Below the pieces are notes generated by a model, which was given only the letters and a program-made list of their open reading frames with translations, was not told the DNA's origin and ran no database searches. 64,000 bases of DNA. Origin: a candidate division FCPU426 bacterium. Its GTDB lineage: Bacteria > Oederibacteriota > Muellerivitia > Muellerivitales > DAHXKG01. Position 1 is the first letter of the stretch. Each line of letters starts with the position of its first letter. Where the stretch lies: positions 154,510-218,509 of the forward strand of contig DAHXKG010000005.1 of assembly GCA_027366525.1 (NCBI GenBank). The letters are read 5' to 3'. The position numbers were made by a program, and so were the translations under genes. This document shows, piece by piece, positions 1 to 64,000 of this stretch.

Positions 1-1
1 A

Positions 2-283
2 TTACCTGCCAGTGAAGTAAAAAAACGCGAAGCTGCGATTGAAGCTAAACGGGAAGAGTACTTGACCGATCAAAGCACGATTGAAAATGAACTAACTCAA
101 GAAGAAAATGTGATGACTCAAAATGTTATAAAACAAATTTCGAAAATTGTTTCAAAAGTTGCAGTGGCACATCACGTTGATTTAGTGTTGGATTCTGCAA
201 AAGTTCTTTATTTAAAAAATCCAATAAATTTAACACAAGATGTCTTAAATGAGTTTGCGAATCTTTCGGTCCTAGGACAATAA
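2..283 (+). CDS. OmpH/Skp family periplasmic chaperone, C-terminal fragment
   Basis: Only the C-terminal ~93 codons are present; the reading frame is open from the window edge, so the gene starts upstream. The fragment begins with a charged helical stretch and ends with a conserved-looking tail (hydrophobic VLDSAKVLY, then LTQDVLNEF), which is the pattern at the end of OmpH/Skp chaperones that escort outer-membrane proteins across the periplasm. It sits 11 bases before lpxD, the usual bam/skp-lpxD order in diderm bacteria. Fairly sure of the family; the full length and signal peptide cannot be seen. Confidence 0.75.
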   Translation, partial: LPASEVKKREAAIEAKREEYLTDQSTIENELTQEENVMTQNVIKQISKIVSKVAVAHHVDLVLDSAKVLYLKNPINLTQDVLNEFANLSVLGQ

Positions 284-294
284 GAAGATTTTGA

Positions 295-1332
295 ATGTGG
301 CAAGCAATTAAGAAATCCGTTGATTTAAAACAATTAGCGGAATTTTTAAATGGAAAAATAATTGGATCAAATCAAAAAATCATTACAGGCATATCAACGA
401 TTGATTTGGCAGATGAAAATCAAATTACTTTTTTTTCCAGTGAAAAATACAAATCTAGTTTATTAAAAACAAAAGCTGGAGCGCTTCTTTGTGAGGTTCA
501 GCAGAAGGAATTTGAAAACCCACAAATAATTGTTCCAAATGTTCCGCTGGCTCTGGCTAAAACAATAGCGGTGTTTTTTCATGAAGAAGAATACCAACCA
601 TCAATAGCCTCTACTGCCAAAATTGATCCGGAGGCTAAAATAGATGCGACGGTTTGTATTATGGATTATGTTGTTGTGGAAAAAGGAGCCCAAATAGGCG
701 CGGGCAGTGTTTTATATCCGGGAGTTTATATAGGAGCGAGAGCGCAAATTGGGAACCATTGTCGACTATATTCGAAGGTTTCTGTTTTAAATGATTGTGT
801 TCTTGAAAATCGTATTATTTTACATCCAGGCGTTGTGATTGGGGCAGATGGTTTTGGATATGCTTCGGAATCCAAAGAACATTTTAAAATACCGCAAGTC
901 GGTAATGTGATTCTGGAAGATGATGTGGAAATCGGCGCAAATACGTGTGTAGATCGTGCTTTACTGGGGGCAACACGAATTGGCCATGGGACAAAGATTG
1001 ATAATTTGGTTCAAATTGGACATAATGTTCAAATTGGTAGTGATTGTATTTTAGTTGCTCAAGTGGGTGTGGCAGGATCAACACATTTAGGGAATGAAGT
1101 TATTCTTGGTGGTCAAGTGGGCATTGCAGGACATGTAAAGATAGCGAGTAAAGTAATAATTGCAGCCCAGTCCGGCGTAATGACCGATATTGATACACCT
1201 GGAATTTATTGGGGGTCGCCCATTCAACCAATACAAAACCAAAGAAAATGTGAAGCAATTTTTAGAGAACTGCCAGGCTGGGTAAAACGGATACGTAATT
1301 TAGAAAAACAATTTGAAGAAAATCAAAAATAA
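295..1332 (+). CDS. lpxD: UDP-3-O-acylglucosamine N-acyltransferase LpxD
   Basis: Third step of lipid A synthesis: transfers a hydroxyacyl chain from ACP to the 2-amino group of UDP-3-O-acyl-glucosamine. 345 residues, the usual family length. An N-terminal uridine-binding domain (about residues 1-100) is followed by a left-handed beta helix of hexapeptide repeats (about 105-310), with the conserved IGHNVQIG around His243, the probable catalytic base. A helical C-terminal tail follows. ATG start after a purine-rich stretch (AAGAAG). First complete gene of an ompH-lpxD-lpxC/fabZ-lpxA-lpxI operon; lpxC/fabZ begins two bases after its stop. Confidence 0.95.
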   Translation: MWQAIKKSVDLKQLAEFLNGKIIGSNQKIITGISTIDLADENQITFFSSEKYKSSLLKTKAGALLCEVQQKEFENPQIIVPNVPLALAKTIAVFFHEEEYQPSIASTAKIDPEAKIDATVCIMDYVVVEKGAQIGAGSVLYPGVYIGARAQIGNHCRLYSKVSVLNDCVLENRIILHPGVVIGADGFGYASESKEHFKIPQVGNVILEDDVEIGANTCVDRALLGATRIGHGTKIDNLVQIGHNVQIGSDCILVAQVGVAGSTHLGNEVILGGQVGIAGHVKIASKVIIAAQSGVMTDIDTPGIYWGSPIQPIQNQRKCEAIFRELPGWVKRIRNLEKQFEENQK

Positions 1333-1334
1333 CT

Positions 1335-2681
1335 ATGCCGCCATTTCGAAATCAAAAGACAATTAAAGCTCCGGTAGAATTTGACGGGGTTGGATTGCAT
1401 ACGGGAACCCAAGCCAAGATGGTTGTACAACCAGCTGATGCAAACTATGGGATCCGTTTTTTCAAACGCGAAACACAAGAAGAAATTTTTCTTTCGCCAC
1501 AAAATATCAGTAGTACAAATCGGGGCACTACGCTCAAAGGAGCCAAAGGATCATTAGTTCATACCGTGGAGCATTTTTTGGCAAGTGTTGGTGGATTAGA
1601 ATTAGACAATCTCCGAGTTGAAATTCAAGGCGATGAAATACCGATTTTAGATGGAAGTGCATGGCCATTTTTAAAAAAATTAAAAGATGTAGGTTTTCAG
1701 GAACAATCGGAAATCATTTCGCCGGTTATTATTCAGGAAACTAAGGAATGGAAATTCGATAATACGCTCTTGAAAGTTGAACCGGCTGACCAACTGATCT
1801 TGGATGTTAAAGTTTCATTTCCATATCCAGGAATGGAAAATCAATCATATTTATTTACCTTAAAAAATGGAAATTTTGAGACGGAATTAGCCCGTGCACG
1901 AACTTTTTGTTTTGAAGATGAAATCGAAATATTGAAATCGCAAGGCCTTATTAAAGGTGGGAGTTTGGACTGTGCACTTGTTATTGGAAAACAAGGCGTT
2001 TTAAATGGTCCTTTGCGTTATTCAGATGAACTGGTTCGTCACAAGACACTTGATTTATTAGGTGATTTGATGATTTTAAATCGCCCAATACTTGGGAAAA
2101 TATCAATTGTTCGAGGAGGTCATAAATATCATTTTGAGCTAGTAAAAAAAATAGAGGAAATGTCAATGAACCATGAAGAAATGTCAGTGAACCATAATGA
2201 TACAATCCAAATTGATTTTCAAAAAAGTGAGCGTCTTTTGAACATAAATGAAATTCAAAAACTTATTCCACATCGATATCCATTTTTGTTGGTTGATCGA
2301 ATACTAGAGTTGGTTCCTTATGAACGAGCTGTTGGAATCAAAAATGTATCCATAAATGAACCATTTTTTCAAGGCCATTTCCCGCAACATGCGGTTATGC
2401 CGGGTGTTTTAATTATTGAAGCATTAGCTCAAGTTGCCGGAGTGGCATTTTTCCCTACGCCACAAAGTACGGTAGGGCAAATGATGTATCTTGCAGGCAT
2501 TGATAGTGCAAGATTTCGTAAACCAGTTTTTCCAGGAGATCAAATTCGCCTTGTAACAGAAATTGTACTAAAAAGAGGGAAAATGATGAAGGCCTCAGGA
2601 AAGGCGTATGTTGACGGGCAACTGGTAACAGAGGCAGAGTTTAGATGCATTTTAGTTGATGTTCTTAATGAAAGGGCTTAA
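1335..2681 (+). CDS. lpxC/fabZ: Bifunctional LpxC deacetylase / FabZ dehydratase fusion
   Basis: Two enzymes in one chain of 448 residues. Residues ~1-272 are the zinc-dependent UDP-3-O-acyl-GlcNAc deacetylase LpxC; the metal ligands are visible as His80 (in HTVEHFLAS), His236 and Asp240 (in RHKTLDLLGD). Residues ~300-448 are the 3-hydroxyacyl-ACP dehydratase FabZ, with PHRYPFLLVDR and the catalytic pair His348 (GHFPQHAVMPGV) and Glu362. The linker contains a tandem seven-residue repeat. Such fusions are known from Bacteroidetes and some other diderm lineages. The fusion physically links lipid A commitment to fatty acid elongation. Stop and the lpxA ATG are adjacent, so translation is coupled. 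Confidence 0.96.
   Translation: MPPFRNQKTIKAPVEFDGVGLHTGTQAKMVVQPADANYGIRFFKRETQEEIFLSPQNISSTNRGTTLKGAKGSLVHTVEHFLASVGGLELDNLRVEIQGDEIPILDGSAWPFLKKLKDVGFQEQSEIISPVIIQETKEWKFDNTLLKVEPADQLILDVKVSFPYPGMENQSYLFTLKNGNFETELARARTFCFEDEIEILKSQGLIKGGSLDCALVIGKQGVLNGPLRYSDELVRHKTLDLLGDLMILNRPILGKISIVRGGHKYHFELVKKIEEMSMNHEEMSVNHNDTIQIDFQKSERLLNINEIQKLIPHRYPFLLVDRILELVPYERAVGIKNVSINEPFFQGHFPQHAVMPGVLIIEALAQVAGVAFFPTPQSTVGQMMYLAGIDSARFRKPVFPGDQIRLVTEIVLKRGKMMKASGKAYVDGQLVTEAEFRCILVDVLNERA
2154..2195 (+). repeat. Tandem 21-bp duplication in the LpxC-FabZ linker
   Basis: Two directly adjacent 21-base units (2154-2174 and 2175-2195) differ at two positions and encode EEMSMNH then EEMSVNH. Both units keep frame (codons 274-287 of the fusion gene). 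The repeat lies exactly between the deacetylase and dehydratase domains, so it changes only linker length. Confidence 0.9.
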
Positions 2682-3461
2682 ATGTCAGGTATTAAAGTTC
2701 ATCCATCGGCAATTGTAGACCCGCATGCCGAGTTGGGAAATAATGTCGAAATAGGACCATTCTCAATTATTGAAAGAAATGTTAAATTGGGTGATGGAAC
2801 TATTGTTGGAATGCACTGTTTGATTACAGGGCATACATCGATTGGAAAAAAAAATCAATTTTTTTCTGGAGCGATTATTGGGAGCGATCCACAAGACTTG
2901 AAATTTCGTGGTGAAACAACCTATACAGAAATTGGCGATGAAAATATTTTTCGAGAATATGTCACAGTAAACTCTGGAACCGGAGAAGGAACTAAAACGA
3001 TTATTGGGAATCACAACCTAATCATGACACAATGCCATATTGCCCATAATTGTATTTTAGGGGATCATGTTAAATTAGCTAATGTGGCTACGCTTGCTGG
3101 CCATGTGCAAATCCAAGATTACGCAACAGTGGGCGGACTGACGCCCATTCATCAGTATGTTCGATTGGGGAGCTACTCTATGGTTGGAGGCGGGTTTCGT
3201 GTGACGCAAGATATTGCCCCTTATGTATTGACAGGTGGAGAGCCGCTGGCCAATTATGGCTTGAATCAAGTTGGATTAGCAAGAGCAGGTTTTACTAAAG
3301 AAACTATTCAGCTTTTAAAAAAAGCTTACCGGATTATTTTTAGAAGTAAGCTATCGTTACAAGAAGCTGTTCTATCTGTTCAACAAAATCTTGAACAAAC
3401 CACAGAGATTAAAAATTTAATTGATTTTTTAACAACGTCAACTCGTGGATTTATTCGATAG
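2682..3461 (+). CDS. lpxA: UDP-N-acetylglucosamine O-acyltransferase LpxA
   Basis: First step of lipid A synthesis: O-acylation of UDP-GlcNAc from hydroxyacyl-ACP. 259 residues, typical length. The N-terminal two thirds is a hexapeptide-repeat beta helix starting VHPSAIVDPHAELG; the active-site HIAH is present (His119, His122). A helical C-terminal domain follows from about residue 195. ATG directly follows the stop of the lpxC/fabZ fusion, with an internal GAAAGGG as ribosome site. lpxI starts immediately after its own stop. Confidence 0.96.
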   Translation: MSGIKVHPSAIVDPHAELGNNVEIGPFSIIERNVKLGDGTIVGMHCLITGHTSIGKKNQFFSGAIIGSDPQDLKFRGETTYTEIGDENIFREYVTVNSGTGEGTKTIIGNHNLIMTQCHIAHNCILGDHVKLANVATLAGHVQIQDYATVGGLTPIHQYVRLGSYSMVGGGFRVTQDIAPYVLTGGEPLANYGLNQVGLARAGFTKETIQLLKKAYRIIFRSKLSLQEAVLSVQQNLEQTTEIKNLIDFLTTSTRGFIR

Positions 3462-4280
3462 ATGAATGAGCAATTCAAAGAATCAAGTATAGGCCTAATT
3501 GCTGGTTCTGGTGAATTACCGATACAATTTGCTCAGATGGCTCAAAAAAAGAAAATCAAAGTTTATACGGTTGCTATTCAAGGCGAAACGTCTGAGAAAA
3601 TCAAAAACTTGAGTGAGTCTTTTGTTCAGCTTTCAGTAGGACAATTGGGGAGCATGCTGAAATTTTTTAAATCAAAGCATGTCTCTTCTGTTGTGATGGA
3701 AGGGCAAGTGCACCATGCGCATATTTTTAAAAATATTAAGCTGGATTTAAAAGCCTTGCTTTTATTGGCGACTACGAGAGACAAATCGGGAGAGTCTCTA
3801 ATGAAAGCAGTGGCCAATGAAATGGAAAAAAACCAATTAAGGGTATTGGATTGTAGGTTTTTATTAGATGAATTAATCCCCAATAAAGGTTGTTTAACGA
3901 AAGTTAAACCGACTCGCGAGGATCAAGAATCTATTCAATATGGAATTCAAAGAGCAAAAGTCCTTGCACAGTGGTCGATTGGTCAAACGCTGGTTATTAA
4001 AAAAGTGGCGGTTGTAGCAGTTGAAGCTTTGGAAGGAACCAATCAAACAATATTGCGGGCATATCAACATGCAGGTCCAAAATCAATTATAATTAAAGTA
4101 TCTAGTCCTTCTCACGATTGGCGATTTGATGTTCCAACGATTGGGATGTCGACAATTCGTGCAATGATTAAGGCAAAGGCTCGAGGGATTGTAATTGAAT
4201 CAAAACGTTCGTTTATTTTACAAAAGGATAAAGTAATGCGGTTAGCTCAAAAACATAGTATCTTTATAGAGGCTGTCTAG
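3462..4280 (+). CDS. lpxI: UDP-2,3-diacylglucosamine pyrophosphatase LpxI
   Basis: Hydrolyses UDP-2,3-diacylglucosamine to lipid X plus UMP, the step done by LpxH in enteric bacteria. 272 residues with the DUF1009 hallmarks: N-terminal IGLIAGSGELP, middle DKSGESLMKAVA, and a C-terminal half with VAVEALEGTNQTI, KVSSPSHDWRFDVPTIG. It abuts lpxA without a gap, which fits the pathway order. No lpxH or lpxB is seen in the window. Family assignment is firm; activity is inferred from the family. Confidence 0.92.
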   Translation: MNEQFKESSIGLIAGSGELPIQFAQMAQKKKIKVYTVAIQGETSEKIKNLSESFVQLSVGQLGSMLKFFKSKHVSSVVMEGQVHHAHIFKNIKLDLKALLLLATTRDKSGESLMKAVANEMEKNQLRVLDCRFLLDELIPNKGCLTKVKPTREDQESIQYGIQRAKVLAQWSIGQTLVIKKVAVVAVEALEGTNQTILRAYQHAGPKSIIIKVSSPSHDWRFDVPTIGMSTIRAMIKAKARGIVIESKRSFILQKDKVMRLAQKHSIFIEAV

Positions 4281-5390
4281 ATGATACATATTTCAGAACC
4301 AAGCGTTGGAGTTCCAGAGATAAAAGCTATTTCAAAAGTAATACGAACAAAAATTTTAGCTTCTGGAAAAACGGTTGAACAATTTGAAAAATCGTTTGAT
4401 GGTTTTTTAGAGAAAAAAACGAATCATTCAATAGCGGTCGCGAACGGAACCGTTGCATTGCAATCCGCATTATGGGCGCTTAATTTAAAGCCCACGGATC
4501 AAGTATTAACAACAGCGTTTTCATTTATTGCAACGGCTAATAGTATTTTTCATGCCGGATTAAAACCCTGTTTTGCGGATATTGAATCACAAACTTTTAA
4601 TTTATCGCCTGCGGAAGTTAAGAAAATTTTAAATAAATCAAGTTCTAAAAATATTAAAGCCATTTTAGTAGTGCATTTGTACGGCCATCCCGCATTGATG
4701 GATGAATTGATGGATATTAGCCGTAAGAAAGGTATTCCATTAATCGAAGATTGTGCGCAAGCGCATGGTGCAACTTATGATGGAAGAAAAGTTGGAACAT
4801 TTGGGTTGGTATCAACATTTTCTTTCTATGCGACCAAAAATTTGTCAATGGGTGAAGGTGGGATGATTTGTACGGCGAATTCAAGAATTGAGGCATTAAT
4901 TCGATCCTATATTAATCATGGGCGTGGTACTCATGGCCATGAGTTACTGGGCTACAATTTTCGGACAACAAATTTATTAGCTTCTATTGGGCTAGTGCAG
5001 TTAAAATATCTAGAAGAGCGCAATGCAAGCCGTCGAAAATTTGCCAAAATATATAATGCAATACTAGGGGGAATCAAATATTTAACATTGCCTCAGGAAT
5101 TGATAGAATGCAAGCATGTTTATCACCAGTATACAATACAAACACCATATCGCATGGGGTTAATGAAATATTTGAAAAATTCAGGAATAGAAAGTAAAAT
5201 TTTTTATCCTAGAATTATTCCCGAGGAAATTTTTTATAAGAACATGGGATATGGAAAAGAACGATATCCAATTGCTGAATCGATTTCTCGTTCTTGCTTG
5301 TCAATACCCGTACACCCAGGGCTTTCAGAGACACAGATTGAGATGATCGCAAAAAAAATCCGATCATTTTTTAAAAAACAAATTAATTGA
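4281..5390 (+). CDS. DegT/DnrJ/EryC1/StrS-family sugar aminotransferase
   Basis: PLP enzyme of the class that aminates nucleotide-linked keto sugars for surface polysaccharides. 369 residues. The PLP lysine is Lys186 in YATKNLSMGEGG, preceded by the cofactor aspartate region LIEDCAQAHGA; the C-terminal half carries the expected NFRTTNLLASIGLVQL. It starts directly at the lpxI stop, so it is co-transcribed with the lipid A genes and may supply an amino sugar to the lipid A/LPS core. The exact substrate cannot be told from sequence. Confidence 0.9.
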   Translation: MIHISEPSVGVPEIKAISKVIRTKILASGKTVEQFEKSFDGFLEKKTNHSIAVANGTVALQSALWALNLKPTDQVLTTAFSFIATANSIFHAGLKPCFADIESQTFNLSPAEVKKILNKSSSKNIKAILVVHLYGHPALMDELMDISRKKGIPLIEDCAQAHGATYDGRKVGTFGLVSTFSFYATKNLSMGEGGMICTANSRIEALIRSYINHGRGTHGHELLGYNFRTTNLLASIGLVQLKYLEERNASRRKFAKIYNAILGGIKYLTLPQELIECKHVYHQYTIQTPYRMGLMKYLKNSGIESKIFYPRIIPEEIFYKNMGYGKERYPIAESISRSCLSIPVHPGLSETQIEMIAKKIRSFFKKQIN

Positions 5391-5507
5391 AAGATCATTA
5401 GGTAGTTTTTAAAAATAAAAAATCGACGTTTGATTCTACATTAATATTTAATAATCTTTGAATGGAATAAATGCGTGGTTTAGTTTAAAAATTTTAGGAG
5501 GCATTTT

Positions 5508-6803
5508 TTGATTTCACGTTATACCTGCAAGGAAATGGAAAAAATCTGGTCGGATGAATTTAAATTTGAAACTTGGCTTAAGGTGGAATTGGCAGTATGC
5601 GAAGCTTGGGCAAAATTGGGGAAAATTCCAAAAAAAGATTTACTTACTATTCAAAAAAAAGCCCAATTTAATTTAGATCGTATTTATGTTTTGGAGTCTA
5701 AATTGAATCATGATCTCATTGCATTTCTGACATGTGTCGCAGAATTTATCGGACCCTCGTCACGATATGTACATTTGGGTTTAACCTCGACGGATGTTGT
5801 TGATACCGCACAAGCGCTGCAAATAAAGGCTTCGGTTAAGTTAATCGAAGAGCAATTAATTCGTTTATTAAAAATATTAAAATTATTAGCTAAAAAACAT
5901 AAAAATGATGTCATGATTGGGCGAACCCATGGTGTTCATGCAGAACCAATCACGTTTGGATTAAAAATGGCTGTTTGGCATGAAGAAATTAAAAGACATA
6001 TTAAACGATTGAAAATAGCTGAAGAGGAAATGAATGTTGGAAAAATTTCTGGTGCGGTTGGAACTTATGCGAATATTACTCCTCAAATCGAAATTATGGC
6101 CTGTAAAAAGCTAGGATTAAAACCGGCACCAATCGCCACGCAAACGCTGCAAAGAGACCGACATGCTTTTTTTCTGTCGGTTCTAGCGGGTATTGGAAAT
6201 TCACTGGAAAAATTCTCAACTGAAATTCGTAATCTTCAACGAACAGAGGTATTAGAAGTGGAAGAGTTTTTCCAAGCGGGACAAAAGGGATCCTCGGCAA
6301 TGCCGCACAAAAAAAATCCACTAACGTGCGAAAGAATTGTAGGACTATCACGCGTTTTAAGAGGCTATGCGCTTGCAGCTCAAGAAAATGTAGCACTTTG
6401 GCATGAACGTGACATTACGCATTCGTCGGCGGAGCGAGTCATTTTCCCAGACTCAACTAGTTGTGTACATTATATGTTGGTTAAATTTGTAAATGTGATT
6501 CAAAATTTAAATATTTATAGTAAAAAAATGCTCAAAAACATTTATCTTACACATGGCTTGATTTTTTCTCAGAGAGTTCTTCTTAGTCTGGTTGACAAAG
6601 GTTTGACCAGAGAAAAAGCCTATTTATTGGTTCAACGTAATGCTTTAAAAGCTTGGGAAAGCGAAGTCGAATTTAAAACATTGCTTTTGGAAGATGAGGA
6701 GATCAAAAAAATATTATCCGTGGATGAAATTAATGAAATATTTGATTTGAACTATCATCTGAAGCATGTTGATTATATTTTAAAGCGGCTTCAAATTATT
6801 TAA
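5508..6803 (+). CDS. purB: Adenylosuccinate lyase PurB
   Basis: Cleaves SAICAR to AICAR and adenylosuccinate to AMP. 431 residues, fumarase/aspartase superfamily. Visible landmarks are SRYVHLGLTSTDVVDT, IGRTHGVHAEP and the signature loop GSSAMPHKKNP. TTG start chosen because a perfect AGGAGG (5496-5501) lies six bases upstream and no better start exists. The 117-base gap before it shows no riboswitch or terminator that I can see. First of the clustered purine genes; purS follows after 19 bases. Confidence 0.96.
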   Translation: MISRYTCKEMEKIWSDEFKFETWLKVELAVCEAWAKLGKIPKKDLLTIQKKAQFNLDRIYVLESKLNHDLIAFLTCVAEFIGPSSRYVHLGLTSTDVVDTAQALQIKASVKLIEEQLIRLLKILKLLAKKHKNDVMIGRTHGVHAEPITFGLKMAVWHEEIKRHIKRLKIAEEEMNVGKISGAVGTYANITPQIEIMACKKLGLKPAPIATQTLQRDRHAFFLSVLAGIGNSLEKFSTEIRNLQRTEVLEVEEFFQAGQKGSSAMPHKKNPLTCERIVGLSRVLRGYALAAQENVALWHERDITHSSAERVIFPDSTSCVHYMLVKFVNVIQNLNIYSKKMLKNIYLTHGLIFSQRVLLSLVDKGLTREKAYLLVQRNALKAWESEVEFKTLLLEDEEIKKILSVDEINEIFDLNYHLKHVDYILKRLQII

Positions 6804-6822
6804 GAATGTATGAGGAGTAATT

Positions 6823-7077
6823 ATGTCTTGGCATGCTAAAGTATATGTGGTTTTAAAACCTTCGGTTATGGATCCACAAGGTTCAACAGTTCAACGTGCA
6901 TTACATCAAATGGGGTATTCAGCAATTGAAAATCTTCGCATTGGAAAATTTATTGAAGTAAACTTTGATCAAGCATTACAGGAACAAGAAGTTCATAAGC
7001 AATTAAATGAAATATGTGATAAATTGCTGGCTAACCCCAATATTGAAACCTATCAATTCCAAATTGAAAGGGTTTAG
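6823..7077 (+). CDS. purS: Phosphoribosylformylglycinamidine synthase subunit PurS
   Basis: Small structural subunit that joins PurL and PurQ in the Gram-positive-type FGAM synthase. 84 residues with the expected opening (AKVYVVLKPSVMDPQG), GYSAIENLRIGKFIEV and the C-terminal LLANPNIETYQF. Preceded by TGAGGAGTAA. Its presence agrees with the short PurL encoded downstream; the three genes purS-purQ-purL are consecutive. Confidence 0.96.
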   Translation: MSWHAKVYVVLKPSVMDPQGSTVQRALHQMGYSAIENLRIGKFIEVNFDQALQEQEVHKQLNEICDKLLANPNIETYQFQIERV

Positions 7078-7088
7078 GAAATTAAATT

Positions 7089-7772
7089 ATGCGATTTTCT
7101 ATAATTGTTTTTCCGGGTTCTAATTGTGATCATGATTGTGAATATGCAATTCGTCAAGTATTGAAAAATCCCGTTGAAATGATTTGGCATAAAAATACCG
7201 ATTTAAAAAACCCGGATTGTGTAGTTATTCCGGGTGGATTTTCTTATGGCGATTATTTGAGAACCGGAGCTATTGCGCGATTTAGTCCAATCATGGAATC
7301 AATATTTAATTTCGCCAATAAAGGAGGTTTGGTTATTGGCATATGCAACGGATTTCAAATTTTATGTGAAGCGCAATTTTTACCCGGAGTGCTTCTGAAA
7401 AATAAAAATTTGAGGTTTGTCTGTAGAAACACGTATGTTCGTGTAGATGAAGTTGACACCCCATTTACAAATCAATGTAAAAATTCTTCAGTTTTAAGTA
7501 TGCCTATTGCTCATGGCGAAGGCAATTTTTTTATTGATGAAGAAGGATTAAAAAAATTAGAAGATCAACATCAAATTATAATGCGGTATTGCAATTCAAA
7601 AGGACAGATAACAGATGAATCCAATCCAAATGGCTCATTGAAAAATATTGCTGGAATTTGTAATCAAGCTAGAAATATATTTGGATTAATGCCGCACCCT
7701 GAGCGTGTGTGTGAAAAGGAACTTGGGGGAATTGATGGGCAGCTAATTTGGCAATCGATTAGTAATAGCTGA
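7089..7772 (+). CDS. purQ: FGAM synthase glutaminase subunit PurQ
   Basis: Class I glutamine amidotransferase that feeds ammonia to PurL. 227 residues. The nucleophile cysteine sits in VIGICNGFQIL, and the catalytic histidine and glutamate in MPHPERVCE near the C terminus. N-terminal FSIIVFPGSNCDHD is typical of PurQ. Eleven bases after purS. Confidence 0.96.
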   Translation: MRFSIIVFPGSNCDHDCEYAIRQVLKNPVEMIWHKNTDLKNPDCVVIPGGFSYGDYLRTGAIARFSPIMESIFNFANKGGLVIGICNGFQILCEAQFLPGVLLKNKNLRFVCRNTYVRVDEVDTPFTNQCKNSSVLSMPIAHGEGNFFIDEEGLKKLEDQHQIIMRYCNSKGQITDESNPNGSLKNIAGICNQARNIFGLMPHPERVCEKELGGIDGQLIWQSISNS

Positions 7773-7796
7773 TTTTAATTAGGATAAAAAACAACC

Positions 7797-10019
7797 ATGA
7801 AAATTACGCCTCAATTAATTCAAGACCATGGGTTGAAACCCGATGAATATGAACGAATTGTTCAAATATTAGGTCGAGAACCTAATTTAACTGAATTGGG
7901 GGTGTATTCCGTAATGTGGTCAGAGCATTGTGGATATAAACATTCACGTGCATTACTGAAAAAATTACCAACTCAGGGGAAAAAAGTTTTACAAGGCCCG
8001 GGAGAAAACGCAGGCATTCTTGATGTTGGAAATGGGTGGGCTGTTGTTTTTAAAATTGAAAGTCATAATCATCCTTCAGCAGTTGAGCCTTATCAAGGTG
8101 CTGCGACAGGCGTTGGAGGAATTTTAAGGGACATTTTTACGATGGGAGCTCGCCCGATTGCTATTTTAAACGCATTACGATTTGGCCCATTATCCAACTT
8201 GAAATCACGCCAATTACTAACAGGTGTCATCCGAGGTATAGCTGATTATGGGAATTGTATGGGAATTCCAACCGTTGCCGGTGAAGTTTCATTTGATGAT
8301 TCTTATCTTGATAATTGCTTGGTGAATGCAATGTGTGTGGGTGTGATTCGGCACGATAAGATTATTAAAGGGGTGGCTAGTGGTGTTGAAAATTCAGTGA
8401 TTTATATTGGAGCGACGACAGGGCGAGATGGAATTCATGGAGCAACATTTGCATCGACCGAAATCAGTGAAAAATCGCAAGAGAAGCGCAGTGCAGTTCA
8501 AGTTGCCGATCCGTTTATGGAAAAACTATTGATGGAAGCTACGCTGGAATTAATTGAAAAAAATTTATTAATAGGTATTCAAGACATGGGGGCAGCCGGA
8601 TTAACATGTTCAACGTGTGAAATGGCTAGTCGGGGTAATATGGGTATAGAAATTGATGTTTCAAAAGTACCACTTCGTGAATTAAAAATGAATCCCTATG
8701 AAATTTTGCTTTCTGAATCGCAGGAGCGAATGTTATTAGTAGCTAAACCAGGGTGTGAAGCAGAAATTCATTCCATTCTAAAAAAATGGGATTTAAATGC
8801 AGCAACAATTGGAAAAGTTACAGAAACCGGTTTAATGGTTGTGAAACATGAAGGGGAAAAGGTTGTTGAAGTACCTGCACAATCGCTGACTGATCCACCC
8901 ATGTATCATCCCCAAAAATTAGAGCCAGCGTTTTTAGCCGAATATCGGAGTTTTAGAGAATCAAGTATTCCTGTACCGACAAATTTCAATCAAATTCTTT
9001 TGAGGCTGCTTGCGGATCCAACAATAGCCAGTAAGCAATTTATTTATCAACAATATGATCACATGGTTCAAACAAACACAATTGTTTTGCCAGGATCAGA
9101 TGCAGCAGTCTTGCGAATTAAAGAAACGAATCAGGGATTGGCAATGTCAGTCGATGGTAATGGCATTTATTGTTTATTAAATCCCTATGAAGGTGGAAAA
9201 ATTGCAGTAGCCGAAGCCGCTAGAAACGTTGCTTGTTCAGGTGCGGTTCCCATCGGATTAACGAATTGCTTGAACTTTGGCAATCCAGAAAAGCCAGAAG
9301 TATTTTATATGTTTGAAAAAGTGGTTGAAGGAATGTCGGATGCTTCTGTGGCTTTGGAAATTCCAATTACTGGAGGAAATGTTTCGTTTTATAATGAAAG
9401 TCAACTTGGCCCAATTGACCCAACTCCAATAATTGGAGTCATTGGTGTTTTAGACGATGTTTCGAAACATGTAACTCAATGGTTTAAAAAGAGTGGTGAC
9501 TTAATTTATTTGATTGGGGAAGTAAATGATTTAATTGGTGGGAGTCGGTATCTTCAAGTTGTTCATGGGAAAAAGACAGGGATATGTCCTACAATCGATT
9601 TAAAAAATGCAAAATTACTTTATCAATGTTTAAATGAATTGGCAAACAAGCGATTAATCCAGAGTGCCCATGATTGTTCAGAGGGTGGTTTGGCAGTTGC
9701 GATTAGTGAATGTTGCTTTACTGGGATTGCATGCGGAAAGCCTTTAATAGGTGCGAAAATTAATATGGCTTGGCATGGGCGTATGGATGGAATTTTATTT
9801 GGCGAAAGTCAATCTCGAGTACTTATTTCGTTCTCGCCACAAGAAAAAAAACTCGTGGACCAAATTTTATCAACCTATGGAATGACATTTCAACAAATAG
9901 GTGTAGTTGGCGGTTCTCAACTTTTAATTGAACAGGCGGTTCAAATAGATGTAGAGTATATTGCAGAACAGTTTTTCTCTAGTTTGGAACATCAAGTTAA
10001 CTCAGGAGGTAAGGCGTGA
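7797..10019 (+). CDS. purL: FGAM synthase large subunit PurL (short form)
   Basis: ATP-dependent amidation of FGAR to FGAM. 740 residues, the short form that requires separate PurS and PurQ, both encoded just upstream. Landmarks: [35 protein letters not shown] and [16 protein letters not shown] in the first half, and the second AIRS-like half with [24 protein letters not shown] and [11 protein letters not shown]. The end overlaps the purF start by four bases, indicating coupled translation. Confidence 0.97.
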
Positions 10020-11428
10020 CTCAATATTGGAGCGAGGATAAGCCGCATGATCAATGTGGAATTTTTGGCGTGTTTGGACATTCTGAGGCAGCCAAAATTA
10101 CTTACCTAGGATTGCATGCACTCCAACATCGAGGGCAAGAAAGTGCGGGCATTTGTACATTGGATCGGGGGAAACTCCTTTTAAAAAAAGGGATGGGATT
10201 AGTTGCAGATATTTTTGATAAAGGCGAACTTAATCAACTAAGCGGCGAAGTGGCAATTGGTCATGTACGGTATTCCACGACCGGTTCTAGTGAATTGCGA
10301 AATGCACAACCTATTTCTGTTGAATACGCCCGTGGAAATTTATCGATTGCGCACAATGGTAATTTAGTAAATGTAAGACGTATTCGAGATGAACTTGAGG
10401 CTCGTGGTTCCATTTTTTCATCAACCGTGGACTCAGAAATCATTATTCACCTAATGGCTCAATCGGCCGAATCGACTTTAATTGAATCAGTGATTGAATC
10501 ATTGAAGAGTGTCCAGGGTGCATTTTCGCTATTAATTTTATCAGATGAAGGATTGATAGCAGTTCGCGACCCAAATGGATTCAGACCGTTGTGCTTGGGC
10601 AAGTTAGACCAAGCGTGGGTCGTGTCTAGTGAAACTTGTGCCTTTGATATTATTGATGCGAAATATGTGCGGGATATTGAACCAGGGGAAATCCTTTTTA
10701 TCAATGAAAAGGGATTGGTTTCAATGAAACCATTCTCTCATGTTTCATCATCCATGTGCATTTTTGAGTATATATATTTTTCAAGACCCGATTCTAAAAT
10801 TTTTAATACAAGTGTTCAAAAAGTTAGAAAAAAGCTTGGACGTTTATTAGCACAAGAAACTCCCGTTGAAGCGGATATAGTAGTCCCAGTTCCCGATTCA
10901 GCTAATATGGCTGCCACAGGCTATGCGGAGGAATCTAAAATTCCATATGAAACAGGACTAATTCGGAATCATTATATTGGTAGAACGTTTATTGAACCTG
11001 ATCAAGCTATTAGAGATTTTGGGGCACGACTAAAATATAATCCGGTTAGAGAATCTTTAGAAGGCAAGCGCATTGTTCTAATTGATGACTCGATTGTTCG
11101 CGGTACAACAATGCGAAAAATTGTTAAAATGATTCGTGGAGTTGGAGCTAAAGCAATTCACTTGAGAATTGCATCTCCTCCTATTATTTCTCCTTGCTTT
11201 TATGGTATGGATTTTCCAAATCGGAATGAGTTAATAGCATCGTCTCATACATTAATCGAAATTCAAAAATATTTAAAAGTCGATAGTTTTGCCTATCTAT
11301 CTATAGAAGGAATGATGAAGGCGGTTGAGGGAACGCCACCCGGCCATTGTACAGCTTGTTTTACATCTAAGTATCCTATCCCATTTGATGAACAAGTTGA
11401 AAAACATATTCTTGGAACAAAATGCTAA
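10016..11428 (+). CDS. purF: Amidophosphoribosyltransferase PurF, Fe-S type
   Basis: Commits PRPP to purine synthesis by making phosphoribosylamine. 470 residues. GTG start with AGGAGG at 10004-10009, overlapping the purL stop. A 13-residue propeptide precedes the N-terminal nucleophile Cys14 ([12 protein letters not shown]), the form that needs self-cleavage. The PRPP-binding motif is [12 protein letters not shown]. Cysteines at about 248, 394, 445 and 448 (the last two as CTAC) match the four ligands of the [4Fe-4S] cluster of the Bacillus-type enzyme, so the protein is probably oxygen-sensitive. Confidence 0.96.
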
Positions 11429-11526
11429 TCAATTGTTCTGGTATGACGATGTGGCAATTAGGTATTTTTATAAGTTGTTGGATAGCTGAATTCGAATTGA
11501 ATATTACAAATTAAAATTTTAGAACT

Positions 11527-12291
11527 ATGGAATCATTTGCCGCTGTTTTGTTGATTGGTCATGGAAGTAGAGATCTAGCTGCAAATCATGAATTTGAGTC
11601 TTTTGTTAAATTGTATGCATTGATTCATCCGAAATGGAATATTAAACATGCATATGTTAGTTTTGGGAATCCTAAGTTTAAAGAAATAGTCAAAATTTTT
11701 TCATTAAAGCATAATAAACTTTTAATAATTCCCGTTTTTTTATTTCCGGCATATCATGTTAAACAAGACATTCTGAAGGTTTTGCGCCAGCTTAAAAAAG
11801 AAGTACCTGAATTCGAATTTGAAATTACGTTACCAATAGGTATTATGTCGGGATGGATGCCTATAATAATTAGGAATATTCAAGAAGCTCCCTATGACAT
11901 TTTTAAAAAAAACAGAAGCCAAATCCTTTTTGTAGGCATTTCTGGAAGAGTAAATGATTTAAAATCAAAAGCGTATTTTGAAACTTTATGTCAGCAAATT
12001 ACCGATCATTTCCACTTGGAAAAATATCAAGCATGCTTTTTTGATAAGACCAAGCCATTGTTCCCCGATCAATTGGGAAAAAATATTTTTTTAAATATCA
12101 AAAATGTTCTTATCATGCCTTATTTATTATGGGACGGGAAACTGTTTCAGCAAATCCAGAGTGAAATTCAAGGTTTTATCAAGGAGCAACCGCATATCAC
12201 CGTTTATACACTCCCTTGCCTCAGCAAGTATTCTGGATTATTTCAAATGATGGATAATTATCTTCATCAAGATATAAACGAAATAAATTGA
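11527..12291 (+). CDS. CbiX/SirB-like chelatase with two modules, the second degenerate
   Basis: Probable sirohydrochlorin chelatase (iron or cobalt insertion). 254 residues. Module 1 (about 1-125) has both family histidines: LLIGHGSRD near the N terminus and FPAYHVKQDI. Module 2 (about 135-250) repeats the fold pattern (SQILFVGISGRVND, then VLIMPYLLWDGKLFQQI) but both histidines are gone. Two-module chelatases are known (CbiXL, CbiK); here only the first half looks catalytic. Siroheme would fit the sulfate assimilation genes at the far end of the window. It lies between purF and purM, with no functional link evident. Substrate metal unknown. Confidence 0.8.
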   Translation: MESFAAVLLIGHGSRDLAANHEFESFVKLYALIHPKWNIKHAYVSFGNPKFKEIVKIFSLKHNKLLIIPVFLFPAYHVKQDILKVLRQLKKEVPEFEFEITLPIGIMSGWMPIIIRNIQEAPYDIFKKNRSQILFVGISGRVNDLKSKAYFETLCQQITDHFHLEKYQACFFDKTKPLFPDQLGKNIFLNIKNVLIMPYLLWDGKLFQQIQSEIQGFIKEQPHITVYTLPCLSKYSGLFQMMDNYLHQDINEIN

Positions 12292-12553
12292 GCATATTCT
12301 AGAACTTAAGACATCGAGGATGGTATTTGGGCGAAAGGGTTTTATGAAGAGTGTAAAGTCATCCGAAAAATTCGTTCGGGGTAACTACGTTTAAGAATTT
12401 TTATGCTGAGGAAGTAATTTTTTCAAAAAAATGAAATTTTTAATTGTTCTCAACTTGGTTTAAAGCGTCCACGATTGTTTTAAAAATGTAAATACTTAAA
12501 AAAGTTAATGTACAATGTATTAATTTAATAAATCCAGAATTGAGCGGAATAAA

Positions 12554-13504
12554 ATGTTCAAAAAAAATAAAATTTTAGTTTTTTTTATTATTTTGGGATT
12601 TGCTCATATAAGTTTGTTAAAAGCAAACGAACTCTCGGATTTTAATTACTTATATAAACAGGGAGCTCGCTATTTTCACAAACAAAAGTGGACCCGTTCG
12701 AAAAAATATTTTTTAGCAGCAAATCAATTAATGGGAAATCAAAAAAGTGTTTTTCAATCGCTGGGGGCTTGCGAGTATCATTTGGGGAATTTTAAAAAAG
12801 CGATTCAATTTTATGAAAAAGCGTATGAGATCCATCCGGATCTATATTTAAAAAGAGTTATTGAGATATTAAAACAGAAGGTAGCTAGAATGATTTATTC
12901 TATTCACCGCTGGCAATTTCCCATATATGTTGGCGTTTTTTTGGAAAATCAATCAGTGAATTTCAATCAAAAGTATGGCAGTGTTTTAGGAATTCCAAAT
13001 AGTCCAATCAATTTTAGTATTCCCAATATTAGTTCTGCAATCGGTTGGGGAATTTCATTAACTGCGTGTAATCTTAGTAAGGGCTTGAGAAATGCTTCAT
13101 TAGAGATTAGTTATCAAGAAGAAGAACATTCAGACAAATACTTGAATTTAAGTGGGACCTCATTCAATCAAATGATCCAATTGAATTTTGAATATATTTT
13201 TTATCGCTGGAGGGTTTTATCACCATATTTTTTAATTGGCATGGCTTACAATAATAACCTTGTGCGTGGAGCATCTGAACAAGGCACTCAGAATGTTAAT
13301 GAGGTATTCCAAGGAATGGGGGGGGAATTAGGTGCAGGTTTTAAGAAGCATCTTTTTAATCGATTTGATTTAAATTTGGAAATTATGTATGAAATAATTA
13401 ATGCTTTTCAAGTCAGTACTGCACCCACTGGTTCAGTTGGAATTAGTCCAACATTGCTTGAAGCCGGTTTGGAAATTAAAGCAGGAATTTTAGTTGGAAT
13501 TTAA
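12554..13504 (+). CDS. Exported TPR protein with a predicted outer-membrane barrel domain
   Basis: 316 residues, function not recognised. A signal peptide is evident (charged MFKKNK, hydrophobic core to about residue 20, cleavage near LKANE). Residues ~28-110 contain two to three TPR-like helical pairs (YKQGARYFHKQKWTRSKKYF; LGNFKKAIQFYEKAYEIHP). From about 120 to the end are alternating amphipathic strands rich in aromatic residues and glycine, ending in a barrel-like ILVGI. A porin-like protein with a periplasmic TPR domain is the best description. The gap before it (262 bases) is described under findings. Confidence 0.6.
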   Translation: MFKKNKILVFFIILGFAHISLLKANELSDFNYLYKQGARYFHKQKWTRSKKYFLAANQLMGNQKSVFQSLGACEYHLGNFKKAIQFYEKAYEIHPDLYLKRVIEILKQKVARMIYSIHRWQFPIYVGVFLENQSVNFNQKYGSVLGIPNSPINFSIPNISSAIGWGISLTACNLSKGLRNASLEISYQEEEHSDKYLNLSGTSFNQMIQLNFEYIFYRWRVLSPYFLIGMAYNNNLVRGASEQGTQNVNEVFQGMGGELGAGFKKHLFNRFDLNLEIMYEIINAFQVSTAPTGSVGISPTLLEAGLEIKAGILVGI

Positions 13505-13551
13505 GATTCAAATAAAAGTAAAATAAGTTTCATTATTGAAGGGAGAAATAA

Positions 13552-14586
13552 TTGAAAACCTATTCATATGACGATGCAGGTGTGAATATTGACGCTGGCA
13601 ATGAAGCCGTACAGCGGATAAAAAAAGTAGTTAAAGAGACATTTAATCCTTGTGTTTTAAGTGATATCGGATTATTTGGAGGATTATTTGAATTAAACTC
13701 ACATGAATATCAACATCCAGTTTTAGTAAGTTCAACCGATGGCGTTGGAACTAAAACAAAAATTGCGCATGAAATGAAAAAATATTTTTCACTGGGACAA
13801 GATATTGTTGGACATTCAATTAATGACATCTTAGTTCAAGGTGCAAAGCCCTTGTTTTTTTTAGATTATATTGGTTCCTCACATATTCAACCTCAAATTG
13901 TCGAAGAGATTGTTTTAGGAATGGTTAAAACGTGCAAAAGTGTTAATTTAGCTTTAATCGGGGGTGAAACCGCTGAAATGCCATCAATTTATGTGGAAGG
14001 CGATTATGATATTGTTGGAACCATTATTGGTGTTGTTGATAAATCAAAAATTATACGCGGTGAAAAAGTAATTCCAAGTGATATTTGTATAGGACTTCCA
14101 TCTGTTTCGTTGCACACGAATGGCTATTCATTAGCTCGAAAATTAGTTAAAGAAGTAGCTGGGTTGGAGTATACCGATTATGTGGAGGAGATAAAAGGAA
14201 TCATCGGAGAAAATCTTTTAATTCCACATAAACATTATTTTAACGAAATTTTTCCTATTCTTAATCAAGTAGAAGTAAAGGCAATGGCACATATTACCGG
14301 GGGTGGAATTTTGGAAAACCCGCCACGCGTTTTGCCTGACAATTGCCGCATTCGTTTGAGAAAGAATTCGTGGGTAGTTCCTCCAATATTTTCCTGGTTG
14401 GTCAAATTGGGAAAGTTATCGGAGTATGAAGCATATCGAACGTTGAATATGGGTATTGGGATGCTGCTGATTGTGTCAAAGGATAGTTTTTTGCAAGCCG
14501 TTGAACTGTTAAAACAAAATCAAGCAGAGCCTTACGTAATTGGGGAAGTGATTCAAGGAGAGAAGGGCGTTGAACTTATAAATTAA
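13552..14586 (+). CDS. purM: Phosphoribosylformylglycinamidine cyclo-ligase PurM
   Basis: Closes the imidazole ring: FGAM to AIR with ATP. 344 residues. Expected landmarks are YDDAGVNIDAGNEAV at the N terminus, STDGVGTKTKIA, DIVGHSINDILVQGA and LIGGETAEMPSIY, and the C-terminal MAHITGGGILENPPRVLP. TTG start chosen for GAAGGGAGA nine bases upstream and for the match to the family N terminus. Confidence 0.96.
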   Translation: MKTYSYDDAGVNIDAGNEAVQRIKKVVKETFNPCVLSDIGLFGGLFELNSHEYQHPVLVSSTDGVGTKTKIAHEMKKYFSLGQDIVGHSINDILVQGAKPLFFLDYIGSSHIQPQIVEEIVLGMVKTCKSVNLALIGGETAEMPSIYVEGDYDIVGTIIGVVDKSKIIRGEKVIPSDICIGLPSVSLHTNGYSLARKLVKEVAGLEYTDYVEEIKGIIGENLLIPHKHYFNEIFPILNQVEVKAMAHITGGGILENPPRVLPDNCRIRLRKNSWVVPPIFSWLVKLGKLSEYEAYRTLNMGIGMLLIVSKDSFLQAVELLKQNQAEPYVIGEVIQGEKGVELIN

Positions 14587-14681
14587 AATTTTAAAGTTGT
14601 TGTTTTAAATAGAATTAAACCTGCAATTTATTTTTTTAAAAATGAAGAACCAATAGAAAATATTGGAAGGATGCTCTAATC

Positions 14682-16763
14682 GTGAATGAACAGAACGCTT
14701 CAATATCAGGCTGGAAGTTGGCTATTGAGCGAGCACCATTGTTTTTATCGGTTATATTGCTATTTGCTTTACCGATAATGACTCAATTAAAAGATGCCAA
14801 TCCAATATACATAAAAAATATTTTAACAAATATTTTAATTCCATTGATCATTGAATTTTGGATTATCAATATAGCAATTTCTAAAAAGCTGATTTTTATT
14901 CGAACTCCGACGTTAATATGGATAGGACTTTGGCTGGGATGGAGTATTTTGAGTAATACGGTTTCGCCTTATCCACAGGTGGCATGGCATAATTTTATTG
15001 AATTTTTAAATCAGCCATTATGGTATTTAGGTTTAATTGCAACGTGTTTGGAATTATGGAAATATGAAAATTTATTAATAACTTTTTTAGTTTCGTCAAT
15101 ATGGACGGCAGTTTGGGCCATAGTCCAATTCATGGGCATTTTGAAGGATCCATGGACAGTTATTGTAAAAAATGAATTTAATGGAAGAGTGGTTGCTGGA
15201 TTAGGAAATCCTGATTTTTTGGCAGCTTATTTATTATTATCGTGGCCATTTCTCATGCACTTTTTTTTCCGCGAGTCCAATAAGATTTTAAAGATGCTTC
15301 TTTTTTTGCTTATTATTATTTTTTTTATGGCGGAAATAGACACGCAAAGCAAGGCGGGATATTTAGGTGTATGGTGTGAATTAATTGTCTATTTTTTGTT
15401 TATGATTTTCAAAGATCGAAGTCATTTTAAAAAAATAAAGTGGATATTAATGATTGCCGCAATACTCGGATTGATGACTTTTATATCCCCTATTCGCCGT
15501 CGATTGTTGAGATTAGATAATGGCTCTAGTTCATCAGTGTCATTTCGTAAGTTAGTGTGGACTGGAACAGTAAAAATGATTTCGAAGAGACCAATATTGG
15601 GATGGGGGAGCGGCACATTCAAAACAGGCTTCCCTCAATTTTGTCCACAGGCACTTATGATGCATCAAACACAATACAGTTATGAAGTTAATCATGCTCA
15701 TAATTTTATACTCGAATGGGTTGCAGAAACAGGATGGATCGGGTTGCTTTTCCTTATCGGTATTATTAGTACCATTTTCTATCAGTGGTGGAAGTTATAT
15801 TCAGGTAATTATATACCTGTTAGTTTTGCTGCAGCGGCATTCGCCGTATTAATCGGTATTGGTGTAGATAATCTGTTTGATATGAATAGTTTTTTGCCTT
15901 CAACATATGTTCCAATAATTTTCATATCTGCTCTTCCGGTAGGGCTGTCGCAACGATTTTATTCTTTACCAAAATTTTGGATAAAAAAAACAGAAATAAA
16001 TCTATCCAAGGTAAAGGTTTTACTTTGGGTTATTGTAATTGTTGGAGGAATATGGATTCTTAAGAATACTCAAGCGGGATTTCAAAAAATGGAAGCCAAC
16101 CGCTTTTTGAAACGGGCCATAATTTTTTCTAGAAAATGTGAATGGAATCATGCCATTCAGGAATATCATGAGGCAATTAAACTAAACCCTCACAATTTGG
16201 AAGACATGTATTTTTTAGGCTCGGCTTATTATGATCGAAATAAATTGGGTGATAATCATAAAGCATATTTTTGGTTTGAAAACGTGATTAAAATTAATCC
16301 AAATTATCTTTTAATCCATTATAAGCTTTCTCGGCTTTTCCATCGATTAAACCAAAAAAATGCAGCATTGATTCAGATGCAAAAAGCAGTTGCCTTAAAT
16401 CCTAAAATAGTTTTTAAATTAAAAAAATTCAAATTGGCGAATTTATATGCGGAAAAAGATCATTTTAAAAAATCATTTGCTTTATTTCAAAATTTACAGA
16501 AAGATTACCCAAATTGTTTTCCAATATTATTGAATTATGGAAATGTTCTTTTCCGATTGGGCGATTTAGTTCATGCATTACATGATTATCGCCAAGCTTT
16601 AAAGGTCGATTCGAATTCATTGTCGGCGAGTCTTGATTTTGGGTATGCGGCATATCGGTTACATGATCATGCAGCGTTAAGTTGGATTGAACAAAAAATT
16701 AAACTTCAATTTAATAATCAAAATGAGGTTAAAGTGTTTTTAAATTATGTCCAAAAAAAATAA
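14682..16763 (+). CDS. O-antigen ligase/polymerase-like membrane protein with C-terminal TPRs
   Basis: 693 residues. About ten hydrophobic segments span residues ~15-440, with a Wzy_C/WaaL-type periplasmic loop that contains GWGSGTFKTGFP and VNHAHNFILEWVAETG (the conserved histidine region). After a further membrane helix (~445-465), residues ~480-690 are TPR repeats (for example YHEAIKLNPHNLEDMYFLGSAYYDR). This layout is common in ligases or polymerases acting on undecaprenyl-linked glycans, but the substrate is unknown. GTG start; a small hairpin and a two-codon ORF precede it. The last 17 bases overlap purN. Confidence 0.82.
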   Translation: MNEQNASISGWKLAIERAPLFLSVILLFALPIMTQLKDANPIYIKNILTNILIPLIIEFWIINIAISKKLIFIRTPTLIWIGLWLGWSILSNTVSPYPQVAWHNFIEFLNQPLWYLGLIATCLELWKYENLLITFLVSSIWTAVWAIVQFMGILKDPWTVIVKNEFNGRVVAGLGNPDFLAAYLLLSWPFLMHFFFRESNKILKMLLFLLIIIFFMAEIDTQSKAGYLGVWCELIVYFLFMIFKDRSHFKKIKWILMIAAILGLMTFISPIRRRLLRLDNGSSSSVSFRKLVWTGTVKMISKRPILGWGSGTFKTGFPQFCPQALMMHQTQYSYEVNHAHNFILEWVAETGWIGLLFLIGIISTIFYQWWKLYSGNYIPVSFAAAAFAVLIGIGVDNLFDMNSFLPSTYVPIIFISALPVGLSQRFYSLPKFWIKKTEINLSKVKVLLWVIVIVGGIWILKNTQAGFQKMEANRFLKRAIIFSRKCEWNHAIQEYHEAIKLNPHNLEDMYFLGSAYYDRNKLGDNHKAYFWFENVIKINPNYLLIHYKLSRLFHRLNQKNAALIQMQKAVALNPKIVFKLKKFKLANLYAEKDHFKKSFALFQNLQKDYPNCFPILLNYGNVLFRLGDLVHALHDYRQALKVDSNSLSASLDFGYAAYRLHDHAALSWIEQKIKLQFNNQNEVKVFLNYVQKK

Positions 16764-17349
16764 AAATATTGCGGTTTTTGCATCAGGCAATGGATCCAAT
16801 CTTCAAGCATTAATTGATGCGGAAAAAAGGGAAATCTTCTCTGGAAAAATTCAATTGATATTCTCAAATATTGCAACCGCTTATGCCTTAGAACGTGCTA
16901 AGCTTCACCATATCAAATCGTTTTGTTTGGAATCGAAGACTTTTCAGGGGACGCCAAATCAATTTGATGCTGAAATTTTAGCTGTTTGTGTGAAAGAAAA
17001 AATCGACTTAATTTGCTTAGCTGGATATCTTAAAATTTTAAGCTCGGTATTAATTAATCAGTATTTTAAAAGAATTATTAATATTCATCCGTCTTTGTTG
17101 CCTAAGTATGGGGGCAAAGGTTTTTATGGACATTTTGTACATGAAGCTGTTATAAAAAATCACGAAAAAGAATCAGGCGCAACAGTGCATTTTGTGACAC
17201 TTGAACCAGATCAAGGTTCAATTATTCTTCAAAAAAAAATTGCGGTAGATGTTAATGATACGCCGGAAATATTAGCTCAAAGAGTGTTAAAGATCGAACA
17301 TGAAATTTATCCTGAGGCCGTTAGACTTTTTTGTGATGATGAGGTGTAG
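16747..17349 (+). CDS. purN: Phosphoribosylglycinamide formyltransferase PurN
   Basis: Formylates GAR using 10-formyltetrahydrofolate. 200 residues. Landmarks: VFASGNGSNLQALIDA at the N terminus, the catalytic Asn/His in INIHPSLLPKYGG, the folate loop GYLKILSSVLI, and the catalytic aspartate in EPDQGSII. The start lies inside the end of the upstream membrane protein gene, so translation of the two is probably coupled although they are functionally unrelated. Confidence 0.95.
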   Translation: MSKKNKNIAVFASGNGSNLQALIDAEKREIFSGKIQLIFSNIATAYALERAKLHHIKSFCLESKTFQGTPNQFDAEILAVCVKEKIDLICLAGYLKILSSVLINQYFKRIINIHPSLLPKYGGKGFYGHFVHEAVIKNHEKESGATVHFVTLEPDQGSIILQKKIAVDVNDTPEILAQRVLKIEHEIYPEAVRLFCDDEV

Positions 17350-17381
17350 AAAATTTGTCGTAATTTGAAAAGAGGAAAAAT

Positions 17382-18953
17382 TTGGAAAGTAAAAATATTC
17401 GAATCAAGCGTGCGCTATTAAGTGTTTCAGATAAAACAGGATTAATTGAACTGGCTAAAGGATTAATTCGATGGAATGTTGAGTTGATTTCAACAGGTGG
17501 AACAGAGCAACATTTGGTTCAAGCTGGCATAAAACCTAGAAATATTTCTGAAGTAACAGATTTCCCTGAAATTTTAGATGGACGTGTAAAAACACTACAT
17601 CCCATGATTCATGGCGGAATTTTGGCCATACGTGATTCAAACAAACACATGGAAACAATTCAAAAAGAAGGGATACCACTGATTGATTTGGTGTGCATTA
17701 ATCTTTATCCTTTTGGTGATATTATTCAAAATCCGCAATGTTCTCTTAATGAGGCCATTGAAAATATTGATATCGGTGGGCCTTCATTGTTGCGATCAGC
17801 ATCAAAAAATTTTCGTGATGTTGTGGTTTTAAGTTCTCCCCAAGATTATGCTGCCCTTTTAAAAGAAATGGATGAAAATCAAGGAGCAGTTTCATTATCA
17901 TTACGTGAAAAATTTGCAGTTAAATCGTTTAGTTATACCGCGCAATATGATTCAACAATATTTAATTTTTTTAATCAAAAATTTCAAAATGAGATTACTC
18001 CAACATATTTTGTTTTTTCTGGTAAAAAAATTCAAGAAATGCGATATGGCGAAAATCCACATCAAAAAGCTGCATTTTATGCAGAGCCGGCATCACAAGA
18101 ACCAAGTTTAACTCATATGATTCAACACCAAGGCAAGGAATTGTCATATAACAATATTGTTGATTCGGATTCAGCACTTAATTTGATTTCTGAATTTACT
18201 TCTCCTGCTTTATGTATTGTTAAACATACGAACCCATGTGGAGTTGCAATAGATGCCAATATCCACGATGCTTTTCTTAAAGCATGGTCAACGGATCCTA
18301 TTTCTGCTTTTGGTGGAATTATTGCCGTAAATCAATTGGTTTCTGCAAATCTGGCAGAGTTAATATTGGAAAAATTAAAGTTCTTTGAAATTATTTTGGC
18401 ACCTGCCTATGAAAAAGAAGCTTTGATTTTTTTTTCAAAACGACCTCAGTTAAGAGTGCTAGAAATTCCCTCCTCCAAACAGTCAATTAATGGTTTCGTG
18501 TATGATTTTAAAAAAGTCAATGGGGGATTTTTAGTTCAAACCAAAGATAGTTTAAATGAATCAATAGAAAGTTATCAAGTAGTAACTAAGACAGTTCCCA
18601 CTAAAATTATTTTTGAACAAATGATTTTTGGATGGAAAGTAGTTAAACATATTAAATCAAATGGAATTATTTTAGTTAAAGACGGCAAAAGTGTTGGAAT
18701 TGGCGTGGGTCAAACTAGTCGAGTAGGCTCTTTAGAAATTGCAATACGGCAGGCTGAAATGCGAGCAAATGAATCTGTAATGGCGTCAGATGCTTTATTA
18801 CCATTTAGTGATAGCGTGGAACTTTGTAAAAAGCACGGCATTTGCGGTATTATTCAAACAGGTGGGAGTGTCAGAGATAAAGAGGTCATTGAATCTGCAG
18901 ATGAAGCAGGTATTCCGATGGTGTTTACTGGGATTAGACATTTTAAGCATTAA
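17382..18953 (+). CDS. purH: Bifunctional AICAR transformylase / IMP cyclohydrolase PurH
   Basis: Last two steps to IMP. 523 residues. N-terminal cyclohydrolase domain (about 1-195) with LISTGGTEQHL and DGRVKTLHPMIHGGIL; C-terminal transformylase (about 200-523) with YGENPHQKAAFY and the catalytic KHTNPCG, ending in the usual FTGIRHFKH. TTG start after AGAGGA. Follows purN by 32 bases. Confidence 0.97.
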   Translation: MESKNIRIKRALLSVSDKTGLIELAKGLIRWNVELISTGGTEQHLVQAGIKPRNISEVTDFPEILDGRVKTLHPMIHGGILAIRDSNKHMETIQKEGIPLIDLVCINLYPFGDIIQNPQCSLNEAIENIDIGGPSLLRSASKNFRDVVVLSSPQDYAALLKEMDENQGAVSLSLREKFAVKSFSYTAQYDSTIFNFFNQKFQNEITPTYFVFSGKKIQEMRYGENPHQKAAFYAEPASQEPSLTHMIQHQGKELSYNNIVDSDSALNLISEFTSPALCIVKHTNPCGVAIDANIHDAFLKAWSTDPISAFGGIIAVNQLVSANLAELILEKLKFFEIILAPAYEKEALIFFSKRPQLRVLEIPSSKQSINGFVYDFKKVNGGFLVQTKDSLNESIESYQVVTKTVPTKIIFEQMIFGWKVVKHIKSNGIILVKDGKSVGIGVGQTSRVGSLEIAIRQAEMRANESVMASDALLPFSDSVELCKKHGICGIIQTGGSVRDKEVIESADEAGIPMVFTGIRHFKH

Positions 18954-18999
18954 TGGATAAAATTCGATAAAGTCTTTAATTCAAATCAGGGAAATTTCA

Positions 19000-20550
19000 A
19001 TGGAAATACTAGGTGCAATCATCGGAAGTATTATTGTTGTTGCTGTAATCAGTTTTGGATTATATAAAATTTTTTTAAAAAATAGAAAATTCATGATTAT
19101 GGCCATGGTACTTGAGTGTATTTTATCCATAATTCTCATATTTAATTGGAGTATGATTTTTCCGCTTCAACTTTTAATGATTTTAATAATATTTACAATT
19201 ATGATATCTTTCTTGTGTATTTTTATTTTCCCGGTTAAATCGCGAGTAAGTCAAAACCTCAATAAAGCTAATTTCCCATTGAAAATTTTAATAATTGGAA
19301 ATGGTGGGAGAGAGCATGCCATTGCTCATGGTTTGTTGCAAACAAGAAAAAATTTGCAATTGATTTTTGCACCTGGAAATGGAGGACTGGAAAGAATTTC
19401 TACTAAATGTATTCCCGTAGAATTAACGGATGTCTCGAAGATGGTTCAAATTGCAACAAGTGTTAATCCAGATTTAGTTATTGTTGGGCCTGAAATACCA
19501 TTATCTTTAGGGTTGGTCGATGAATTAAATAAAAAAGGCATTAACGCGTTTGGCCCTAATCAAAAGGCGGCACAGCTGGAATCGAGTAAAAAATTTACAA
19601 AACAGTTATTATTAGAAAACAATATACCGACAGCGTTTGCGGAATCCTTTAGTGCAACGACCAAGGCCCTCGATTATGTCAAGATTCAAAGATTTCCGAT
19701 TGTTGTTAAAGCAGATGGATTGGCAGCTGGAAAAGGTGTCACAATCTGTCTGAATTTTGAAGAGGCCTACCAAGCGATAAAGATGGCCTTGGATGAGAAT
19801 ATTTTTCATCAACCGCAACCAACTGTTTTAATAGAAGAATATTTGACAGGAGAAGAAGCATCATTGTTACTGTTTTGTTCCAATGATCAAGTTATTCCCA
19901 TGGTATCGGCAAAAGATCACAAAAGAATTTTTGATGGCGATCAAGGGCCGAATACTGGTGGAATGGGGGCTTATTCTCCAAGTACGGCAATGTCAGAGGC
20001 GATGGTCTTGAAAGTTATCCAGGAAATTATTCAACCCACAATTCAAGCTTTACAAAAGCGTGATATTGTTTTTAAAGGTGTTTTATATGCTGGATTAATG
20101 ATTACAGAGCAAGGTCCTAAGTTGATTGAATATAATTGTCGGTTTGGAGATCCAGAGACCCAGGTGATTTTGCCCCGATTGGAAACAGACTTATTAGAAG
20201 TACTTTATTCAGTAACCAACGAAACATTGAAAAATCAGGTATTAACTTGGAATCCAAAAGCTTCGGCATGTGTTGTTCTAGCCTCAAAAGGTTATCCCGG
20301 GGCTTATCAAATTGGGAAACAAATTCAAGGGATTGAAAAATTAAGCACTTTAGAAGATATTTATACCTTTCATGCCGGAACTCAATTTCGGAATGGCGAG
20401 TTTTGGACTTCCGGTGGTAGGGTTTTAAACATAGTAGGACTTGCTGATAATTTGCCATCTGCTTTGAAAAAAACTTATGATGCAGTTAATCAAATCCATT
20501 TTGATGGAATGCAATATAGAAAAGATATTGGTCAAACAGGAAGGATTTAA
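19000..20550 (+). CDS. purD: Phosphoribosylamine-glycine ligase PurD with N-terminal membrane segment
   Basis: Makes GAR from phosphoribosylamine, glycine and ATP. Residues ~94-516 are a complete PurD: KILIIGNGGREHAIAHGL, the ATP-grasp region with FPIVVKADGLAAGKGVTI, DHKRIFDGDQGPNTGGMGAYSP and the C-terminal SGGRVLNIVGLA. Residues 1-93 are not part of any PurD I know: they form three hydrophobic helices (about 4-26, 32-52, 56-78) and a short polar linker. The frame is continuous with no stop. A TTG at 19279 could start a normal-length PurD, but it has no visible ribosome site. As written this would be a membrane-anchored PurD. Confidence 0.88.
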   Translation: MEILGAIIGSIIVVAVISFGLYKIFLKNRKFMIMAMVLECILSIILIFNWSMIFPLQLLMILIIFTIMISFLCIFIFPVKSRVSQNLNKANFPLKILIIGNGGREHAIAHGLLQTRKNLQLIFAPGNGGLERISTKCIPVELTDVSKMVQIATSVNPDLVIVGPEIPLSLGLVDELNKKGINAFGPNQKAAQLESSKKFTKQLLLENNIPTAFAESFSATTKALDYVKIQRFPIVVKADGLAAGKGVTICLNFEEAYQAIKMALDENIFHQPQPTVLIEEYLTGEEASLLLFCSNDQVIPMVSAKDHKRIFDGDQGPNTGGMGAYSPSTAMSEAMVLKVIQEIIQPTIQALQKRDIVFKGVLYAGLMITEQGPKLIEYNCRFGDPETQVILPRLETDLLEVLYSVTNETLKNQVLTWNPKASACVVLASKGYPGAYQIGKQIQGIEKLSTLEDIYTFHAGTQFRNGEFWTSGGRVLNIVGLADNLPSALKKTYDAVNQIHFDGMQYRKDIGQTGRI

Positions 20551-20635
20551 TAAAATTTTATCCTATAATATTTTCAGTAATTAGTTACAATATTTGATAG
20601 ATAGTTTATTATTTTATTTATAGAAGAGATGCATA

Positions 20636-21268
20636 ATGAACTCTAAAACGGTAACAAATTCGAACTTATTGGAAATAATATCTGTTTTAAAAAAAGGTGG
20701 AGTTGCTATTTTCCCAACAGATACAGTGTATACAATCGGAGCGTCAATTAAACAACCGGAAGCGTTAAAAAAAATATTTAAAATTAAGGAACGTAATATA
20801 ACGCAGTCATTGCCACTTTTAATTTCACGACCTGAAGTTGCGCTGGAAATTGCGGATATTCAAGAGTCCGCGATGTCTTTTTTCAAAAAAATATGGCCGA
20901 GTTGTTGGACATTTATTTTAAAAGCTAAAGTCCAATTAAATCCTGGCTTAGTAGGTCCAGATGGAACAGTTGCGTTGAGATGCCCCAATCATAGTGAAGC
21001 CTTAGAAATTTTGCGCAGTACAGGTGAAACTTTAGCAGTCAGCAGCGCCAATATTTCCGGAGAAAAAAGTCCAATACGATTTGAAGAGGTTGCAGAAGAA
21101 TTGATTGATCAAGTGGATATTGTTTTAGATGCAGGACCTACTTCACTAGGTGGGCAATCAGCTATTGCACGATTAACGGATCAAAAATTCGAGCTAATTC
21201 GATCGGGTTGTGTTTCAGAAGATGAGATTCAGCGTGTTCAACTTCTTTTTGAGAATCAGATAAAGTAG
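20636..21268 (+). CDS. Threonylcarbamoyl-AMP synthase (TsaC/Sua5/YrdC family)
   Basis: First enzyme of the universal tRNA t6A modification: condenses threonine, bicarbonate and ATP. 210 residues, the single-domain form. Visible family motifs are GGVAIFPTDTVYTIGAS, KIKERNITQSLPLLIS, LRCPNH and AVSSANISGEKSP. The ATG is preceded by GAAGAG. It leads a small three-gene run with a tyrosine phosphatase and rpiB, a neighbourhood often seen in Gram-positive-like gene orders. Confidence 0.92.
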   Translation: MNSKTVTNSNLLEIISVLKKGGVAIFPTDTVYTIGASIKQPEALKKIFKIKERNITQSLPLLISRPEVALEIADIQESAMSFFKKIWPSCWTFILKAKVQLNPGLVGPDGTVALRCPNHSEALEILRSTGETLAVSSANISGEKSPIRFEEVAEELIDQVDIVLDAGPTSLGGQSAIARLTDQKFELIRSGCVSEDEIQRVQLLFENQIK

Positions 21269-21290
21269 TTTTTATTTTAAGGAAAGTTTT

Positions 21291-21737
21291 GTGTCAACAA
21301 ATGTGTTGTTTGTTTGTACGGGCAATATTTGCAGAAGCCCCATTGCCGAAGGAATATTAAAAAAGTTGATATTTGATAAAAATAGATCGATGCAAATTTC
21401 TTCATCGGGTATTTTGGCAATAGACGGAATGCCAGCTTCGTTAGAAGCTCAAAAAGTATGTCAAGAAATTCAAGTAGATATCTCCAAACATAAGAGTCAG
21501 ACTTTAACGCGAGAGTTAATTTTAAAAAGTGATTGTATTTTAACAATGACCCAAAATCAGTACTGGACGATTTTAGATAGATTACCGCATCTTCAGTCCA
21601 AGGTGCATTTATTGTCGAATTTTTCATACAACACAAATGAGAATATTCTTGATCCGATGGGGAAGGATCTGGATTATTATCGAGAAGTTCGAGATCAAAT
21701 TTTTAAATATGTTTATCGATTAATAGATCAATTTTGA
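21291..21737 (+). CDS. Low-molecular-weight protein tyrosine phosphatase
   Basis: Cytosolic phosphatase; in many bacteria partners exopolysaccharide tyrosine kinases. 148 residues. The P-loop VLFVCTGNICRS gives Cys9 as nucleophile and Arg15, and the general acid is in the DPMGKDLDYY loop. GTG start after AAGGAAAG. Placement between the t6A synthase and rpiB gives no clear clue to its substrate. Confidence 0.92.
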   Translation: MSTNVLFVCTGNICRSPIAEGILKKLIFDKNRSMQISSSGILAIDGMPASLEAQKVCQEIQVDISKHKSQTLTRELILKSDCILTMTQNQYWTILDRLPHLQSKVHLLSNFSYNTNENILDPMGKDLDYYREVRDQIFKYVYRLIDQF

Positions 21738-21768
21738 TTTTATTATTTTAGATTCATGAAGGAAGATT

Positions 21769-22242
21769 ATGAAAATTGCAATTGGTGCGGATCATGCTGG
21801 GTTTGTAACCAAAGCTGAATTAATTAAAAATTTGAAATCATGGCAACATGAAATTACAGATGTTGGAACGTTTACTTTAGAGGCCACTGATTATCCACTT
21901 TTTGCTCTTAAAGTTGGTGAGGCCGTTGCGTCCAATAAAGTTGAACGAGGCATTTTAATTTGTGGCAATGGTATTGGCATGTCCATTGTTGCAAATAAAA
22001 TTCCCGGTATTCGTGCGGCCCTTGTATTAAATGAAAAAATAGCAGTTCAGACGCGTGAACATAATGACTCCAATATTTTAGTTTTGGCTGGAAGAGAAAT
22101 TGAGGTTGCTGAAAATATTAAAATTACTCAAATCTGGTTGACAACCCAATTTTCATTTGCAGAGAGGCATGTTCGTAGAATTAAATTAATTAATCGTATT
22201 GAAAAGCATATCACGGATCATGACGATAATATTTTTGATTGA
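21769..22242 (+). CDS. rpiB: Ribose-5-phosphate isomerase B (RpiB/LacAB family)
   Basis: Interconverts ribose 5-phosphate and ribulose 5-phosphate, supplying PRPP for the purine and other pathways. 157 residues. Landmarks: IGADHAGFVTKAELI, the active-site cysteine region GILICGNGIGMSIVANKIPGI, and RAALVLNEKIAVQTREHNDSN. Preceded by GAAGGA. The last ~20 residues are acidic and not conserved. Confidence 0.93.
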   Translation: MKIAIGADHAGFVTKAELIKNLKSWQHEITDVGTFTLEATDYPLFALKVGEAVASNKVERGILICGNGIGMSIVANKIPGIRAALVLNEKIAVQTREHNDSNILVLAGREIEVAENIKITQIWLTTQFSFAERHVRRIKLINRIEKHITDHDDNIFD

Positions 22243-22355
22243 GTGATACTAACTAAATAAAAGACCGGTAATTGAGATTGAAATTTGGTTAAATCAGTTC
22301 AAGAAAATAAGTGATTATTGAGCAATCTTGAAAAGCGCTTCAAACTTATTAGCAA

Positions 22356-22616
22356 TTATGATACTTTGGAAACCGTTGAGGGTAGCGTTAATCGTTTTTT
22401 CACTAATCCAGAACGCAAACAACGTGTACATACACGTAAACGTTGTGAAGTTCCATTAATTATAGCACGAACTATTTGAAGATTTGGCATTTGCCGCCGT
22501 GTAGCTGCACCCGTAATGTTTAGTCCAATGCCGCCTTCTTTTTTAGGCTTGCCTCGTCGGGTGATTTTCCGAGCATGAATAGGTTTCTTTTGGCAAATGT
22601 CACAAACTTTTGACAT
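22356..22616 (-). CDS. rpmB: Large ribosomal subunit protein bL28, zinc-binding type
   Basis: 86 residues. It has the family core GLNITGAATRRQMPNLQIV and two CxxC pairs (CDIC near the N terminus, CTRC near the C terminus), which mark the zinc-binding C+ paralogue type. Transcribed alone against its neighbours from its own promoter. Ribosome site AGGAGT lies a few bases before the ATG. Confidence 0.95.
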   Translation of the reverse strand: MSKVCDICQKKPIHARKITRRGKPKKEGGIGLNITGAATRRQMPNLQIVRAIINGTSQRLRVCTRCLRSGLVKKRLTLPSTVSKVS

Positions 22617-22647
22617 GGGTTACTCCTAGAGATTTTTTGAAGTCGCT

Positions 22648-22677
22648 ATTATACTCAAGTTGATTTAAAATATTCAA
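22648..22677 (-). promoter_or_regulatory. Sigma-70-type promoter for rpmB
   Basis: On the minus strand, TTGAAT (plus 22672-22677) and TATAAT (plus 22648-22653) are separated by 18 bases. Transcription would start near 22641, about 25 bases before the rpmB ATG. Confidence 0.65.
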
Positions 22678-22702
22678 GAAAATTTTACTATAAAAAAAAA
22701 CC

Positions 22703-25048
22703 ATGTTTGAAAATTACTTTTCAATAATTAAGGCAGAAATTGCACATGATTTAGATAATAGATCTTCTGTAGGTGGGTTTGATGCCCACCTGATGAAGTT
22801 AATTCAGGAACAATTGAATCAGATTGCATCTGATTCAAAGTGGCTGGAACTTTTCATCCAAAAAAAGTTTGAATTTTCACAATATTTGACCTTATCAAAA
22901 AATGATCGAAAAAAATTGATTTTGGATTTTCGAAAACTATTAGTTCAATATGAAAATGAGATGACTCAAGATTCAGTAATATCAAAACGATTAAATTTAT
23001 TTGATCCAGCCTTTCCGAAAGTTCCCAAAATAAAACAAAACGCATTTGCTAGATTGGGATTGAACTCTGTTGAGGACTGTTTGCGGTTTATTCCTAAGTG
23101 GGTTTTAAATCGATCAGTGATAACGCCTATTGTCAATGCTTCTAAAGAATTAAAACCTTCTTTCATGCTTTTGCAAGTAAATTCAATTCAGAATTTTCAT
23201 CGGGCGAAGAAAACTATTTTAAAAATAACATTAAAAGATGAATCGGGATGGGTAACGTGGATTTGGTTTAATCGAATGTATCTGATGCGCGAGTTCGTGG
23301 TGGGACAGTGGATTATTTTGCATGATCAGATTGAAAATACGAGTTGGGGAATGCAAATTATTGGTCAAAATGGAAGTTATGCGATTTTGGATCAGAACGA
23401 GATCACTAAATTAAAAAACAACCATACAATAGTTATTTATTCAACTACTCCCACATTAACCCAAAATTTTTGGAAGGAACAGATCGATACGTTTTTGAAA
23501 ACAACAGATATCAAAGATCGGTTTAATCATTTATTGAATGCAAAATTCATGCATCTTTCAGAAGCTTTTAATCAAATACACTGCCCAGAAGATCAAAAAA
23601 AATTCGAGTTGGCTCGAAGACGATTAGCTTTAGATGAATTAGTGGCTTTGCGATTTTATTTTTTAAAAAATAAAAAACGATTAGAACAATGTCATAAATT
23701 GAGAAAATATGTATTTAATGGAGAAAAGATAAAAAAATTCAGAGAAATTATAGCGTTTGAATTGACGAAGGCCCAGCAGCGGGTATTAAGGGAAATTCGC
23801 GAAGACTTGGCAAATCCGTTCCCAATGAATCGATTACTACAGGGGGATGTGGGAAGTGGAAAAACAATTGTGGCACTAATTAGTATTTTATATGCCATTG
23901 ATTCCGGTGTTCAATGTGCTTTCATGGTTCCGACAGAAATCTTAGCCCAACAGCATTATAAAACATTAAAAAATTTATTAGGACCTTTGAAATTGGAATT
24001 ATCGCTGTTAACGTCCGAAAGTTCAGGATATGATCAAAAAAAAACATTAAATGATTTATCAAATGGGAAAATTGAATTGGTGATAGGAACGCATGCATTA
24101 ATTTCTTCAAACGTAAAGTTCAAAAATTTGGGCTTATTAATCATTGATGAGCGACACAAATTTGGAGTGGATCAAAGAGCTCGATTGGAAAAAAAAGGTA
24201 ATTTTCCTGATTCATTGATGATGACGGCAACCCCATTCCCACGCGCAATTACGTTAACGGAGTATGGTGATACCAATCTTTCTGTTTTGGATGAAAGACC
24301 TCGTGGGCGCAAGACGATTCAAACCGTTTGGAAATTGGATATTCAAAAACAAGAAGTGTATAATTTTATCAAACAGCAAGTTGCAAAGGGGGAACAAGCT
24401 TATTTTGTTTTTCCAGTTTTAGATGAGTCGACTATGAATTTGAAATCCGCAGTGCAGATGTTCAAAACAATGAAACAAGAAGTTTTTCATGAATTCCATT
24501 TAGGACTTTTGCATGGAAAATTATCCAAAGAAGAAAAAGACTTTATCATGCAAAGTTTTTTAAAGCATGAAATTCAAATTTTAATTTGTACAACGGTCAT
24601 CGAAGTGGGAATCGATGTTAAAAATGCCACAGTGATGGTCATTCAAAATGCAGAAAGATTTGGGCTGGCCCAACTTCATCAATTGCGCGGCCGGGTAGGA
24701 CGCGGAGAGGCTCAATCGTATTGTTTCCTTTTAACTCCGCCGAGAATTAGTGCGGATGCTAAAATAAGAATGCAGGCTATGGAAACAATAGCAGATGGTT
24801 TTAAATTATCCGAGTTGGATCTTCAGTTGCGGGGTCCGGGAGATATTTTTGGAATTCATCAATCTGGTAAAAATGAAGGAGGGATTTTGGATTTATTTTC
24901 CGATATAGATTTGATTTCAAAAGCAGATGATATTTCGCGAACGCTTTTCAATCAAGATCCTAATTTAAGCAATGTAGAGAATTTTGAGTTTGAAAAATTT
25001 TTTAATAATAAATTTAAGAATAAATTTGAATTGGCTTCATTTTCATAA
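22703..25048 (+). CDS. recG: ATP-dependent DNA helicase RecG
   Basis: Remodels stalled replication forks and branched DNA. 781 residues, longer than the ~690 usual because of an extended N-terminal helical region (about 1-100). The wedge/OB domain spans roughly 105-260. Helicase motifs: Walker A GDVGSGKT, motif II DERH (482-485; most RecG have DEQH), TATPFPRA, and the C-terminal half with STVIEVG-like TTVIEVGIDVKNA, RGRVGRG and QLRGPGDIFGIHQSG. rsmD starts three bases after its stop. Confidence 0.95.
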   Translation: MFENYFSIIKAEIAHDLDNRSSVGGFDAHLMKLIQEQLNQIASDSKWLELFIQKKFEFSQYLTLSKNDRKKLILDFRKLLVQYENEMTQDSVISKRLNLFDPAFPKVPKIKQNAFARLGLNSVEDCLRFIPKWVLNRSVITPIVNASKELKPSFMLLQVNSIQNFHRAKKTILKITLKDESGWVTWIWFNRMYLMREFVVGQWIILHDQIENTSWGMQIIGQNGSYAILDQNEITKLKNNHTIVIYSTTPTLTQNFWKEQIDTFLKTTDIKDRFNHLLNAKFMHLSEAFNQIHCPEDQKKFELARRRLALDELVALRFYFLKNKKRLEQCHKLRKYVFNGEKIKKFREIIAFELTKAQQRVLREIREDLANPFPMNRLLQGDVGSGKTIVALISILYAIDSGVQCAFMVPTEILAQQHYKTLKNLLGPLKLELSLLTSESSGYDQKKTLNDLSNGKIELVIGTHALISSNVKFKNLGLLIIDERHKFGVDQRARLEKKGNFPDSLMMTATPFPRAITLTEYGDTNLSVLDERPRGRKTIQTVWKLDIQKQEVYNFIKQQVAKGEQAYFVFPVLDESTMNLKSAVQMFKTMKQEVFHEFHLGLLHGKLSKEEKDFIMQSFLKHEIQILICTTVIEVGIDVKNATVMVIQNAERFGLAQLHQLRGRVGRGEAQSYCFLLTPPRISADAKIRMQAMETIADGFKLSELDLQLRGPGDIFGIHQSGKNEGGILDLFSDIDLISKADDISRTLFNQDPNLSNVENFEFEKFFNNKFKNKFELASFS

Positions 25049-25051
25049 CTT

Positions 25052-25621
25052 ATGCGAATTATATCTGGATTTTTTAAAAGTCGGAAAATTTCTATTCCAC
25101 CGGGTACTTCAATACGACCCACTGCAGATAAAGTAAAGGGAGCCATTTTTAATATCATTGGCTCAATTACTGATTTTTCTGTTTTGGATTTATATGCGGG
25201 AAGCGGTAATCTCGGATTGGAAGCCTTGAGCCGTGGCGCTAAAACAGTAACCTGGGTTGATCATTCCTTTAAAAGCATTTCCACGATTAAAGCAAATATT
25301 AAGGCATTGGCGCCGACGACAGTGATCCCAAATTGTGAATTAAATATTGTTTTGAATACAGTGGAGCGATCATTTGAATTTTTTTTTAAAAAAAAAATAA
25401 TATTTGATCTAATTCTAGCTGATCCTCCTTATAATCAAGGAGCATTAAAGAGTATCCAAAAACTTTTAATTCAATCACCAATTTTAAATAATAATGGAAT
25501 TTTAATAATTGAACATGGAGCCAAAGATACGGAACAGATAGAAGAATTCCAAAAGGCTTTACTAAGGCAGAATAGATATGGACAAACGATAGTATCGATT
25601 TTTAAAAATCCAAGTGTCTAA
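25052..25621 (+). CDS. rsmD: 16S rRNA (guanine-966-N2)-methyltransferase RsmD
   Basis: SAM-dependent rRNA methylase. 189 residues. N-terminal MRIISGFFKSRKI with PTADKVKGAIFNI, SAM-binding DLYAGSGNLGLEALSRGA and catalytic motif LADPPYNQG. The recG-rsmD-coaD order is widely conserved and supports the call. Confidence 0.93.
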   Translation: MRIISGFFKSRKISIPPGTSIRPTADKVKGAIFNIIGSITDFSVLDLYAGSGNLGLEALSRGAKTVTWVDHSFKSISTIKANIKALAPTTVIPNCELNIVLNTVERSFEFFFKKKIIFDLILADPPYNQGALKSIQKLLIQSPILNNNGILIIEHGAKDTEQIEEFQKALLRQNRYGQTIVSIFKNPSV

Positions 25622-25647
25622 ATTTTAAGCAATGAAGGAGCCAAAGT

Positions 25648-26166
25648 ATGCGAAAGAAAATTATTGGTCTATATCCTGGATCATTTGATCCAGTAACAAA
25701 TGGTCATTTAGACATTTCTTTTCGGGCGAGTAAACTGTGTGACATATTATATGTTGCGGTAGTAACGAACCCCAAAAAACAATCTTTTTTTAGTTTAGAA
25801 GATCGCATTGAATTTTTAAAAAGAAATTTTCAAGGCAAATCTCATATCCGAGTTTCTTCTTTTAATGGTCTTTTAGTTAATTATGCTAAAAAAATTAAAG
25901 CCTCTATTATTTTTAGAGGGTTGAGAGCGGTTTCCGACTTTGAATATGAGTTTCAAATGGCATTGATCAATCGAACGCTTTTTCAGAAAATTGAAACTGT
26001 ATTTTTAGTTCCAAGTGAAAAATACGTTTTTTTATCTTCTAGTGCGGTAAAAGAAGTGGCGCAATTAGGAGGGAATATAAAGAATTTTGTTCCACCCAAA
26101 ATCGTTCAATATATAAAAAAGAAAACAAAAAATACGGTTTCTGTTACAAAACCATTGCATTTTTAA
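25648..26166 (+). CDS. coaD: Pantetheine-phosphate adenylyltransferase CoaD
   Basis: Fourth step of coenzyme A synthesis. 172 residues. Nucleotidyltransferase motif YPGSFDPVTNGHLDI at the N terminus, IFRGLRAVSDFEYEFQMA in the middle and the ATP-binding FLSSSAVKEVA. Preceded by GAAGGAG. The last ~15 residues extend slightly past the usual end. Confidence 0.95.
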   Translation: MRKKIIGLYPGSFDPVTNGHLDISFRASKLCDILYVAVVTNPKKQSFFSLEDRIEFLKRNFQGKSHIRVSSFNGLLVNYAKKIKASIIFRGLRAVSDFEYEFQMALINRTLFQKIETVFLVPSEKYVFLSSSAVKEVAQLGGNIKNFVPPKIVQYIKKKTKNTVSVTKPLHF

Positions 26167-26221
26167 CAGAGGCAAAGTGTTTACTTGTTTGGATTTTATT
26201 GTAAAATGACACTGTATTAAC

Positions 26222-26250
26222 TTGACACTACTTTTTTCTATCAATATAAT
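26222..26250 (+). promoter_or_regulatory. Full-consensus sigma-70 promoter for the rpmF-fatty acid operon
   Basis: TTGACA at 26222-26227 and TATAAT at 26245-26250, with a 17-base spacer: every base matches consensus. Transcription would begin near 26257, about 27 bases before the DUF177 gene. It is the strongest promoter seen in the window and probably drives ribosomal protein L32 and fatty acid synthesis. Confidence 0.85.
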
Positions 26251-26283
26251 CCAACCCTGTTTATTAATTGGGTTTAAGGTCAA

Positions 26284-26802
26284 ATGATAAAAATAGGGCT
26301 ATCTGAACTAAGTGAAAATGAAGTAATTATTGAAAAAATTATACAGATTGCTACATTAGATGACAAAAATATACTAGCGATCTTTAGAGATCCTATAGAA
26401 ATTTATTTGAAGTTTAAGAAAAACAGTGAGGATGTTGTTTTCTTATGTGGGTGGGTTAAAGGGCAAATGAATTTGATTTGTGATAGATGTTTAGCTTCAT
26501 ATTCTTATTCATTTAAGTCGTTTATTGAAGTGCAGTACCAACGACCTGATAAGGAAAATGTACCTTACGAGGAAACATTATTTGAGATAGATACTGAATA
26601 TTTTACGGGTGATTTTTTAGATGTGTCGGACGTGATACGTCAAACGCTGATATTATCAATCCCAATTCATGCCTTATGTAATGAAAATTGTTTGGGTTTA
26701 TGTAATAGCTGTGGAAAAAGCTTAAAAGAGGGGCTGTGTCAATGCCAAGAGCTCAAGAGGGATTCAAGATGGGATGCATTGAAAAAATGGAAATTAGATT
26801 AA
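26284..26802 (+). CDS. DUF177 (YceD) family protein
   Basis: 172 residues. The family is encoded next to rpmF in most bacteria and has been linked to 23S rRNA metabolism; a precise activity is not established here. The protein has CDRCLASY in the middle and a cysteine-rich C-terminal stretch (CNENCLGLCNSCGKSL, then CQC), likely a metal site, as in other members. First gene after the strong promoter and 20 bases before rpmF. Confidence 0.9.
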   Translation: MIKIGLSELSENEVIIEKIIQIATLDDKNILAIFRDPIEIYLKFKKNSEDVVFLCGWVKGQMNLICDRCLASYSYSFKSFIEVQYQRPDKENVPYEETLFEIDTEYFTGDFLDVSDVIRQTLILSIPIHALCNENCLGLCNSCGKSLKEGLCQCQELKRDSRWDALKKWKLD

Positions 26803-26822
26803 ATTGGGGAAGGAGATAACAA

Positions 26823-27005
26823 ATGGCTAATCCCAAAAGGCGGCATTCCCGTCAACGTCGGGATAAACGACGAACGAATTGGAAAATTAATGTACAATCA
26901 CTTTCAATCTGTCCTCAGTGTAAAAGTGCCAAGCTCCCGCATCGAGTTTGTCCAGTTTGTGGATTTTATAAAGGTAATGAAGTTGTTCACGTTGATGTGG
27001 TTTGA
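26823..27005 (+). CDS. rpmF: Large ribosomal subunit protein bL32
   Basis: 60 residues, basic. It starts MANPKRRHSRQRRDKRR and has two CxxC pairs (CPQC, CPVC), the zinc-binding form, with the usual FYKGNEVV near the end. GGAGAT ribosome site upstream. Position between DUF177 and plsX is the classical order. Confidence 0.97.
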   Translation: MANPKRRHSRQRRDKRRTNWKINVQSLSICPQCKSAKLPHRVCPVCGFYKGNEVVHVDVV

Positions 27006-27016
27006 ATAAGTGATTT

Positions 27017-28045
27017 ATGAAAATTGCAATTGATGCTATGGGTGGAGATTTTGCACCAAGGGAAATCGTTCAAGGAAGTATTTTGGCTTTGCACGATTCA
27101 GAAATCAAAAGTTTGTCCCAAAATGCTTTGGAAATTATTTTAGTGGGACAAAAAGATAAAATTCAACACGAATTATCATTAATTCATAAGGTCCCATTTG
27201 AAAGATTGTCAATCTTAAATGCCTCTGAAATTGTTGAAATGGACGAATCGCCAGCTCAAGCTTGTAAGCAAAAAAAAGATTCATCAATCATTCGCTGCTG
27301 TGAATTAGTAGGCCAACACACTGCCGATGCCTGTATCTCAGCTGGAAATTCTGGCGCAACGATGGCCGCCTCATTAATAACTTGCGGCCGATTAGAGGGA
27401 GTTTTACGTCCAGCTATTGTTACCATCGTTCCAACGACAAACGGCGTTTCAGTTTTAGTTGATGCAGGAGCCAATGTTGATTGTAAACCCAAGCACCTAT
27501 TACAATTTGCTATTATGGGTGATGTTTTTGCACAAACGGCTTTGAATTTTAAAAATCCTCGAATCGGTCTTCTTTCGATTGGAGAAGAAGAAAGTAAGGG
27601 CAATGATTTGATTTTTAAAACTCAAGAGCTTCTAAAAAAAGCCTCCATTAATTATATTGGGAATGTTGAAGGTCGTGATATTGTGAACGGTCAATGCGAT
27701 GTAATTGTTTGTGATGGTTTTGTGGGTAACGTCGCATTAAAAGCAATTGAAGGGGTTGGAGAACTTGTGTTTAAGTTACTCTCGAAAGAATTGCACTCAA
27801 ACCTAATTACACTTATTGGCACTTTTCTGGCCGCTCCAGCTTTTCGCCGATTTAAACGGACGATTGACTACCGAGAATACGGTGGGGCTCCATTATTAGG
27901 CATTAATGGGTTGAGTATGATTACACATGGGAAGTCTAATGCTTTTGCAATTAAAAATGCAGTACGGGCAACGTTAAGATCGTTGAATAAAAACATAACG
28001 CATGTTTTAGGGGAACGTATTTTGGCGTATGGCCAAGAATTTTAG
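27017..28045 (+). CDS. plsX: Phosphate acyltransferase PlsX
   Basis: Converts acyl-ACP to acyl phosphate for phospholipid synthesis. 342 residues. Landmarks: KIAIDAMGGDFAPREIVQG, MDESPAQACKQKKDSS, CISAGNSGATMA and YGGAPLLGINGLSMITHG. First of the plsX-fabH-fabD-fabG-acpP-fabF run, tying phospholipid and fatty acid synthesis together. Confidence 0.97.
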   Translation: MKIAIDAMGGDFAPREIVQGSILALHDSEIKSLSQNALEIILVGQKDKIQHELSLIHKVPFERLSILNASEIVEMDESPAQACKQKKDSSIIRCCELVGQHTADACISAGNSGATMAASLITCGRLEGVLRPAIVTIVPTTNGVSVLVDAGANVDCKPKHLLQFAIMGDVFAQTALNFKNPRIGLLSIGEEESKGNDLIFKTQELLKKASINYIGNVEGRDIVNGQCDVIVCDGFVGNVALKAIEGVGELVFKLLSKELHSNLITLIGTFLAAPAFRRFKRTIDYREYGGAPLLGINGLSMITHGKSNAFAIKNAVRATLRSLNKNITHVLGERILAYGQEF

Positions 28046-28072
28046 AATGTTAATTCAAGTTAAGGATTACGC

Positions 28073-29056
28073 ATGAATGGCTTAAATACAGGGATCATGG
28101 GGTCAGGCTCATATCTTCCTTCGAAAATTTTGACGAATGCGGATCTTGAAAATATGGTAGAAACGTCAAATGAATGGATTATTGAACGAACAGGTATCCG
28201 TGAGAGACGAATTAGTGAAAAAAATGAATTGAATTCTGACATGGCAGTTCAAGCTGCCAAAATGGCACTTAAAAATTCAAACGTAAACCCAGAAGAATTA
28301 GATTTAATCATTGTTTCTACCATCACGCCAGATCGATTAACGCCTTCCACATCCTGTATTGTGCAAGGTAAATTAAAAGCCATTAATGCCGCAGCATTTG
28401 ATTTATCGGCAGCATGCTCAGGATTTATTTATGCTTTAACTACCGCCAAAGCTTTTATTGAAAGTGGAAACTTCAATAAAGTTCTCGTTATTGGGACAGA
28501 AAAATTATCATCATTTGTAGATTGGAAGGATAGAAGTTCGTGTATTTTATTTGGAGATGGGGCAGGTGCTGTTGTCTTGAGTAAAAATTCAGAGCATTCA
28601 ATCCTTAATACCTATATCCGCGCGGATGGTTCAGAGTCAAATTTATTGAGAATACCAGCTGGAGGATCAGAACTTCCAATAGATGAGAAGCAACTTTTAC
28701 TTCGAACAAACTTTTTAAAAATGGAAGGCAAAGAAACCTTTAAGTTGGGTGTTAAATCCATGACCGAGGCTGTTTTGGAAGTGATTCATCAAGCAAAATT
28801 AAGTCTATCAGATATTGCATTAATTATTCCCCATCAAGCAAATTTAAGAATTATTCAAGCTATCTCAGATCGGTTGAAATTTCCTAGCGAAAAAGTTTTT
28901 ACAAATATCGAACGTTGTGGAAATACTTCGGCGGCTTCAGTAGCCATCGCATTCGATGAGGTCTTAAAAAAACAAATAATTAAAAAAAATGATTATATCG
29001 TGTTAGTGGCATTCGGGGCGGGGACGACAGTAGCTTCACTTTTACTGAGGTGGTGA
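28073..29056 (+). CDS. fabH: 3-oxoacyl-ACP synthase III FabH
   Basis: Starts fatty acid synthesis by condensing acetyl-CoA with malonyl-ACP. 327 residues. Catalytic triad visible as Cys in DLSAACSGFIYAL, His in IIPHQANLRI and Asn in NIERCGNTSAAS; N-terminal WIIERTGIRER. AAGGAT precedes the ATG. Its stop overlaps the fabD start. Confidence 0.97.
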   Translation: MNGLNTGIMGSGSYLPSKILTNADLENMVETSNEWIIERTGIRERRISEKNELNSDMAVQAAKMALKNSNVNPEELDLIIVSTITPDRLTPSTSCIVQGKLKAINAAAFDLSAACSGFIYALTTAKAFIESGNFNKVLVIGTEKLSSFVDWKDRSSCILFGDGAGAVVLSKNSEHSILNTYIRADGSESNLLRIPAGGSELPIDEKQLLLRTNFLKMEGKETFKLGVKSMTEAVLEVIHQAKLSLSDIALIIPHQANLRIIQAISDRLKFPSEKVFTNIERCGNTSAASVAIAFDEVLKKQIIKKNDYIVLVAFGAGTTVASLLLRW

Positions 29057-29955
29057 TGAACTCAACAGCACTAGTTTTCCCTGGTCAAGGTTCTCAATTT
29101 GTGGGAATGGGGAAAAATATTTATCAGCAATTTCCAGAAATCCATTCTTGGTTTAAATTGGCGGATGATGTACTTGGGTTTAAAATTTCTGATATTTGTT
29201 TTGATGGGCCTGAATTAGAACTAAACAAAACATCAATAACACAACCGGCCATTTTATTGATTTCAAAAGTTTTTTTTGAAATTTTCAAGAAACATCAGTG
29301 GAATTTCGAGGCTGTTTCTGGCCATAGTTTGGGAATTTACAGTGCATTGGTAGTTGCAGAAGCAATCAAGTTTGAGGACGCACTTTTATTGGTTCAGTTC
29401 CGTGGACAACTCATGCAAGAAGCAGGTGGCCAAGGGAAAATGGCAGTAATACTTCAGTTGGACATTGAAAAGATTAAAGCGGTATGTCAAATTGCAAGTT
29501 CTGTGGGTGTTGTTGAACCAGCGAATGTCAATTGTCCTGGACAAATCGTGATTGCGGGCGAATCTAAAGCTTTGGAAATGGCTTGCCAAGAAGCTAAAAA
29601 AATGGGAGCGAAACGAGTTTTGGAATTACCAGTAAGTGGGCCATTTCACAGTTCTTTAATGAAATCAGCCGTTTTGCCCTTTTGGGACCGATTGAAAAAA
29701 GTTTCGTTTTCCACGCCGATAAAAAAAGTATATTCTGACACAACGGGGTTAATTCTCTCATCATCGGATAAAATTGTTGAAAATTTAGCACAACAGTTAA
29801 CGACGCCAGTACAGTGGATCAATGTAATTCAAGAAATGGTTCAGGATGGGTATACTAAATTTGTTGAAGTTGGGCCAGGCAAAGTCCTGACAGGCCTCAT
29901 TAAAAAAATAAATGCACAGGTCGAGACAATAAATTTCAATGATATGAATTCTTAG
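29056..29955 (+). CDS. fabD: Malonyl-CoA:ACP transacylase FabD
   Basis: Loads malonyl groups on ACP. 299 residues from the ATG at 29056, which overlaps the fabH stop (ATGA) and has GAGG five bases upstream; an in-frame GTG two codons earlier is less likely. Motifs: VFPGQGSQFVGMGK, the catalytic serine in SGHSLGIYSAL, and histidine in PVSGPFHSSLM. Confidence 0.95.
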   Translation: MNSTALVFPGQGSQFVGMGKNIYQQFPEIHSWFKLADDVLGFKISDICFDGPELELNKTSITQPAILLISKVFFEIFKKHQWNFEAVSGHSLGIYSALVVAEAIKFEDALLLVQFRGQLMQEAGGQGKMAVILQLDIEKIKAVCQIASSVGVVEPANVNCPGQIVIAGESKALEMACQEAKKMGAKRVLELPVSGPFHSSLMKSAVLPFWDRLKKVSFSTPIKKVYSDTTGLILSSSDKIVENLAQQLTTPVQWINVIQEMVQDGYTKFVEVGPGKVLTGLIKKINAQVETINFNDMNS

Positions 29956-29964
29956 GTGGAAACG

Positions 29965-30711
29965 ATGAACCGATTGTTTGAAAATCAAAGTATAGTGATT
30001 ACGGGTGGAGGTCGTGGGATTGGAAAAGCTATCGCTTTTTCCTTTGCGGAGCAAGGTGCATCAATCGCTATTTGTGGAACTAATGAATCAATTTTGAAAG
30101 AAACGGCTTCTGAGTTGGAATCAAAGGGCTGTGTTGTAATGTGGAAGAAAGCAGATGTTTCAATAAAGGAGGATGTGGAAAATTTTTCGGATGAAGTTTT
30201 AAAAAAATTTGATAAGGTAGACATCTTAGTTAATAATGCAGGAATTGCTCGTGATAATTTACTAATTCGTATGAGCGAAGAAGAATGGAATTCGGTGCTG
30301 AATATAAATTTAAAAGGAGCATTTTTAGTTACAAAATCATTAATTCGCCCTATGATGAAAGCACATTATGGAAGAATTATTAATATTGCTTCGGTAATTG
30401 GAATTCGTGGTAATATGGGCCAGGCAAATTATGCTGCATCTAAATCGGGGTTAATTGGATTTTCTAAAACGATAGCGCGTGAGTTCGCGACTCGAAATAT
30501 TACATGTAATGTGATTGCTCCAGGATATATTCAAACAGAGATGACGCATAATTTAGATGAAAAATTAAAAACGAAAATTCTAGAACAAATTCCTTTGGGT
30601 TTTTTAGGCGAGTCATGTGATGTGTCGGAAGCAGTTTTGTTTTTGGCTTCAAAATCTGCTCGATATATTACTGGACAAGTTTTGTGTGTAGATGGAGGAA
30701 TGGTGATTTGA
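29965..30711 (+). CDS. fabG: 3-oxoacyl-ACP reductase FabG
   Basis: NADPH-dependent reduction of 3-oxoacyl-ACP. 248 residues from ATG 29965, chosen because AGGTGG lies five bases upstream and the length then fits the family; an in-frame GTG at 29956 overlaps that site. Rossmann motif TGGGRGIGKAIA, NNAG, catalytic Ser and YAASKSG, C-terminal ITGQVLCVDGGMVI. Confidence 0.96.
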   Translation: MNRLFENQSIVITGGGRGIGKAIAFSFAEQGASIAICGTNESILKETASELESKGCVVMWKKADVSIKEDVENFSDEVLKKFDKVDILVNNAGIARDNLLIRMSEEEWNSVLNINLKGAFLVTKSLIRPMMKAHYGRIINIASVIGIRGNMGQANYAASKSGLIGFSKTIAREFATRNITCNVIAPGYIQTEMTHNLDEKLKTKILEQIPLGFLGESCDVSEAVLFLASKSARYITGQVLCVDGGMVI

Positions 30712-30758
30712 AGAAATTAGATAAATGAAAACTTATGTTGGTTAAAGGAGGCAGAACA

Positions 30759-30995
30759 ATGGCGTTAGAAGATAAAGTGAAGGAAATTATTGTTGATCAA
30801 TTAGGAGTTGAAGCAGATCAAGTAAAGCCGGAAGCGTCATTTATTGAGGATTTAGGAGCTGATTCACTGGATACAGTTGAATTGGTTATGGCGTTTGAAG
30901 AAGAATTTGATATTGAAATTCCAGATGAAGATGCGGAAAAAATTAAAAAAGTCAGTGATGCAATCAATTATATAAAGTCTAAGGTTTCAGAATAA
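30759..30995 (+). CDS. acpP: Acyl carrier protein
   Basis: 78 residues, strongly acidic. Start at ATG 30759 is fixed by the strong AAGGAGG at 30745-30751; earlier in-frame starts would include that site. Phosphopantetheine attachment is Ser36 in [11 protein letters not shown]. It carries acyl chains for FabF/FabG/FabZ and for the lipid A enzymes at the start of the window. Confidence 0.97.
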
Positions 30996-31020
30996 TTTTA
31001 TTTTTATATTGGAGGGATAT

Positions 31021-32262
31021 GTGAAGCGGGTTGTAATAACAGGGATAGGTGCTATTACGCCGGTTGGCAACACTCCAAGTACTTTTTTCCAAAATATTAT
31101 TGATGGGAAAAGTGGTTTGGGTTTAGTAAGCCATTTTGATACCACCAATTTTAAATGTAAAGTTGGGGCTCAAGTAAAGGATTTTGAACCCGAAGAATTT
31201 GGTATAGAAAAAAAAGATGTGAAGAAGATGGATCGATTTGTGCAATTTGCTGTTGCGACAAGTCTTCAAGCTGTAAAAGATGCTAATTTGGATTTATCAA
31301 AAGAAGATGCGACTCGTGTTGGGGTTCTTATTGGATCTGGGATAGGCGGCTTGCCAATCTTGGAAAAACAACATATGCGTCTTCTTCAAGAAGGACCCGA
31401 TCGCGTAAGCCCCTTTTTAATTCCGATGCTAATTATAAATATGGCTTCGGGTATGGTTGCAATTTATTTAGGAGCCAAGGGACCTAGTACAGCCACAGTG
31501 TCTGCTTGTGCATCAGGAGCCCATGCTATTGGGGAAGCAGTTCGATGGATACAAAGAAATGATGCCGATGTGGTCATTGCAGGGGGAACGGAAGCTTGTA
31601 TAACTGCACTAGGTTATGCTGGATTTGAAAATATGCATGCGCTTTGTGTCGATTCGAATGACAACCCCACGCGGGCGAGTCGACCATTTAATAAAACTCG
31701 ATCAGGGTTTGTAATGGGAGAAGGGGCTGGAATTGTCGTATTAGAATCATTGGATCATGCATCAAAAAGAAATGCAAAAATTTATGCTGAAGCAATTGGA
31801 TATGGGATGTCATCCGATGCATATCATATTACGTCGCCAGCCGAAAATGGAGCGGGTGCTGTTCAGGCGATGACATTAGCTTTAAAAGATGCACAGGTTA
31901 ATCCAAGCGAAATAGGATATGTCAATGCACACGGTACATCGACCATATACAATGATAAATTTGAAACTATAGCGATTAAAACTGTTTTTGGCGATCATGC
32001 GTTTACTGTTCCGATATCATCTACCAAATCTACTACGGGACATTTATTGGGAGCTGCTGGTGGAATCGAGTATATTGCGTGTATTTGTGCGATGATTTCT
32101 GGCGTATTGCCACCAACGATTAACCTTGATGAGCCCGACCCGGAGTGCGATTTGAATTTTATTCCAAATAATAAACGTGAACAATCTGTAAATATTTGTC
32201 TTTCAAACTCATTTGGGTTTGGGGGGCACAACGTTTCTTTAATCGTTAAAAAATTCAGTTGA
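31021..32262 (+). CDS. fabF: 3-oxoacyl-ACP synthase II FabF
   Basis: Elongating beta-ketoacyl synthase. 413 residues from GTG 31021, four bases after GGAGGG. Start KRVVITGIGAITPVG; catalytic Cys in VSACASGAHAIGEA, and the two histidines in NAHGTSTIYND and TKSTTGHLLGAAGG. acpP-fabF-rnc is the common order. Confidence 0.97.
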   Translation: MKRVVITGIGAITPVGNTPSTFFQNIIDGKSGLGLVSHFDTTNFKCKVGAQVKDFEPEEFGIEKKDVKKMDRFVQFAVATSLQAVKDANLDLSKEDATRVGVLIGSGIGGLPILEKQHMRLLQEGPDRVSPFLIPMLIINMASGMVAIYLGAKGPSTATVSACASGAHAIGEAVRWIQRNDADVVIAGGTEACITALGYAGFENMHALCVDSNDNPTRASRPFNKTRSGFVMGEGAGIVVLESLDHASKRNAKIYAEAIGYGMSSDAYHITSPAENGAGAVQAMTLALKDAQVNPSEIGYVNAHGTSTIYNDKFETIAIKTVFGDHAFTVPISSTKSTTGHLLGAAGGIEYIACICAMISGVLPPTINLDEPDPECDLNFIPNNKREQSVNICLSNSFGFGGHNVSLIVKKFS

Positions 32263-32268
32263 TTTGGT

Positions 32269-32988
32269 TTGGTATTGGATAAAACTCGATTAAAAAATTT
32301 ACGAGAATTTTCAAAACTCCTAAAAATTCCTTTGAAAAATGCTGCTATTTTCAATAATGCTTTAACACATAAATCGTACGCATATGAGTTAGGCACACCC
32401 TCGCTGAACAACGAACGGCTTGAGTTTTTAGGAGATGCCGTTTTGGGATTAGTGATCAGTGAACATCTTTTTTTTACATATCCTTCTTTAAAAGAAGGGG
32501 AAATGTCAAAAATTAAATCAATCATTGTGAGTGCAAGCATTTTAGGCGAAAAAGCTAAAGAAATTCATTTAAATGAGTTTATTCTACTGGGAAAAGGAGA
32601 AGAAAAATCAGGCGGGCGAGTTCGATCTGTCCTTTTAGCAGACACATTAGAGGCAGTTATCGGAGCAACCTACTTGATTGGAGGCTTCAAGCTGGCACAA
32701 AAACTCATATTGACTTTATTTGGTAGCGAGATTTCTAAAGCGGCGAATGGAGAAATCAAGAAAGACTATAAAACTCAATTACAAGAATTCATTCAGAAAA
32801 GTTATGGAGAAGTTCCGAAATATCAAATTGAAGAAGCAACAGGGCCGGATCATAATCGAACGTTCAGGATAAGCTGTCAAATTAGGGGTCAAAAAATATC
32901 CTCGGGTGTAGGCAAAAGTAAAAAGGATGCAGAGCAACAAGCGGCGCAGATGGCTTATTTAAAAATTACATCTAAGTCCATGGAATAA
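32269..32988 (+). CDS. rnc: Ribonuclease III
   Basis: Cleaves double-stranded RNA in rRNA and mRNA processing. 239 residues. Signature ERLEFLGDAVLGLVISE with the catalytic acidic residues, second acidic cluster LLADTLEAVIGATYL, and a C-terminal dsRNA-binding domain (about 165-235, ending SKKDAEQQAAQMA). The start is the weakest part: TTG at 32269 or the TTG two codons later, with no clear ribosome site. Confidence 0.95.
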   Translation: MVLDKTRLKNLREFSKLLKIPLKNAAIFNNALTHKSYAYELGTPSLNNERLEFLGDAVLGLVISEHLFFTYPSLKEGEMSKIKSIIVSASILGEKAKEIHLNEFILLGKGEEKSGGRVRSVLLADTLEAVIGATYLIGGFKLAQKLILTLFGSEISKAANGEIKKDYKTQLQEFIQKSYGEVPKYQIEEATGPDHNRTFRISCQIRGQKISSGVGKSKKDAEQQAAQMAYLKITSKSME

Positions 32989-33028
32989 GGGCAATATTTA
33001 AATAAAATTGAAGGAAGGATAAGCAAAA

Positions 33029-33280
33029 ATGAAATCACTTGCTCAAACCATATTTGTGGTTTTTTTGGGTGCTATTTTAGGTGGATATCTAGGGGCGTTA
33101 ATGGGCGTTTTAGTTCCGACGGGTATTCTTCACAAGATTTTTGTTATAGGGATTCCATTAGGCTTGAGCCAGCCTTTAGTGATTAATTTAAAAGTATTAG
33201 TACTTACATTTGGATTTCGTTTATTTATCAATTTAATGAGTATAGTAGGAATGTTAATTGCATATACCACCATGCGGTAA
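33029..33280 (+). CDS. Small DUF4321-like membrane protein
   Basis: 83 residues with two or three hydrophobic segments and glycine-rich turns (GAILGGYLGALMG). It resembles the DUF4321 family, small membrane proteins of unknown function often found beside maf and the mre genes. Good ribosome site (GAAGGA). Five bases before maf. Confidence 0.75.
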   Translation: MKSLAQTIFVVFLGAILGGYLGALMGVLVPTGILHKIFVIGIPLGLSQPLVINLKVLVLTFGFRLFINLMSIVGMLIAYTTMR

Positions 33281-33285
33281 AAGTC

Positions 33286-33870
33286 ATGGAGAATTTTATT
33301 TTTTTAGCATCAACCTCGCAACGTCGAAAAGAAATTTTCGAATGGATGGGTATTCCGTTTAAATGCGTTCATCCACTTCAAAAAAAAGAAATTCAATATC
33401 CAGGTGAAACGGCCGTATCTTTAACGCAACGTTTAGCTGTCGAAAAAGGGAAGTCGGTTTTGAAACGCTGCAAGGGGAAATGGATTTTAAGTGCCGATAC
33501 AGTTGTGACAATTCAAAATGAGGTTTTTGGGAAACCTGATACATGTGAGCATGCCCAAAAAACTTTGATGAAGTTACGCGGTCAAGAACATAGGGTTGTA
33601 ACAAGTGTTGCGCTATTTAGTGTTTACGGAAAACTGGTCGATTTATTTACCGAGATTAGCCGGGTTCAGTTTAAAAATTTTAGTTCTAACACATTAAAAA
33701 ATTACTTGAATTCTGGAGAATCACTGGATAAAGCAGGCGCATATGGAATACAAGGCAAGGGCAAGGATTTGATTGCAGAAATTCAGGGTGATTTTTTTAA
33801 TGTAATAGGACTTCCCATTAATAAAACAATGCGTTGTTTGAAAAAACGTTGTGATTTTTTAAAAAAATAA
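33286..33870 (+). CDS. maf: Maf-family nucleotide pyrophosphatase
   Basis: Hydrolyses non-canonical or modified nucleoside triphosphates; linked to septum inhibition in Bacillus. 194 residues. Family motifs are FLASTSQRRKEI near the N terminus, SADTVV with the catalytic aspartate, FGKP, LRGQEHRVVTSV and AYGIQGKG. Last gene before a convergent junction with the minus-strand isomerase. Confidence 0.93.
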   Translation: MENFIFLASTSQRRKEIFEWMGIPFKCVHPLQKKEIQYPGETAVSLTQRLAVEKGKSVLKRCKGKWILSADTVVTIQNEVFGKPDTCEHAQKTLMKLRGQEHRVVTSVALFSVYGKLVDLFTEISRVQFKNFSSNTLKNYLNSGESLDKAGAYGIQGKGKDLIAEIQGDFFNVIGLPINKTMRCLKKRCDFLKK

Positions 33871-33943
33871 ACTTATTAAAATTTCAATTCACTTAGTTCA
33901 ACGTGGTATCACGCTTAAAGAAGAAATGTAACTTTATAGTACT

Positions 33944-34020
33944 TTTGACGGACCTTGAAAAAGTTGTGTTTCACATCCAGCCCAAATTGCGATGGGAAAA
34001 CCCAACGCATGAACGTCAAA
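33944..34020. other. Unassigned structured intergenic element
   Basis: A 77-base block with visibly higher GC than its surroundings. Outer arms TTTGACG (33944-33950) and CGTCAAA (34014-34020) are exact inverted repeats. They enclose a hairpin TGTG-TTT-CACA (33965-33975) and a longer hairpin TGCG-A-TGGG-AAAA-CCCA-A-CGCA (33988-34009). No U-run follows on either strand, so it is not a standard terminator. It could be a small RNA, a palindromic repeat or a remnant gene (minus-strand reading frame at 33934-34047). Not recognised. Confidence 0.5.
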
Positions 34021-34058
34021 GAGATACGGGTTAATCCTTTTAAGCAATTTTAAAATAA

Positions 34059-35519
34059 TTATATTGCTAAAGAATTAATATTAATTTTTAAAATCTTTCT
34101 TTGGGTTTTTAAATACGTATGAATCCATTCCTTGGATTCATAATTCTTGAACTTTTGGCGAATTTTCATTGCATTTTTTTTAATAAAGGCAGCGGTAATA
34201 GCGTAGTTGTGAACTTGGTTGATGATAAAAAAGTAAACATTGTTATTGATGGCGATGGGGCCTTTCCAGCTGTTGGGATATAAAGTTGCAAGACGTGTGC
34301 TGGCTTGGGTTGAATTTGGAATACCTAAAATGGGATGAAGGGGTTTAAACCATGCGGTGGTTTTTAATTTTAAATGGAATTGCTTGAAAACCTTTTTGGG
34401 GTTTTCACCGGATTGCATTTTTTCTTTGATTGAAAGACTAAGTTGTTCCATCTTCTGAAGCGCTTTTTGTTTTCGATACATAGCAAGAATTAATGGATAG
34501 GCAGAATGAAAGGTGCTGTGATACGCTGCTCGGAATTTTTGCACTTGAATCAATTGATACCCATATTGTGTAAGGATAGGTTCGGAAACTTCCATGGGTT
34601 TTAAATTGAAAATAACTTTTTTGAGCGCAGGAAGACTAATACTTTTTGAACTGACCCATCCAATTTCTCCTCCGTTTTTGGCAGTGACATCTTGTGAATA
34701 GAGTTTTGCAGCTTTTGAAAAACCAATTTTCCGTGAAACAATCAGGTTTCTATAATTAAGTAATGTTTTTTTAATAGCGATTTTTTCGGCTTGTGTAGCG
34801 CCCGGGTTAATTGGAAGAAAAATGGCCCGAATTTTAGCTTGTTCAGGATGATCAATTAACGATCTTTTTTTGGCATAAAAAACTCTTAATTTATTTTTGC
34901 TGATTGAAATGTTTTTTTCAAAGTTGGGTAATTTTAAAACAATATAATCGGCTTTGAGAGCTCGATTGAAAAAATGTGCAAATGTTTGTAAATCCAAGGG
35001 AGAGTATATGAGACTGCTTAATAGCAACGCTTCTGTTTTCTGAACTAAAAGATCTTTGCGAACACTGGATTCATATTCTGCTGGTGTGAGGTTGTTTTGT
35101 TCTAGAATTTGTAAATATCGCATTTTACTAAATTGGCCATCTGGATTTTGAAATATTTTGGTTTGCTGAATGTTATTGGCGAGATCAACTTTGGAAACCT
35201 TCAAATTCAATTGTTGAGCAGTGTTAATAAGTATGGCTTGATCGATTAAACGGTTAAGAATATTTTTGCGTAATGTTTTTAATTCTAAGTGAGATGGATT
35301 GATGTCTTCATTATATAACTGGTTTTCCATCCCTTGATAAACGCGATTGAATTGGTTGGTGGTGATTGGGATTTGGCCAACTTGAGCAATCAAATTTGGG
35401 TTTTGAGTCGAGCCATGGTATTCCATCCCCCAAGCTAAAAAAATTGTTCCTATGAATAAACCAACTAAAGACCATAGAATAAAATGCATTACTTTTTTAT
35501 CACGCAATTGCCGCATCAT
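34059..35519 (-). CDS. Membrane-anchored SurA/PpiD-like peptidyl-prolyl isomerase
   Basis: 486 residues. One N-terminal transmembrane anchor (about residues 11-33), then a SurA-N-type chaperone domain (GQIPITTNQFNRVYQ, LIDQAILINTA), then a parvulin PpiC domain around 225-320 with GGEIGWVSSKS and a helical C-terminal part. This is the PpiD layout: periplasmic folding of envelope proteins. Start chosen at 35519 because GGAGGA sits about seven bases upstream; an in-frame ATG at 35534 overlaps that site. Alone on the minus strand. Confidence 0.85.
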   Translation of the reverse strand: MMRQLRDKKVMHFILWSLVGLFIGTIFLAWGMEYHGSTQNPNLIAQVGQIPITTNQFNRVYQGMENQLYNEDINPSHLELKTLRKNILNRLIDQAILINTAQQLNLKVSKVDLANNIQQTKIFQNPDGQFSKMRYLQILEQNNLTPAEYESSVRKDLLVQKTEALLLSSLIYSPLDLQTFAHFFNRALKADYIVLKLPNFEKNISISKNKLRVFYAKKRSLIDHPEQAKIRAIFLPINPGATQAEKIAIKKTLLNYRNLIVSRKIGFSKAAKLYSQDVTAKNGGEIGWVSSKSISLPALKKVIFNLKPMEVSEPILTQYGYQLIQVQKFRAAYHSTFHSAYPLILAMYRKQKALQKMEQLSLSIKEKMQSGENPKKVFKQFHLKLKTTAWFKPLHPILGIPNSTQASTRLATLYPNSWKGPIAINNNVYFFIINQVHNYAITAAFIKKNAMKIRQKFKNYESKEWIHTYLKTQRKILKININSLAI

Positions 35520-35692
35520 GCTGAAATCCTCCATGATTTTTGAAAATGGGTGGTGTATTTTATCATAAAAAAAAGAATTCTAAAACAATTTGATATTAAT
35601 AAAAGTATACGTTTAATAGGACATAATTAAGACATATAATTTGATAAATTAAAATAGTGGTAAAAGCGTTTAAAATAAAATCGTTAAATCTC

Positions 35693-35720
35693 TTGAATAT
35701 CATTACTCATATGGTATATT
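35693..35720 (+). promoter_or_regulatory. Promoter for the zinc-ribbon gene
   Basis: TTGAAT (35693-35698) and TATATT (35715-35720) with a 16-base spacer. Transcription would start near 35727, giving a leader just long enough to hold the GAAAGG ribosome site. Confidence 0.55.
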
Positions 35721-35754
35721 TAAAAAAATATTGAGTTTGAAAGGCTTTTTAAAT

Positions 35755-36216
35755 ATGAAGTGTGTGCAATGTGGAACTCAAAACGAACCTCAAAATAAGT
35801 TTTGTATTGAGTGCGGAACGGCTTTGGTAGAATCTACTGCCCAAAAATATGTTATACCTTATTCGCGATTGGTTGGACAAGAAGTACCAGTGCTGTTTTT
35901 ATTTGATGAATTAGGCCGAATTGCTGGAATTGTAAATCCATCACAAAAAATAATTGATGAGCATAAAATGGACGGAGTTTTACAGAAGGTGGTCATTTTA
36001 GAACCAACGGGTCAGGTGAAATCCAAGGGTAGTGAAATCGATACACTTTTAACGTTTATACAACAAAGTAAAGAGTTTTTAGGTGAGAAATATAATGCAG
36101 ATGAGTTTTCTCAAATGTCGCCGGGTGATTTAAAAAAAGTCTATCTGCATTTGTTTGAACAGATTTTAGAATACAAATCTAAACGTCAAAATTCTTTAAA
36201 ATCCTCGAATTCTTAA
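35755..36216 (+). CDS. Zinc-ribbon protein of unknown function
   Basis: 153 residues from ATG 35755, ten bases after GAAAGG; an in-frame TTG at 35731 is less likely because it would contain that site. Residues 1-25 form a double CxxC zinc ribbon (MKCVQCGTQNEPQNKFCIEC). The rest is soluble and mixed alpha/beta (VPVLFLFDELGRIAGIV; ILEPTGQVKSKGSEIDTLL) with a helical, basic C terminus. I do not recognise the family. It sits upstream of mreB with a 144-base gap, so an envelope or cell-shape role is only a guess by position. Confidence 0.6.
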   Translation: MKCVQCGTQNEPQNKFCIECGTALVESTAQKYVIPYSRLVGQEVPVLFLFDELGRIAGIVNPSQKIIDEHKMDGVLQKVVILEPTGQVKSKGSEIDTLLTFIQQSKEFLGEKYNADEFSQMSPGDLKKVYLHLFEQILEYKSKRQNSLKSSNS

Positions 36217-36360
36217 ATTCAATTTAATACTTATGTTTTACAAGTAGTTTGAATTTTATTGATTTATTACGTTTTTGAATTATGTTAGACTTTCATGATT
36301 GATGGATGAAGTTGTGAAAAACGAACAAATTACTTAAAGATAATTAATGGAGGATTACTA

Positions 36361-37401
36361 GTGCTTAATTTCTTACTGGGGCTATTTTCATCGGATGTGG
36401 CAATTGATTTAGGAACCGCAACAACATTGGTCTATGTTAAGGGACGTGGAATCGTGTTACAAGAGCCCTCATTGGTGGTAGTGCATAAGAATACAAATCA
36501 AATTTTATCGGTAGGTAATGATGCCAAATTAATGTTGGGGAGAACACCAGGATCACTGATTGCAATTCGACCAATGAAGGATGGGGTTATTGCCGATTTT
36601 GAAGTCACGGAACGCATGTTGAGATATTTTATTGCCAAGGTGCATAACCGACGTTCATTGATTCGACCGAGAATCGTAGTGGCAATCCCCTCAGGGTGTA
36701 CGGAAGTTGAAAAGAGAGCGGTTAGAGATTCAGCAGAGCAAGCTGGAGCTCGTGAAGTTTATCTTGTTGAAGAACCAATGGCGGCGGCTATTGGGGCTGG
36801 ATTGCCCATTGGCGAGCCACAGGGCAATATGATTGTTGATATTGGGGGGGGCACAACAGAAGTGGCAGTTATTTCTTTAGGTGGAATTGTTTATGGAAAA
36901 TCAATCCGAATAGCTGGCGATGAAATGGATGTAGCGATTAGTAATTATGTGAGAAAAACCTATAATTTATTCATCGGAGAAAGAACTGCAGAAGATATCA
37001 AGATACAAATAGGTTCTGCATTTCCATTAGATCAAGAATTGCGTATGCAGATCAAAGGACGAGATCTCGTTACGGGATTGCCTAAAACCACAGAACTGAC
37101 TTCCGAAGAAATTCGTGGTGCTATCGAAGAACCACTGCGGTCGATTATTGAAACAATAAAAATGACTTTAGAAAAAACACCGCCGGAATTATCCGCCGAT
37201 ATTGTGGATCGTGGAATTATTTTGGCTGGGGGATCTTCCCAGTTGAAGAATTTAGATGAACGATTGAGAGATGAGACGGGTGTTCCAGTAAATCTTTCAG
37301 ATGACCCAACTACAGCGGTGGCGGCTGGCGCAGGTAAACTTTTAGATGAATCATTAGATTTTTTAAGAAATATTTCTGTTTTAGAAAAAGAGTATGATTG
37401 A
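36361..37401 (+). CDS. mreB: Rod shape-determining protein MreB
   Basis: Bacterial actin that guides lateral wall synthesis. 346 residues. Phosphate loops [19 protein letters not shown] and [19 protein letters not shown], adenosine motif [19 protein letters not shown] start after GGAGGA. Leads the mreB-mreC-mreD-mrdA-rodA elongasome operon, which predicts a rod-shaped cell. Confidence 0.97.
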
Positions 37402-37441
37402 TCCCAACAGAAAATTTTAAATTAATGATGGGAAGCCAGAG

Positions 37442-38272
37442 GTGCTAAAGTTTTTATATAAGCATCGGTCACATATCGTGATTATAATTGTTTTTTTGAT
37501 TGGAAGTTTGTTCCTGATTTACAAACACTCAAACACAGGTTCAAAACAGAATTTTAAAAATCTATGGATTCAAAAAAGTATTTATCGTGTATGGGAACCC
37601 TTGCAGTATTGTTTAACTTGCATCCTAAATCTTCCAAGTCAAGGTATCTATTTTATTCGCAATCTTGAAAGTTTGGAACAGCAACGTCAAGCATTGATTC
37701 GGCAGAATCAACTACTTCAATTCCATATGGAAAAATATGATGATTTAAAAAACCAGGTGATGCAACTTGAATCAATTTTGAAGGTCAAACCAGCATTACC
37801 GAAGAATGTTCAGATTGCGCAGGTAATTTCTTATGATCCATCCGTGTGGAATAAAAGTTGTACGATTAATCGCGGCTTCGATGATGGCGTTCAGGTTGGT
37901 GCAACGGTATTAACCACCAATGGTATCGTTGGTCAAGTAATAATGGTGCTTAAACACTGTGCCAAAGTATTAATGCTATTGGATCCACGTGCCGCTATTT
38001 CTGGATATGATACTCGATCAGAGGTTATTGGAATTGCAGTTGGAACCGGGAGTACTCAAATGCAGTTTAAATTTGTTAATGCAAATGAAAGCGTACAAAT
38101 TGGCGATAAAATTGTTTCATCCGGTTTGGGCGGAATTTTTCCACGAGGATATCCTATTGGAACGATTGTTCAAAAATCTCGGAATTCCAATAATTTAACA
38201 CAAAATATTTTATTAGATCCAGAAGTGAATTTTGATGAATTAAATTATGTTTTTGTTTTGAATGTCAACTAA
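37442..38272 (+). CDS. mreC: Rod shape-determining protein MreC
   Basis: Membrane-anchored periplasmic scaffold that links MreB/RodA/PBP2. 276 residues: one N-terminal transmembrane helix (about 10-27), a coiled coil (about 75-115, LEQQRQALIRQNQLLQFHME) and the beta domain with ARVISYDPSVWNK-like AQVISYDPSVWNK, GVQVGATVLTTNGIVGQV and IVSSGLGGIFPRGYPIG. GTG start within AGAGGTG context. Confidence 0.94.
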   Translation: MLKFLYKHRSHIVIIIVFLIGSLFLIYKHSNTGSKQNFKNLWIQKSIYRVWEPLQYCLTCILNLPSQGIYFIRNLESLEQQRQALIRQNQLLQFHMEKYDDLKNQVMQLESILKVKPALPKNVQIAQVISYDPSVWNKSCTINRGFDDGVQVGATVLTTNGIVGQVIMVLKHCAKVLMLLDPRAAISGYDTRSEVIGIAVGTGSTQMQFKFVNANESVQIGDKIVSSGLGGIFPRGYPIGTIVQKSRNSNNLTQNILLDPEVNFDELNYVFVLNVN

Positions 38273-38304
38273 TTACAAGTAATTCAGTTACGAAGGATCA
38301 CAGG

Positions 38305-38784
38305 ATGGCGTTAAGAACTACAATAATATTGAGTGTTATTGCTCTTTTTTTTCAACAATTTTATGGCTTTTCAGAGTTTGGTGTAGATTTCTTGTTAATC
38401 CTCGTTGTTCTAAAAGGAATTCGCACGACTCCGGCTAATGCGGTGGTATATGGGGGAGTAATAGGATTTTTTCAGGATGCCCTTTCATCTTCTTGGATAG
38501 GGCCAAATATGGTGGCAAAAATACTGATAAGTTTTTTAGTGTCTTTGTTGAAAAAAAACTTCTATCGTGAAAAGATTTGGACACAGACGCTTCTAATTTC
38601 GATAACCATGTTTTTTCAGCAAATAATTATTTTAATTATTTTGAATTTATGTTCACGGCAGAATAAGATTTTTTCAATATCGCTAATTTTTAAACCCACT
38701 ATAATGACTTCAATTGTAGGAGCTTTAATTTGCTTTGTTGTTGTTCAATTCCGACATCGACATTATGATCCGGCAACAGCTTAA
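38305..38784 (+). CDS. mreD: Rod shape-determining protein MreD
   Basis: 159 residues with about five hydrophobic helices, the usual MreD size and topology; sequence identity in this family is low, so position between mreC and mrdA is the main support. GYFQDALS-like GFFQDALSSSWIG and the short cytoplasmic C terminus fit. Part of the elongasome. Confidence 0.85.
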   Translation: MALRTTIILSVIALFFQQFYGFSEFGVDFLLILVVLKGIRTTPANAVVYGGVIGFFQDALSSSWIGPNMVAKILISFLVSLLKKNFYREKIWTQTLLISITMFFQQIIILIILNLCSRQNKIFSISLIFKPTIMTSIVGALICFVVVQFRHRHYDPATA

Positions 38785-38805
38785 TTATAATTATCTGGAA
38801 ATATA

Positions 38806-40638
38806 ATGCGGGCATTATATGAAAAAAATTTTTCAATAAATGGCATTCAAAGAAAAATCAGATTTTTTTATTGGATAATCTCACTTGGTTTTTTAGCTGT
38901 TTTTTTAAGAGTTTTTTTTCTTCAAATCCTAAATTACTCAAAATATCAAAACCTATTAAATGAAAATAGTATGCGGTTTTTCCCTAAACAGGCTGCGCGT
39001 GGAATTATTACTTGTCGACATGGACAAATCCTGGCAACAAACAAACCTTCGTTTTCATTGTTTTTGGTTCCTGCTCAATTGAAATCAACGAGTTCAACAC
39101 TGGTTCAATTAAGTGAAATTTTAGGTGAATCACTGGATTCGCTTGAAGATATGGTGGCCTTGAGAAGTATTGATCGACGATATGAACCAATTTTACTTCA
39201 ATCACATCTAACGGCGAGCTTGATTGCTAAAATCGAGGAAAATCAAGAACGATTGCCAGGTGTATATATCCATGTTGAGCCAGAACGATATTATCCATAT
39301 GGCAAACTTGCTTCACATGTTTTAGGTTATATCGGACAAATTTCACAACAAGAACTCTTGGACTTAAAAGGCGAGGGTTATCAATATGGCAATTGGATGG
39401 GGCAAAAAGGAATCGAAAAATTCTATGACCAATATCTTCGTGGAGAAAATGGAGGAACTTATGTCGAAGTAAATGCGCAAGGAATTCAACAAAAAGTTTT
39501 ATATCAAATTTCATCGTCACCAGGTGATACGGCAGTCTTAACTTTGGATATGAAACTACAACGTATTGCCGATCAATTATTGAAGGGAAAGGAGGGAGCG
39601 GTTATTGTCTCCAATCCTCGTAACGGACAAATCTTGGCACTAGCAAGTCATCCGAATTTTAATCCCAATGATTTTGTTGGTGGAATTTCAGTAAAAAACT
39701 GGAAACATTTAATCGATAATCCAGAACATCCCTTGGAAAATAAAGCAATACAAAATGGATACCCACCTGGATCTGTTTTTAAACTGGTTGTGTCTCAAGC
39801 GGCACTTGCAGATCGGGTAGTTACGCCATCACAACTTTTTCTTTGCCGTGGTATTTTTTGGTATGACTCATGGCCTTACCGTTGTTGGGATATTTATGGA
39901 CATGGATGGATTAGCATGCATAATGCATTAGTGGAATCATGTGATATTTATTTTTATCAAGTGGGATTGAAATTAAAAATTAGTCGGATTTATCAAATGG
40001 CACGTCGAATGGGTTTAGGAAGCTTAACGGGGATTGATTTGAGTTCAGAAGGGATGGGACTTGTGCCGAATCCACGATGGAAAGAAGCAGTATTACGTGA
40101 GCCTTGGTTCCCAGGCAATACGATTCAATTGAGCATTGGACAGGGTTACCTTTTAACGACTCCCATTCAAATGTTAGATGTTATTTCTGAAATAGCTGAA
40201 AATGGAAAAGTTTATCGCCCTCACTTATTATTGAAAATTGTTGATCCAAAAACCAAGCAGGTAGTATTCAAATATAAAAAAACAGTTCTTCTTAGAACTA
40301 AAATTCCAAAAAATATTATTAATTTTGTAAAATCAGCAATGTGTGATGTGGTCAACTCTTCCTATGGTACTGGTGTGTATGCAAGAATTCCGGGCGTTGA
40401 AGTCGCAGGAAAAACGGGAACCGCCGAAACACCCCATCATGAAAAATCCGATGGATGGTTTGTGGCAATTGCTCCCGCCCAACATCCGAAGGTGGCCGTA
40501 GTGGTTATGATTGAACATGGTGGTGAAGGCGGATTATGTGCTGCGCCTATTGCCAAAAAATTGATTGAGGCTGCATTAGGGTACACAACAACGAATCGCA
40601 GGATGGGGTCAAAGTTGAATTTAGAAAAACATCCATAG
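38806..40638 (+). CDS. mrdA: Penicillin-binding protein 2 (elongasome transpeptidase)
   Basis: Class B PBP that crosslinks lateral wall. 610 residues: N-terminal membrane helix (about 20-42), pedestal domain, transpeptidase from about 250. Active-site motifs: serine in PPGSVFKLV (SxxK), SCD in VESCDIYFYQ, and KTGT in VAGKTGTAETP. GHVLGYIGQIS-type motif (SHVLGYIGQIS) in the pedestal is typical of PBP2. Followed by its partner rodA. Confidence 0.95.
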   Translation: MRALYEKNFSINGIQRKIRFFYWIISLGFLAVFLRVFFLQILNYSKYQNLLNENSMRFFPKQAARGIITCRHGQILATNKPSFSLFLVPAQLKSTSSTLVQLSEILGESLDSLEDMVALRSIDRRYEPILLQSHLTASLIAKIEENQERLPGVYIHVEPERYYPYGKLASHVLGYIGQISQQELLDLKGEGYQYGNWMGQKGIEKFYDQYLRGENGGTYVEVNAQGIQQKVLYQISSSPGDTAVLTLDMKLQRIADQLLKGKEGAVIVSNPRNGQILALASHPNFNPNDFVGGISVKNWKHLIDNPEHPLENKAIQNGYPPGSVFKLVVSQAALADRVVTPSQLFLCRGIFWYDSWPYRCWDIYGHGWISMHNALVESCDIYFYQVGLKLKISRIYQMARRMGLGSLTGIDLSSEGMGLVPNPRWKEAVLREPWFPGNTIQLSIGQGYLLTTPIQMLDVISEIAENGKVYRPHLLLKIVDPKTKQVVFKYKKTVLLRTKIPKNIINFVKSAMCDVVNSSYGTGVYARIPGVEVAGKTGTAETPHHEKSDGWFVAIAPAQHPKVAVVVMIEHGGEGGLCAAPIAKKLIEAALGYTTTNRRMGSKLNLEKHP

Positions 40639-40655
40639 GGGAGAAATTCAAATCA

Positions 40656-41759
40656 ATGAAAGAGTGGTTTAGAGGCTTAGATTGGGTTTTACTAACCCAA
40701 GTCTTTTCATTATCAATTATTGGATTATTTATAATATATTCCTCCATTTACATGACCAGCCATCCGAGCGATCTGTATATGCGTCAATTTTTTTGGTTAT
40801 TTGTGTCAATTATTTGTATGGCAGTTTGTTTTAAAATTGATTATCACTTATGGGTTGAGGCGGCGACCTATATTTATTGGACATCGATTTTTTTCTTATT
40901 AGTGGTTCTTGCCATTGGCAATTCAGCCAATGGAGCTCGTCGTTGGATTCGAATAGGTCCTATTTCATTTCAACCAACTGAACTTGCAAAATTTGCACTT
41001 GTGTTAATGTTAGTAAAATTTTTAAGTAATAAAAAAAATATTTTGACCGACATTAAAAATTATTTTTGGATTTTATTAATAGTTGCACTTCCGTTATTTT
41101 TAATTATTAAACAACCCGATTTGGGTTCAGCTTTACTTTTAATTCCATCAATGATTATCTTAATTTATACAGGTGGAGTTCCAATCCGACGATTGATATG
41201 GACATTTTTAAGTTTATTAGTCGCGAGTCCGATTATTTGGACTTTTTTAAAAGAATACCAAAAAAAAAGAATTGAATTTTTTTTAAATCCCCAATCGGAT
41301 CCCTTAGGGTCAGGGTACAATATTATCCAATCAATTATTGCAATTGGATCCGGCGGAATAACTGGGAAAGGATTTTTAAAGGAGACACAAAATCGACTTT
41401 CTTTTATTCCAGAGCACCACACTGATTTTATTTTTTCAGTAATTGGTCAGGAATGGGGCTTCATTGGAACGACCATCACAATTGTTCTTTATTTTTATAT
41501 TTTCAGACAAGCCATCCTGATTGCCAATAGAGCGCGTGACAATGAAGGCTCCTTATTGGCATTGGGTTTTGGATGTATGATTACCATTCAAGTTTTAGTT
41601 AATCTTGGAATGACAGTTGGATTATTACCCGTAACGGGATTAACGCTTCCATTCATAAGTTATGGTGGAAGTTCTTTGGTTTTTAGCTCTTTAGCGATCG
41701 GAATACTTTTAAATATTTCATATGCCAATCGCAGATCGGCTATTATTTCTCTTAAATAA
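40656..41759 (+). CDS. rodA: RodA peptidoglycan glycosyltransferase (SEDS)
   Basis: Polymerises lipid II with PBP2. 367 residues and about ten transmembrane helices. SEDS motifs: RRWIRIGPISFQPTELAKFA, KQPDLGSALLLIP, SFIPEHHTDFIFSVIGQEWG and the C-terminal GLTLPFISYGGSSL. The aspartate of the DFIF segment corresponds to the conserved SEDS region. Last gene of the operon. Confidence 0.96.
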   Translation: MKEWFRGLDWVLLTQVFSLSIIGLFIIYSSIYMTSHPSDLYMRQFFWLFVSIICMAVCFKIDYHLWVEAATYIYWTSIFFLLVVLAIGNSANGARRWIRIGPISFQPTELAKFALVLMLVKFLSNKKNILTDIKNYFWILLIVALPLFLIIKQPDLGSALLLIPSMIILIYTGGVPIRRLIWTFLSLLVASPIIWTFLKEYQKKRIEFFLNPQSDPLGSGYNIIQSIIAIGSGGITGKGFLKETQNRLSFIPEHHTDFIFSVIGQEWGFIGTTITIVLYFYIFRQAILIANRARDNEGSLLALGFGCMITIQVLVNLGMTVGLLPVTGLTLPFISYGGSSLVFSSLAIGILLNISYANRRSAIISLK

Positions 41760-41887
41760 TTTAAGTGGTATTAGATTGGGTTAATTCAGTAAGTTTAATA
41801 ATGGAAATACGATAGAATTTAAAATGAGATATCAAGATTAGTTTAATAGTATTAGCGTGAAAAAACTTGAACGTTGAGGATTTTGAA

Positions 41888-42334
41888 ATGCGAGCATTAA
41901 CTTGGAAAACTGGATGGTTAATATTTGGTATTTCTTGGTTTTTATCTTTTACTGGTGTAACTCTGCTTCGATCTTTTTTGATTCCTCCAAAAGAACAGAA
42001 GTGTTATAAAATTGTTGATAATTTGCAAAAAGCCGTTAATCACTGGAATCAATTGCATCCATCAGAAAAAATGATTAACAAAATTAATGAGAATCAATTA
42101 ATTAGTGCTGGGCTTTTTCATCCAATCAAATATAATCATTCAAAATATTTCTTTTTTATTCAAAAGACACCGTGGGGTAGAAAGGTAATGTGCAATCGAT
42201 ACCAACAAAATCCATTACTCTTGCGGCTAACCGGCGTAACATTATTAGCCTGTATCATATTTTTTTTCTTGTGTTATTATTTAGGTTATGTTTTTTACAA
42301 ACCAGATGATCAAATATTAAAGGAACATCAATGA
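41888..42334 (+). CDS. Two-helix membrane protein, unknown
   Basis: 148 residues from ATG 41888, seven bases after GAGGA; an upstream in-frame TTG would include that site. Predicted transmembrane helices at about 10-30 and 115-140 flank a ~85-residue soluble loop with SEKMINKINENQLISAG and FIQKTPWGRKVMCNRY. No family recognised. Its stop overlaps the PfkB kinase start by four bases, so the two are translationally coupled. Confidence 0.55.
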   Translation: MRALTWKTGWLIFGISWFLSFTGVTLLRSFLIPPKEQKCYKIVDNLQKAVNHWNQLHPSEKMINKINENQLISAGLFHPIKYNHSKYFFFIQKTPWGRKVMCNRYQQNPLLLRLTGVTLLACIIFFFLCYYLGYVFYKPDDQILKEHQ

Positions 42335-43248
42335 ATTCGGTGCTCATCGTTGGATCGATTGCGTATGATGATGTTAAAACACCCTTTGGATCCGTTAAAA
42401 ATTCGTTAGGGGGATCAACCATTTACGCGAGTTTATCGGCATCTCTGTTTTCAAAAGCTCATATAGTGGGAATAGTGGGACATGATTTTAAAAAAGAACA
42501 TGTGGAATTGCTGCGTTCCAAAAACATTCAATTAGAGGGCTTAACTCACGATTCAGGATTAACATTTCATTGGAGTGGACGATATGAAAAAAACATGAAT
42601 ATTCGGCACACATTAAAAACGGAATTAAATGTCTTTTCCAAATTTCACCCAACAATTCCTTTAGAGTGGAAAAAAATATCGTATGTCTTTTTGGGAAATA
42701 TTCAACCTGAAGTTCAATTGGACGTATTGAATCAGCTTGAATCTCCAAAATATATTATTCTTGATACAATGAATTTATATATTCAGTCGCATAGAAAAGC
42801 ACTTTTAAAAGTTTTAAAATATGTCAATTTAGTAGTGGTAAACGATCAAGAGGCGATATTATTAACTAAAGCGAACAACTTGATAACGGCGGCTGAAAAA
42901 ATCCAATTAATGGGTCCAGATACAGTGATTATAAAAAAAGGTGAGCATGGAGCCATTTTGGTCAATAAAAAGAATGTTTTTGTAATTCCAGCGCTGCTAT
43001 TAAAAAAAGTGATTGATCCGACAGGGGCGGGCGATAGTTTTGCGGGTGGATTAATAGGTTTTTTAGCCCAGCAAGGGAGTTACGACTGGATAACTTTAAA
43101 AAAGGCTATGTTGATTGGGACAGTGATGGCGTCCTTTTGTGTTCAAGATTTTAGTGTTCAAGGACTTTTGAAAATAAATCATAAATCAGTTCATGATCGT
43201 TGGTTAGAATTTTATAAGACAAGCAGTTTTCCACATTTCAAGTTGTGA
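42331..43248 (+). CDS. PfkB-family carbohydrate/nucleoside kinase
   Basis: 305 residues of the ribokinase superfamily. N-terminal glycine pair in SLGGSTIYASLSASLFSK and the C-terminal catalytic signature DPTGAGDSFAGGLIGFLA, with the base aspartate. Nucleotide-binding VIIKKGEHGAIL is also present. Substrate cannot be decided; adenosine, ribose or another sugar are possible. Start overlaps the upstream membrane protein gene. Confidence 0.88.
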   Translation: MNSVLIVGSIAYDDVKTPFGSVKNSLGGSTIYASLSASLFSKAHIVGIVGHDFKKEHVELLRSKNIQLEGLTHDSGLTFHWSGRYEKNMNIRHTLKTELNVFSKFHPTIPLEWKKISYVFLGNIQPEVQLDVLNQLESPKYIILDTMNLYIQSHRKALLKVLKYVNLVVVNDQEAILLTKANNLITAAEKIQLMGPDTVIIKKGEHGAILVNKKNVFVIPALLLKKVIDPTGAGDSFAGGLIGFLAQQGSYDWITLKKAMLIGTVMASFCVQDFSVQGLLKINHKSVHDRWLEFYKTSSFPHFKL

Positions 43249-44436
43249 ATGGATTTACTTGTGTTTCAAACTGAATCAAAATTAATTAAAAAATTTCCGC
43301 CTTATGTTTTTGCAAAAATCAATGCGGCTAAATTGGCTGCACGACAAAAAGGAATAGACGTCATTGATCTTGGGATGGGTAATCCTGATGGGGGGACGCC
43401 CATTCCAGTGGTTAATAAATTAATTGAAGTTATTCAGGACAAAAAATCGCATGGGTATTCAGCCTCTAAGGGGATTTTTTCTTTTTTAAAAGCGATTTCA
43501 CGCTGGTACGAAAGGAAATATCAAGTTCAAATAGATCCTAAAACGGAAGCGGTTTCTGTGATAGGATCAAAAGAGGGACTGGCACATTTAGGATTGGCGA
43601 TATGGAATCCAGGTGATCAAGTGCTTGCACCAGATCCTACATATCCCATCCATCACTATAGCGTTGTCATCGCTAATGGCAAACTTATTTCTGTATCGTT
43701 GGGCGAAAGTCCTGAAAAATTTCTAGTTAATTTATATCGAATTTCGTCAAAACCCGGAGTTAATCCGAAAGCACTGATCATCAATTTCCCGCATAATCCG
43801 ACAACACTTTGTGCCGAGCAGAATTTTTTTAAAGATATTGTTACTTGGGCTAAAAAAAGGCAAGTCTTGGTCATTCATGATTTTGCTTATGCTGATATTA
43901 CTTTTGATGGATTTAAAGCTCCGAGTTTTCTTGCAACGCCGGGAGCCAAAGATATTGGGATTGAATTTTTTACACTTTCAAAATCGTATAATATGGCAGG
44001 TTGGCGAGTTGGGTTTGCAGCGGGGAATGCCAAAGTTATTGCATCATTAGCAAAATTAAAAAGTTATATGGATTATGGAATATTTACGCCAATTCAAGTT
44101 GCAGCAATTGCTGCATTGGATCGACCCGAAGTGGAATTAACAGAACGAGCTAAAATTTATGAAGAACGACGCGATATTTTTTATAAAGGGTTAATGAATA
44201 TAAATTGGCCAGTTCCTAAACCGAAAGGATCAATGTATATTTGGGCTCCGATTCCCTCAAAATATGAAAAAATGAGTGCGGTTGATTTTTCAATGTTATT
44301 ATTGGAAAAATCGGCAGTTGCGGTATCACCGGGGACTGGGTTTGGAAAATTAGGTGAAGGTTACATTCGATTTGCTCTCGTGGAGAATAAAAGTAGAATT
44401 CGTCAAGCTTTACGCAATTTAAAAAAAATATTTTGA
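43249..44436 (+). CDS. Class I aminotransferase, AlaC/DapL-like
   Basis: 395 residues, fold-type I PLP enzyme. Landmarks: DLGMGNPDGGTP near the N terminus, GSKEGLAHL, NFPHNPTT, HDFAYADITFDG and the PLP lysine in FTLSKSYNMAGWRVGF. This motif set is shared by alanine transaminase AlaC and LL-diaminopimelate aminotransferases. Location next to the aspartate-family genes would suit either an alanine or a diaminopimelate role. ATG directly follows the kinase stop. Confidence 0.85.
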   Translation: MDLLVFQTESKLIKKFPPYVFAKINAAKLAARQKGIDVIDLGMGNPDGGTPIPVVNKLIEVIQDKKSHGYSASKGIFSFLKAISRWYERKYQVQIDPKTEAVSVIGSKEGLAHLGLAIWNPGDQVLAPDPTYPIHHYSVVIANGKLISVSLGESPEKFLVNLYRISSKPGVNPKALIINFPHNPTTLCAEQNFFKDIVTWAKKRQVLVIHDFAYADITFDGFKAPSFLATPGAKDIGIEFFTLSKSYNMAGWRVGFAAGNAKVIASLAKLKSYMDYGIFTPIQVAAIAALDRPEVELTERAKIYEERRDIFYKGLMNINWPVPKPKGSMYIWAPIPSKYEKMSAVDFSMLLLEKSAVAVSPGTGFGKLGEGYIRFALVENKSRIRQALRNLKKIF

Positions 44437-44460
44437 TATTTATTTACAAGGAGTGCAGCA

Positions 44461-45627
44461 ATGGATATCGCAGAGCGTATGAAAAATATTTCTCCGTCGG
44501 TAACATTAACGATGGATGCACGCGTCAAGCAACTTCAAGCTGGGGGCACTGATATTATTAATTTTTCAGTTGGTGAACCCGACTTTAGAACACCGGAAGT
44601 TATATGTGAGGCTGCTCAAAAAGCCATTCAAGAGGGATTTCATAAATATACACCCGTGGGCGGCATATTGAGTTTACGGGAAAAAATTGGGAAATACTTA
44701 TATACTAACTACGGCGTTTCATATAATCCGAATCAAATCATTGTTTCTTGTGGAGCAAAGCATTCGTTATACAATGCAATACTTGCCTTAGTCAACCCTG
44801 GTGATGAAGTGCTTATTCCTGTACCGTTTTGGGGAACTTATCCAGAACAGGTGAAATTAGCAGGTGGAGTACCAGTTTTTGTTAATTGTCCCGAGGCGAA
44901 TCAATTTAAACTGGATCTTAAACAATTAGCTGAAAAAATCACGCCAAAAACGAAAGTGCTAATTCTTAATTATCCCAATAATCCAACCGGTGCAACATTA
45001 ACTCGTAGTGAATTGGAAAAATTGGCGGAAATTATTGTCCAAAATAACATTTGGGTTTTATCGGATGAAATTTATAGCAAATTAACTTACAACGGCGACC
45101 ATTGTTGCTTTTCATCTATTTCAAATGAAATTTATAATCGAACGATTTTAATTAATGGAGTTTCAAAAACGTTTTCAATGACGGGATGGAGAATTGGATA
45201 TGCGGCGGGCGCCCCATCGATTATTAAGGCGATGACAGATCTTCAAAGCCATTCAACCTCTAATCCGACATCTATTTCCCAAAAAGCATCGGAAGCGGCT
45301 CTGCAAATGGATGAAACTGAAATCCAAAAAATGATCAGCACTTTTCGCAAACGGCGCGATTTAATTAGTAGTCGATTGAATCAAATTGCGGGCGTTCATT
45401 GCTTGGAGCCTGAGGGTGCTTTTTATGTTTTCCCGAACGTCTCAAAAATACTTAAGCAAGTTTCAATTAATACGACATTGGATTTTTCTGAGTTTCTTTT
45501 AGAAAAAGCGCAGATTGCAGTTACTCCGGGAGAGGCCTTTGGATTTGAAGGATATTTGCGTATTTCCTATGCGACAAGTGAGAAAAATATTGAAGAGGGC
45601 ATAAGGCGATTTTCAAAAGTAATTTAA
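44461..45627 (+). CDS. Class I aminotransferase, aspartate type
   Basis: 388 residues of the AspC/AAT Ib subgroup. SVGEPDFRTPE, GGILSLREKIGKYL, NYPNNPTGATL, LSDEIYSKLTYNG and the lysine motif SKTFSMTGWRIGYAAG are all present, with the C-terminal LRISYA. Likely makes aspartate from oxaloacetate, feeding lysC and hom just downstream; other amino acids are possible. AAGGAG ribosome site. Confidence 0.88.
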   Translation: MDIAERMKNISPSVTLTMDARVKQLQAGGTDIINFSVGEPDFRTPEVICEAAQKAIQEGFHKYTPVGGILSLREKIGKYLYTNYGVSYNPNQIIVSCGAKHSLYNAILALVNPGDEVLIPVPFWGTYPEQVKLAGGVPVFVNCPEANQFKLDLKQLAEKITPKTKVLILNYPNNPTGATLTRSELEKLAEIIVQNNIWVLSDEIYSKLTYNGDHCCFSSISNEIYNRTILINGVSKTFSMTGWRIGYAAGAPSIIKAMTDLQSHSTSNPTSISQKASEAALQMDETEIQKMISTFRKRRDLISSRLNQIAGVHCLEPEGAFYVFPNVSKILKQVSINTTLDFSEFLLEKAQIAVTPGEAFGFEGYLRISYATSEKNIEEGIRRFSKVI

Positions 45628-45681
45628 GAAGAACAGTTGTTAAATTCAATAAAATTTTGATACTATGAGAACACAAAGATA

Positions 45682-45711
45682 AACGCTCTGAAGATTGCTT
45701 CGGAGCGTTTT
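45682..45711 (+). terminator. Intrinsic terminator or leader hairpin between aminotransferase and hom
   Basis: Arms AACGCTC-T-GAAG (45682-45693) and CTTC-G-GAGCGTT (45698-45709) pair with one T/G wobble around the loop ATTG, followed by a short T-run. It could end the upstream gene or lie in the hom leader: TTGTTA (45637-45642) with TGATACTAT (45658-45666) is a possible promoter just before it. Confidence 0.7.
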
Positions 45712-45767
45712 GCTATATTAAAGTAAATAACGTATATAAATTTCAAATGGTGTATTGGGAAACTTGA

Positions 45768-47087
45768 ATGGATCAGAAATCAGTTATATATATCGGGATG
45801 GTCGGATTTGGTAATATTGGCCAAGGGATTTACAAACTTTTAGAAAAAAATAGAAATTTGATCGAAGCAAAAATTGGTGCACATCTTCAAATCAAAAAAA
45901 TATTAGTTAAAGAAATTTCCAAGACACGGGAACTCATGATTCCTCCCAGTCTATTCGCGAATAACTATGAAGAATTAATTGCAGACCCGGAGATTGATAT
46001 TATTCTTGAAGTGATGGGCGGATTGCATCCGGCACGAGAATTTTTGCTAGAGGCGATGAGCAATGGGAAACACATTGTAACGGCGAATAAAGCAGTTTTA
46101 GCCATGTTTTGGGAAGAAATAATTGAAACAGCTCGTAAACATAAAGTTGACATCTACTTTGAGGCCTCGGTGTGCGGAGGCATTCCGGTTATTCAAGCCA
46201 TTAATGATGGACTTGCGGCTAATAATATTTTATCCATTTGGGGAATCGTTAATGGTACTACTAATTTTATTTTAGAAAAAATGACGAATGAAAAGAAAAA
46301 TTTCAAGGAAGTTTTAACAATAGCTCAGAAACGAGGTTTAGCAGAACCTGATCCGACATTGGATATCAATGGGGCAGATGCTGCTCATAAATTAGCAATT
46401 TTGTCCTCACTTGCTTTTTCAAAACGTGTGAAACCCAGCGAGATATACATTGAAGGCATTGAAAAAATAACATTACAAGATATTGAAACAGCAAAAGAGG
46501 AATTTGGACGTGTCGTAAAATTACTCGCGATTGCTCGTGTTGAGGATGAGGAATTAGAGGTTCGCGTGCATCCGACTTTAATTCCAGAAGATCATTTGTT
46601 GGCTTCAGTCGGTGGAGAATATAATGGTGTTGTTGTTGAAGGTGATGTTGTTGGGTCAACCATGTATTATGGATTGGGGGCAGGTCAAAAACCAACGGCA
46701 TCGGCTGTTATGAGTGATTTGATTTTTTTGGCCCGAAGCATTTCAGATAATGTTGCGGGAGAGGTATCGAATTGCTGGTTTATAACCGATAATCCTCAAA
46801 TTCGAAAAATTCGTAAAATCGAGGAAATTAACTCTCGATATTATCTTCGGTTTACAGTTGTAGATCAACCAGGGGTTTTATCTGCTATCGCACGCATTTT
46901 AGGCGAACATCAAATTTCAATATCCTCAGTTATTCAAAAAGAAAGAAAAAAAGGAGACAAAGTTCCTGTTATCATAACAACGTATGGAGCTTTGGAAAAA
47001 AATGTTCAAGAAGCTTTAAAAAAAATTAATGGACTTCCATTTGTACGAGAAGAAACCTTGCTTATCCGAATGGATCGAGGAGAATAA
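45768..47087 (+). CDS. hom: Homoserine dehydrogenase with C-terminal ACT domain
   Basis: Reduces aspartate semialdehyde to homoserine. 439 residues. NAD(P)-binding GMVGFGNIGQGIYKLL, substrate region VCGGIPVIQAINDGLAANN, GIVNGTTNFILEKM and EPDPTLDINGADAAHKLAI; ACT domain at about 350-425 (LRFTVVDQPGVLSAIARIL) for feedback control, presumably by threonine. First gene of hom-thrC-lysC-cimA-murI. Confidence 0.96.
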   Translation: MDQKSVIYIGMVGFGNIGQGIYKLLEKNRNLIEAKIGAHLQIKKILVKEISKTRELMIPPSLFANNYEELIADPEIDIILEVMGGLHPAREFLLEAMSNGKHIVTANKAVLAMFWEEIIETARKHKVDIYFEASVCGGIPVIQAINDGLAANNILSIWGIVNGTTNFILEKMTNEKKNFKEVLTIAQKRGLAEPDPTLDINGADAAHKLAILSSLAFSKRVKPSEIYIEGIEKITLQDIETAKEEFGRVVKLLAIARVEDEELEVRVHPTLIPEDHLLASVGGEYNGVVVEGDVVGSTMYYGLGAGQKPTASAVMSDLIFLARSISDNVAGEVSNCWFITDNPQIRKIRKIEEINSRYYLRFTVVDQPGVLSAIARILGEHQISISSVIQKERKKGDKVPVIITTYGALEKNVQEALKKINGLPFVREETLLIRMDRGE

Positions 47088-47088
47088 A

Positions 47089-48150
47089 GTGAAACGCTGG
47101 AGCGGTATTATTGCCGAATATAAGGAATTTCTTCCGATAAATCAGAACACCCCTATTATAACCCTACAAGAAGGAAATACACCGCTGATTGAGGCATGTA
47201 ATATTTCTGAAAAATTATTAAACAATAAGATAAAAGTTTATTTGAAATTAGAGGGTTGTAATCCCACGGGATCATTTAAAGATCGCGGAATGACCTTGGC
47301 CATTTCTAAAGCTAAGGAATCAGATGCCAAAGTTGTCATCTGTGCTTCCACCGGAAATACTTCAGCCTCTGCAGCGGCTTATTCTGCACGTGCGGGATTG
47401 GCTTGTGTAGTATTAATTCCTAACGGGGCAATTGCATTGGGGAAATTGGCACAAGCGTTAATTCATGGAGCTAAGGTAATTGCGATTGAGGGAAGTTTTG
47501 ATGATGCATTAAAAATGGTTCAACTACTGGCTAGCCAGTATCCGATTACCATCGTTAATTCCAGTAATATATTTAGAATTGAAGGACAAAAGACGGCGGC
47601 CTATGAAATAGTCGACGCACTCGGTACGGCTCCCGATTATCATTTTATTCCAGTGGGAAATGCGGGGAATATTACAGCCTATTGGAAAGGCTATATGGAT
47701 TATTTTAATTTGAAACAATGTTCGTCGCTTCCGAAAATGTGTGGATTTCAAGCAGCACAATCAGCACCAATAGTTGAAAAAAAAATTATCGAGCACCCAG
47801 AGACCATTGCGACAGCAATTAAGATTGGAAATCCCTTTTCTTGGAAATCAGCCGAACATGCCCGAGATGCATCGGGTGGAATTATTGAGTCAGTAACCGA
47901 TGAGGAAATTCTGTATGCGTATGAAATGTTAGCTCAATTAGAAGGGGTTTTTTGCGAGCCGGCATCGGCGGCATCAGTTGCGGGGGTTATCAAGAAAAAC
48001 AAAGAAAATTATTTTCGTTCAGAGTGTAACGTCGTTTGTACATTAACTGGTCAGGGTCTCAAAGATCCAGATCGAGCAGTTATGCGTGTTTCTAAACCAA
48101 TAGTTTTAAAACCCGAACTCAATTCAATTATTAAAGTATTAAATTTATAG
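47089..48150 (+). CDS. thrC: Threonine synthase
   Basis: Converts O-phosphohomoserine to threonine (PLP). 353 residues from GTG 47089, six bases after GAGGAG and one base past the hom stop; a longer upstream reading frame lies inside hom and is rejected. PLP lysine Lys64 in PTGSFKDRGMTLAIS; CASTGNTSASAAAYSARAG. No zinc ribbon. This is the canonical biosynthetic enzyme, in contrast to the paralogue at 54861-56099. No thrB (homoserine kinase) is seen nearby. Confidence 0.95.
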   Translation: MKRWSGIIAEYKEFLPINQNTPIITLQEGNTPLIEACNISEKLLNNKIKVYLKLEGCNPTGSFKDRGMTLAISKAKESDAKVVICASTGNTSASAAAYSARAGLACVVLIPNGAIALGKLAQALIHGAKVIAIEGSFDDALKMVQLLASQYPITIVNSSNIFRIEGQKTAAYEIVDALGTAPDYHFIPVGNAGNITAYWKGYMDYFNLKQCSSLPKMCGFQAAQSAPIVEKKIIEHPETIATAIKIGNPFSWKSAEHARDASGGIIESVTDEEILYAYEMLAQLEGVFCEPASAASVAGVIKKNKENYFRSECNVVCTLTGQGLKDPDRAVMRVSKPIVLKPELNSIIKVLNL

Positions 48151-48158
48151 GTTGAATT

Positions 48159-49382
48159 ATGAAATTAATTGTTCAAAAATTTGGCGGATCTTCAGTTGCA
48201 AGTGCCCAAAAAATGTTAAACGTTGCCCAACGTATTTCATCTATTCGCAAACGTGGAACCAATATTGTAGTAGTAGTTTCAGCCCCAGGTAATATGACGG
48301 ATGAATTAATTACGAAAGCCTATGAAATCGCTGATTCCCCTGACGATCGAGAATTAGATGTGCTTTTAGCAACCGGAGAGCAACAAGCGATTGCCCTTTT
48401 ATCGATCGCTTTGAAAAGCTTAGGATGTGAAGCGATTTCTTTTACGGGGCCTCAAGTCGGAATTGTTACAAATGGGAATCATACAAAAGCTCGCATTGTT
48501 AGAGTGGGAGCTAAAAAAATTAAAAGTGTTTTAAATCAGGGCAAGGTGGTTATTGTCGCTGGATTTCAAGGTGTAAATAAAAAACAGGAAATTACGACCC
48601 TGGGAAGGGGTGGAAGTGATTTAACGGCAGTTGCATTAGCGGCGGCACTAAAAGCTGATATTTGTGAATTTTACAAAGATGTTGACGGGGTTTTTACTGC
48701 TAATCCGGCTATTGTGAAAAACGCCAAAAAATTATCTGTTATTAGCTATGATGAAATGTTAGAGATGGCTAGTGCAGGGGCTCAAGTTTTAAATGCTCGA
48801 TCGGTTGAATTTGCCAAGAATTACGGCATTCGGATGCATGTTCGCCCAACATTTAATAATTCGGAAGGGACAATTGTTATGGCTGAAACTACAGCAATGG
48901 AAAAAACAGTGATTAGTGGAGTAACATATAACAAGGATGAAGCCAAAATTACTGTACGAGCTGTTCCAGATCGGCCCGGTATAGCTGCCTTGCTTTTTTC
49001 TAAATTAGGGCAAGCGGACATTAATGTTGATATGATTATTCAAAATATTGGGGCGGAAGGTAAATCGGATATTTCATTTACGCTTGAAAGAGAAAATTTG
49101 AAAAAGGGATTACTGGTGGTAAAAAAGACAGCCCGGCAATTAAAAGCGAAAGAAGTATTGGCAGATGAAAATATTGCCAAAGTGTCCGTGATTGGAGTCG
49201 GGATGCGTTCGCATTCAGGGGTGGCGGCTAAAATGTTTATGGCCCTATCGAAGATGAAAATTAATATACAGATGATCTCAACGTCTGAAATAAAAATTTC
49301 AGTTGTAGTAGATAGAAAAGATGTAGATAAAGCAGTTAATGCAATCCATCAGGAATTTAAATTAGGGAGAGTAACGACATGA
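48159..49382 (+). CDS. lysC: Aspartokinase with tandem ACT domains
   Basis: Phosphorylates aspartate, the entry to lysine, threonine and methionine. 407 residues. N-terminal KFGGSSVASAQKM, GRGGSDLTAVALAAAL, KDVDGVFTANPAIVKNAKKL; two ACT domains from about 265 (VPDRPGIAALLFSKLGQADI; IGVGMRSHSGVAAKMFMAL) for feedback regulation. Its stop overlaps the cimA start by four bases. Confidence 0.96.
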   Translation: MKLIVQKFGGSSVASAQKMLNVAQRISSIRKRGTNIVVVVSAPGNMTDELITKAYEIADSPDDRELDVLLATGEQQAIALLSIALKSLGCEAISFTGPQVGIVTNGNHTKARIVRVGAKKIKSVLNQGKVVIVAGFQGVNKKQEITTLGRGGSDLTAVALAAALKADICEFYKDVDGVFTANPAIVKNAKKLSVISYDEMLEMASAGAQVLNARSVEFAKNYGIRMHVRPTFNNSEGTIVMAETTAMEKTVISGVTYNKDEAKITVRAVPDRPGIAALLFSKLGQADINVDMIIQNIGAEGKSDISFTLERENLKKGLLVVKKTARQLKAKEVLADENIAKVSVIGVGMRSHSGVAAKMFMALSKMKINIQMISTSEIKISVVVDRKDVDKAVNAIHQEFKLGRVTT

Positions 49383-50956
49383 ACTCCTTGGTATTATATG
49401 ATGCGCTTTTGAGGGAAGGCCCCCAAACAGAAGGAATCAATCTTAGTGTCAATGATAAACTAATGTTGATGGAGTTACTGGATGATATCGGGGTTCAGTA
49501 TATTGAAGGGGGATGGCCGGGGAGCAATCCCAAAGATACATTGTTTTTTAAAGAAGCTAAAAGACTTAAGCTGAAGCATGCGATTTTAACTGCATTTGGA
49601 ATGACACGTCGACTACGGTTTAAAGCTTTTCGAGATCCCAATTTGTTAAATTTACTTAAGGTCCAGACCTCAGTAATTACCATTTTTGGAAAATCTTGGG
49701 ATTTTCATGTTCAGCATGCTTTGAAAATTACGCTAGAGGAAAATCTTCATTTGATTTTTGATTCCGTTAAATTTTTAAAACAGCGGGTCAATAAAGTGTT
49801 TTATGATGCCGAACATTTTTTTGATGGGTTTAAAGCTAATGCACAGTATGCTTTTCAATGCTTAAAAGCCGCTCAAGACGCTGGGGCGGATTGTTTAATA
49901 TTATGTGATACCAATGGTGGAAGTACTCCTGAAGAAGTTGCATCCATAGTGTCCCAAGTTCGTCAAAAATTCACGAATAGTTCGTTAGGCATTCACTGCC
50001 ATAATGATGGCGATCTTGCAATTGCCAATACATTTTCAGCGATTGGTAACGGTGCAACCCAAGTACAAGGATGTTTTAATGGGTATGGCGAACGCTGTGG
50101 AAATACAAACATGACTTCGTTTATTGCAACGGCTATTTTAAAATATAAATACAAATTTACTACCACGATTAACTTGAAAAAACTTACCGTAGTTTCAAGA
50201 AAAATTGATGAGATTTGCAATATGCAGCTTAGGGATACAGCGCCTTATGTCGGAAAAAGTGCTTTTGCGCACAAGGCAGGGGTGCATATTTCTGCAGTAA
50301 AAAATGCCTCGAAAACGTATGAACATGTTAGTCCAGAGTTGATTGGAAATACGCGAAAAATCTTAATGTCGGATATGGCGGGATCTTCAGCAGTTATTTT
50401 AAAGGCTTTAGATCGGAAAATTGTATTAGATAAAAACACCAAAGCAACTCAAACTATTATTGAACGAATTAAAAATTTAGAAAGTCAAGGATATCAATTC
50501 GAAGGGTCAGAAGCTTCATTTGAAATTTTAGTGAAAAAAGCTTTGAAACAACATCGGAATTTTTTTGAATTGATTGGATTCCGAGTAATTGTTGAAAATA
50601 GAGGCGATGGGAACTTGATTTCAGAAGCGACAATTAAAATCAAAGTCAAAGGAATTTTGGAAAATATAGTCGCCGAAGGTAATGGTCCAGTAAATGTACT
50701 GGATATTGCTTTACGAAAAGCGTTGATAAGGTTTTATCCTCGACTTAGAGAAGTTGCGTTAGTGGATTTCAAAGTAAGAGTATTAGATGCGAAGGAAGGA
50801 ACGGCTTCGAAAGTTCGCGTTTTATTAGTCAGTAAAGATAAGACCCATATGTGGGGAACCGTGGGCGTATCCGACAATATTATTGATGCTTCATGGATGG
50901 CCCTTGTTGATTCAATCGATTATAAATTGTTAAAAGATGATCAAACAAGAAAGTAA
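49379..50956 (+). CDS. cimA: Citramalate synthase CimA
   Basis: Condenses pyruvate and acetyl-CoA to citramalate, giving 2-oxobutyrate for isoleucine without threonine dehydratase. 525 residues. HMGL-like catalytic half with YDALLREGPQTEGINL, GGWPGSNPKDT, CDTNGGSTPEEV and HCHNDGDLAIAN; C-terminal LeuA-type dimer/regulatory domain (about 400-520). The GWPGSNPKD segment is typical of CimA rather than LeuA. The gene overlaps murI by 20 bases. Confidence 0.92.
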   Translation: MNSLVLYDALLREGPQTEGINLSVNDKLMLMELLDDIGVQYIEGGWPGSNPKDTLFFKEAKRLKLKHAILTAFGMTRRLRFKAFRDPNLLNLLKVQTSVITIFGKSWDFHVQHALKITLEENLHLIFDSVKFLKQRVNKVFYDAEHFFDGFKANAQYAFQCLKAAQDAGADCLILCDTNGGSTPEEVASIVSQVRQKFTNSSLGIHCHNDGDLAIANTFSAIGNGATQVQGCFNGYGERCGNTNMTSFIATAILKYKYKFTTTINLKKLTVVSRKIDEICNMQLRDTAPYVGKSAFAHKAGVHISAVKNASKTYEHVSPELIGNTRKILMSDMAGSSAVILKALDRKIVLDKNTKATQTIIERIKNLESQGYQFEGSEASFEILVKKALKQHRNFFELIGFRVIVENRGDGNLISEATIKIKVKGILENIVAEGNGPVNVLDIALRKALIRFYPRLREVALVDFKVRVLDAKEGTASKVRVLLVSKDKTHMWGTVGVSDNIIDASWMALVDSIDYKLLKDDQTRK

Positions 50957-51782
50957 AAATTTGCATTCAAAATTTCATGGAAAATTTCAACCAATTGGAG
51001 TTTTTGATTCTGGACTTGGCGGATTAACAGTTGTTCGAGCAATTCAAAAAAAACTTCCACTAGAAACGATAGTTTACTTTGGTGATACGGCACGAATTCC
51101 ATATGGAAATAAAAGCCCAGAAGTCATTATTAAATACTCACAACAAATTATTCGATTTTTAGAAACGAAGAACGTTAAATATATTGTAGTAGCATGTAAT
51201 ACATCTACCGCATGGGCTTTAAAACATTTGATGCGTACGTCGAATGTTCCCGTATTGGGGGTGATTAATCCTGGCGCTTGTAAAGCAGTTAAAACGACTA
51301 AAAATGGGCGTATCGGGGTTATTGGAACATTGGGAACGGTTAACTCACATGCATATCAAAAATCGATTCAACAGATATCATCCAAAATTGTACTGAAAGA
51401 AATTCCATGTCCGCTCTTTGTTCCATTGGTTGAAGAAGGGATGTACTCTGGAAACATTGTTTGTCATATTGCAAAAAATTATTTAAGGCAGTTAATCCAA
51501 TTTAGAATTGATACATTGGTATTAGGATGTACACATTACCCATTATTAAAATCGGTATTGCAAAAAGTTGTAGGAAAAGGGGTAACTATTATTGATTCGG
51601 CCGATGAAACGGCTGCGGTGTTAAAAATTAAATTGGAAGAGTTTGGACTGTTATCTCATCAAAAACGAGCGGATAATTATTTTGTTAGTGATTTTCTAAC
51701 GCAGCAATTTCAACGATTAGCACAACAGTTTTTAAGACAAAAAATACAACATATTCAAAAAATTGATATTGATAAATATTAG
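50937..51782 (+). CDS. murI: Glutamate racemase MurI
   Basis: Makes D-glutamate for peptidoglycan. 281 residues. The catalytic cysteines are in VVACNTSTAWALKHL and LGCTHYPLLK; N-terminal GVFDSGLGGLTVVRAI and YFGDTARIPYG. About 17 residues precede the usual start, and the ATG lies inside cimA, so translation may be coupled. Confidence 0.95.
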   Translation: MIKQESKNLHSKFHGKFQPIGVFDSGLGGLTVVRAIQKKLPLETIVYFGDTARIPYGNKSPEVIIKYSQQIIRFLETKNVKYIVVACNTSTAWALKHLMRTSNVPVLGVINPGACKAVKTTKNGRIGVIGTLGTVNSHAYQKSIQQISSKIVLKEIPCPLFVPLVEEGMYSGNIVCHIAKNYLRQLIQFRIDTLVLGCTHYPLLKSVLQKVVGKGVTIIDSADETAAVLKIKLEEFGLLSHQKRADNYFVSDFLTQQFQRLAQQFLRQKIQHIQKIDIDKY

Positions 51783-51791
51783 AGAAAAACA

Positions 51792-52511
51792 ATGAAAAAA
51801 ATTTTTTGGACAAGCTTGACTTTATTATTAATGGGTTTAATTCCCAAAACGTGGGCTTCTTATGCGTCGATGCCTTCCAATTATCAAATAGTTAATGCTC
51901 CAACGGCATATACATTATTGCATGGCGAATATGATTTAAACTTATGGATGTATCAAAATGGTGGATTGTTTTTGCGCGGCAATGTTGGTTTGACAAGTTT
52001 TTTTATGTTTGGATTCTCAGGTAATGCCACCAACGTTATTGGACATGGACCCATTCAAGTTCAAGATCCAAGGTTGAGTTTAAAATTTAAAATTTTAGAT
52101 CAGAATCAATTCCCGTTTGCAGCAGCTGTTGGATGGGATGATCGTGGATATGGAGTTTTGTCCGGGAACCGTTTTGTCCCCGGGCAACAAACTGGATTTT
52201 ATATTGTAACCAGCAAAGAATATTCGGTTCCTCTTTTTTTTCAAGTGCACTTCGGAGTAAATGCGCTTGAATTAAATAATGTTTCAGCTAAAAATAACGT
52301 TGCGGCTTTTACTGGGATTTCATTTGCACTAGCCCACCCGCTGATCTTTAATTTTGAATTAAATCAACTTTTTACAGCCGAGTGGCAATTTAATGCCAAC
52401 ATAGTGGTCAACGTAGAAAATGACCTCCAAATGGGCTTGAATTTTATTGATATTAATAGCAATACAAATTTCTCGAGAATACTTAGTGTAGACTACTATG
52501 GCTTTTTTTAA
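51792..52511 (+). CDS. Exported protein, probable outer-membrane barrel
   Basis: 239 residues, function unknown. A clear signal peptide (MKKIFWTSLTLLLMGL, cleavage near TWASYA) is followed by alternating hydrophobic strands rich in Phe, Asn and Gly, with a terminal aromatic residue (DYYGFF), the usual end of a beta-barrel. The mature part starts with repeated YELN-like strands (GEYDLNLWMYQ). Close behind murI by ten bases. Family not recognised. Confidence 0.55.
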   Translation: MKKIFWTSLTLLLMGLIPKTWASYASMPSNYQIVNAPTAYTLLHGEYDLNLWMYQNGGLFLRGNVGLTSFFMFGFSGNATNVIGHGPIQVQDPRLSLKFKILDQNQFPFAAAVGWDDRGYGVLSGNRFVPGQQTGFYIVTSKEYSVPLFFQVHFGVNALELNNVSAKNNVAAFTGISFALAHPLIFNFELNQLFTAEWQFNANIVVNVENDLQMGLNFIDINSNTNFSRILSVDYYGFF

Positions 52512-52549
52512 TGTTTGTTTGATACAATGGATTTGAGTAAGGGGTTATC

Positions 52550-53071
52550 ATGAAAAAAATATTAATATTTATTGGTGTGGGCTTGCTAGTCTATGGATGT
52601 GTTCAAAAAAATTTTTCAAACAATATTACCCCACCAGATCAGCGGCCTAGAGCCAATGAAATCCATGCAAAGTTTTTTAACCGAAGCGGGCAAGTTAATC
52701 TAGCAAAATACCGTGGAAAAGTCATTTTGTTGAATTTTTGGGCAACATGGTGCCCACCTTGTCGGATGGAAATACCTGAATTAGTAAAATTATATAAAAA
52801 GTACAGACCGTTGGGCGTTCGTTTCATTGTCTTGTCAGTTCAGTTTCAGGAGCATCGTAGTCAGGAATACTTTGAAAATTTTATTAAAAAATACTCAATG
52901 AATTTTCCAGTTGGGCTGGCTTCTCCAAAAACATTAATGGATTATCAAATTAATCCCATCCCAACCACTTTTTTAATAGACAAGAATGGAAAAATTGCAC
53001 TCACCATGGTTGGACGACAGCCACTGCATCAATTTGAACAAGGCTTGAATGAACTTTTGTCTGAAAAATAA
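52550..53071 (+). CDS. TlpA/ResA-like thioredoxin lipoprotein
   Basis: 173 residues. The N terminus is a lipoprotein signal with lipobox LLVYGC, so it is anchored to a membrane facing the periplasm. The redox active site is WATWCPPCRME, and the cis-proline region is PIPTTFLIDKNGKI, as in TlpA/ResA proteins that reduce disulfides for cytochrome c or envelope protein maturation. Client unknown. Confidence 0.88.
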   Translation: MKKILIFIGVGLLVYGCVQKNFSNNITPPDQRPRANEIHAKFFNRSGQVNLAKYRGKVILLNFWATWCPPCRMEIPELVKLYKKYRPLGVRFIVLSVQFQEHRSQEYFENFIKKYSMNFPVGLASPKTLMDYQINPIPTTFLIDKNGKIALTMVGRQPLHQFEQGLNELLSEK

Positions 53072-53107
53072 TGACATGGAGTATGTTGGGCTCATGTATT
53101 TCAGATA

Positions 53108-53137
53108 TTGTTTAATTCGGATCAAACATGTTATAAT
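53108..53137 (+). promoter_or_regulatory. Promoter upstream of the helical protein and fur-like gene
   Basis: TTGTTT (53108-53113) and a perfect TATAAT (53132-53137) with an 18-base spacer; transcription would start near 53144, about 20 bases before the ATG at 53164. Confidence 0.6.
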
Positions 53138-53163
53138 CTCACCAAAGGGAAGAGTTAGAAACA

Positions 53164-53577
53164 ATGAATCATCCGAGAGAACTTTATTTAGAGTTATATC
53201 ACGACTTATTCAACCATCTCCCTTATTTTGAGGAAATGATTAATCGCCTTTTTCATGCCCAGCCAGTTGAGAAAGAAGTTCTTGAAAAGCATTTAACTCA
53301 AATGATTGCTTCTATTGCAACAGCTTTAAAAACACTTTCAAAAAAAAAATCATCCCCAAAAAATATGGATAAGCAAACATTCAATACAGAGATGTTACGC
53401 GTTACCAAAATTGTCAAAAGTCAATTAACTGTTTTGTTGAAAACTTCGTTTTTACTCGAGCACAGTCATGTTGAGAAAGAATATATTCAAACCCTGAGTG
53501 ATGTTTGCGATAATATTTCCAGAGCTTTTCAACATGTAGTTCGCACTAACGTTTTAATTCCTGTGACATTAAATTAA
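53164..53577 (+). CDS. Helical hypothetical protein preceding the Fur-type regulator
   Basis: 137 residues, almost entirely predicted alpha-helix with no signal peptide, membrane segment or cysteine pair motif (for example LTQMIASIATALKTLSKKK; NTEMLRVTKIVKSQL). Not recognised. It is preceded by GGGAAGAG and followed, seven bases after its stop, by the Fur-family gene, so the two are probably one unit. Confidence 0.55.
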   Translation: MNHPRELYLELYHDLFNHLPYFEEMINRLFHAQPVEKEVLEKHLTQMIASIATALKTLSKKKSSPKNMDKQTFNTEMLRVTKIVKSQLTVLLKTSFLLEHSHVEKEYIQTLSDVCDNISRAFQHVVRTNVLIPVTLN

Positions 53578-53584
53578 TTTAGTT

Positions 53585-54031
53585 ATGAAACAATTTTTAA
53601 AAGAATATGGAATTTTTGAAGAGTATTTAAAAAAAAACGGATTGAAGCTTACGCAACAAAGATTCCTTATTTTGGATTCTTTTTTAAACTATGGGTCGCA
53701 TATTTCAGCGGAAGTTTTGTTCAAAAAAACAAGAACTCGAGATGCGAAGATCGGTTTTGCTACGGTCTATCGCACACTCAAACATTTAATAAAATGTCAA
53801 TTAGCTCGAGAACTTGATTTTGGAAATGGTCGAGTTCAATATGAACCAGAGTATAATCATGCGCATCATGATCACTTAATTTGTGAAAACTGTGGTCGAT
53901 ATATTGAATTTTTAAATTCCCAAATTGAGGAATTACAAGAGCAAGTATGTAAGAAATATAGGTTTCAAATGCGATCGCATCGGATGCATATTTATGGCAT
54001 CTGTGATCAGTGCCAAAAAAAAGAGAGATGA
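53585..54031 (+). CDS. Fur-family transcriptional regulator
   Basis: Metal- or peroxide-sensing repressor. 148 residues: winged helix (about 15-85, with LKLTQQRFLILDSFL and FATVYRTLKHLIKCQLARE) and a dimer/metal domain with HAHHDHLICENCGRYIEF and a second CDQC pair near the C terminus. Both CxxC pairs for the structural zinc are present. Whether it is Fur, Zur or PerR cannot be told. Confidence 0.9.
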   Translation: MKQFLKEYGIFEEYLKKNGLKLTQQRFLILDSFLNYGSHISAEVLFKKTRTRDAKIGFATVYRTLKHLIKCQLARELDFGNGRVQYEPEYNHAHHDHLICENCGRYIEFLNSQIEELQEQVCKKYRFQMRSHRMHIYGICDQCQKKER

Positions 54032-54141
54032 GTTATTTATTTTATTGCGCTTCTAAAATATTTTATGTACTTTAATAAATAATTAAAAATAGAGCAATGG
54101 GATCAAATTTAAATAGTTAAATAAATAGAGTGGGGTAAGAT

Positions 54142-54621
54142 ATGGCGGATTTTTTTGTATCGCGCAATGGATATGAAAAATTACAAATGGAATTGAACCA
54201 ATTAAAAGGGAAAAAACGTCCTGAAATTGCTAAAGCACTTGAAGAAGCGCGGGCGCATGGAGATTTAAAAGAAAATGCGGAATATGATGCTGCTAAAAAT
54301 GCTCAAGCGCTTTTAGAGGCGAGAATTCATGAATTGGAAGATAAACTAACGCGAGCCCGTATTATTGATGACGAAAATATTACCGGGGAACATGTCTCCA
54401 TTGGGTGCACGGTGCGATTGAAAGATTTAAATTCAAATCAAGATGAAACATATACTATTGTGGGAGAAGAAGAAGCTGATTTTGCTAAGGGTAAAATTTC
54501 TATACAGACTCCGATTGCTAAAGGGTTGATTGGAAAACGTGTCGGTGAAAAAGTAGAAATTCGGGTTCCAGCCGGTGTTTTAAATTATGAAATTTTCAGA
54601 ATTGAAGTTTTAGATATTTAG
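54142..54621 (+). CDS. greA: Transcription elongation factor GreA
   Basis: Rescues backtracked RNA polymerase by stimulating transcript cleavage. 159 residues: N-terminal coiled coil (about 10-75) with EARAHGDLKENAEYDAAK, whose acidic tip enters the polymerase channel, and a C-terminal FKBP-like domain with SIQTPIAKGLIGKRVGEKVEI. Preceded by GGGGTAAG. Confidence 0.96.
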   Translation: MADFFVSRNGYEKLQMELNQLKGKKRPEIAKALEEARAHGDLKENAEYDAAKNAQALLEARIHELEDKLTRARIIDDENITGEHVSIGCTVRLKDLNSNQDETYTIVGEEEADFAKGKISIQTPIAKGLIGKRVGEKVEIRVPAGVLNYEIFRIEVLDI

Positions 54622-54627
54622 GAAGTA

Positions 54628-54655
54628 TTGACAAAAAATTAAAAAGAATTATATT
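54628..54655 (+). promoter_or_regulatory. Promoter of the SAM-controlled operon
   Basis: TTGACA (54628-54633), 16-base spacer, TATATT (54650-54655). Transcription would start near 54662, immediately before the riboswitch. Confidence 0.7.
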
Positions 54656-54674
54656 TAACGAAATATCGTTAATG

Positions 54675-54780
54675 CTCTTATCAAGAGTGGTGGAGGGCCA
54701 GGCCCCGCGAAACCACGGCAACCGGACTTCAAAAGTTGCAGGTGCCAATTCCTGACTGCAAAGTGCAGTGAAGATGAGAG
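54675..54780 (+). ncRNA. SAM-I (S-box) riboswitch
   Basis: Close match to the S-box consensus: P1 strands CTCTTATC (54675-54682) and GATGAGAG (54773-54780), the core TCAAGAG, GGTGGAGGGCCAGGCCC with GAAACC and GGCAACC, then AGGTGCCAATTCCTGA. This aptamer binds S-adenosylmethionine. It lies between a promoter and a terminator, in front of the second threonine-synthase-like gene, so the operon should be shut off when SAM is plentiful. AGATGG (54779-54784) can pair with CCATCT (54799-54804) as antiterminator, competing with both P1 and the terminator stem. Confidence 0.95.
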
Positions 54781-54793
54781 ATGGAAGCTTGTG

Positions 54794-54826
54794 AGGCCCC
54801 ATCTTTCATGCGGGCCTTTTGCTTTT
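54794..54826 (+). terminator. Intrinsic terminator of the SAM-I riboswitch
   Basis: AGGCCC (54794-54799) pairs with GGGCCT (54812-54817), followed by TTTTGCTTTT. Its 5' arm shares a base with the antiterminator partner, giving the expected on/off competition. Confidence 0.85.
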
Positions 54827-54860
54827 AGCAAGGCTTGAAGAGCAAACAAGGAGTTTATCA

Positions 54861-56099
54861 ATGACTTTTGTGAAAGCCTTGCGGTGCAGAGAATGTGGAC
54901 AAGAATATGAAACTACGGCCAAATATGTTTGTGAATTTTGTTTTGGCCCTTTAGAAATTGTTTATGACTATGACCGCATTAAATTAAATCTTACTCACGA
55001 AATAATTCAAAAACGTTCTTTGGATATTTGGCGATATCGAGAATTATTACCAGTTGAAGGCGAAGAATATATTTCCCTTCAAGAAGGCTTTACGTCTCTG
55101 ATTCGTGCCAATCGTCTTGGGAAAGCATTGGGTATTAAAAATCTTTATCTTAAAAATGACTGTGAAAATCCAACCCATTCGTTTAAAGATCGCGTTGTTT
55201 CAGTGGCCGCTACTAAGTCCAAGGAACTTGGATTTACTACTTTAGCCTGCGCATCAACGGGCAATTTAGGGAATGCTGTTTCGGCTTATGGCGCACGAGC
55301 TGGAATGCAAGTTTATGTTTTTATTCCTTCAAATTTAGAAAAAGGAAAAATTGTAGGATCGTTAGTTTATGATCCGCATCTAATAGGGGTCGAGGGAAAT
55401 TATGATGAAGTTAATCGGCTTTGTAGTGAGATTGCGGGTAAATATAAATGGGCTTTTGTAAACATTAATGTACGGCCTTATTATGCAGAAGGGTCAAAAA
55501 CGTTAGCTTTTGAAATTATTGAACAATTGGGTTGGAAAATTCCAGATCAAGTGGTAATTCCAGTGGCTTCAGGGTCTTTATTGACAAAAGTTTGGAAAGG
55601 GACTAAAGAATTTATAAAAGTTAATTTAGCAGAAAATCATCCAATGAAGGTTTTTGCGGCTCAAGCGCAAGGATGTTCTCCCGTTACAACAGCCTTTTTA
55701 TCTAAGACCGATACGTTTCGTCCGGTTAAACCGAATACTATTGCTAAGTCGTTGGCCATTGGTAATCCTGCAGATGGCTATTATGCTTTAAAAGCCATTT
55801 CAGAAAGTGGCGGCGGAGCCGAGATGGCAACGGATCAAGAGATAATTGAGGGGATTAAATTATTAGCGAAAACAGAAGGTGTTTTTACAGAAACGGCGGG
55901 TGGAGTTACAATTGCATGTCTTCAAAAATTGTTAAAAGCAGGGAAATTAAATCCGGACCTAACAACAGTTGCATTAATTACAGGGACGGGACTTAAAACT
56001 CAAGAAGTTTTATTTGATTCTTTAAAGCCGATTTCAATTATTCAAGCCAATTTAGAGTCGTTTGAATCAAAGAAATTAGCTTCCATTGAAAATTATTAA
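54861..56099 (+). CDS. Second threonine-synthase-like PLP enzyme, SAM-riboswitch controlled
   Basis: 412 residues from ATG 54861, seven bases after AAGGAG (54848-54853); a longer in-frame start would begin inside the terminator. N-terminal zinc ribbon (Cys9, Cys12, Cys24, Cys27), then a fold-type II PLP domain with Lys109 in THSFKDRVVSVA and CASTGNLGNAVSAYGARAG. It differs from the canonical ThrC encoded at 47089, which reads SFKDRGM and GNTSASAAAY. Threonine synthases act on O-phosphohomoserine. With SAM control and a sulfur-carrier operon, a role in making homocysteine from O-phosphohomoserine is plausible, but this is inference; it could also be a plain second threonine synthase. Confidence 0.85.
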   Translation: MTFVKALRCRECGQEYETTAKYVCEFCFGPLEIVYDYDRIKLNLTHEIIQKRSLDIWRYRELLPVEGEEYISLQEGFTSLIRANRLGKALGIKNLYLKNDCENPTHSFKDRVVSVAATKSKELGFTTLACASTGNLGNAVSAYGARAGMQVYVFIPSNLEKGKIVGSLVYDPHLIGVEGNYDEVNRLCSEIAGKYKWAFVNINVRPYYAEGSKTLAFEIIEQLGWKIPDQVVIPVASGSLLTKVWKGTKEFIKVNLAENHPMKVFAAQAQGCSPVTTAFLSKTDTFRPVKPNTIAKSLAIGNPADGYYALKAISESGGGAEMATDQEIIEGIKLLAKTEGVFTETAGGVTIACLQKLLKAGKLNPDLTTVALITGTGLKTQEVLFDSLKPISIIQANLESFESKKLASIENY

Positions 56100-56126
56100 A
56101 ATAAAATTTATTTAAGGAGAAAAATA

Positions 56127-56405
56127 ATGAGTGTGAAAATTTTAATACCAACTCCGTTAAGGAAATTAACTAATAATTTATCTGAGGTTTATGGAGAAGG
56201 AAAAACTATTATTGAACTGGTAAATAATCTCGAAGGTCAATATCCAGGCTTAAAGGAAAGACTCTGTGACGAAAATAATAAAATTCGACGTTTTGTAAAT
56301 ATTTATGTTAATGAAGAAGATGTTAGATTTTTGCAATCGGAAGGAACTTCTTTAAAAGACAATGATTTGGTTTCGATTGTTCCAGCAATTGCAGGCGGAA
56401 TTTAA
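56127..56405 (+). CDS. CysO/MoaD-like sulfur-carrier protein
   Basis: 92 residues, ubiquitin-like fold. It closely resembles mycobacterial CysO: KILIPTPLRKLT at the start, FVNIYVNEEDVRF in the middle, and VSIVPAIAGGI at the end. The C-terminal Gly-Gly is the site of adenylation and thiocarboxylate formation. Here an extra isoleucine follows Gly-Gly, so the tail would have to be trimmed before activation, as described for HcyS of Wolinella. No JAMM protease is seen in the window. Strong AAGGAG ribosome site. Second gene of the operon. Confidence 0.92.
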   Translation: MSVKILIPTPLRKLTNNLSEVYGEGKTIIELVNNLEGQYPGLKERLCDENNKIRRFVNIYVNEEDVRFLQSEGTSLKDNDLVSIVPAIAGGI

Positions 56406-56427
56406 TTTAGATAATGAAGGGAAAACC

Positions 56428-56673
56428 ATGGCAATTCAAAAGCGATTAATCGAATTAGATTATCCTTCAAATTTGGTCACGCAGCCAGTACTTTCAAAAT
56501 TAATACAAAAATATTCTGTTACGATCAATATTCGTCGCGCAAGTATTACTAAAGGATTTGGATATGTACAGATGGAAATTGAGGCAGAAGAAAATGTATT
56601 GAAGCAAGCGTTATTAGATTTATCAAATCAGGGAATCGATGTTAATCCCATTGTTAAAGATATTGTGGAATGA
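56428..56673 (+). CDS. NIL-domain protein
   Basis: 81 residues from ATG 56428, preceded by GAAGGGA; a longer upstream frame overlaps the carrier gene and is rejected. The whole protein is a NIL (ferredoxin-like) domain, as found at the C terminus of the methionine importer MetN and in NIL/ferredoxin proteins tied to homocysteine synthesis: NLVTQPVLSKLIQKYSV, GFGYVQMEIEAEE, LLDLSNQGIDVNPI. A methionine-sensing or sulfur-transfer role is inferred from the family. Start of the next gene overlaps its stop. Confidence 0.85.
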   Translation: MAIQKRLIELDYPSNLVTQPVLSKLIQKYSVTINIRRASITKGFGYVQMEIEAEENVLKQALLDLSNQGIDVNPIVKDIVE

Positions 56674-57344
56674 ATGATTATGAAAATGATTCTAATGCTT
56701 GGTTTGAGTACTATAGTCGCCAAATTGTTCTTCAACAAATAAAAGCTTCAGGTCAAAATAAAATCAACAAAACCAAGATTTTGTTAATTGGAAGTAATGC
56801 ATTGGTTAAAATGTCCGCTACGATTTTAAATGCGGCAGGCCTTTCTCGTATCTGGATATTTACGGAAAATGATACTCACGCAAATTTCCGGGGCCCTCAA
56901 AACTTGGATGCATTGGATATTCATGAATTATCGAAACTTGAAGTCAATGATTTTTCATTGATTGGGGTTTTCACTAATCAGATTGAATGGATTCGAAAGA
57001 TCAATCGTGCGTTGTTTATGAAGCGATGTACCGTTTTTGGAGGATGGAATTTTCAAAATGGCATTGCAATTTATGGCTCAAGTTATCCTAAAAAACCTTT
57101 TGGCGATCCTTGTATTGAATGCTTTGAAGCATGGAATCAAAAATTTCTGGCAAACGAAGAAAAGGACATTAGTTTGCAGTGGGGGATGGTATCGATGGTC
57201 TCAACCGAATTATTGCAATGGATTCTTACCGAAAATTCGCCTTTATTGGAAAAAATTTGGATTACAACGGTCTCTCAAGGTATGTCTTTTTATCATGAAA
57301 TTCATTTTCATGAAAAATGTCCAGTGGGGTTAAGTTTGTCATGA
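56670..57344 (+). CDS. Degenerate E1/ThiF-like protein (ATP site lost, arginine element kept)
   Basis: 224 residues. It begins like MoeB/ThiF with YYSRQIVLQQIKASGQNKI; Arg17 aligns with MoeB Arg14, the residue that reaches into the partner's ATP site. The nucleotide loop GxGGLG is replaced by GSNALV, the ribose/NLxRQ segment by TENDTHANFRGPQ, and the catalytic aspartate is not visible. A CIEC pair in the zinc position survives, the second pair does not. The protein therefore cannot adenylate alone. It matches the inactive half of a heterodimeric E1 whose active half is encoded at 58276-58938. ATG overlaps the NIL gene stop. Confidence 0.8.
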   Translation: MNDYENDSNAWFEYYSRQIVLQQIKASGQNKINKTKILLIGSNALVKMSATILNAAGLSRIWIFTENDTHANFRGPQNLDALDIHELSKLEVNDFSLIGVFTNQIEWIRKINRALFMKRCTVFGGWNFQNGIAIYGSSYPKKPFGDPCIECFEAWNQKFLANEEKDISLQWGMVSMVSTELLQWILTENSPLLEKIWITTVSQGMSFYHEIHFHEKCPVGLSLS

Positions 57345-58279
57345 AAAATACGACACTTTCAAATTTGATTGGTTCGACTCCTATGATGAGACTTCGGCGT
57401 CTCAAAAAAAAGGGGTGTGCTGAAATTTTAATTAAGCTTGAAATATTTAATCCTGGCGGAAGTGTTAAGGACCGTATCGCGCTAGAAATGATTTCTGATG
57501 CAGAGCAAAAAAGAATTTTAAAACCGGGAGGAACCATTATAGAACCGACAAGCGGCAATACCGGAATTTCTCTAGCGATGCTTTGTGCGACTAAAAAATA
57601 TCGATTGATTCTAGTAATGCCGGAAGACATGAGTTTGGAACGCCGAACATGGTTAAAAGCATTTGGAGCAGAAATCATTTTAACGCCAGCCCATGAATTA
57701 ATGATGGGCGCCATTAATCAAGTCCGTCAAATAAAATTAAAAAATCCAGATTTTTTTATGCCGGAACAATTTAATAATCCATCCAATCCATTGATTCATA
57801 AGCGAACGACGGCTGTTGAAATTGAAGAAGCTACACAGGGCAATTTTTCTGTATTTGTTACTGGAGTGGGGACGGGAGGAACGATTACGGGCATTGGGGA
57901 GTATTTTAAAGAAAAAAAATACAATATTCAAATTGTCGCAGTCGAACCTGAAAAGTCGGCAGTGCTCAGCGGGAAAGCCCCCGCGGTGCATAATATTCAG
58001 GGTATTGGTGCTGGATTTATTCCTCCAATTTTAAATCGAACTATTTTAGATCGGATTATAACGGTTTCGGATGAAGAAGCCTATAAAACATGCCAGGCGT
58101 TAGCTCAAAAAGAAGGACTCCTTTTAGGGATATCTTCCGGTGCTAACGTTGCAGCCGCACTGAAAATTTCAGAGCAGTATGGAGAAGATGCAACTATTGT
58201 TACGTTAGGGTGTGATCGAGGTGAGCGATATTTTAGTATTAATAAGACATTTGAAAAAATTTGCTTGGGGGAATCGTGA
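57341..58279 (+). CDS. Cysteine synthase (CysK/CysM family)
   Basis: 312 residues from ATG 57341, which overlaps the previous stop (ATGA). Fold-type II PLP enzyme: Lys43 in NPGGSVKDRIA, EPTSGNTGISLAML, MPEDMSLERRTWLKAFGAE, GTGTGGTITGIGEYF, LLGISSGANVAA. Typical substrates are O-acetylserine or O-phosphoserine plus sulfide or, in mycobacterial CysM, the CysO thiocarboxylate. Sequence features resemble CysK more than CysM, but the context with CysO-like and E1-like genes favours a carrier-bound sulfur donor. Both ends overlap E1-like genes by four bases. Confidence 0.93.
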   Translation: MKNTTLSNLIGSTPMMRLRRLKKKGCAEILIKLEIFNPGGSVKDRIALEMISDAEQKRILKPGGTIIEPTSGNTGISLAMLCATKKYRLILVMPEDMSLERRTWLKAFGAEIILTPAHELMMGAINQVRQIKLKNPDFFMPEQFNNPSNPLIHKRTTAVEIEEATQGNFSVFVTGVGTGGTITGIGEYFKEKKYNIQIVAVEPEKSAVLSGKAPAVHNIQGIGAGFIPPILNRTILDRIITVSDEEAYKTCQALAQKEGLLLGISSGANVAAALKISEQYGEDATIVTLGCDRGERYFSINKTFEKICLGES

Positions 58280-58938
58280 TTGATATCAGTAAAAAAGTAT
58301 TGGTGGTTGGAATCGGAGGCCTAGGATCCATTGCGGCCTTTGATTTAGCTCAATGTGGGATTAAAACAATTGGACTCATGGATCCTGATAACGTTGAGTT
58401 ATCAAATTTACATCGCCAATTATTGTATACCAAAGATGATATTGGGTATCCTAAGGTGATCAGGGCTCAAAAGCGATTGAAAAATTTATTTCCCAGCAAT
58501 AATTATATCCCATATGAAATGCCAATGGAGGAGTCAACCTTTAAAAATATTGCTCAAAATTATGATCTCATAGTGGATGGATTAGATCGAATCGAAAAAA
58601 AATTCACCTTGAATGATATGTGTGTAAAATTAAACATTCCATATATTCATGCAGGAGCGGTTCAGCTGGAAGGTCAAGTTTTGCCCGTATTTCCGGGATT
58701 AAGTGCTTGTTTACGATGTTTGTTCGATGCGCCTACTGAAAATTATTCAGCTCCATCTTGCCAAGAAATAGGCGTATTGGGACCTGCCGTACAAACAATA
58801 GGATGGTTTCAAGTTTTTGAAATCAGAAAATTTTTAAATCAAGAAAAAAATTTTTTTTTATGGAAGATTAATTTGGAAAACCGAAAAATTCAAGCATCCC
58901 ATCTTTTAAAATCATCGAACTGCAAGATTTGTAATTGA
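58276..58938 (+). CDS. Active E1/ThiF/MoeB-like adenylyltransferase lacking the N-terminal element
   Basis: 220 residues from GTG 58276, overlapping the cysteine synthase stop, with TGGGGG upstream. It starts directly at the Rossmann strand: KKVLVVGIGGLGSIAAFDLA (ATP loop residues 12-17), DPDNVELSNLHRQLLY, DGLDRIEKKFTLND with the conserved aspartate, CLRC and CKIC zinc pairs, and SCQEIGVLGPAVQTIG with the sulfur-transfer cysteine. All catalytic parts of MoeB/ThiF are present, but the ~25-residue N-terminal helix with its arginine is missing. That arginine is in the protein encoded at 56670-57344. Confidence 0.9.
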   Translation: MIDISKKVLVVGIGGLGSIAAFDLAQCGIKTIGLMDPDNVELSNLHRQLLYTKDDIGYPKVIRAQKRLKNLFPSNNYIPYEMPMEESTFKNIAQNYDLIVDGLDRIEKKFTLNDMCVKLNIPYIHAGAVQLEGQVLPVFPGLSACLRCLFDAPTENYSAPSCQEIGVLGPAVQTIGWFQVFEIRKFLNQEKNFFLWKINLENRKIQASHLLKSSNCKICN

Positions 58939-58949
58939 ATTTATTTTGA

Positions 58950-58977
58950 TTGACTTTTTTATAAAAAAGCATAAACT
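58950..58977 (+). promoter_or_regulatory. Putative promoter of the cysD leader
   Basis: TTGACT (58950-58955), 16-base spacer, TAAACT (58972-58977). The -35 is near-consensus, the -10 weaker. Start would be near 58984, just before the structured leader. Confidence 0.45.
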
Positions 58978-58994
58978 TATTAACGATACGCAAT

Positions 58995-59079
58995 TTATGG
59001 GGATTTAATAGCCAAATTGCCCCGATAACAGGGTGCTAAAGCGGCGGTTCATAGTAATCTAAATTTCACTTTGACCCGC
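58995..59079 (+). promoter_or_regulatory. Riboswitch-like leader of cysD, resembles SAM-II pseudoknot
   Basis: Conserved SAM-II-like blocks occur in order: GATTTAA (59002-59008), TTGC (59017-59020) and GCTAAA (59035-59040). P1 can form from TTATGGG (58995-59001) and CCC-G-ATAA (59021-59028, one bulged G). The pseudoknot can form from TTGC with GC.AA of GCTAAA, and GCC (59011-59013) with GGC (59043-59045). An antiterminator, GCGGTTCA (59044-59051) with TGACCCGC (59072-59079, one mismatch), competes with both the pseudoknot and the terminator. Ligand binding would thus favour termination. The class is a tentative call; the switch architecture is clearer than the ligand. Confidence 0.45.
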
Positions 59080-59114
59080 AAGCTTAGCCACCTTAAGCTT
59101 GCGGGTTTTTTTTT
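59074..59114 (+). terminator. Strong intrinsic terminator in the cysD leader
   Basis: A perfect 13-bp stem, 59074-59086 with 59094-59106, closes a seven-base loop (GCCACCT) and runs into nine T. It lies after the upstream operon and 43 bases before the cysD ATG, so readthrough must be regulated or a second promoter used. Confidence 0.92.
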
Positions 59115-59156
59115 ATGGTTTAGATGTTAATTAAATAAAACGGGTGGCTTATTTAT

Positions 59157-60071
59157 ATGGATGATATCAAGTGCCAAACTTTGTCACACTTACAACAACT
59201 GGAAGCTGAAAGTATTTTTATTATTCGAGAAGTGTTTTCGGAATTCCAAAATCCCGTTATGCTTTATTCTATTGGTAAAGATTCAGGGGTTATGTTGCGG
59301 TTAGCACAAAAAGCATTCTATCCAGGGAAAATCCCATTTCCGTTAATGCATATTGATACGGGATATAAATTTCCAGAAATGTATGAATTTCGAGACCAGT
59401 TGGTAAAAAATTTAGATTGCCGTCTTATTATTGAGAGAAATGAAGAAGCTATATTGAAGGGTTGTAGTCCCTTTAAATACTCGGTTCCCAAATGTTGTGG
59501 ATTTTTAAAAACCCAAGCCCTACTCAATGGTATAAAAAAATATAAATTTGATGCCGCATTTGGTGGAGCACGTCGTGATGAGGAAAAATCCAGAGCGAAA
59601 GAGCGGGTTTATTCCTATCGAGACAAATTTGGACAATGGGATCCTAAAAATCAAAGACCCGAATTGTGGAATTTATATAACTCCAAAATAGATGAAGAGG
59701 AATCGATTCGTGTATTTCCATTATCAAATTGGACTGAACTCGATGTCTGGATCTATATCCAGATGGAACAGATTCCAGTGGTTCCCATTTATTTTTCACA
59801 TCCCAGAAAAATTATTAGACGTAACGGCTTCCTTATTCCATGGGCTCCCCATATTCCTATTTTGCCTTCAGACACAATTGAAACATTGCAAGTCCGATTT
59901 AGATCTTTAGGGTGTATGTCGTGTACAGGCGCGGTTTTATCGCCTATTTCAACAGTGGATGATATTATTGAAGATTTAGTTCAAACTCGAAAGAGTGAGC
60001 GGGAAAATAGAATTATTGACCATGGTTCAGATAGTTCGATGGAACAAAAGAAAAAAGAGGGATACTTTTAA
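59157..60071 (+). CDS. cysD: Sulfate adenylyltransferase subunit CysD
   Basis: Catalytic subunit of the heterodimeric ATP sulfurylase that forms APS from sulfate. 304 residues. PAPS-reductase-like PP-loop in [15 protein letters not shown], then [35 protein letters not shown] and the C-terminal [19 protein letters not shown] is the likely ribosome site. Its last base is the first base of cysN. Feeds the sulfur pathway of the operon just upstream. Confidence 0.96.
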
Positions 60072-61336
60072 TGGTTCTGGATAATGTCAAAAAAGATATT
60101 TATGAAACAATAGACCTATTACGGTTTTCAACAGCAGGAAGCGTTGATGATGGGAAGTCAACATTAATAGGTCGTCTTTTATACGAAACGAAAAATGTTT
60201 TTGAAGATCAATTGGATGCCGTAAAAAAAACGACCGAACGTAGCGGGCGATCAGGTATTGATTTTTCACTCTTGACAGATGGTCTGAGCGCCGAGCGCGA
60301 ACAGGGTATAACAATTGATGTTGCTTATCGTTACTTTTCAACCTTGAAACGAAAATTCATCGTTACAGATACGCCAGGACATGAACAATATACCAGAAAT
60401 ATGGTAACGGGGTGTTCACAAGTAAATCTCACAATTATTCTTTTAGATGCCCGCATGGGGGTGCTTCCACAGTCTCGTCGTCACGGATTTATTACCAAAT
60501 TATTGGGCATTCAACATGTGCTAATAGCTGTAAATAAAATGGATTTGGTTGATTATTCACAAAGCGTTTTTGAGAGCATTAAAAATGATTATCAGGATTT
60601 TTCAAAAAAAATTGGGATTCCCGATGTGAAATTCATTCCGATTTCTGCCTTACAAGGCGATAACGTGGTACAAAAAAGTTCAACTATGCCTTGGTATTTA
60701 GGACCAACGATTTTAGAGTACTTAGAAACGGTGCCAATTGGGTTAGATATTAACATCAACGATTTTCGATTTCCAGTTCAAGTGGTTTTACGACCTAATC
60801 TAAATTATCGGGGATTTGCGGGACGCATTGCATCAGGTCGCGTAAAGAAAGGTGACGCTATTTTATCTTTACCGTCTAAAGCTAAATCGACAATTAAATC
60901 AATTGATGCTTTCCAAGGCGAGATAGTTGGGTCGTGTCCATCGCAATCCGTTACCCTTCTTCTTGCAGATGAAATTGATATTTCGCGTGGAGATATGATA
61001 GTCCACCCTTCTAATCTTCCAATGGTTTCATCAAATTTTAATGCAAATTTATGCTGGATGGTTACGTCGCCTTTGAAAGTAGGACAAAGATATTTATTGA
61101 AACATACAACGCAAATAGTTAAAGCAACTATTCTTGCAATAGATTATCGCGTCAATATTTATACCCTAGAGCATGAAAAGGCTTTAATATTGCAATTAAA
61201 TGATATTGCCAAAGTGAATATTGAAACTTTTAAACCTATTTTTTTTGATCCATATCAAAAAAATAAAGTTACAGGAAGTTTTATTTTAATAGATGAAGTT
61301 ACAAACGCCACAGTCGCTGCCGGAATGATTCTTTGA
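60071..61336 (+). CDS. cysN: Sulfate adenylyltransferase GTPase subunit CysN
   Basis: GTPase that powers CysD. 421 residues, translation-factor type: P-loop AGSVDDGKSTLIGRLL, DTPGHEQYTRNMVTG, NKMDLVDY, followed by two beta-barrel domains. It ends without the APS-kinase (CysC) domain fused in some CysN proteins, so APS kinase is absent here or encoded elsewhere. Start overlaps the cysD stop (TAATG). No other sulfate-reduction genes are in the window. Confidence 0.95.
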   Translation: MVLDNVKKDIYETIDLLRFSTAGSVDDGKSTLIGRLLYETKNVFEDQLDAVKKTTERSGRSGIDFSLLTDGLSAEREQGITIDVAYRYFSTLKRKFIVTDTPGHEQYTRNMVTGCSQVNLTIILLDARMGVLPQSRRHGFITKLLGIQHVLIAVNKMDLVDYSQSVFESIKNDYQDFSKKIGIPDVKFIPISALQGDNVVQKSSTMPWYLGPTILEYLETVPIGLDININDFRFPVQVVLRPNLNYRGFAGRIASGRVKKGDAILSLPSKAKSTIKSIDAFQGEIVGSCPSQSVTLLLADEIDISRGDMIVHPSNLPMVSSNFNANLCWMVTSPLKVGQRYLLKHTTQIVKATILAIDYRVNIYTLEHEKALILQLNDIAKVNIETFKPIFFDPYQKNKVTGSFILIDEVTNATVAAGMIL

Positions 61337-61533
61337 TAACATCAAGGGTGTAGCGGCTTTCTTAATTGCGAATCACCGTAGGATAAAGTATTATAAAGAA
61401 TATTTTATTAAATAAAAAATGATTTGCGTTATAAAATACAGATCAAATCAATTATTGAAAAATTAAAATCATATTATAAAAATTGCTTTAACAAAATAAC
61501 CTTATATTTATAGTTTTTAATTGGAGATGGGTC

Positions 61534-63966
61534 TTGTCAACAGCACTTATAATTCATGGGCATTTTTATCAACCCCCTCGCGAAAATCCATGGACGGGTT
61601 TTATTGATGACCAATCCAGTGCGTATCCATATGCCAATTGGAATGAGCGTATTTATAGGGAGTGTTATAAACCCAACGCCTATGCAAGGATTTATGATGG
61701 CACCAGTGGCGAAGTAGAGGATATTGTTAATAATTATGAGTTTATTAATTTTAATTTCGGTCCAACGTTGTTTAGTTGGATAGAACGATATCATCAGCGG
61801 ATTTATCAGAAGATTTTGCAGGCAGAAAAGAAATCCTTAGAATTATTTAGTGGTCATAGCAATGCGATTGCTCAAGTATATAATCATATTATCCTGCCGT
61901 TGGCGAGTGAACGTGATAAACGCACTCAAATTAGGTGGGGAATAATGGATTATGAATACAGATTTAATCATAAACCAGAAGCGATGTGGCTTTCAGAAAC
62001 TGCATGTAATGATGATACGTTAAGTTGTTTAATCGATGAACAGCTTTCGTATGTTATCTTAGCCCCGCAACAAGCTTGGCATGTGCGTCCATTAAACAAT
62101 TCCTCGCTACCTTGGGTGGATGTTTCCAATGGAGATATTGATACGGGGATGCCGTATCGATATTTTCAACGCAATGGCAGTGGAAAATTTATTGATATCT
62201 TTTTTTATAATGCCAATATTGCTAAATTAATTGCTTTTGATGGTGCCTTAGCTTCAAGCCAATCCCTCGTATCAAAATTACTTCAATTTAAAGGAAATGG
62301 GAATCTGGTTCAAATAGCAACTGATGGTGAAAGTTATGGACATCATACAAAGTTTGGAGATAGGACATTGGCATATGCCTTGAAAGTGGAAGCGCTCAAA
62401 GCTGGATTTTATATTACCAATTATGGAGAATTTTTAGAAAAAAATCCGCCAATCATGGAAGTGGAGATAAAAAGCGGGAAAAATGAGGAAGGCACTTCAT
62501 GGAGTTGTATTCATGGCGTTGACCGATGGAAAGATGATTGCGGATGTCATACGGGTGGTGGGAAAAACTGGAATCAGCAATGGCGCATGCCGTTACGACA
62601 AGCATTGGACTTTTTGAGGGACTATATTGCGCAGTTATTTGAATCACAAAAAGGGATTTTATTTCAGGAACCATGGGAATCAAGAGATGCATACATGAAG
62701 ACGCTTTTAGATGCTCGGATCTCTAAAGAAGGTTTTATTTTAAGTCAAGCCCCCAAAAAAATTTCTGATGTGGAAATTATTCAAGCATTAACATGGTTAG
62801 AAATTCAAAGGAATGGGATGTTTATGTATACGAGCTGTGCATGGTTTTTTAATGATATTTCCGGCATTGAAACAGTTCAAGTTTTAAAATATGCAGAACG
62901 GATATTTGATTTATTAGAGTGTTTGAACATCGAAACAAAAAAAGAAGAGTTTTTAGCCATGCTTTCGCTAGCTAAAAGCAATATTTCTGAATTCGGCAAT
63001 GGTGCAACTATTTATAACCGGTTTGTTCAACCATCAAAAGTGGCGACTCAAGATATCGTGGCGCATTTAGCACTATCACGATCTGTAATCAATGTGAAGT
63101 CAGAAGGAGAATTTGGAGATTATGGATATGTCTTTTCCAATACTCGAGATGAAATACAGGGGAAGCTCCATTTAACTACTGGTGTGGTAGAGATACAGTC
63201 TAAACTCACTTTAGATAGGAAAAGTTATCAATATGCAGCATTATATCTAGGAGGAGTTGATTTTCATGGAGTAGTTAGACCGACACAAACCATGAGTGAA
63301 TTTGAAGAATGTATGGACTATATTTGGACTAAGTTTTATACGGCCTCTTTGCCTCAAATTCTTCGAATTATACAAGAAAAGTTTAATTCTCATGAATATG
63401 GAATAGAACATCTTATTTCAGGAAATCGAACGGAAATTTTTCGCTCGATTTTTGGGATATTAATTTCAAATTTTTCTGAAAAATATACTCAATTATATGA
63501 AGAAAATAAAAGAAGCCTGGAAATACTTCGAACAGCAGGATTTGAATTGCCAGTGGAGCTAAAAGCAGCTGCCGAATTTACCTTGGGTAAGAAGCTTGAA
63601 AAGGAAATACAAAATCAAGATTGGAAAAAAGATCCCCATAAATATAAAAAAATTATTGAAATTGCAGATGAGGTATCAAAATTTGGACTTCATTTAAGTG
63701 GGGCGTTCTCAACCCAAATTTTGAAAGAAATTATTAATGAATGTGTTATATTAGCTAGTCAATATCCCACAGAAGAAAACGTCGAAGTAGCTTTGAAAAT
63801 TATTCGGTTGAATCAAAAGGTAGGTGAATATTTAAATTTTTACACAGCTCAGGAGATTATTTTTGAAAGTATTATGAAAAACGGTAAAGTACTTAAATTG
63901 ATAGAATTAGCCAATCATCTTGGAATAAAAGTTGAATCGATCACAGCCCCGGAAATAAAAAAATGA
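61534..63966 (+). CDS. DUF3536 GH57-type glycoside hydrolase
   Basis: 810 residues. The N-terminal half is a GH57-like catalytic domain with the opening IHGHFYQPPRENPWTG, NFGPTLFSWIE, GIMDYEYRF, WLSETACN and DGESYGHHTKFGDRTL; DUF3536 helical regions occupy the rest. GH57 enzymes act on alpha-glucans, so storage glycogen turnover is a fair guess. TTG start chosen for GGAGATGGG just upstream. The gap before it (197 bases) is AT-rich with no clear hairpin. Its stop overlaps the next start. Confidence 0.88.
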   Translation: MSTALIIHGHFYQPPRENPWTGFIDDQSSAYPYANWNERIYRECYKPNAYARIYDGTSGEVEDIVNNYEFINFNFGPTLFSWIERYHQRIYQKILQAEKKSLELFSGHSNAIAQVYNHIILPLASERDKRTQIRWGIMDYEYRFNHKPEAMWLSETACNDDTLSCLIDEQLSYVILAPQQAWHVRPLNNSSLPWVDVSNGDIDTGMPYRYFQRNGSGKFIDIFFYNANIAKLIAFDGALASSQSLVSKLLQFKGNGNLVQIATDGESYGHHTKFGDRTLAYALKVEALKAGFYITNYGEFLEKNPPIMEVEIKSGKNEEGTSWSCIHGVDRWKDDCGCHTGGGKNWNQQWRMPLRQALDFLRDYIAQLFESQKGILFQEPWESRDAYMKTLLDARISKEGFILSQAPKKISDVEIIQALTWLEIQRNGMFMYTSCAWFFNDISGIETVQVLKYAERIFDLLECLNIETKKEEFLAMLSLAKSNISEFGNGATIYNRFVQPSKVATQDIVAHLALSRSVINVKSEGEFGDYGYVFSNTRDEIQGKLHLTTGVVEIQSKLTLDRKSYQYAALYLGGVDFHGVVRPTQTMSEFEECMDYIWTKFYTASLPQILRIIQEKFNSHEYGIEHLISGNRTEIFRSIFGILISNFSEKYTQLYEENKRSLEILRTAGFELPVELKAAAEFTLGKKLEKEIQNQDWKKDPHKYKKIIEIADEVSKFGLHLSGAFSTQILKEIINECVILASQYPTEENVEVALKIIRLNQKVGEYLNFYTAQEIIFESIMKNGKVLKLIELANHLGIKVESITAPEIKK

Positions 63967-64000
63967 GTAATTTAGAAATCACTGAAAACTTAAAGATCGG
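63963..64000 (+). CDS. Start of an unidentified gene, cut by the window edge
   Basis: ATG overlaps the TGA of the glycosidase gene (ATGA), and twelve codons (MSNLEITENLKI) stay open to the end. Such overlap supports a real, coupled gene, perhaps also in glucan metabolism, but nothing more can be said. Confidence 0.5.
   Translation, partial: MSNLEITENLKI

Follow-up and report, generated by a model that had tools for sequence, protein, structure and literature searches.

In a bacterium of candidate division FCPU426, a gene encoding PurD (phosphoribosylamine-glycine ligase) is preceded, in the same reading frame, by a segment predicted to cross the membrane three times, and I consider the chances about even that this is a recent in-frame fusion giving a membrane-anchored PurD. 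The open frame, 516 codons on the forward strand of the window (the whole stretch of 64,000 nucleotides analyzed here), extends from ATG 19000 to a stop ending at 20550, with no stop in between. It has been seen in one uncultivated bacterium, in a single draft assembly. An earlier note on this DNA had described three strongly hydrophobic helices leading without a stop into a complete PurD, and the helices, the unbroken frame and the completeness of the enzyme are all borne out by the results given below. The features are collected in Table 1.

Table 1. Features of the fused purD gene and its surroundings (coordinates within the window).
Feature	Coordinates	Strand	Remarks
purN (presumed)	16747..17349	+	same position in relatives, 44-61% identity
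purH, upstream operon neighbor	17382..18953	+	Pfam AICARFT_IMPCHas and MGS; neighbor kept in relatives
Shine-Dalgarno-like AGGGA before ATG 19000	18988..18992	+	-5.1 kcal/mol with 16S tail
N-terminal extension, 93 codons	19000..19278	+	three predicted membrane helices and short basic linker
PurD, complete	19279..20550	+	TTG 19279 at ancestral start position
sua5/ywlC-like gene (presumed), downstream	20636..21268	+	conserved neighbor

The PurD portion of the protein is intact. Residues 94-512 match positions 1-421 (of 425) of the TIGR00877 purD model with 511.5 bits, as compared to a cut-off of 288, the three domains PF02844, PF01071, and PF02843 (N, ATP-grasp, and C, respectively) all score above their cut-offs, and the alignment shows the PurD motifs GGREHA, KADGLAAGKGV, GPNTGGMGAYSP, and RFGDPETQ. 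The closest solved structures are likewise PurDs (e.g., 2YRW, 2XCL, and 1GSO), with matches that begin at residue 94 or 95. The 2.02 Mb draft genome yielded no second purD. Since the fused copy is the genome's only purD and lies within the pur gene cluster, it is presumably functional, with GAR synthetase activity predicted from its sequence.

The cluster consists of purB (5508), purQ (7089), purL (7797), purF (10016), a CbiX-like gene, a gene encoding a TPR protein, purM (13552), an O-antigen-ligase/TPR gene (14682), purN, purH, the fused purD, and sua5-, ywlE-, and rpiB-like genes. Several of these gene names are taken from established knowledge, as are the identity of purN and the placement of the gene downstream from purD in the sua5/ywlC family. 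Five same-order genomes inspected more widely show the same order of pur genes and of sua5-ywlE-rpiB, with differing extra genes. The extra genes here are, between purF and purM, the CbiX-like gene (11527-12291) and the TPR protein (12554-13504), with a weak match to an outer-membrane barrel, and, between purM and purN, a protein with an O-antigen-ligase domain (Wzy_C) and a TPR tail (14682-16763). A relative of the last, at 36-40% identity, occupies the same slot in three other genomes (G003, G005, and G006).

The extension contains three hydrophobic 19-residue windows, at residues 3-21, 31-49, and 58-76, with mean hydropathies of 2.67, 2.42, and 3.15 (the threshold for a membrane window being 1.6). 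A structure model places helices at 2-26, 31-50, and 55-76, with modest confidence (pLDDT about 57-68), followed by a stretch (73-91) with pLDDT below 50 and then by the PurD core, where pLDDT mostly exceeds 90. Positive charges are concentrated in the first loop (KNRK) and behind the third helix (KSR), both on the same side. The extension is thus predicted, from sequence and model, to be an integral membrane segment, with spanning helices and positive-inside charges, and because of where those charges lie, the positive-inside rule would put PurD in the cytoplasm and the N terminus outside.

The earlier note had proposed looking for the same extension in relatives, and it is absent from the seven same-order genomes, from 58 other genomes, and from 46 loci further afield. 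The same-order genomes are the nearest in a comparison set that does not represent the same family or genus. Their PurDs begin exactly at the position of TTG 19279, and the gap between purH and purD is 17-129 nt in all seven. Elsewhere in the phylum, full-length PurD frames are 425-476 amino acids in length, too short to accommodate the extension, except for G017 (536 amino acids) and G020 (546 amino acids), whose upstream parts are charged spurs rich in glycine, arginine, and proline, rather than membrane segments. Loci were inspected for plus-strand matches; for genomes with matches on the minus strand, open-frame lengths and purH-purD gaps were used instead. No homologue of the extension was detectable in the 58 other genomes, the weak matches (the best at E = 0.0035, with two stops) being judged a chance resemblance between hydrophobic helices. 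Nor was a membrane segment found before PurD at the 46 loci that could be reached through short peptides shared with the query in a collection of 84,980 species. Viral contigs gave no relatives of the extension, and no curated family or structure covers it (Pfam YqhR at E = 0.33, NCBIfam Myrrcad below its cut-off, PDB without a match). Literature searches turned up no paper describing a PurD that carries transmembrane segments.

It may be that a soluble PurD is made from the ancestral start, TTG 19279, and that the DNA upstream is an AT-rich spacer or leader open by chance, or else is translated only into a minor long form. I find this rather doubtful. Chance would seldom produce an open frame of 106 codons that also holds three membrane windows: under a first-order Markov model based on the region's own dinucleotides, a stretch of this length was open in 5 of 10,000 trials (5e-4), and among the open stretches 0.36% (0.0036) were equally hydrophobic by mean and about 2.5% had three or more membrane windows, values that should not be taken at face value, since the finding was selected from among many scanned sequences and genes. 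No membrane windows occur in the remaining five frames of this DNA. Both the open frame and its hydrophobicity are therefore unlikely to have arisen by chance. (That none of 1160 windows in gaps was open was discarded as evidence, because gaps are defined by their lack of long frames.) The composition of the extension, on the other hand, supports a start at the TTG. Its codon score, by statistics drawn from 464 kb of the genome, is 0.075, as compared to a coding mean of 0.30 and a coding first percentile of 0.085, and it falls below both the mean (0.26) and the fifth percentile (0.10) of hydrophobic coding pieces. Its G+C content is 27% (vs. 38% in the genome sample) and flat across codon positions (0.29, 0.25, and 0.27). 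Such weak codon usage and flat, low G+C content are compatible with a young or foreign gene and also with non-coding DNA.

The two possible start sites differ in what precedes them. ATG 19000 is preceded by CAGGGAAATTTCA, with a calculated pairing of -5.1 kcal/mol to the 16S tail, which outranks about 90% of internal ATGs in strength, while nothing resembling a Shine-Dalgarno sequence lies upstream from TTG 19279 (-0.1 kcal/mol). Of 69 clear starts from the same 464 kb, 61% pair no more strongly than ATG 19000 does and 12% no more strongly than TTG 19279. The earlier note was therefore right in the direction of the difference but made too much of its strength, since those 12% are no better provided, and nearby purN (-0.4) and recG (+1.6) lack a ribosome site as well and in this respect favor a soluble PurD begun at the TTG. 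So does purH, which likely also starts with TTG. Promoter-like sites before 19000 are no more frequent than in shuffled sequences. In the alignment, TTG 19279 coincides exactly with the first codon of the other PurDs, a same-order relative (G003) has GTG at that position, and only 6.2% of codons are capable of serving as starts. It is very probable for these reasons that PurD once began at TTG 19279, which leaves a recent fusion or continued use of the TTG as the alternatives. A start there would, however, leave a gap of 325 nt after purH, far from the range seen in the same-order relatives.

Improbable, in my estimation, is that a small membrane protein and purD are two separate genes, with a frameshift or stop hidden by an error in sequencing or assembly: both other frames do have stops directly after the third helix (near 19250), so that the small protein would stop a little short of purD, whose ancestral start would follow, and a separate gene does lie between purH and purD elsewhere in the phylum, but none of the genomes searched yielded a free-standing relative of the small protein, a separate purD would have no ribosome site, and the neighboring genes are full-length frames without signs of frameshift. 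The separate gene just mentioned encodes a PilZ protein and is found in other families of the phylum (G009), with a similar small gene in G023. Because the PilZ gene occupies it, the purH-purD slot can evidently accommodate small genes, which suggests a link or a permissive slot. Small genes between purH and purD lie at 1139-1507 of L016 (with a PilZ domain) and at 1142-1510 of L021.

The reading I favor, a membrane-anchored PurD, supposes that this lineage gained a short membrane-protein frame between purH and purD, either newly formed or inserted, and that this frame now continues in phase into purD. That ATG 19000 is the start used, that the product enters the membrane and is active, and that it brings any benefit are inferences: the 516-residue PurD so translated would be tethered to the inner membrane through its three helices, with the N terminus outside, and a flexible linker of about 17 residues would carry the enzyme on the cytoplasmic side. 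So placed, PurD should retain its catalysis unchanged, and the effect would be one of location. The three helices, disordered linker, and largely high-confidence PurD core of the structure model support the fusion. The earlier note's proposal of a single continuous chain keeps the fused frame, the membrane segment, the PurD, and the better site at the ATG in its favor; counting against it are the exact retention of the TTG as ancestral initiator, the poor codon score, the absence of a codon-position pattern in G+C, and its occurrence in a single draft assembly, no second genome carrying the extension. Its suggestion that a small membrane protein gene was fused to purD fits best, albeit with no relatives of the extension, free-standing or otherwise, having come to light.

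Phosphoribosylamine, the product of PurF, is taken over by PurD. With PurD anchored, the inner membrane would become the site of the second step in purine synthesis, perhaps close to PurF, a suggestion I make tentatively. Kinetics in E. coli suggest that phosphoribosylamine is handed over from PurF to PurD, no stable complex having been found (reviewed in PMC10912719), and any tie between a tethered PurD and such channeling is speculation. Should a single chain indeed be produced, a central enzyme of purine synthesis would, unusually, be anchored in the membrane, and nature would have supplied a test of whether the PurF-PurD hand-over can bear tethering or even benefits by it. The old start codon would also still be recognizable within a recent fusion.

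PurD is normally a soluble enzyme of purine synthesis. The fused protein resembles known GAR synthetases (TIGR00877; 1GSO, 2XCL, 2YRW) in being a complete enzyme with conserved motifs, about 38-52% identical to the PurDs aligned, and differs from them in the 93-residue predicted membrane segment in front, the others beginning at the residue that aligns with TTG 19279. The trifunctional eukaryotic GART (GARS-AIRS-GART; 2QK4) also contains a PurD homologue within a multidomain chain, in which the PurD part comes first, but there the fusion is to soluble enzymes of the pathway, with no membrane part. The PilZ gene of G009 (and the similar gene of G023) shares with the extension its position, as an extra small gene in the same purH-purD operon slot, but the PilZ domain lies in a frame of its own, unfused.
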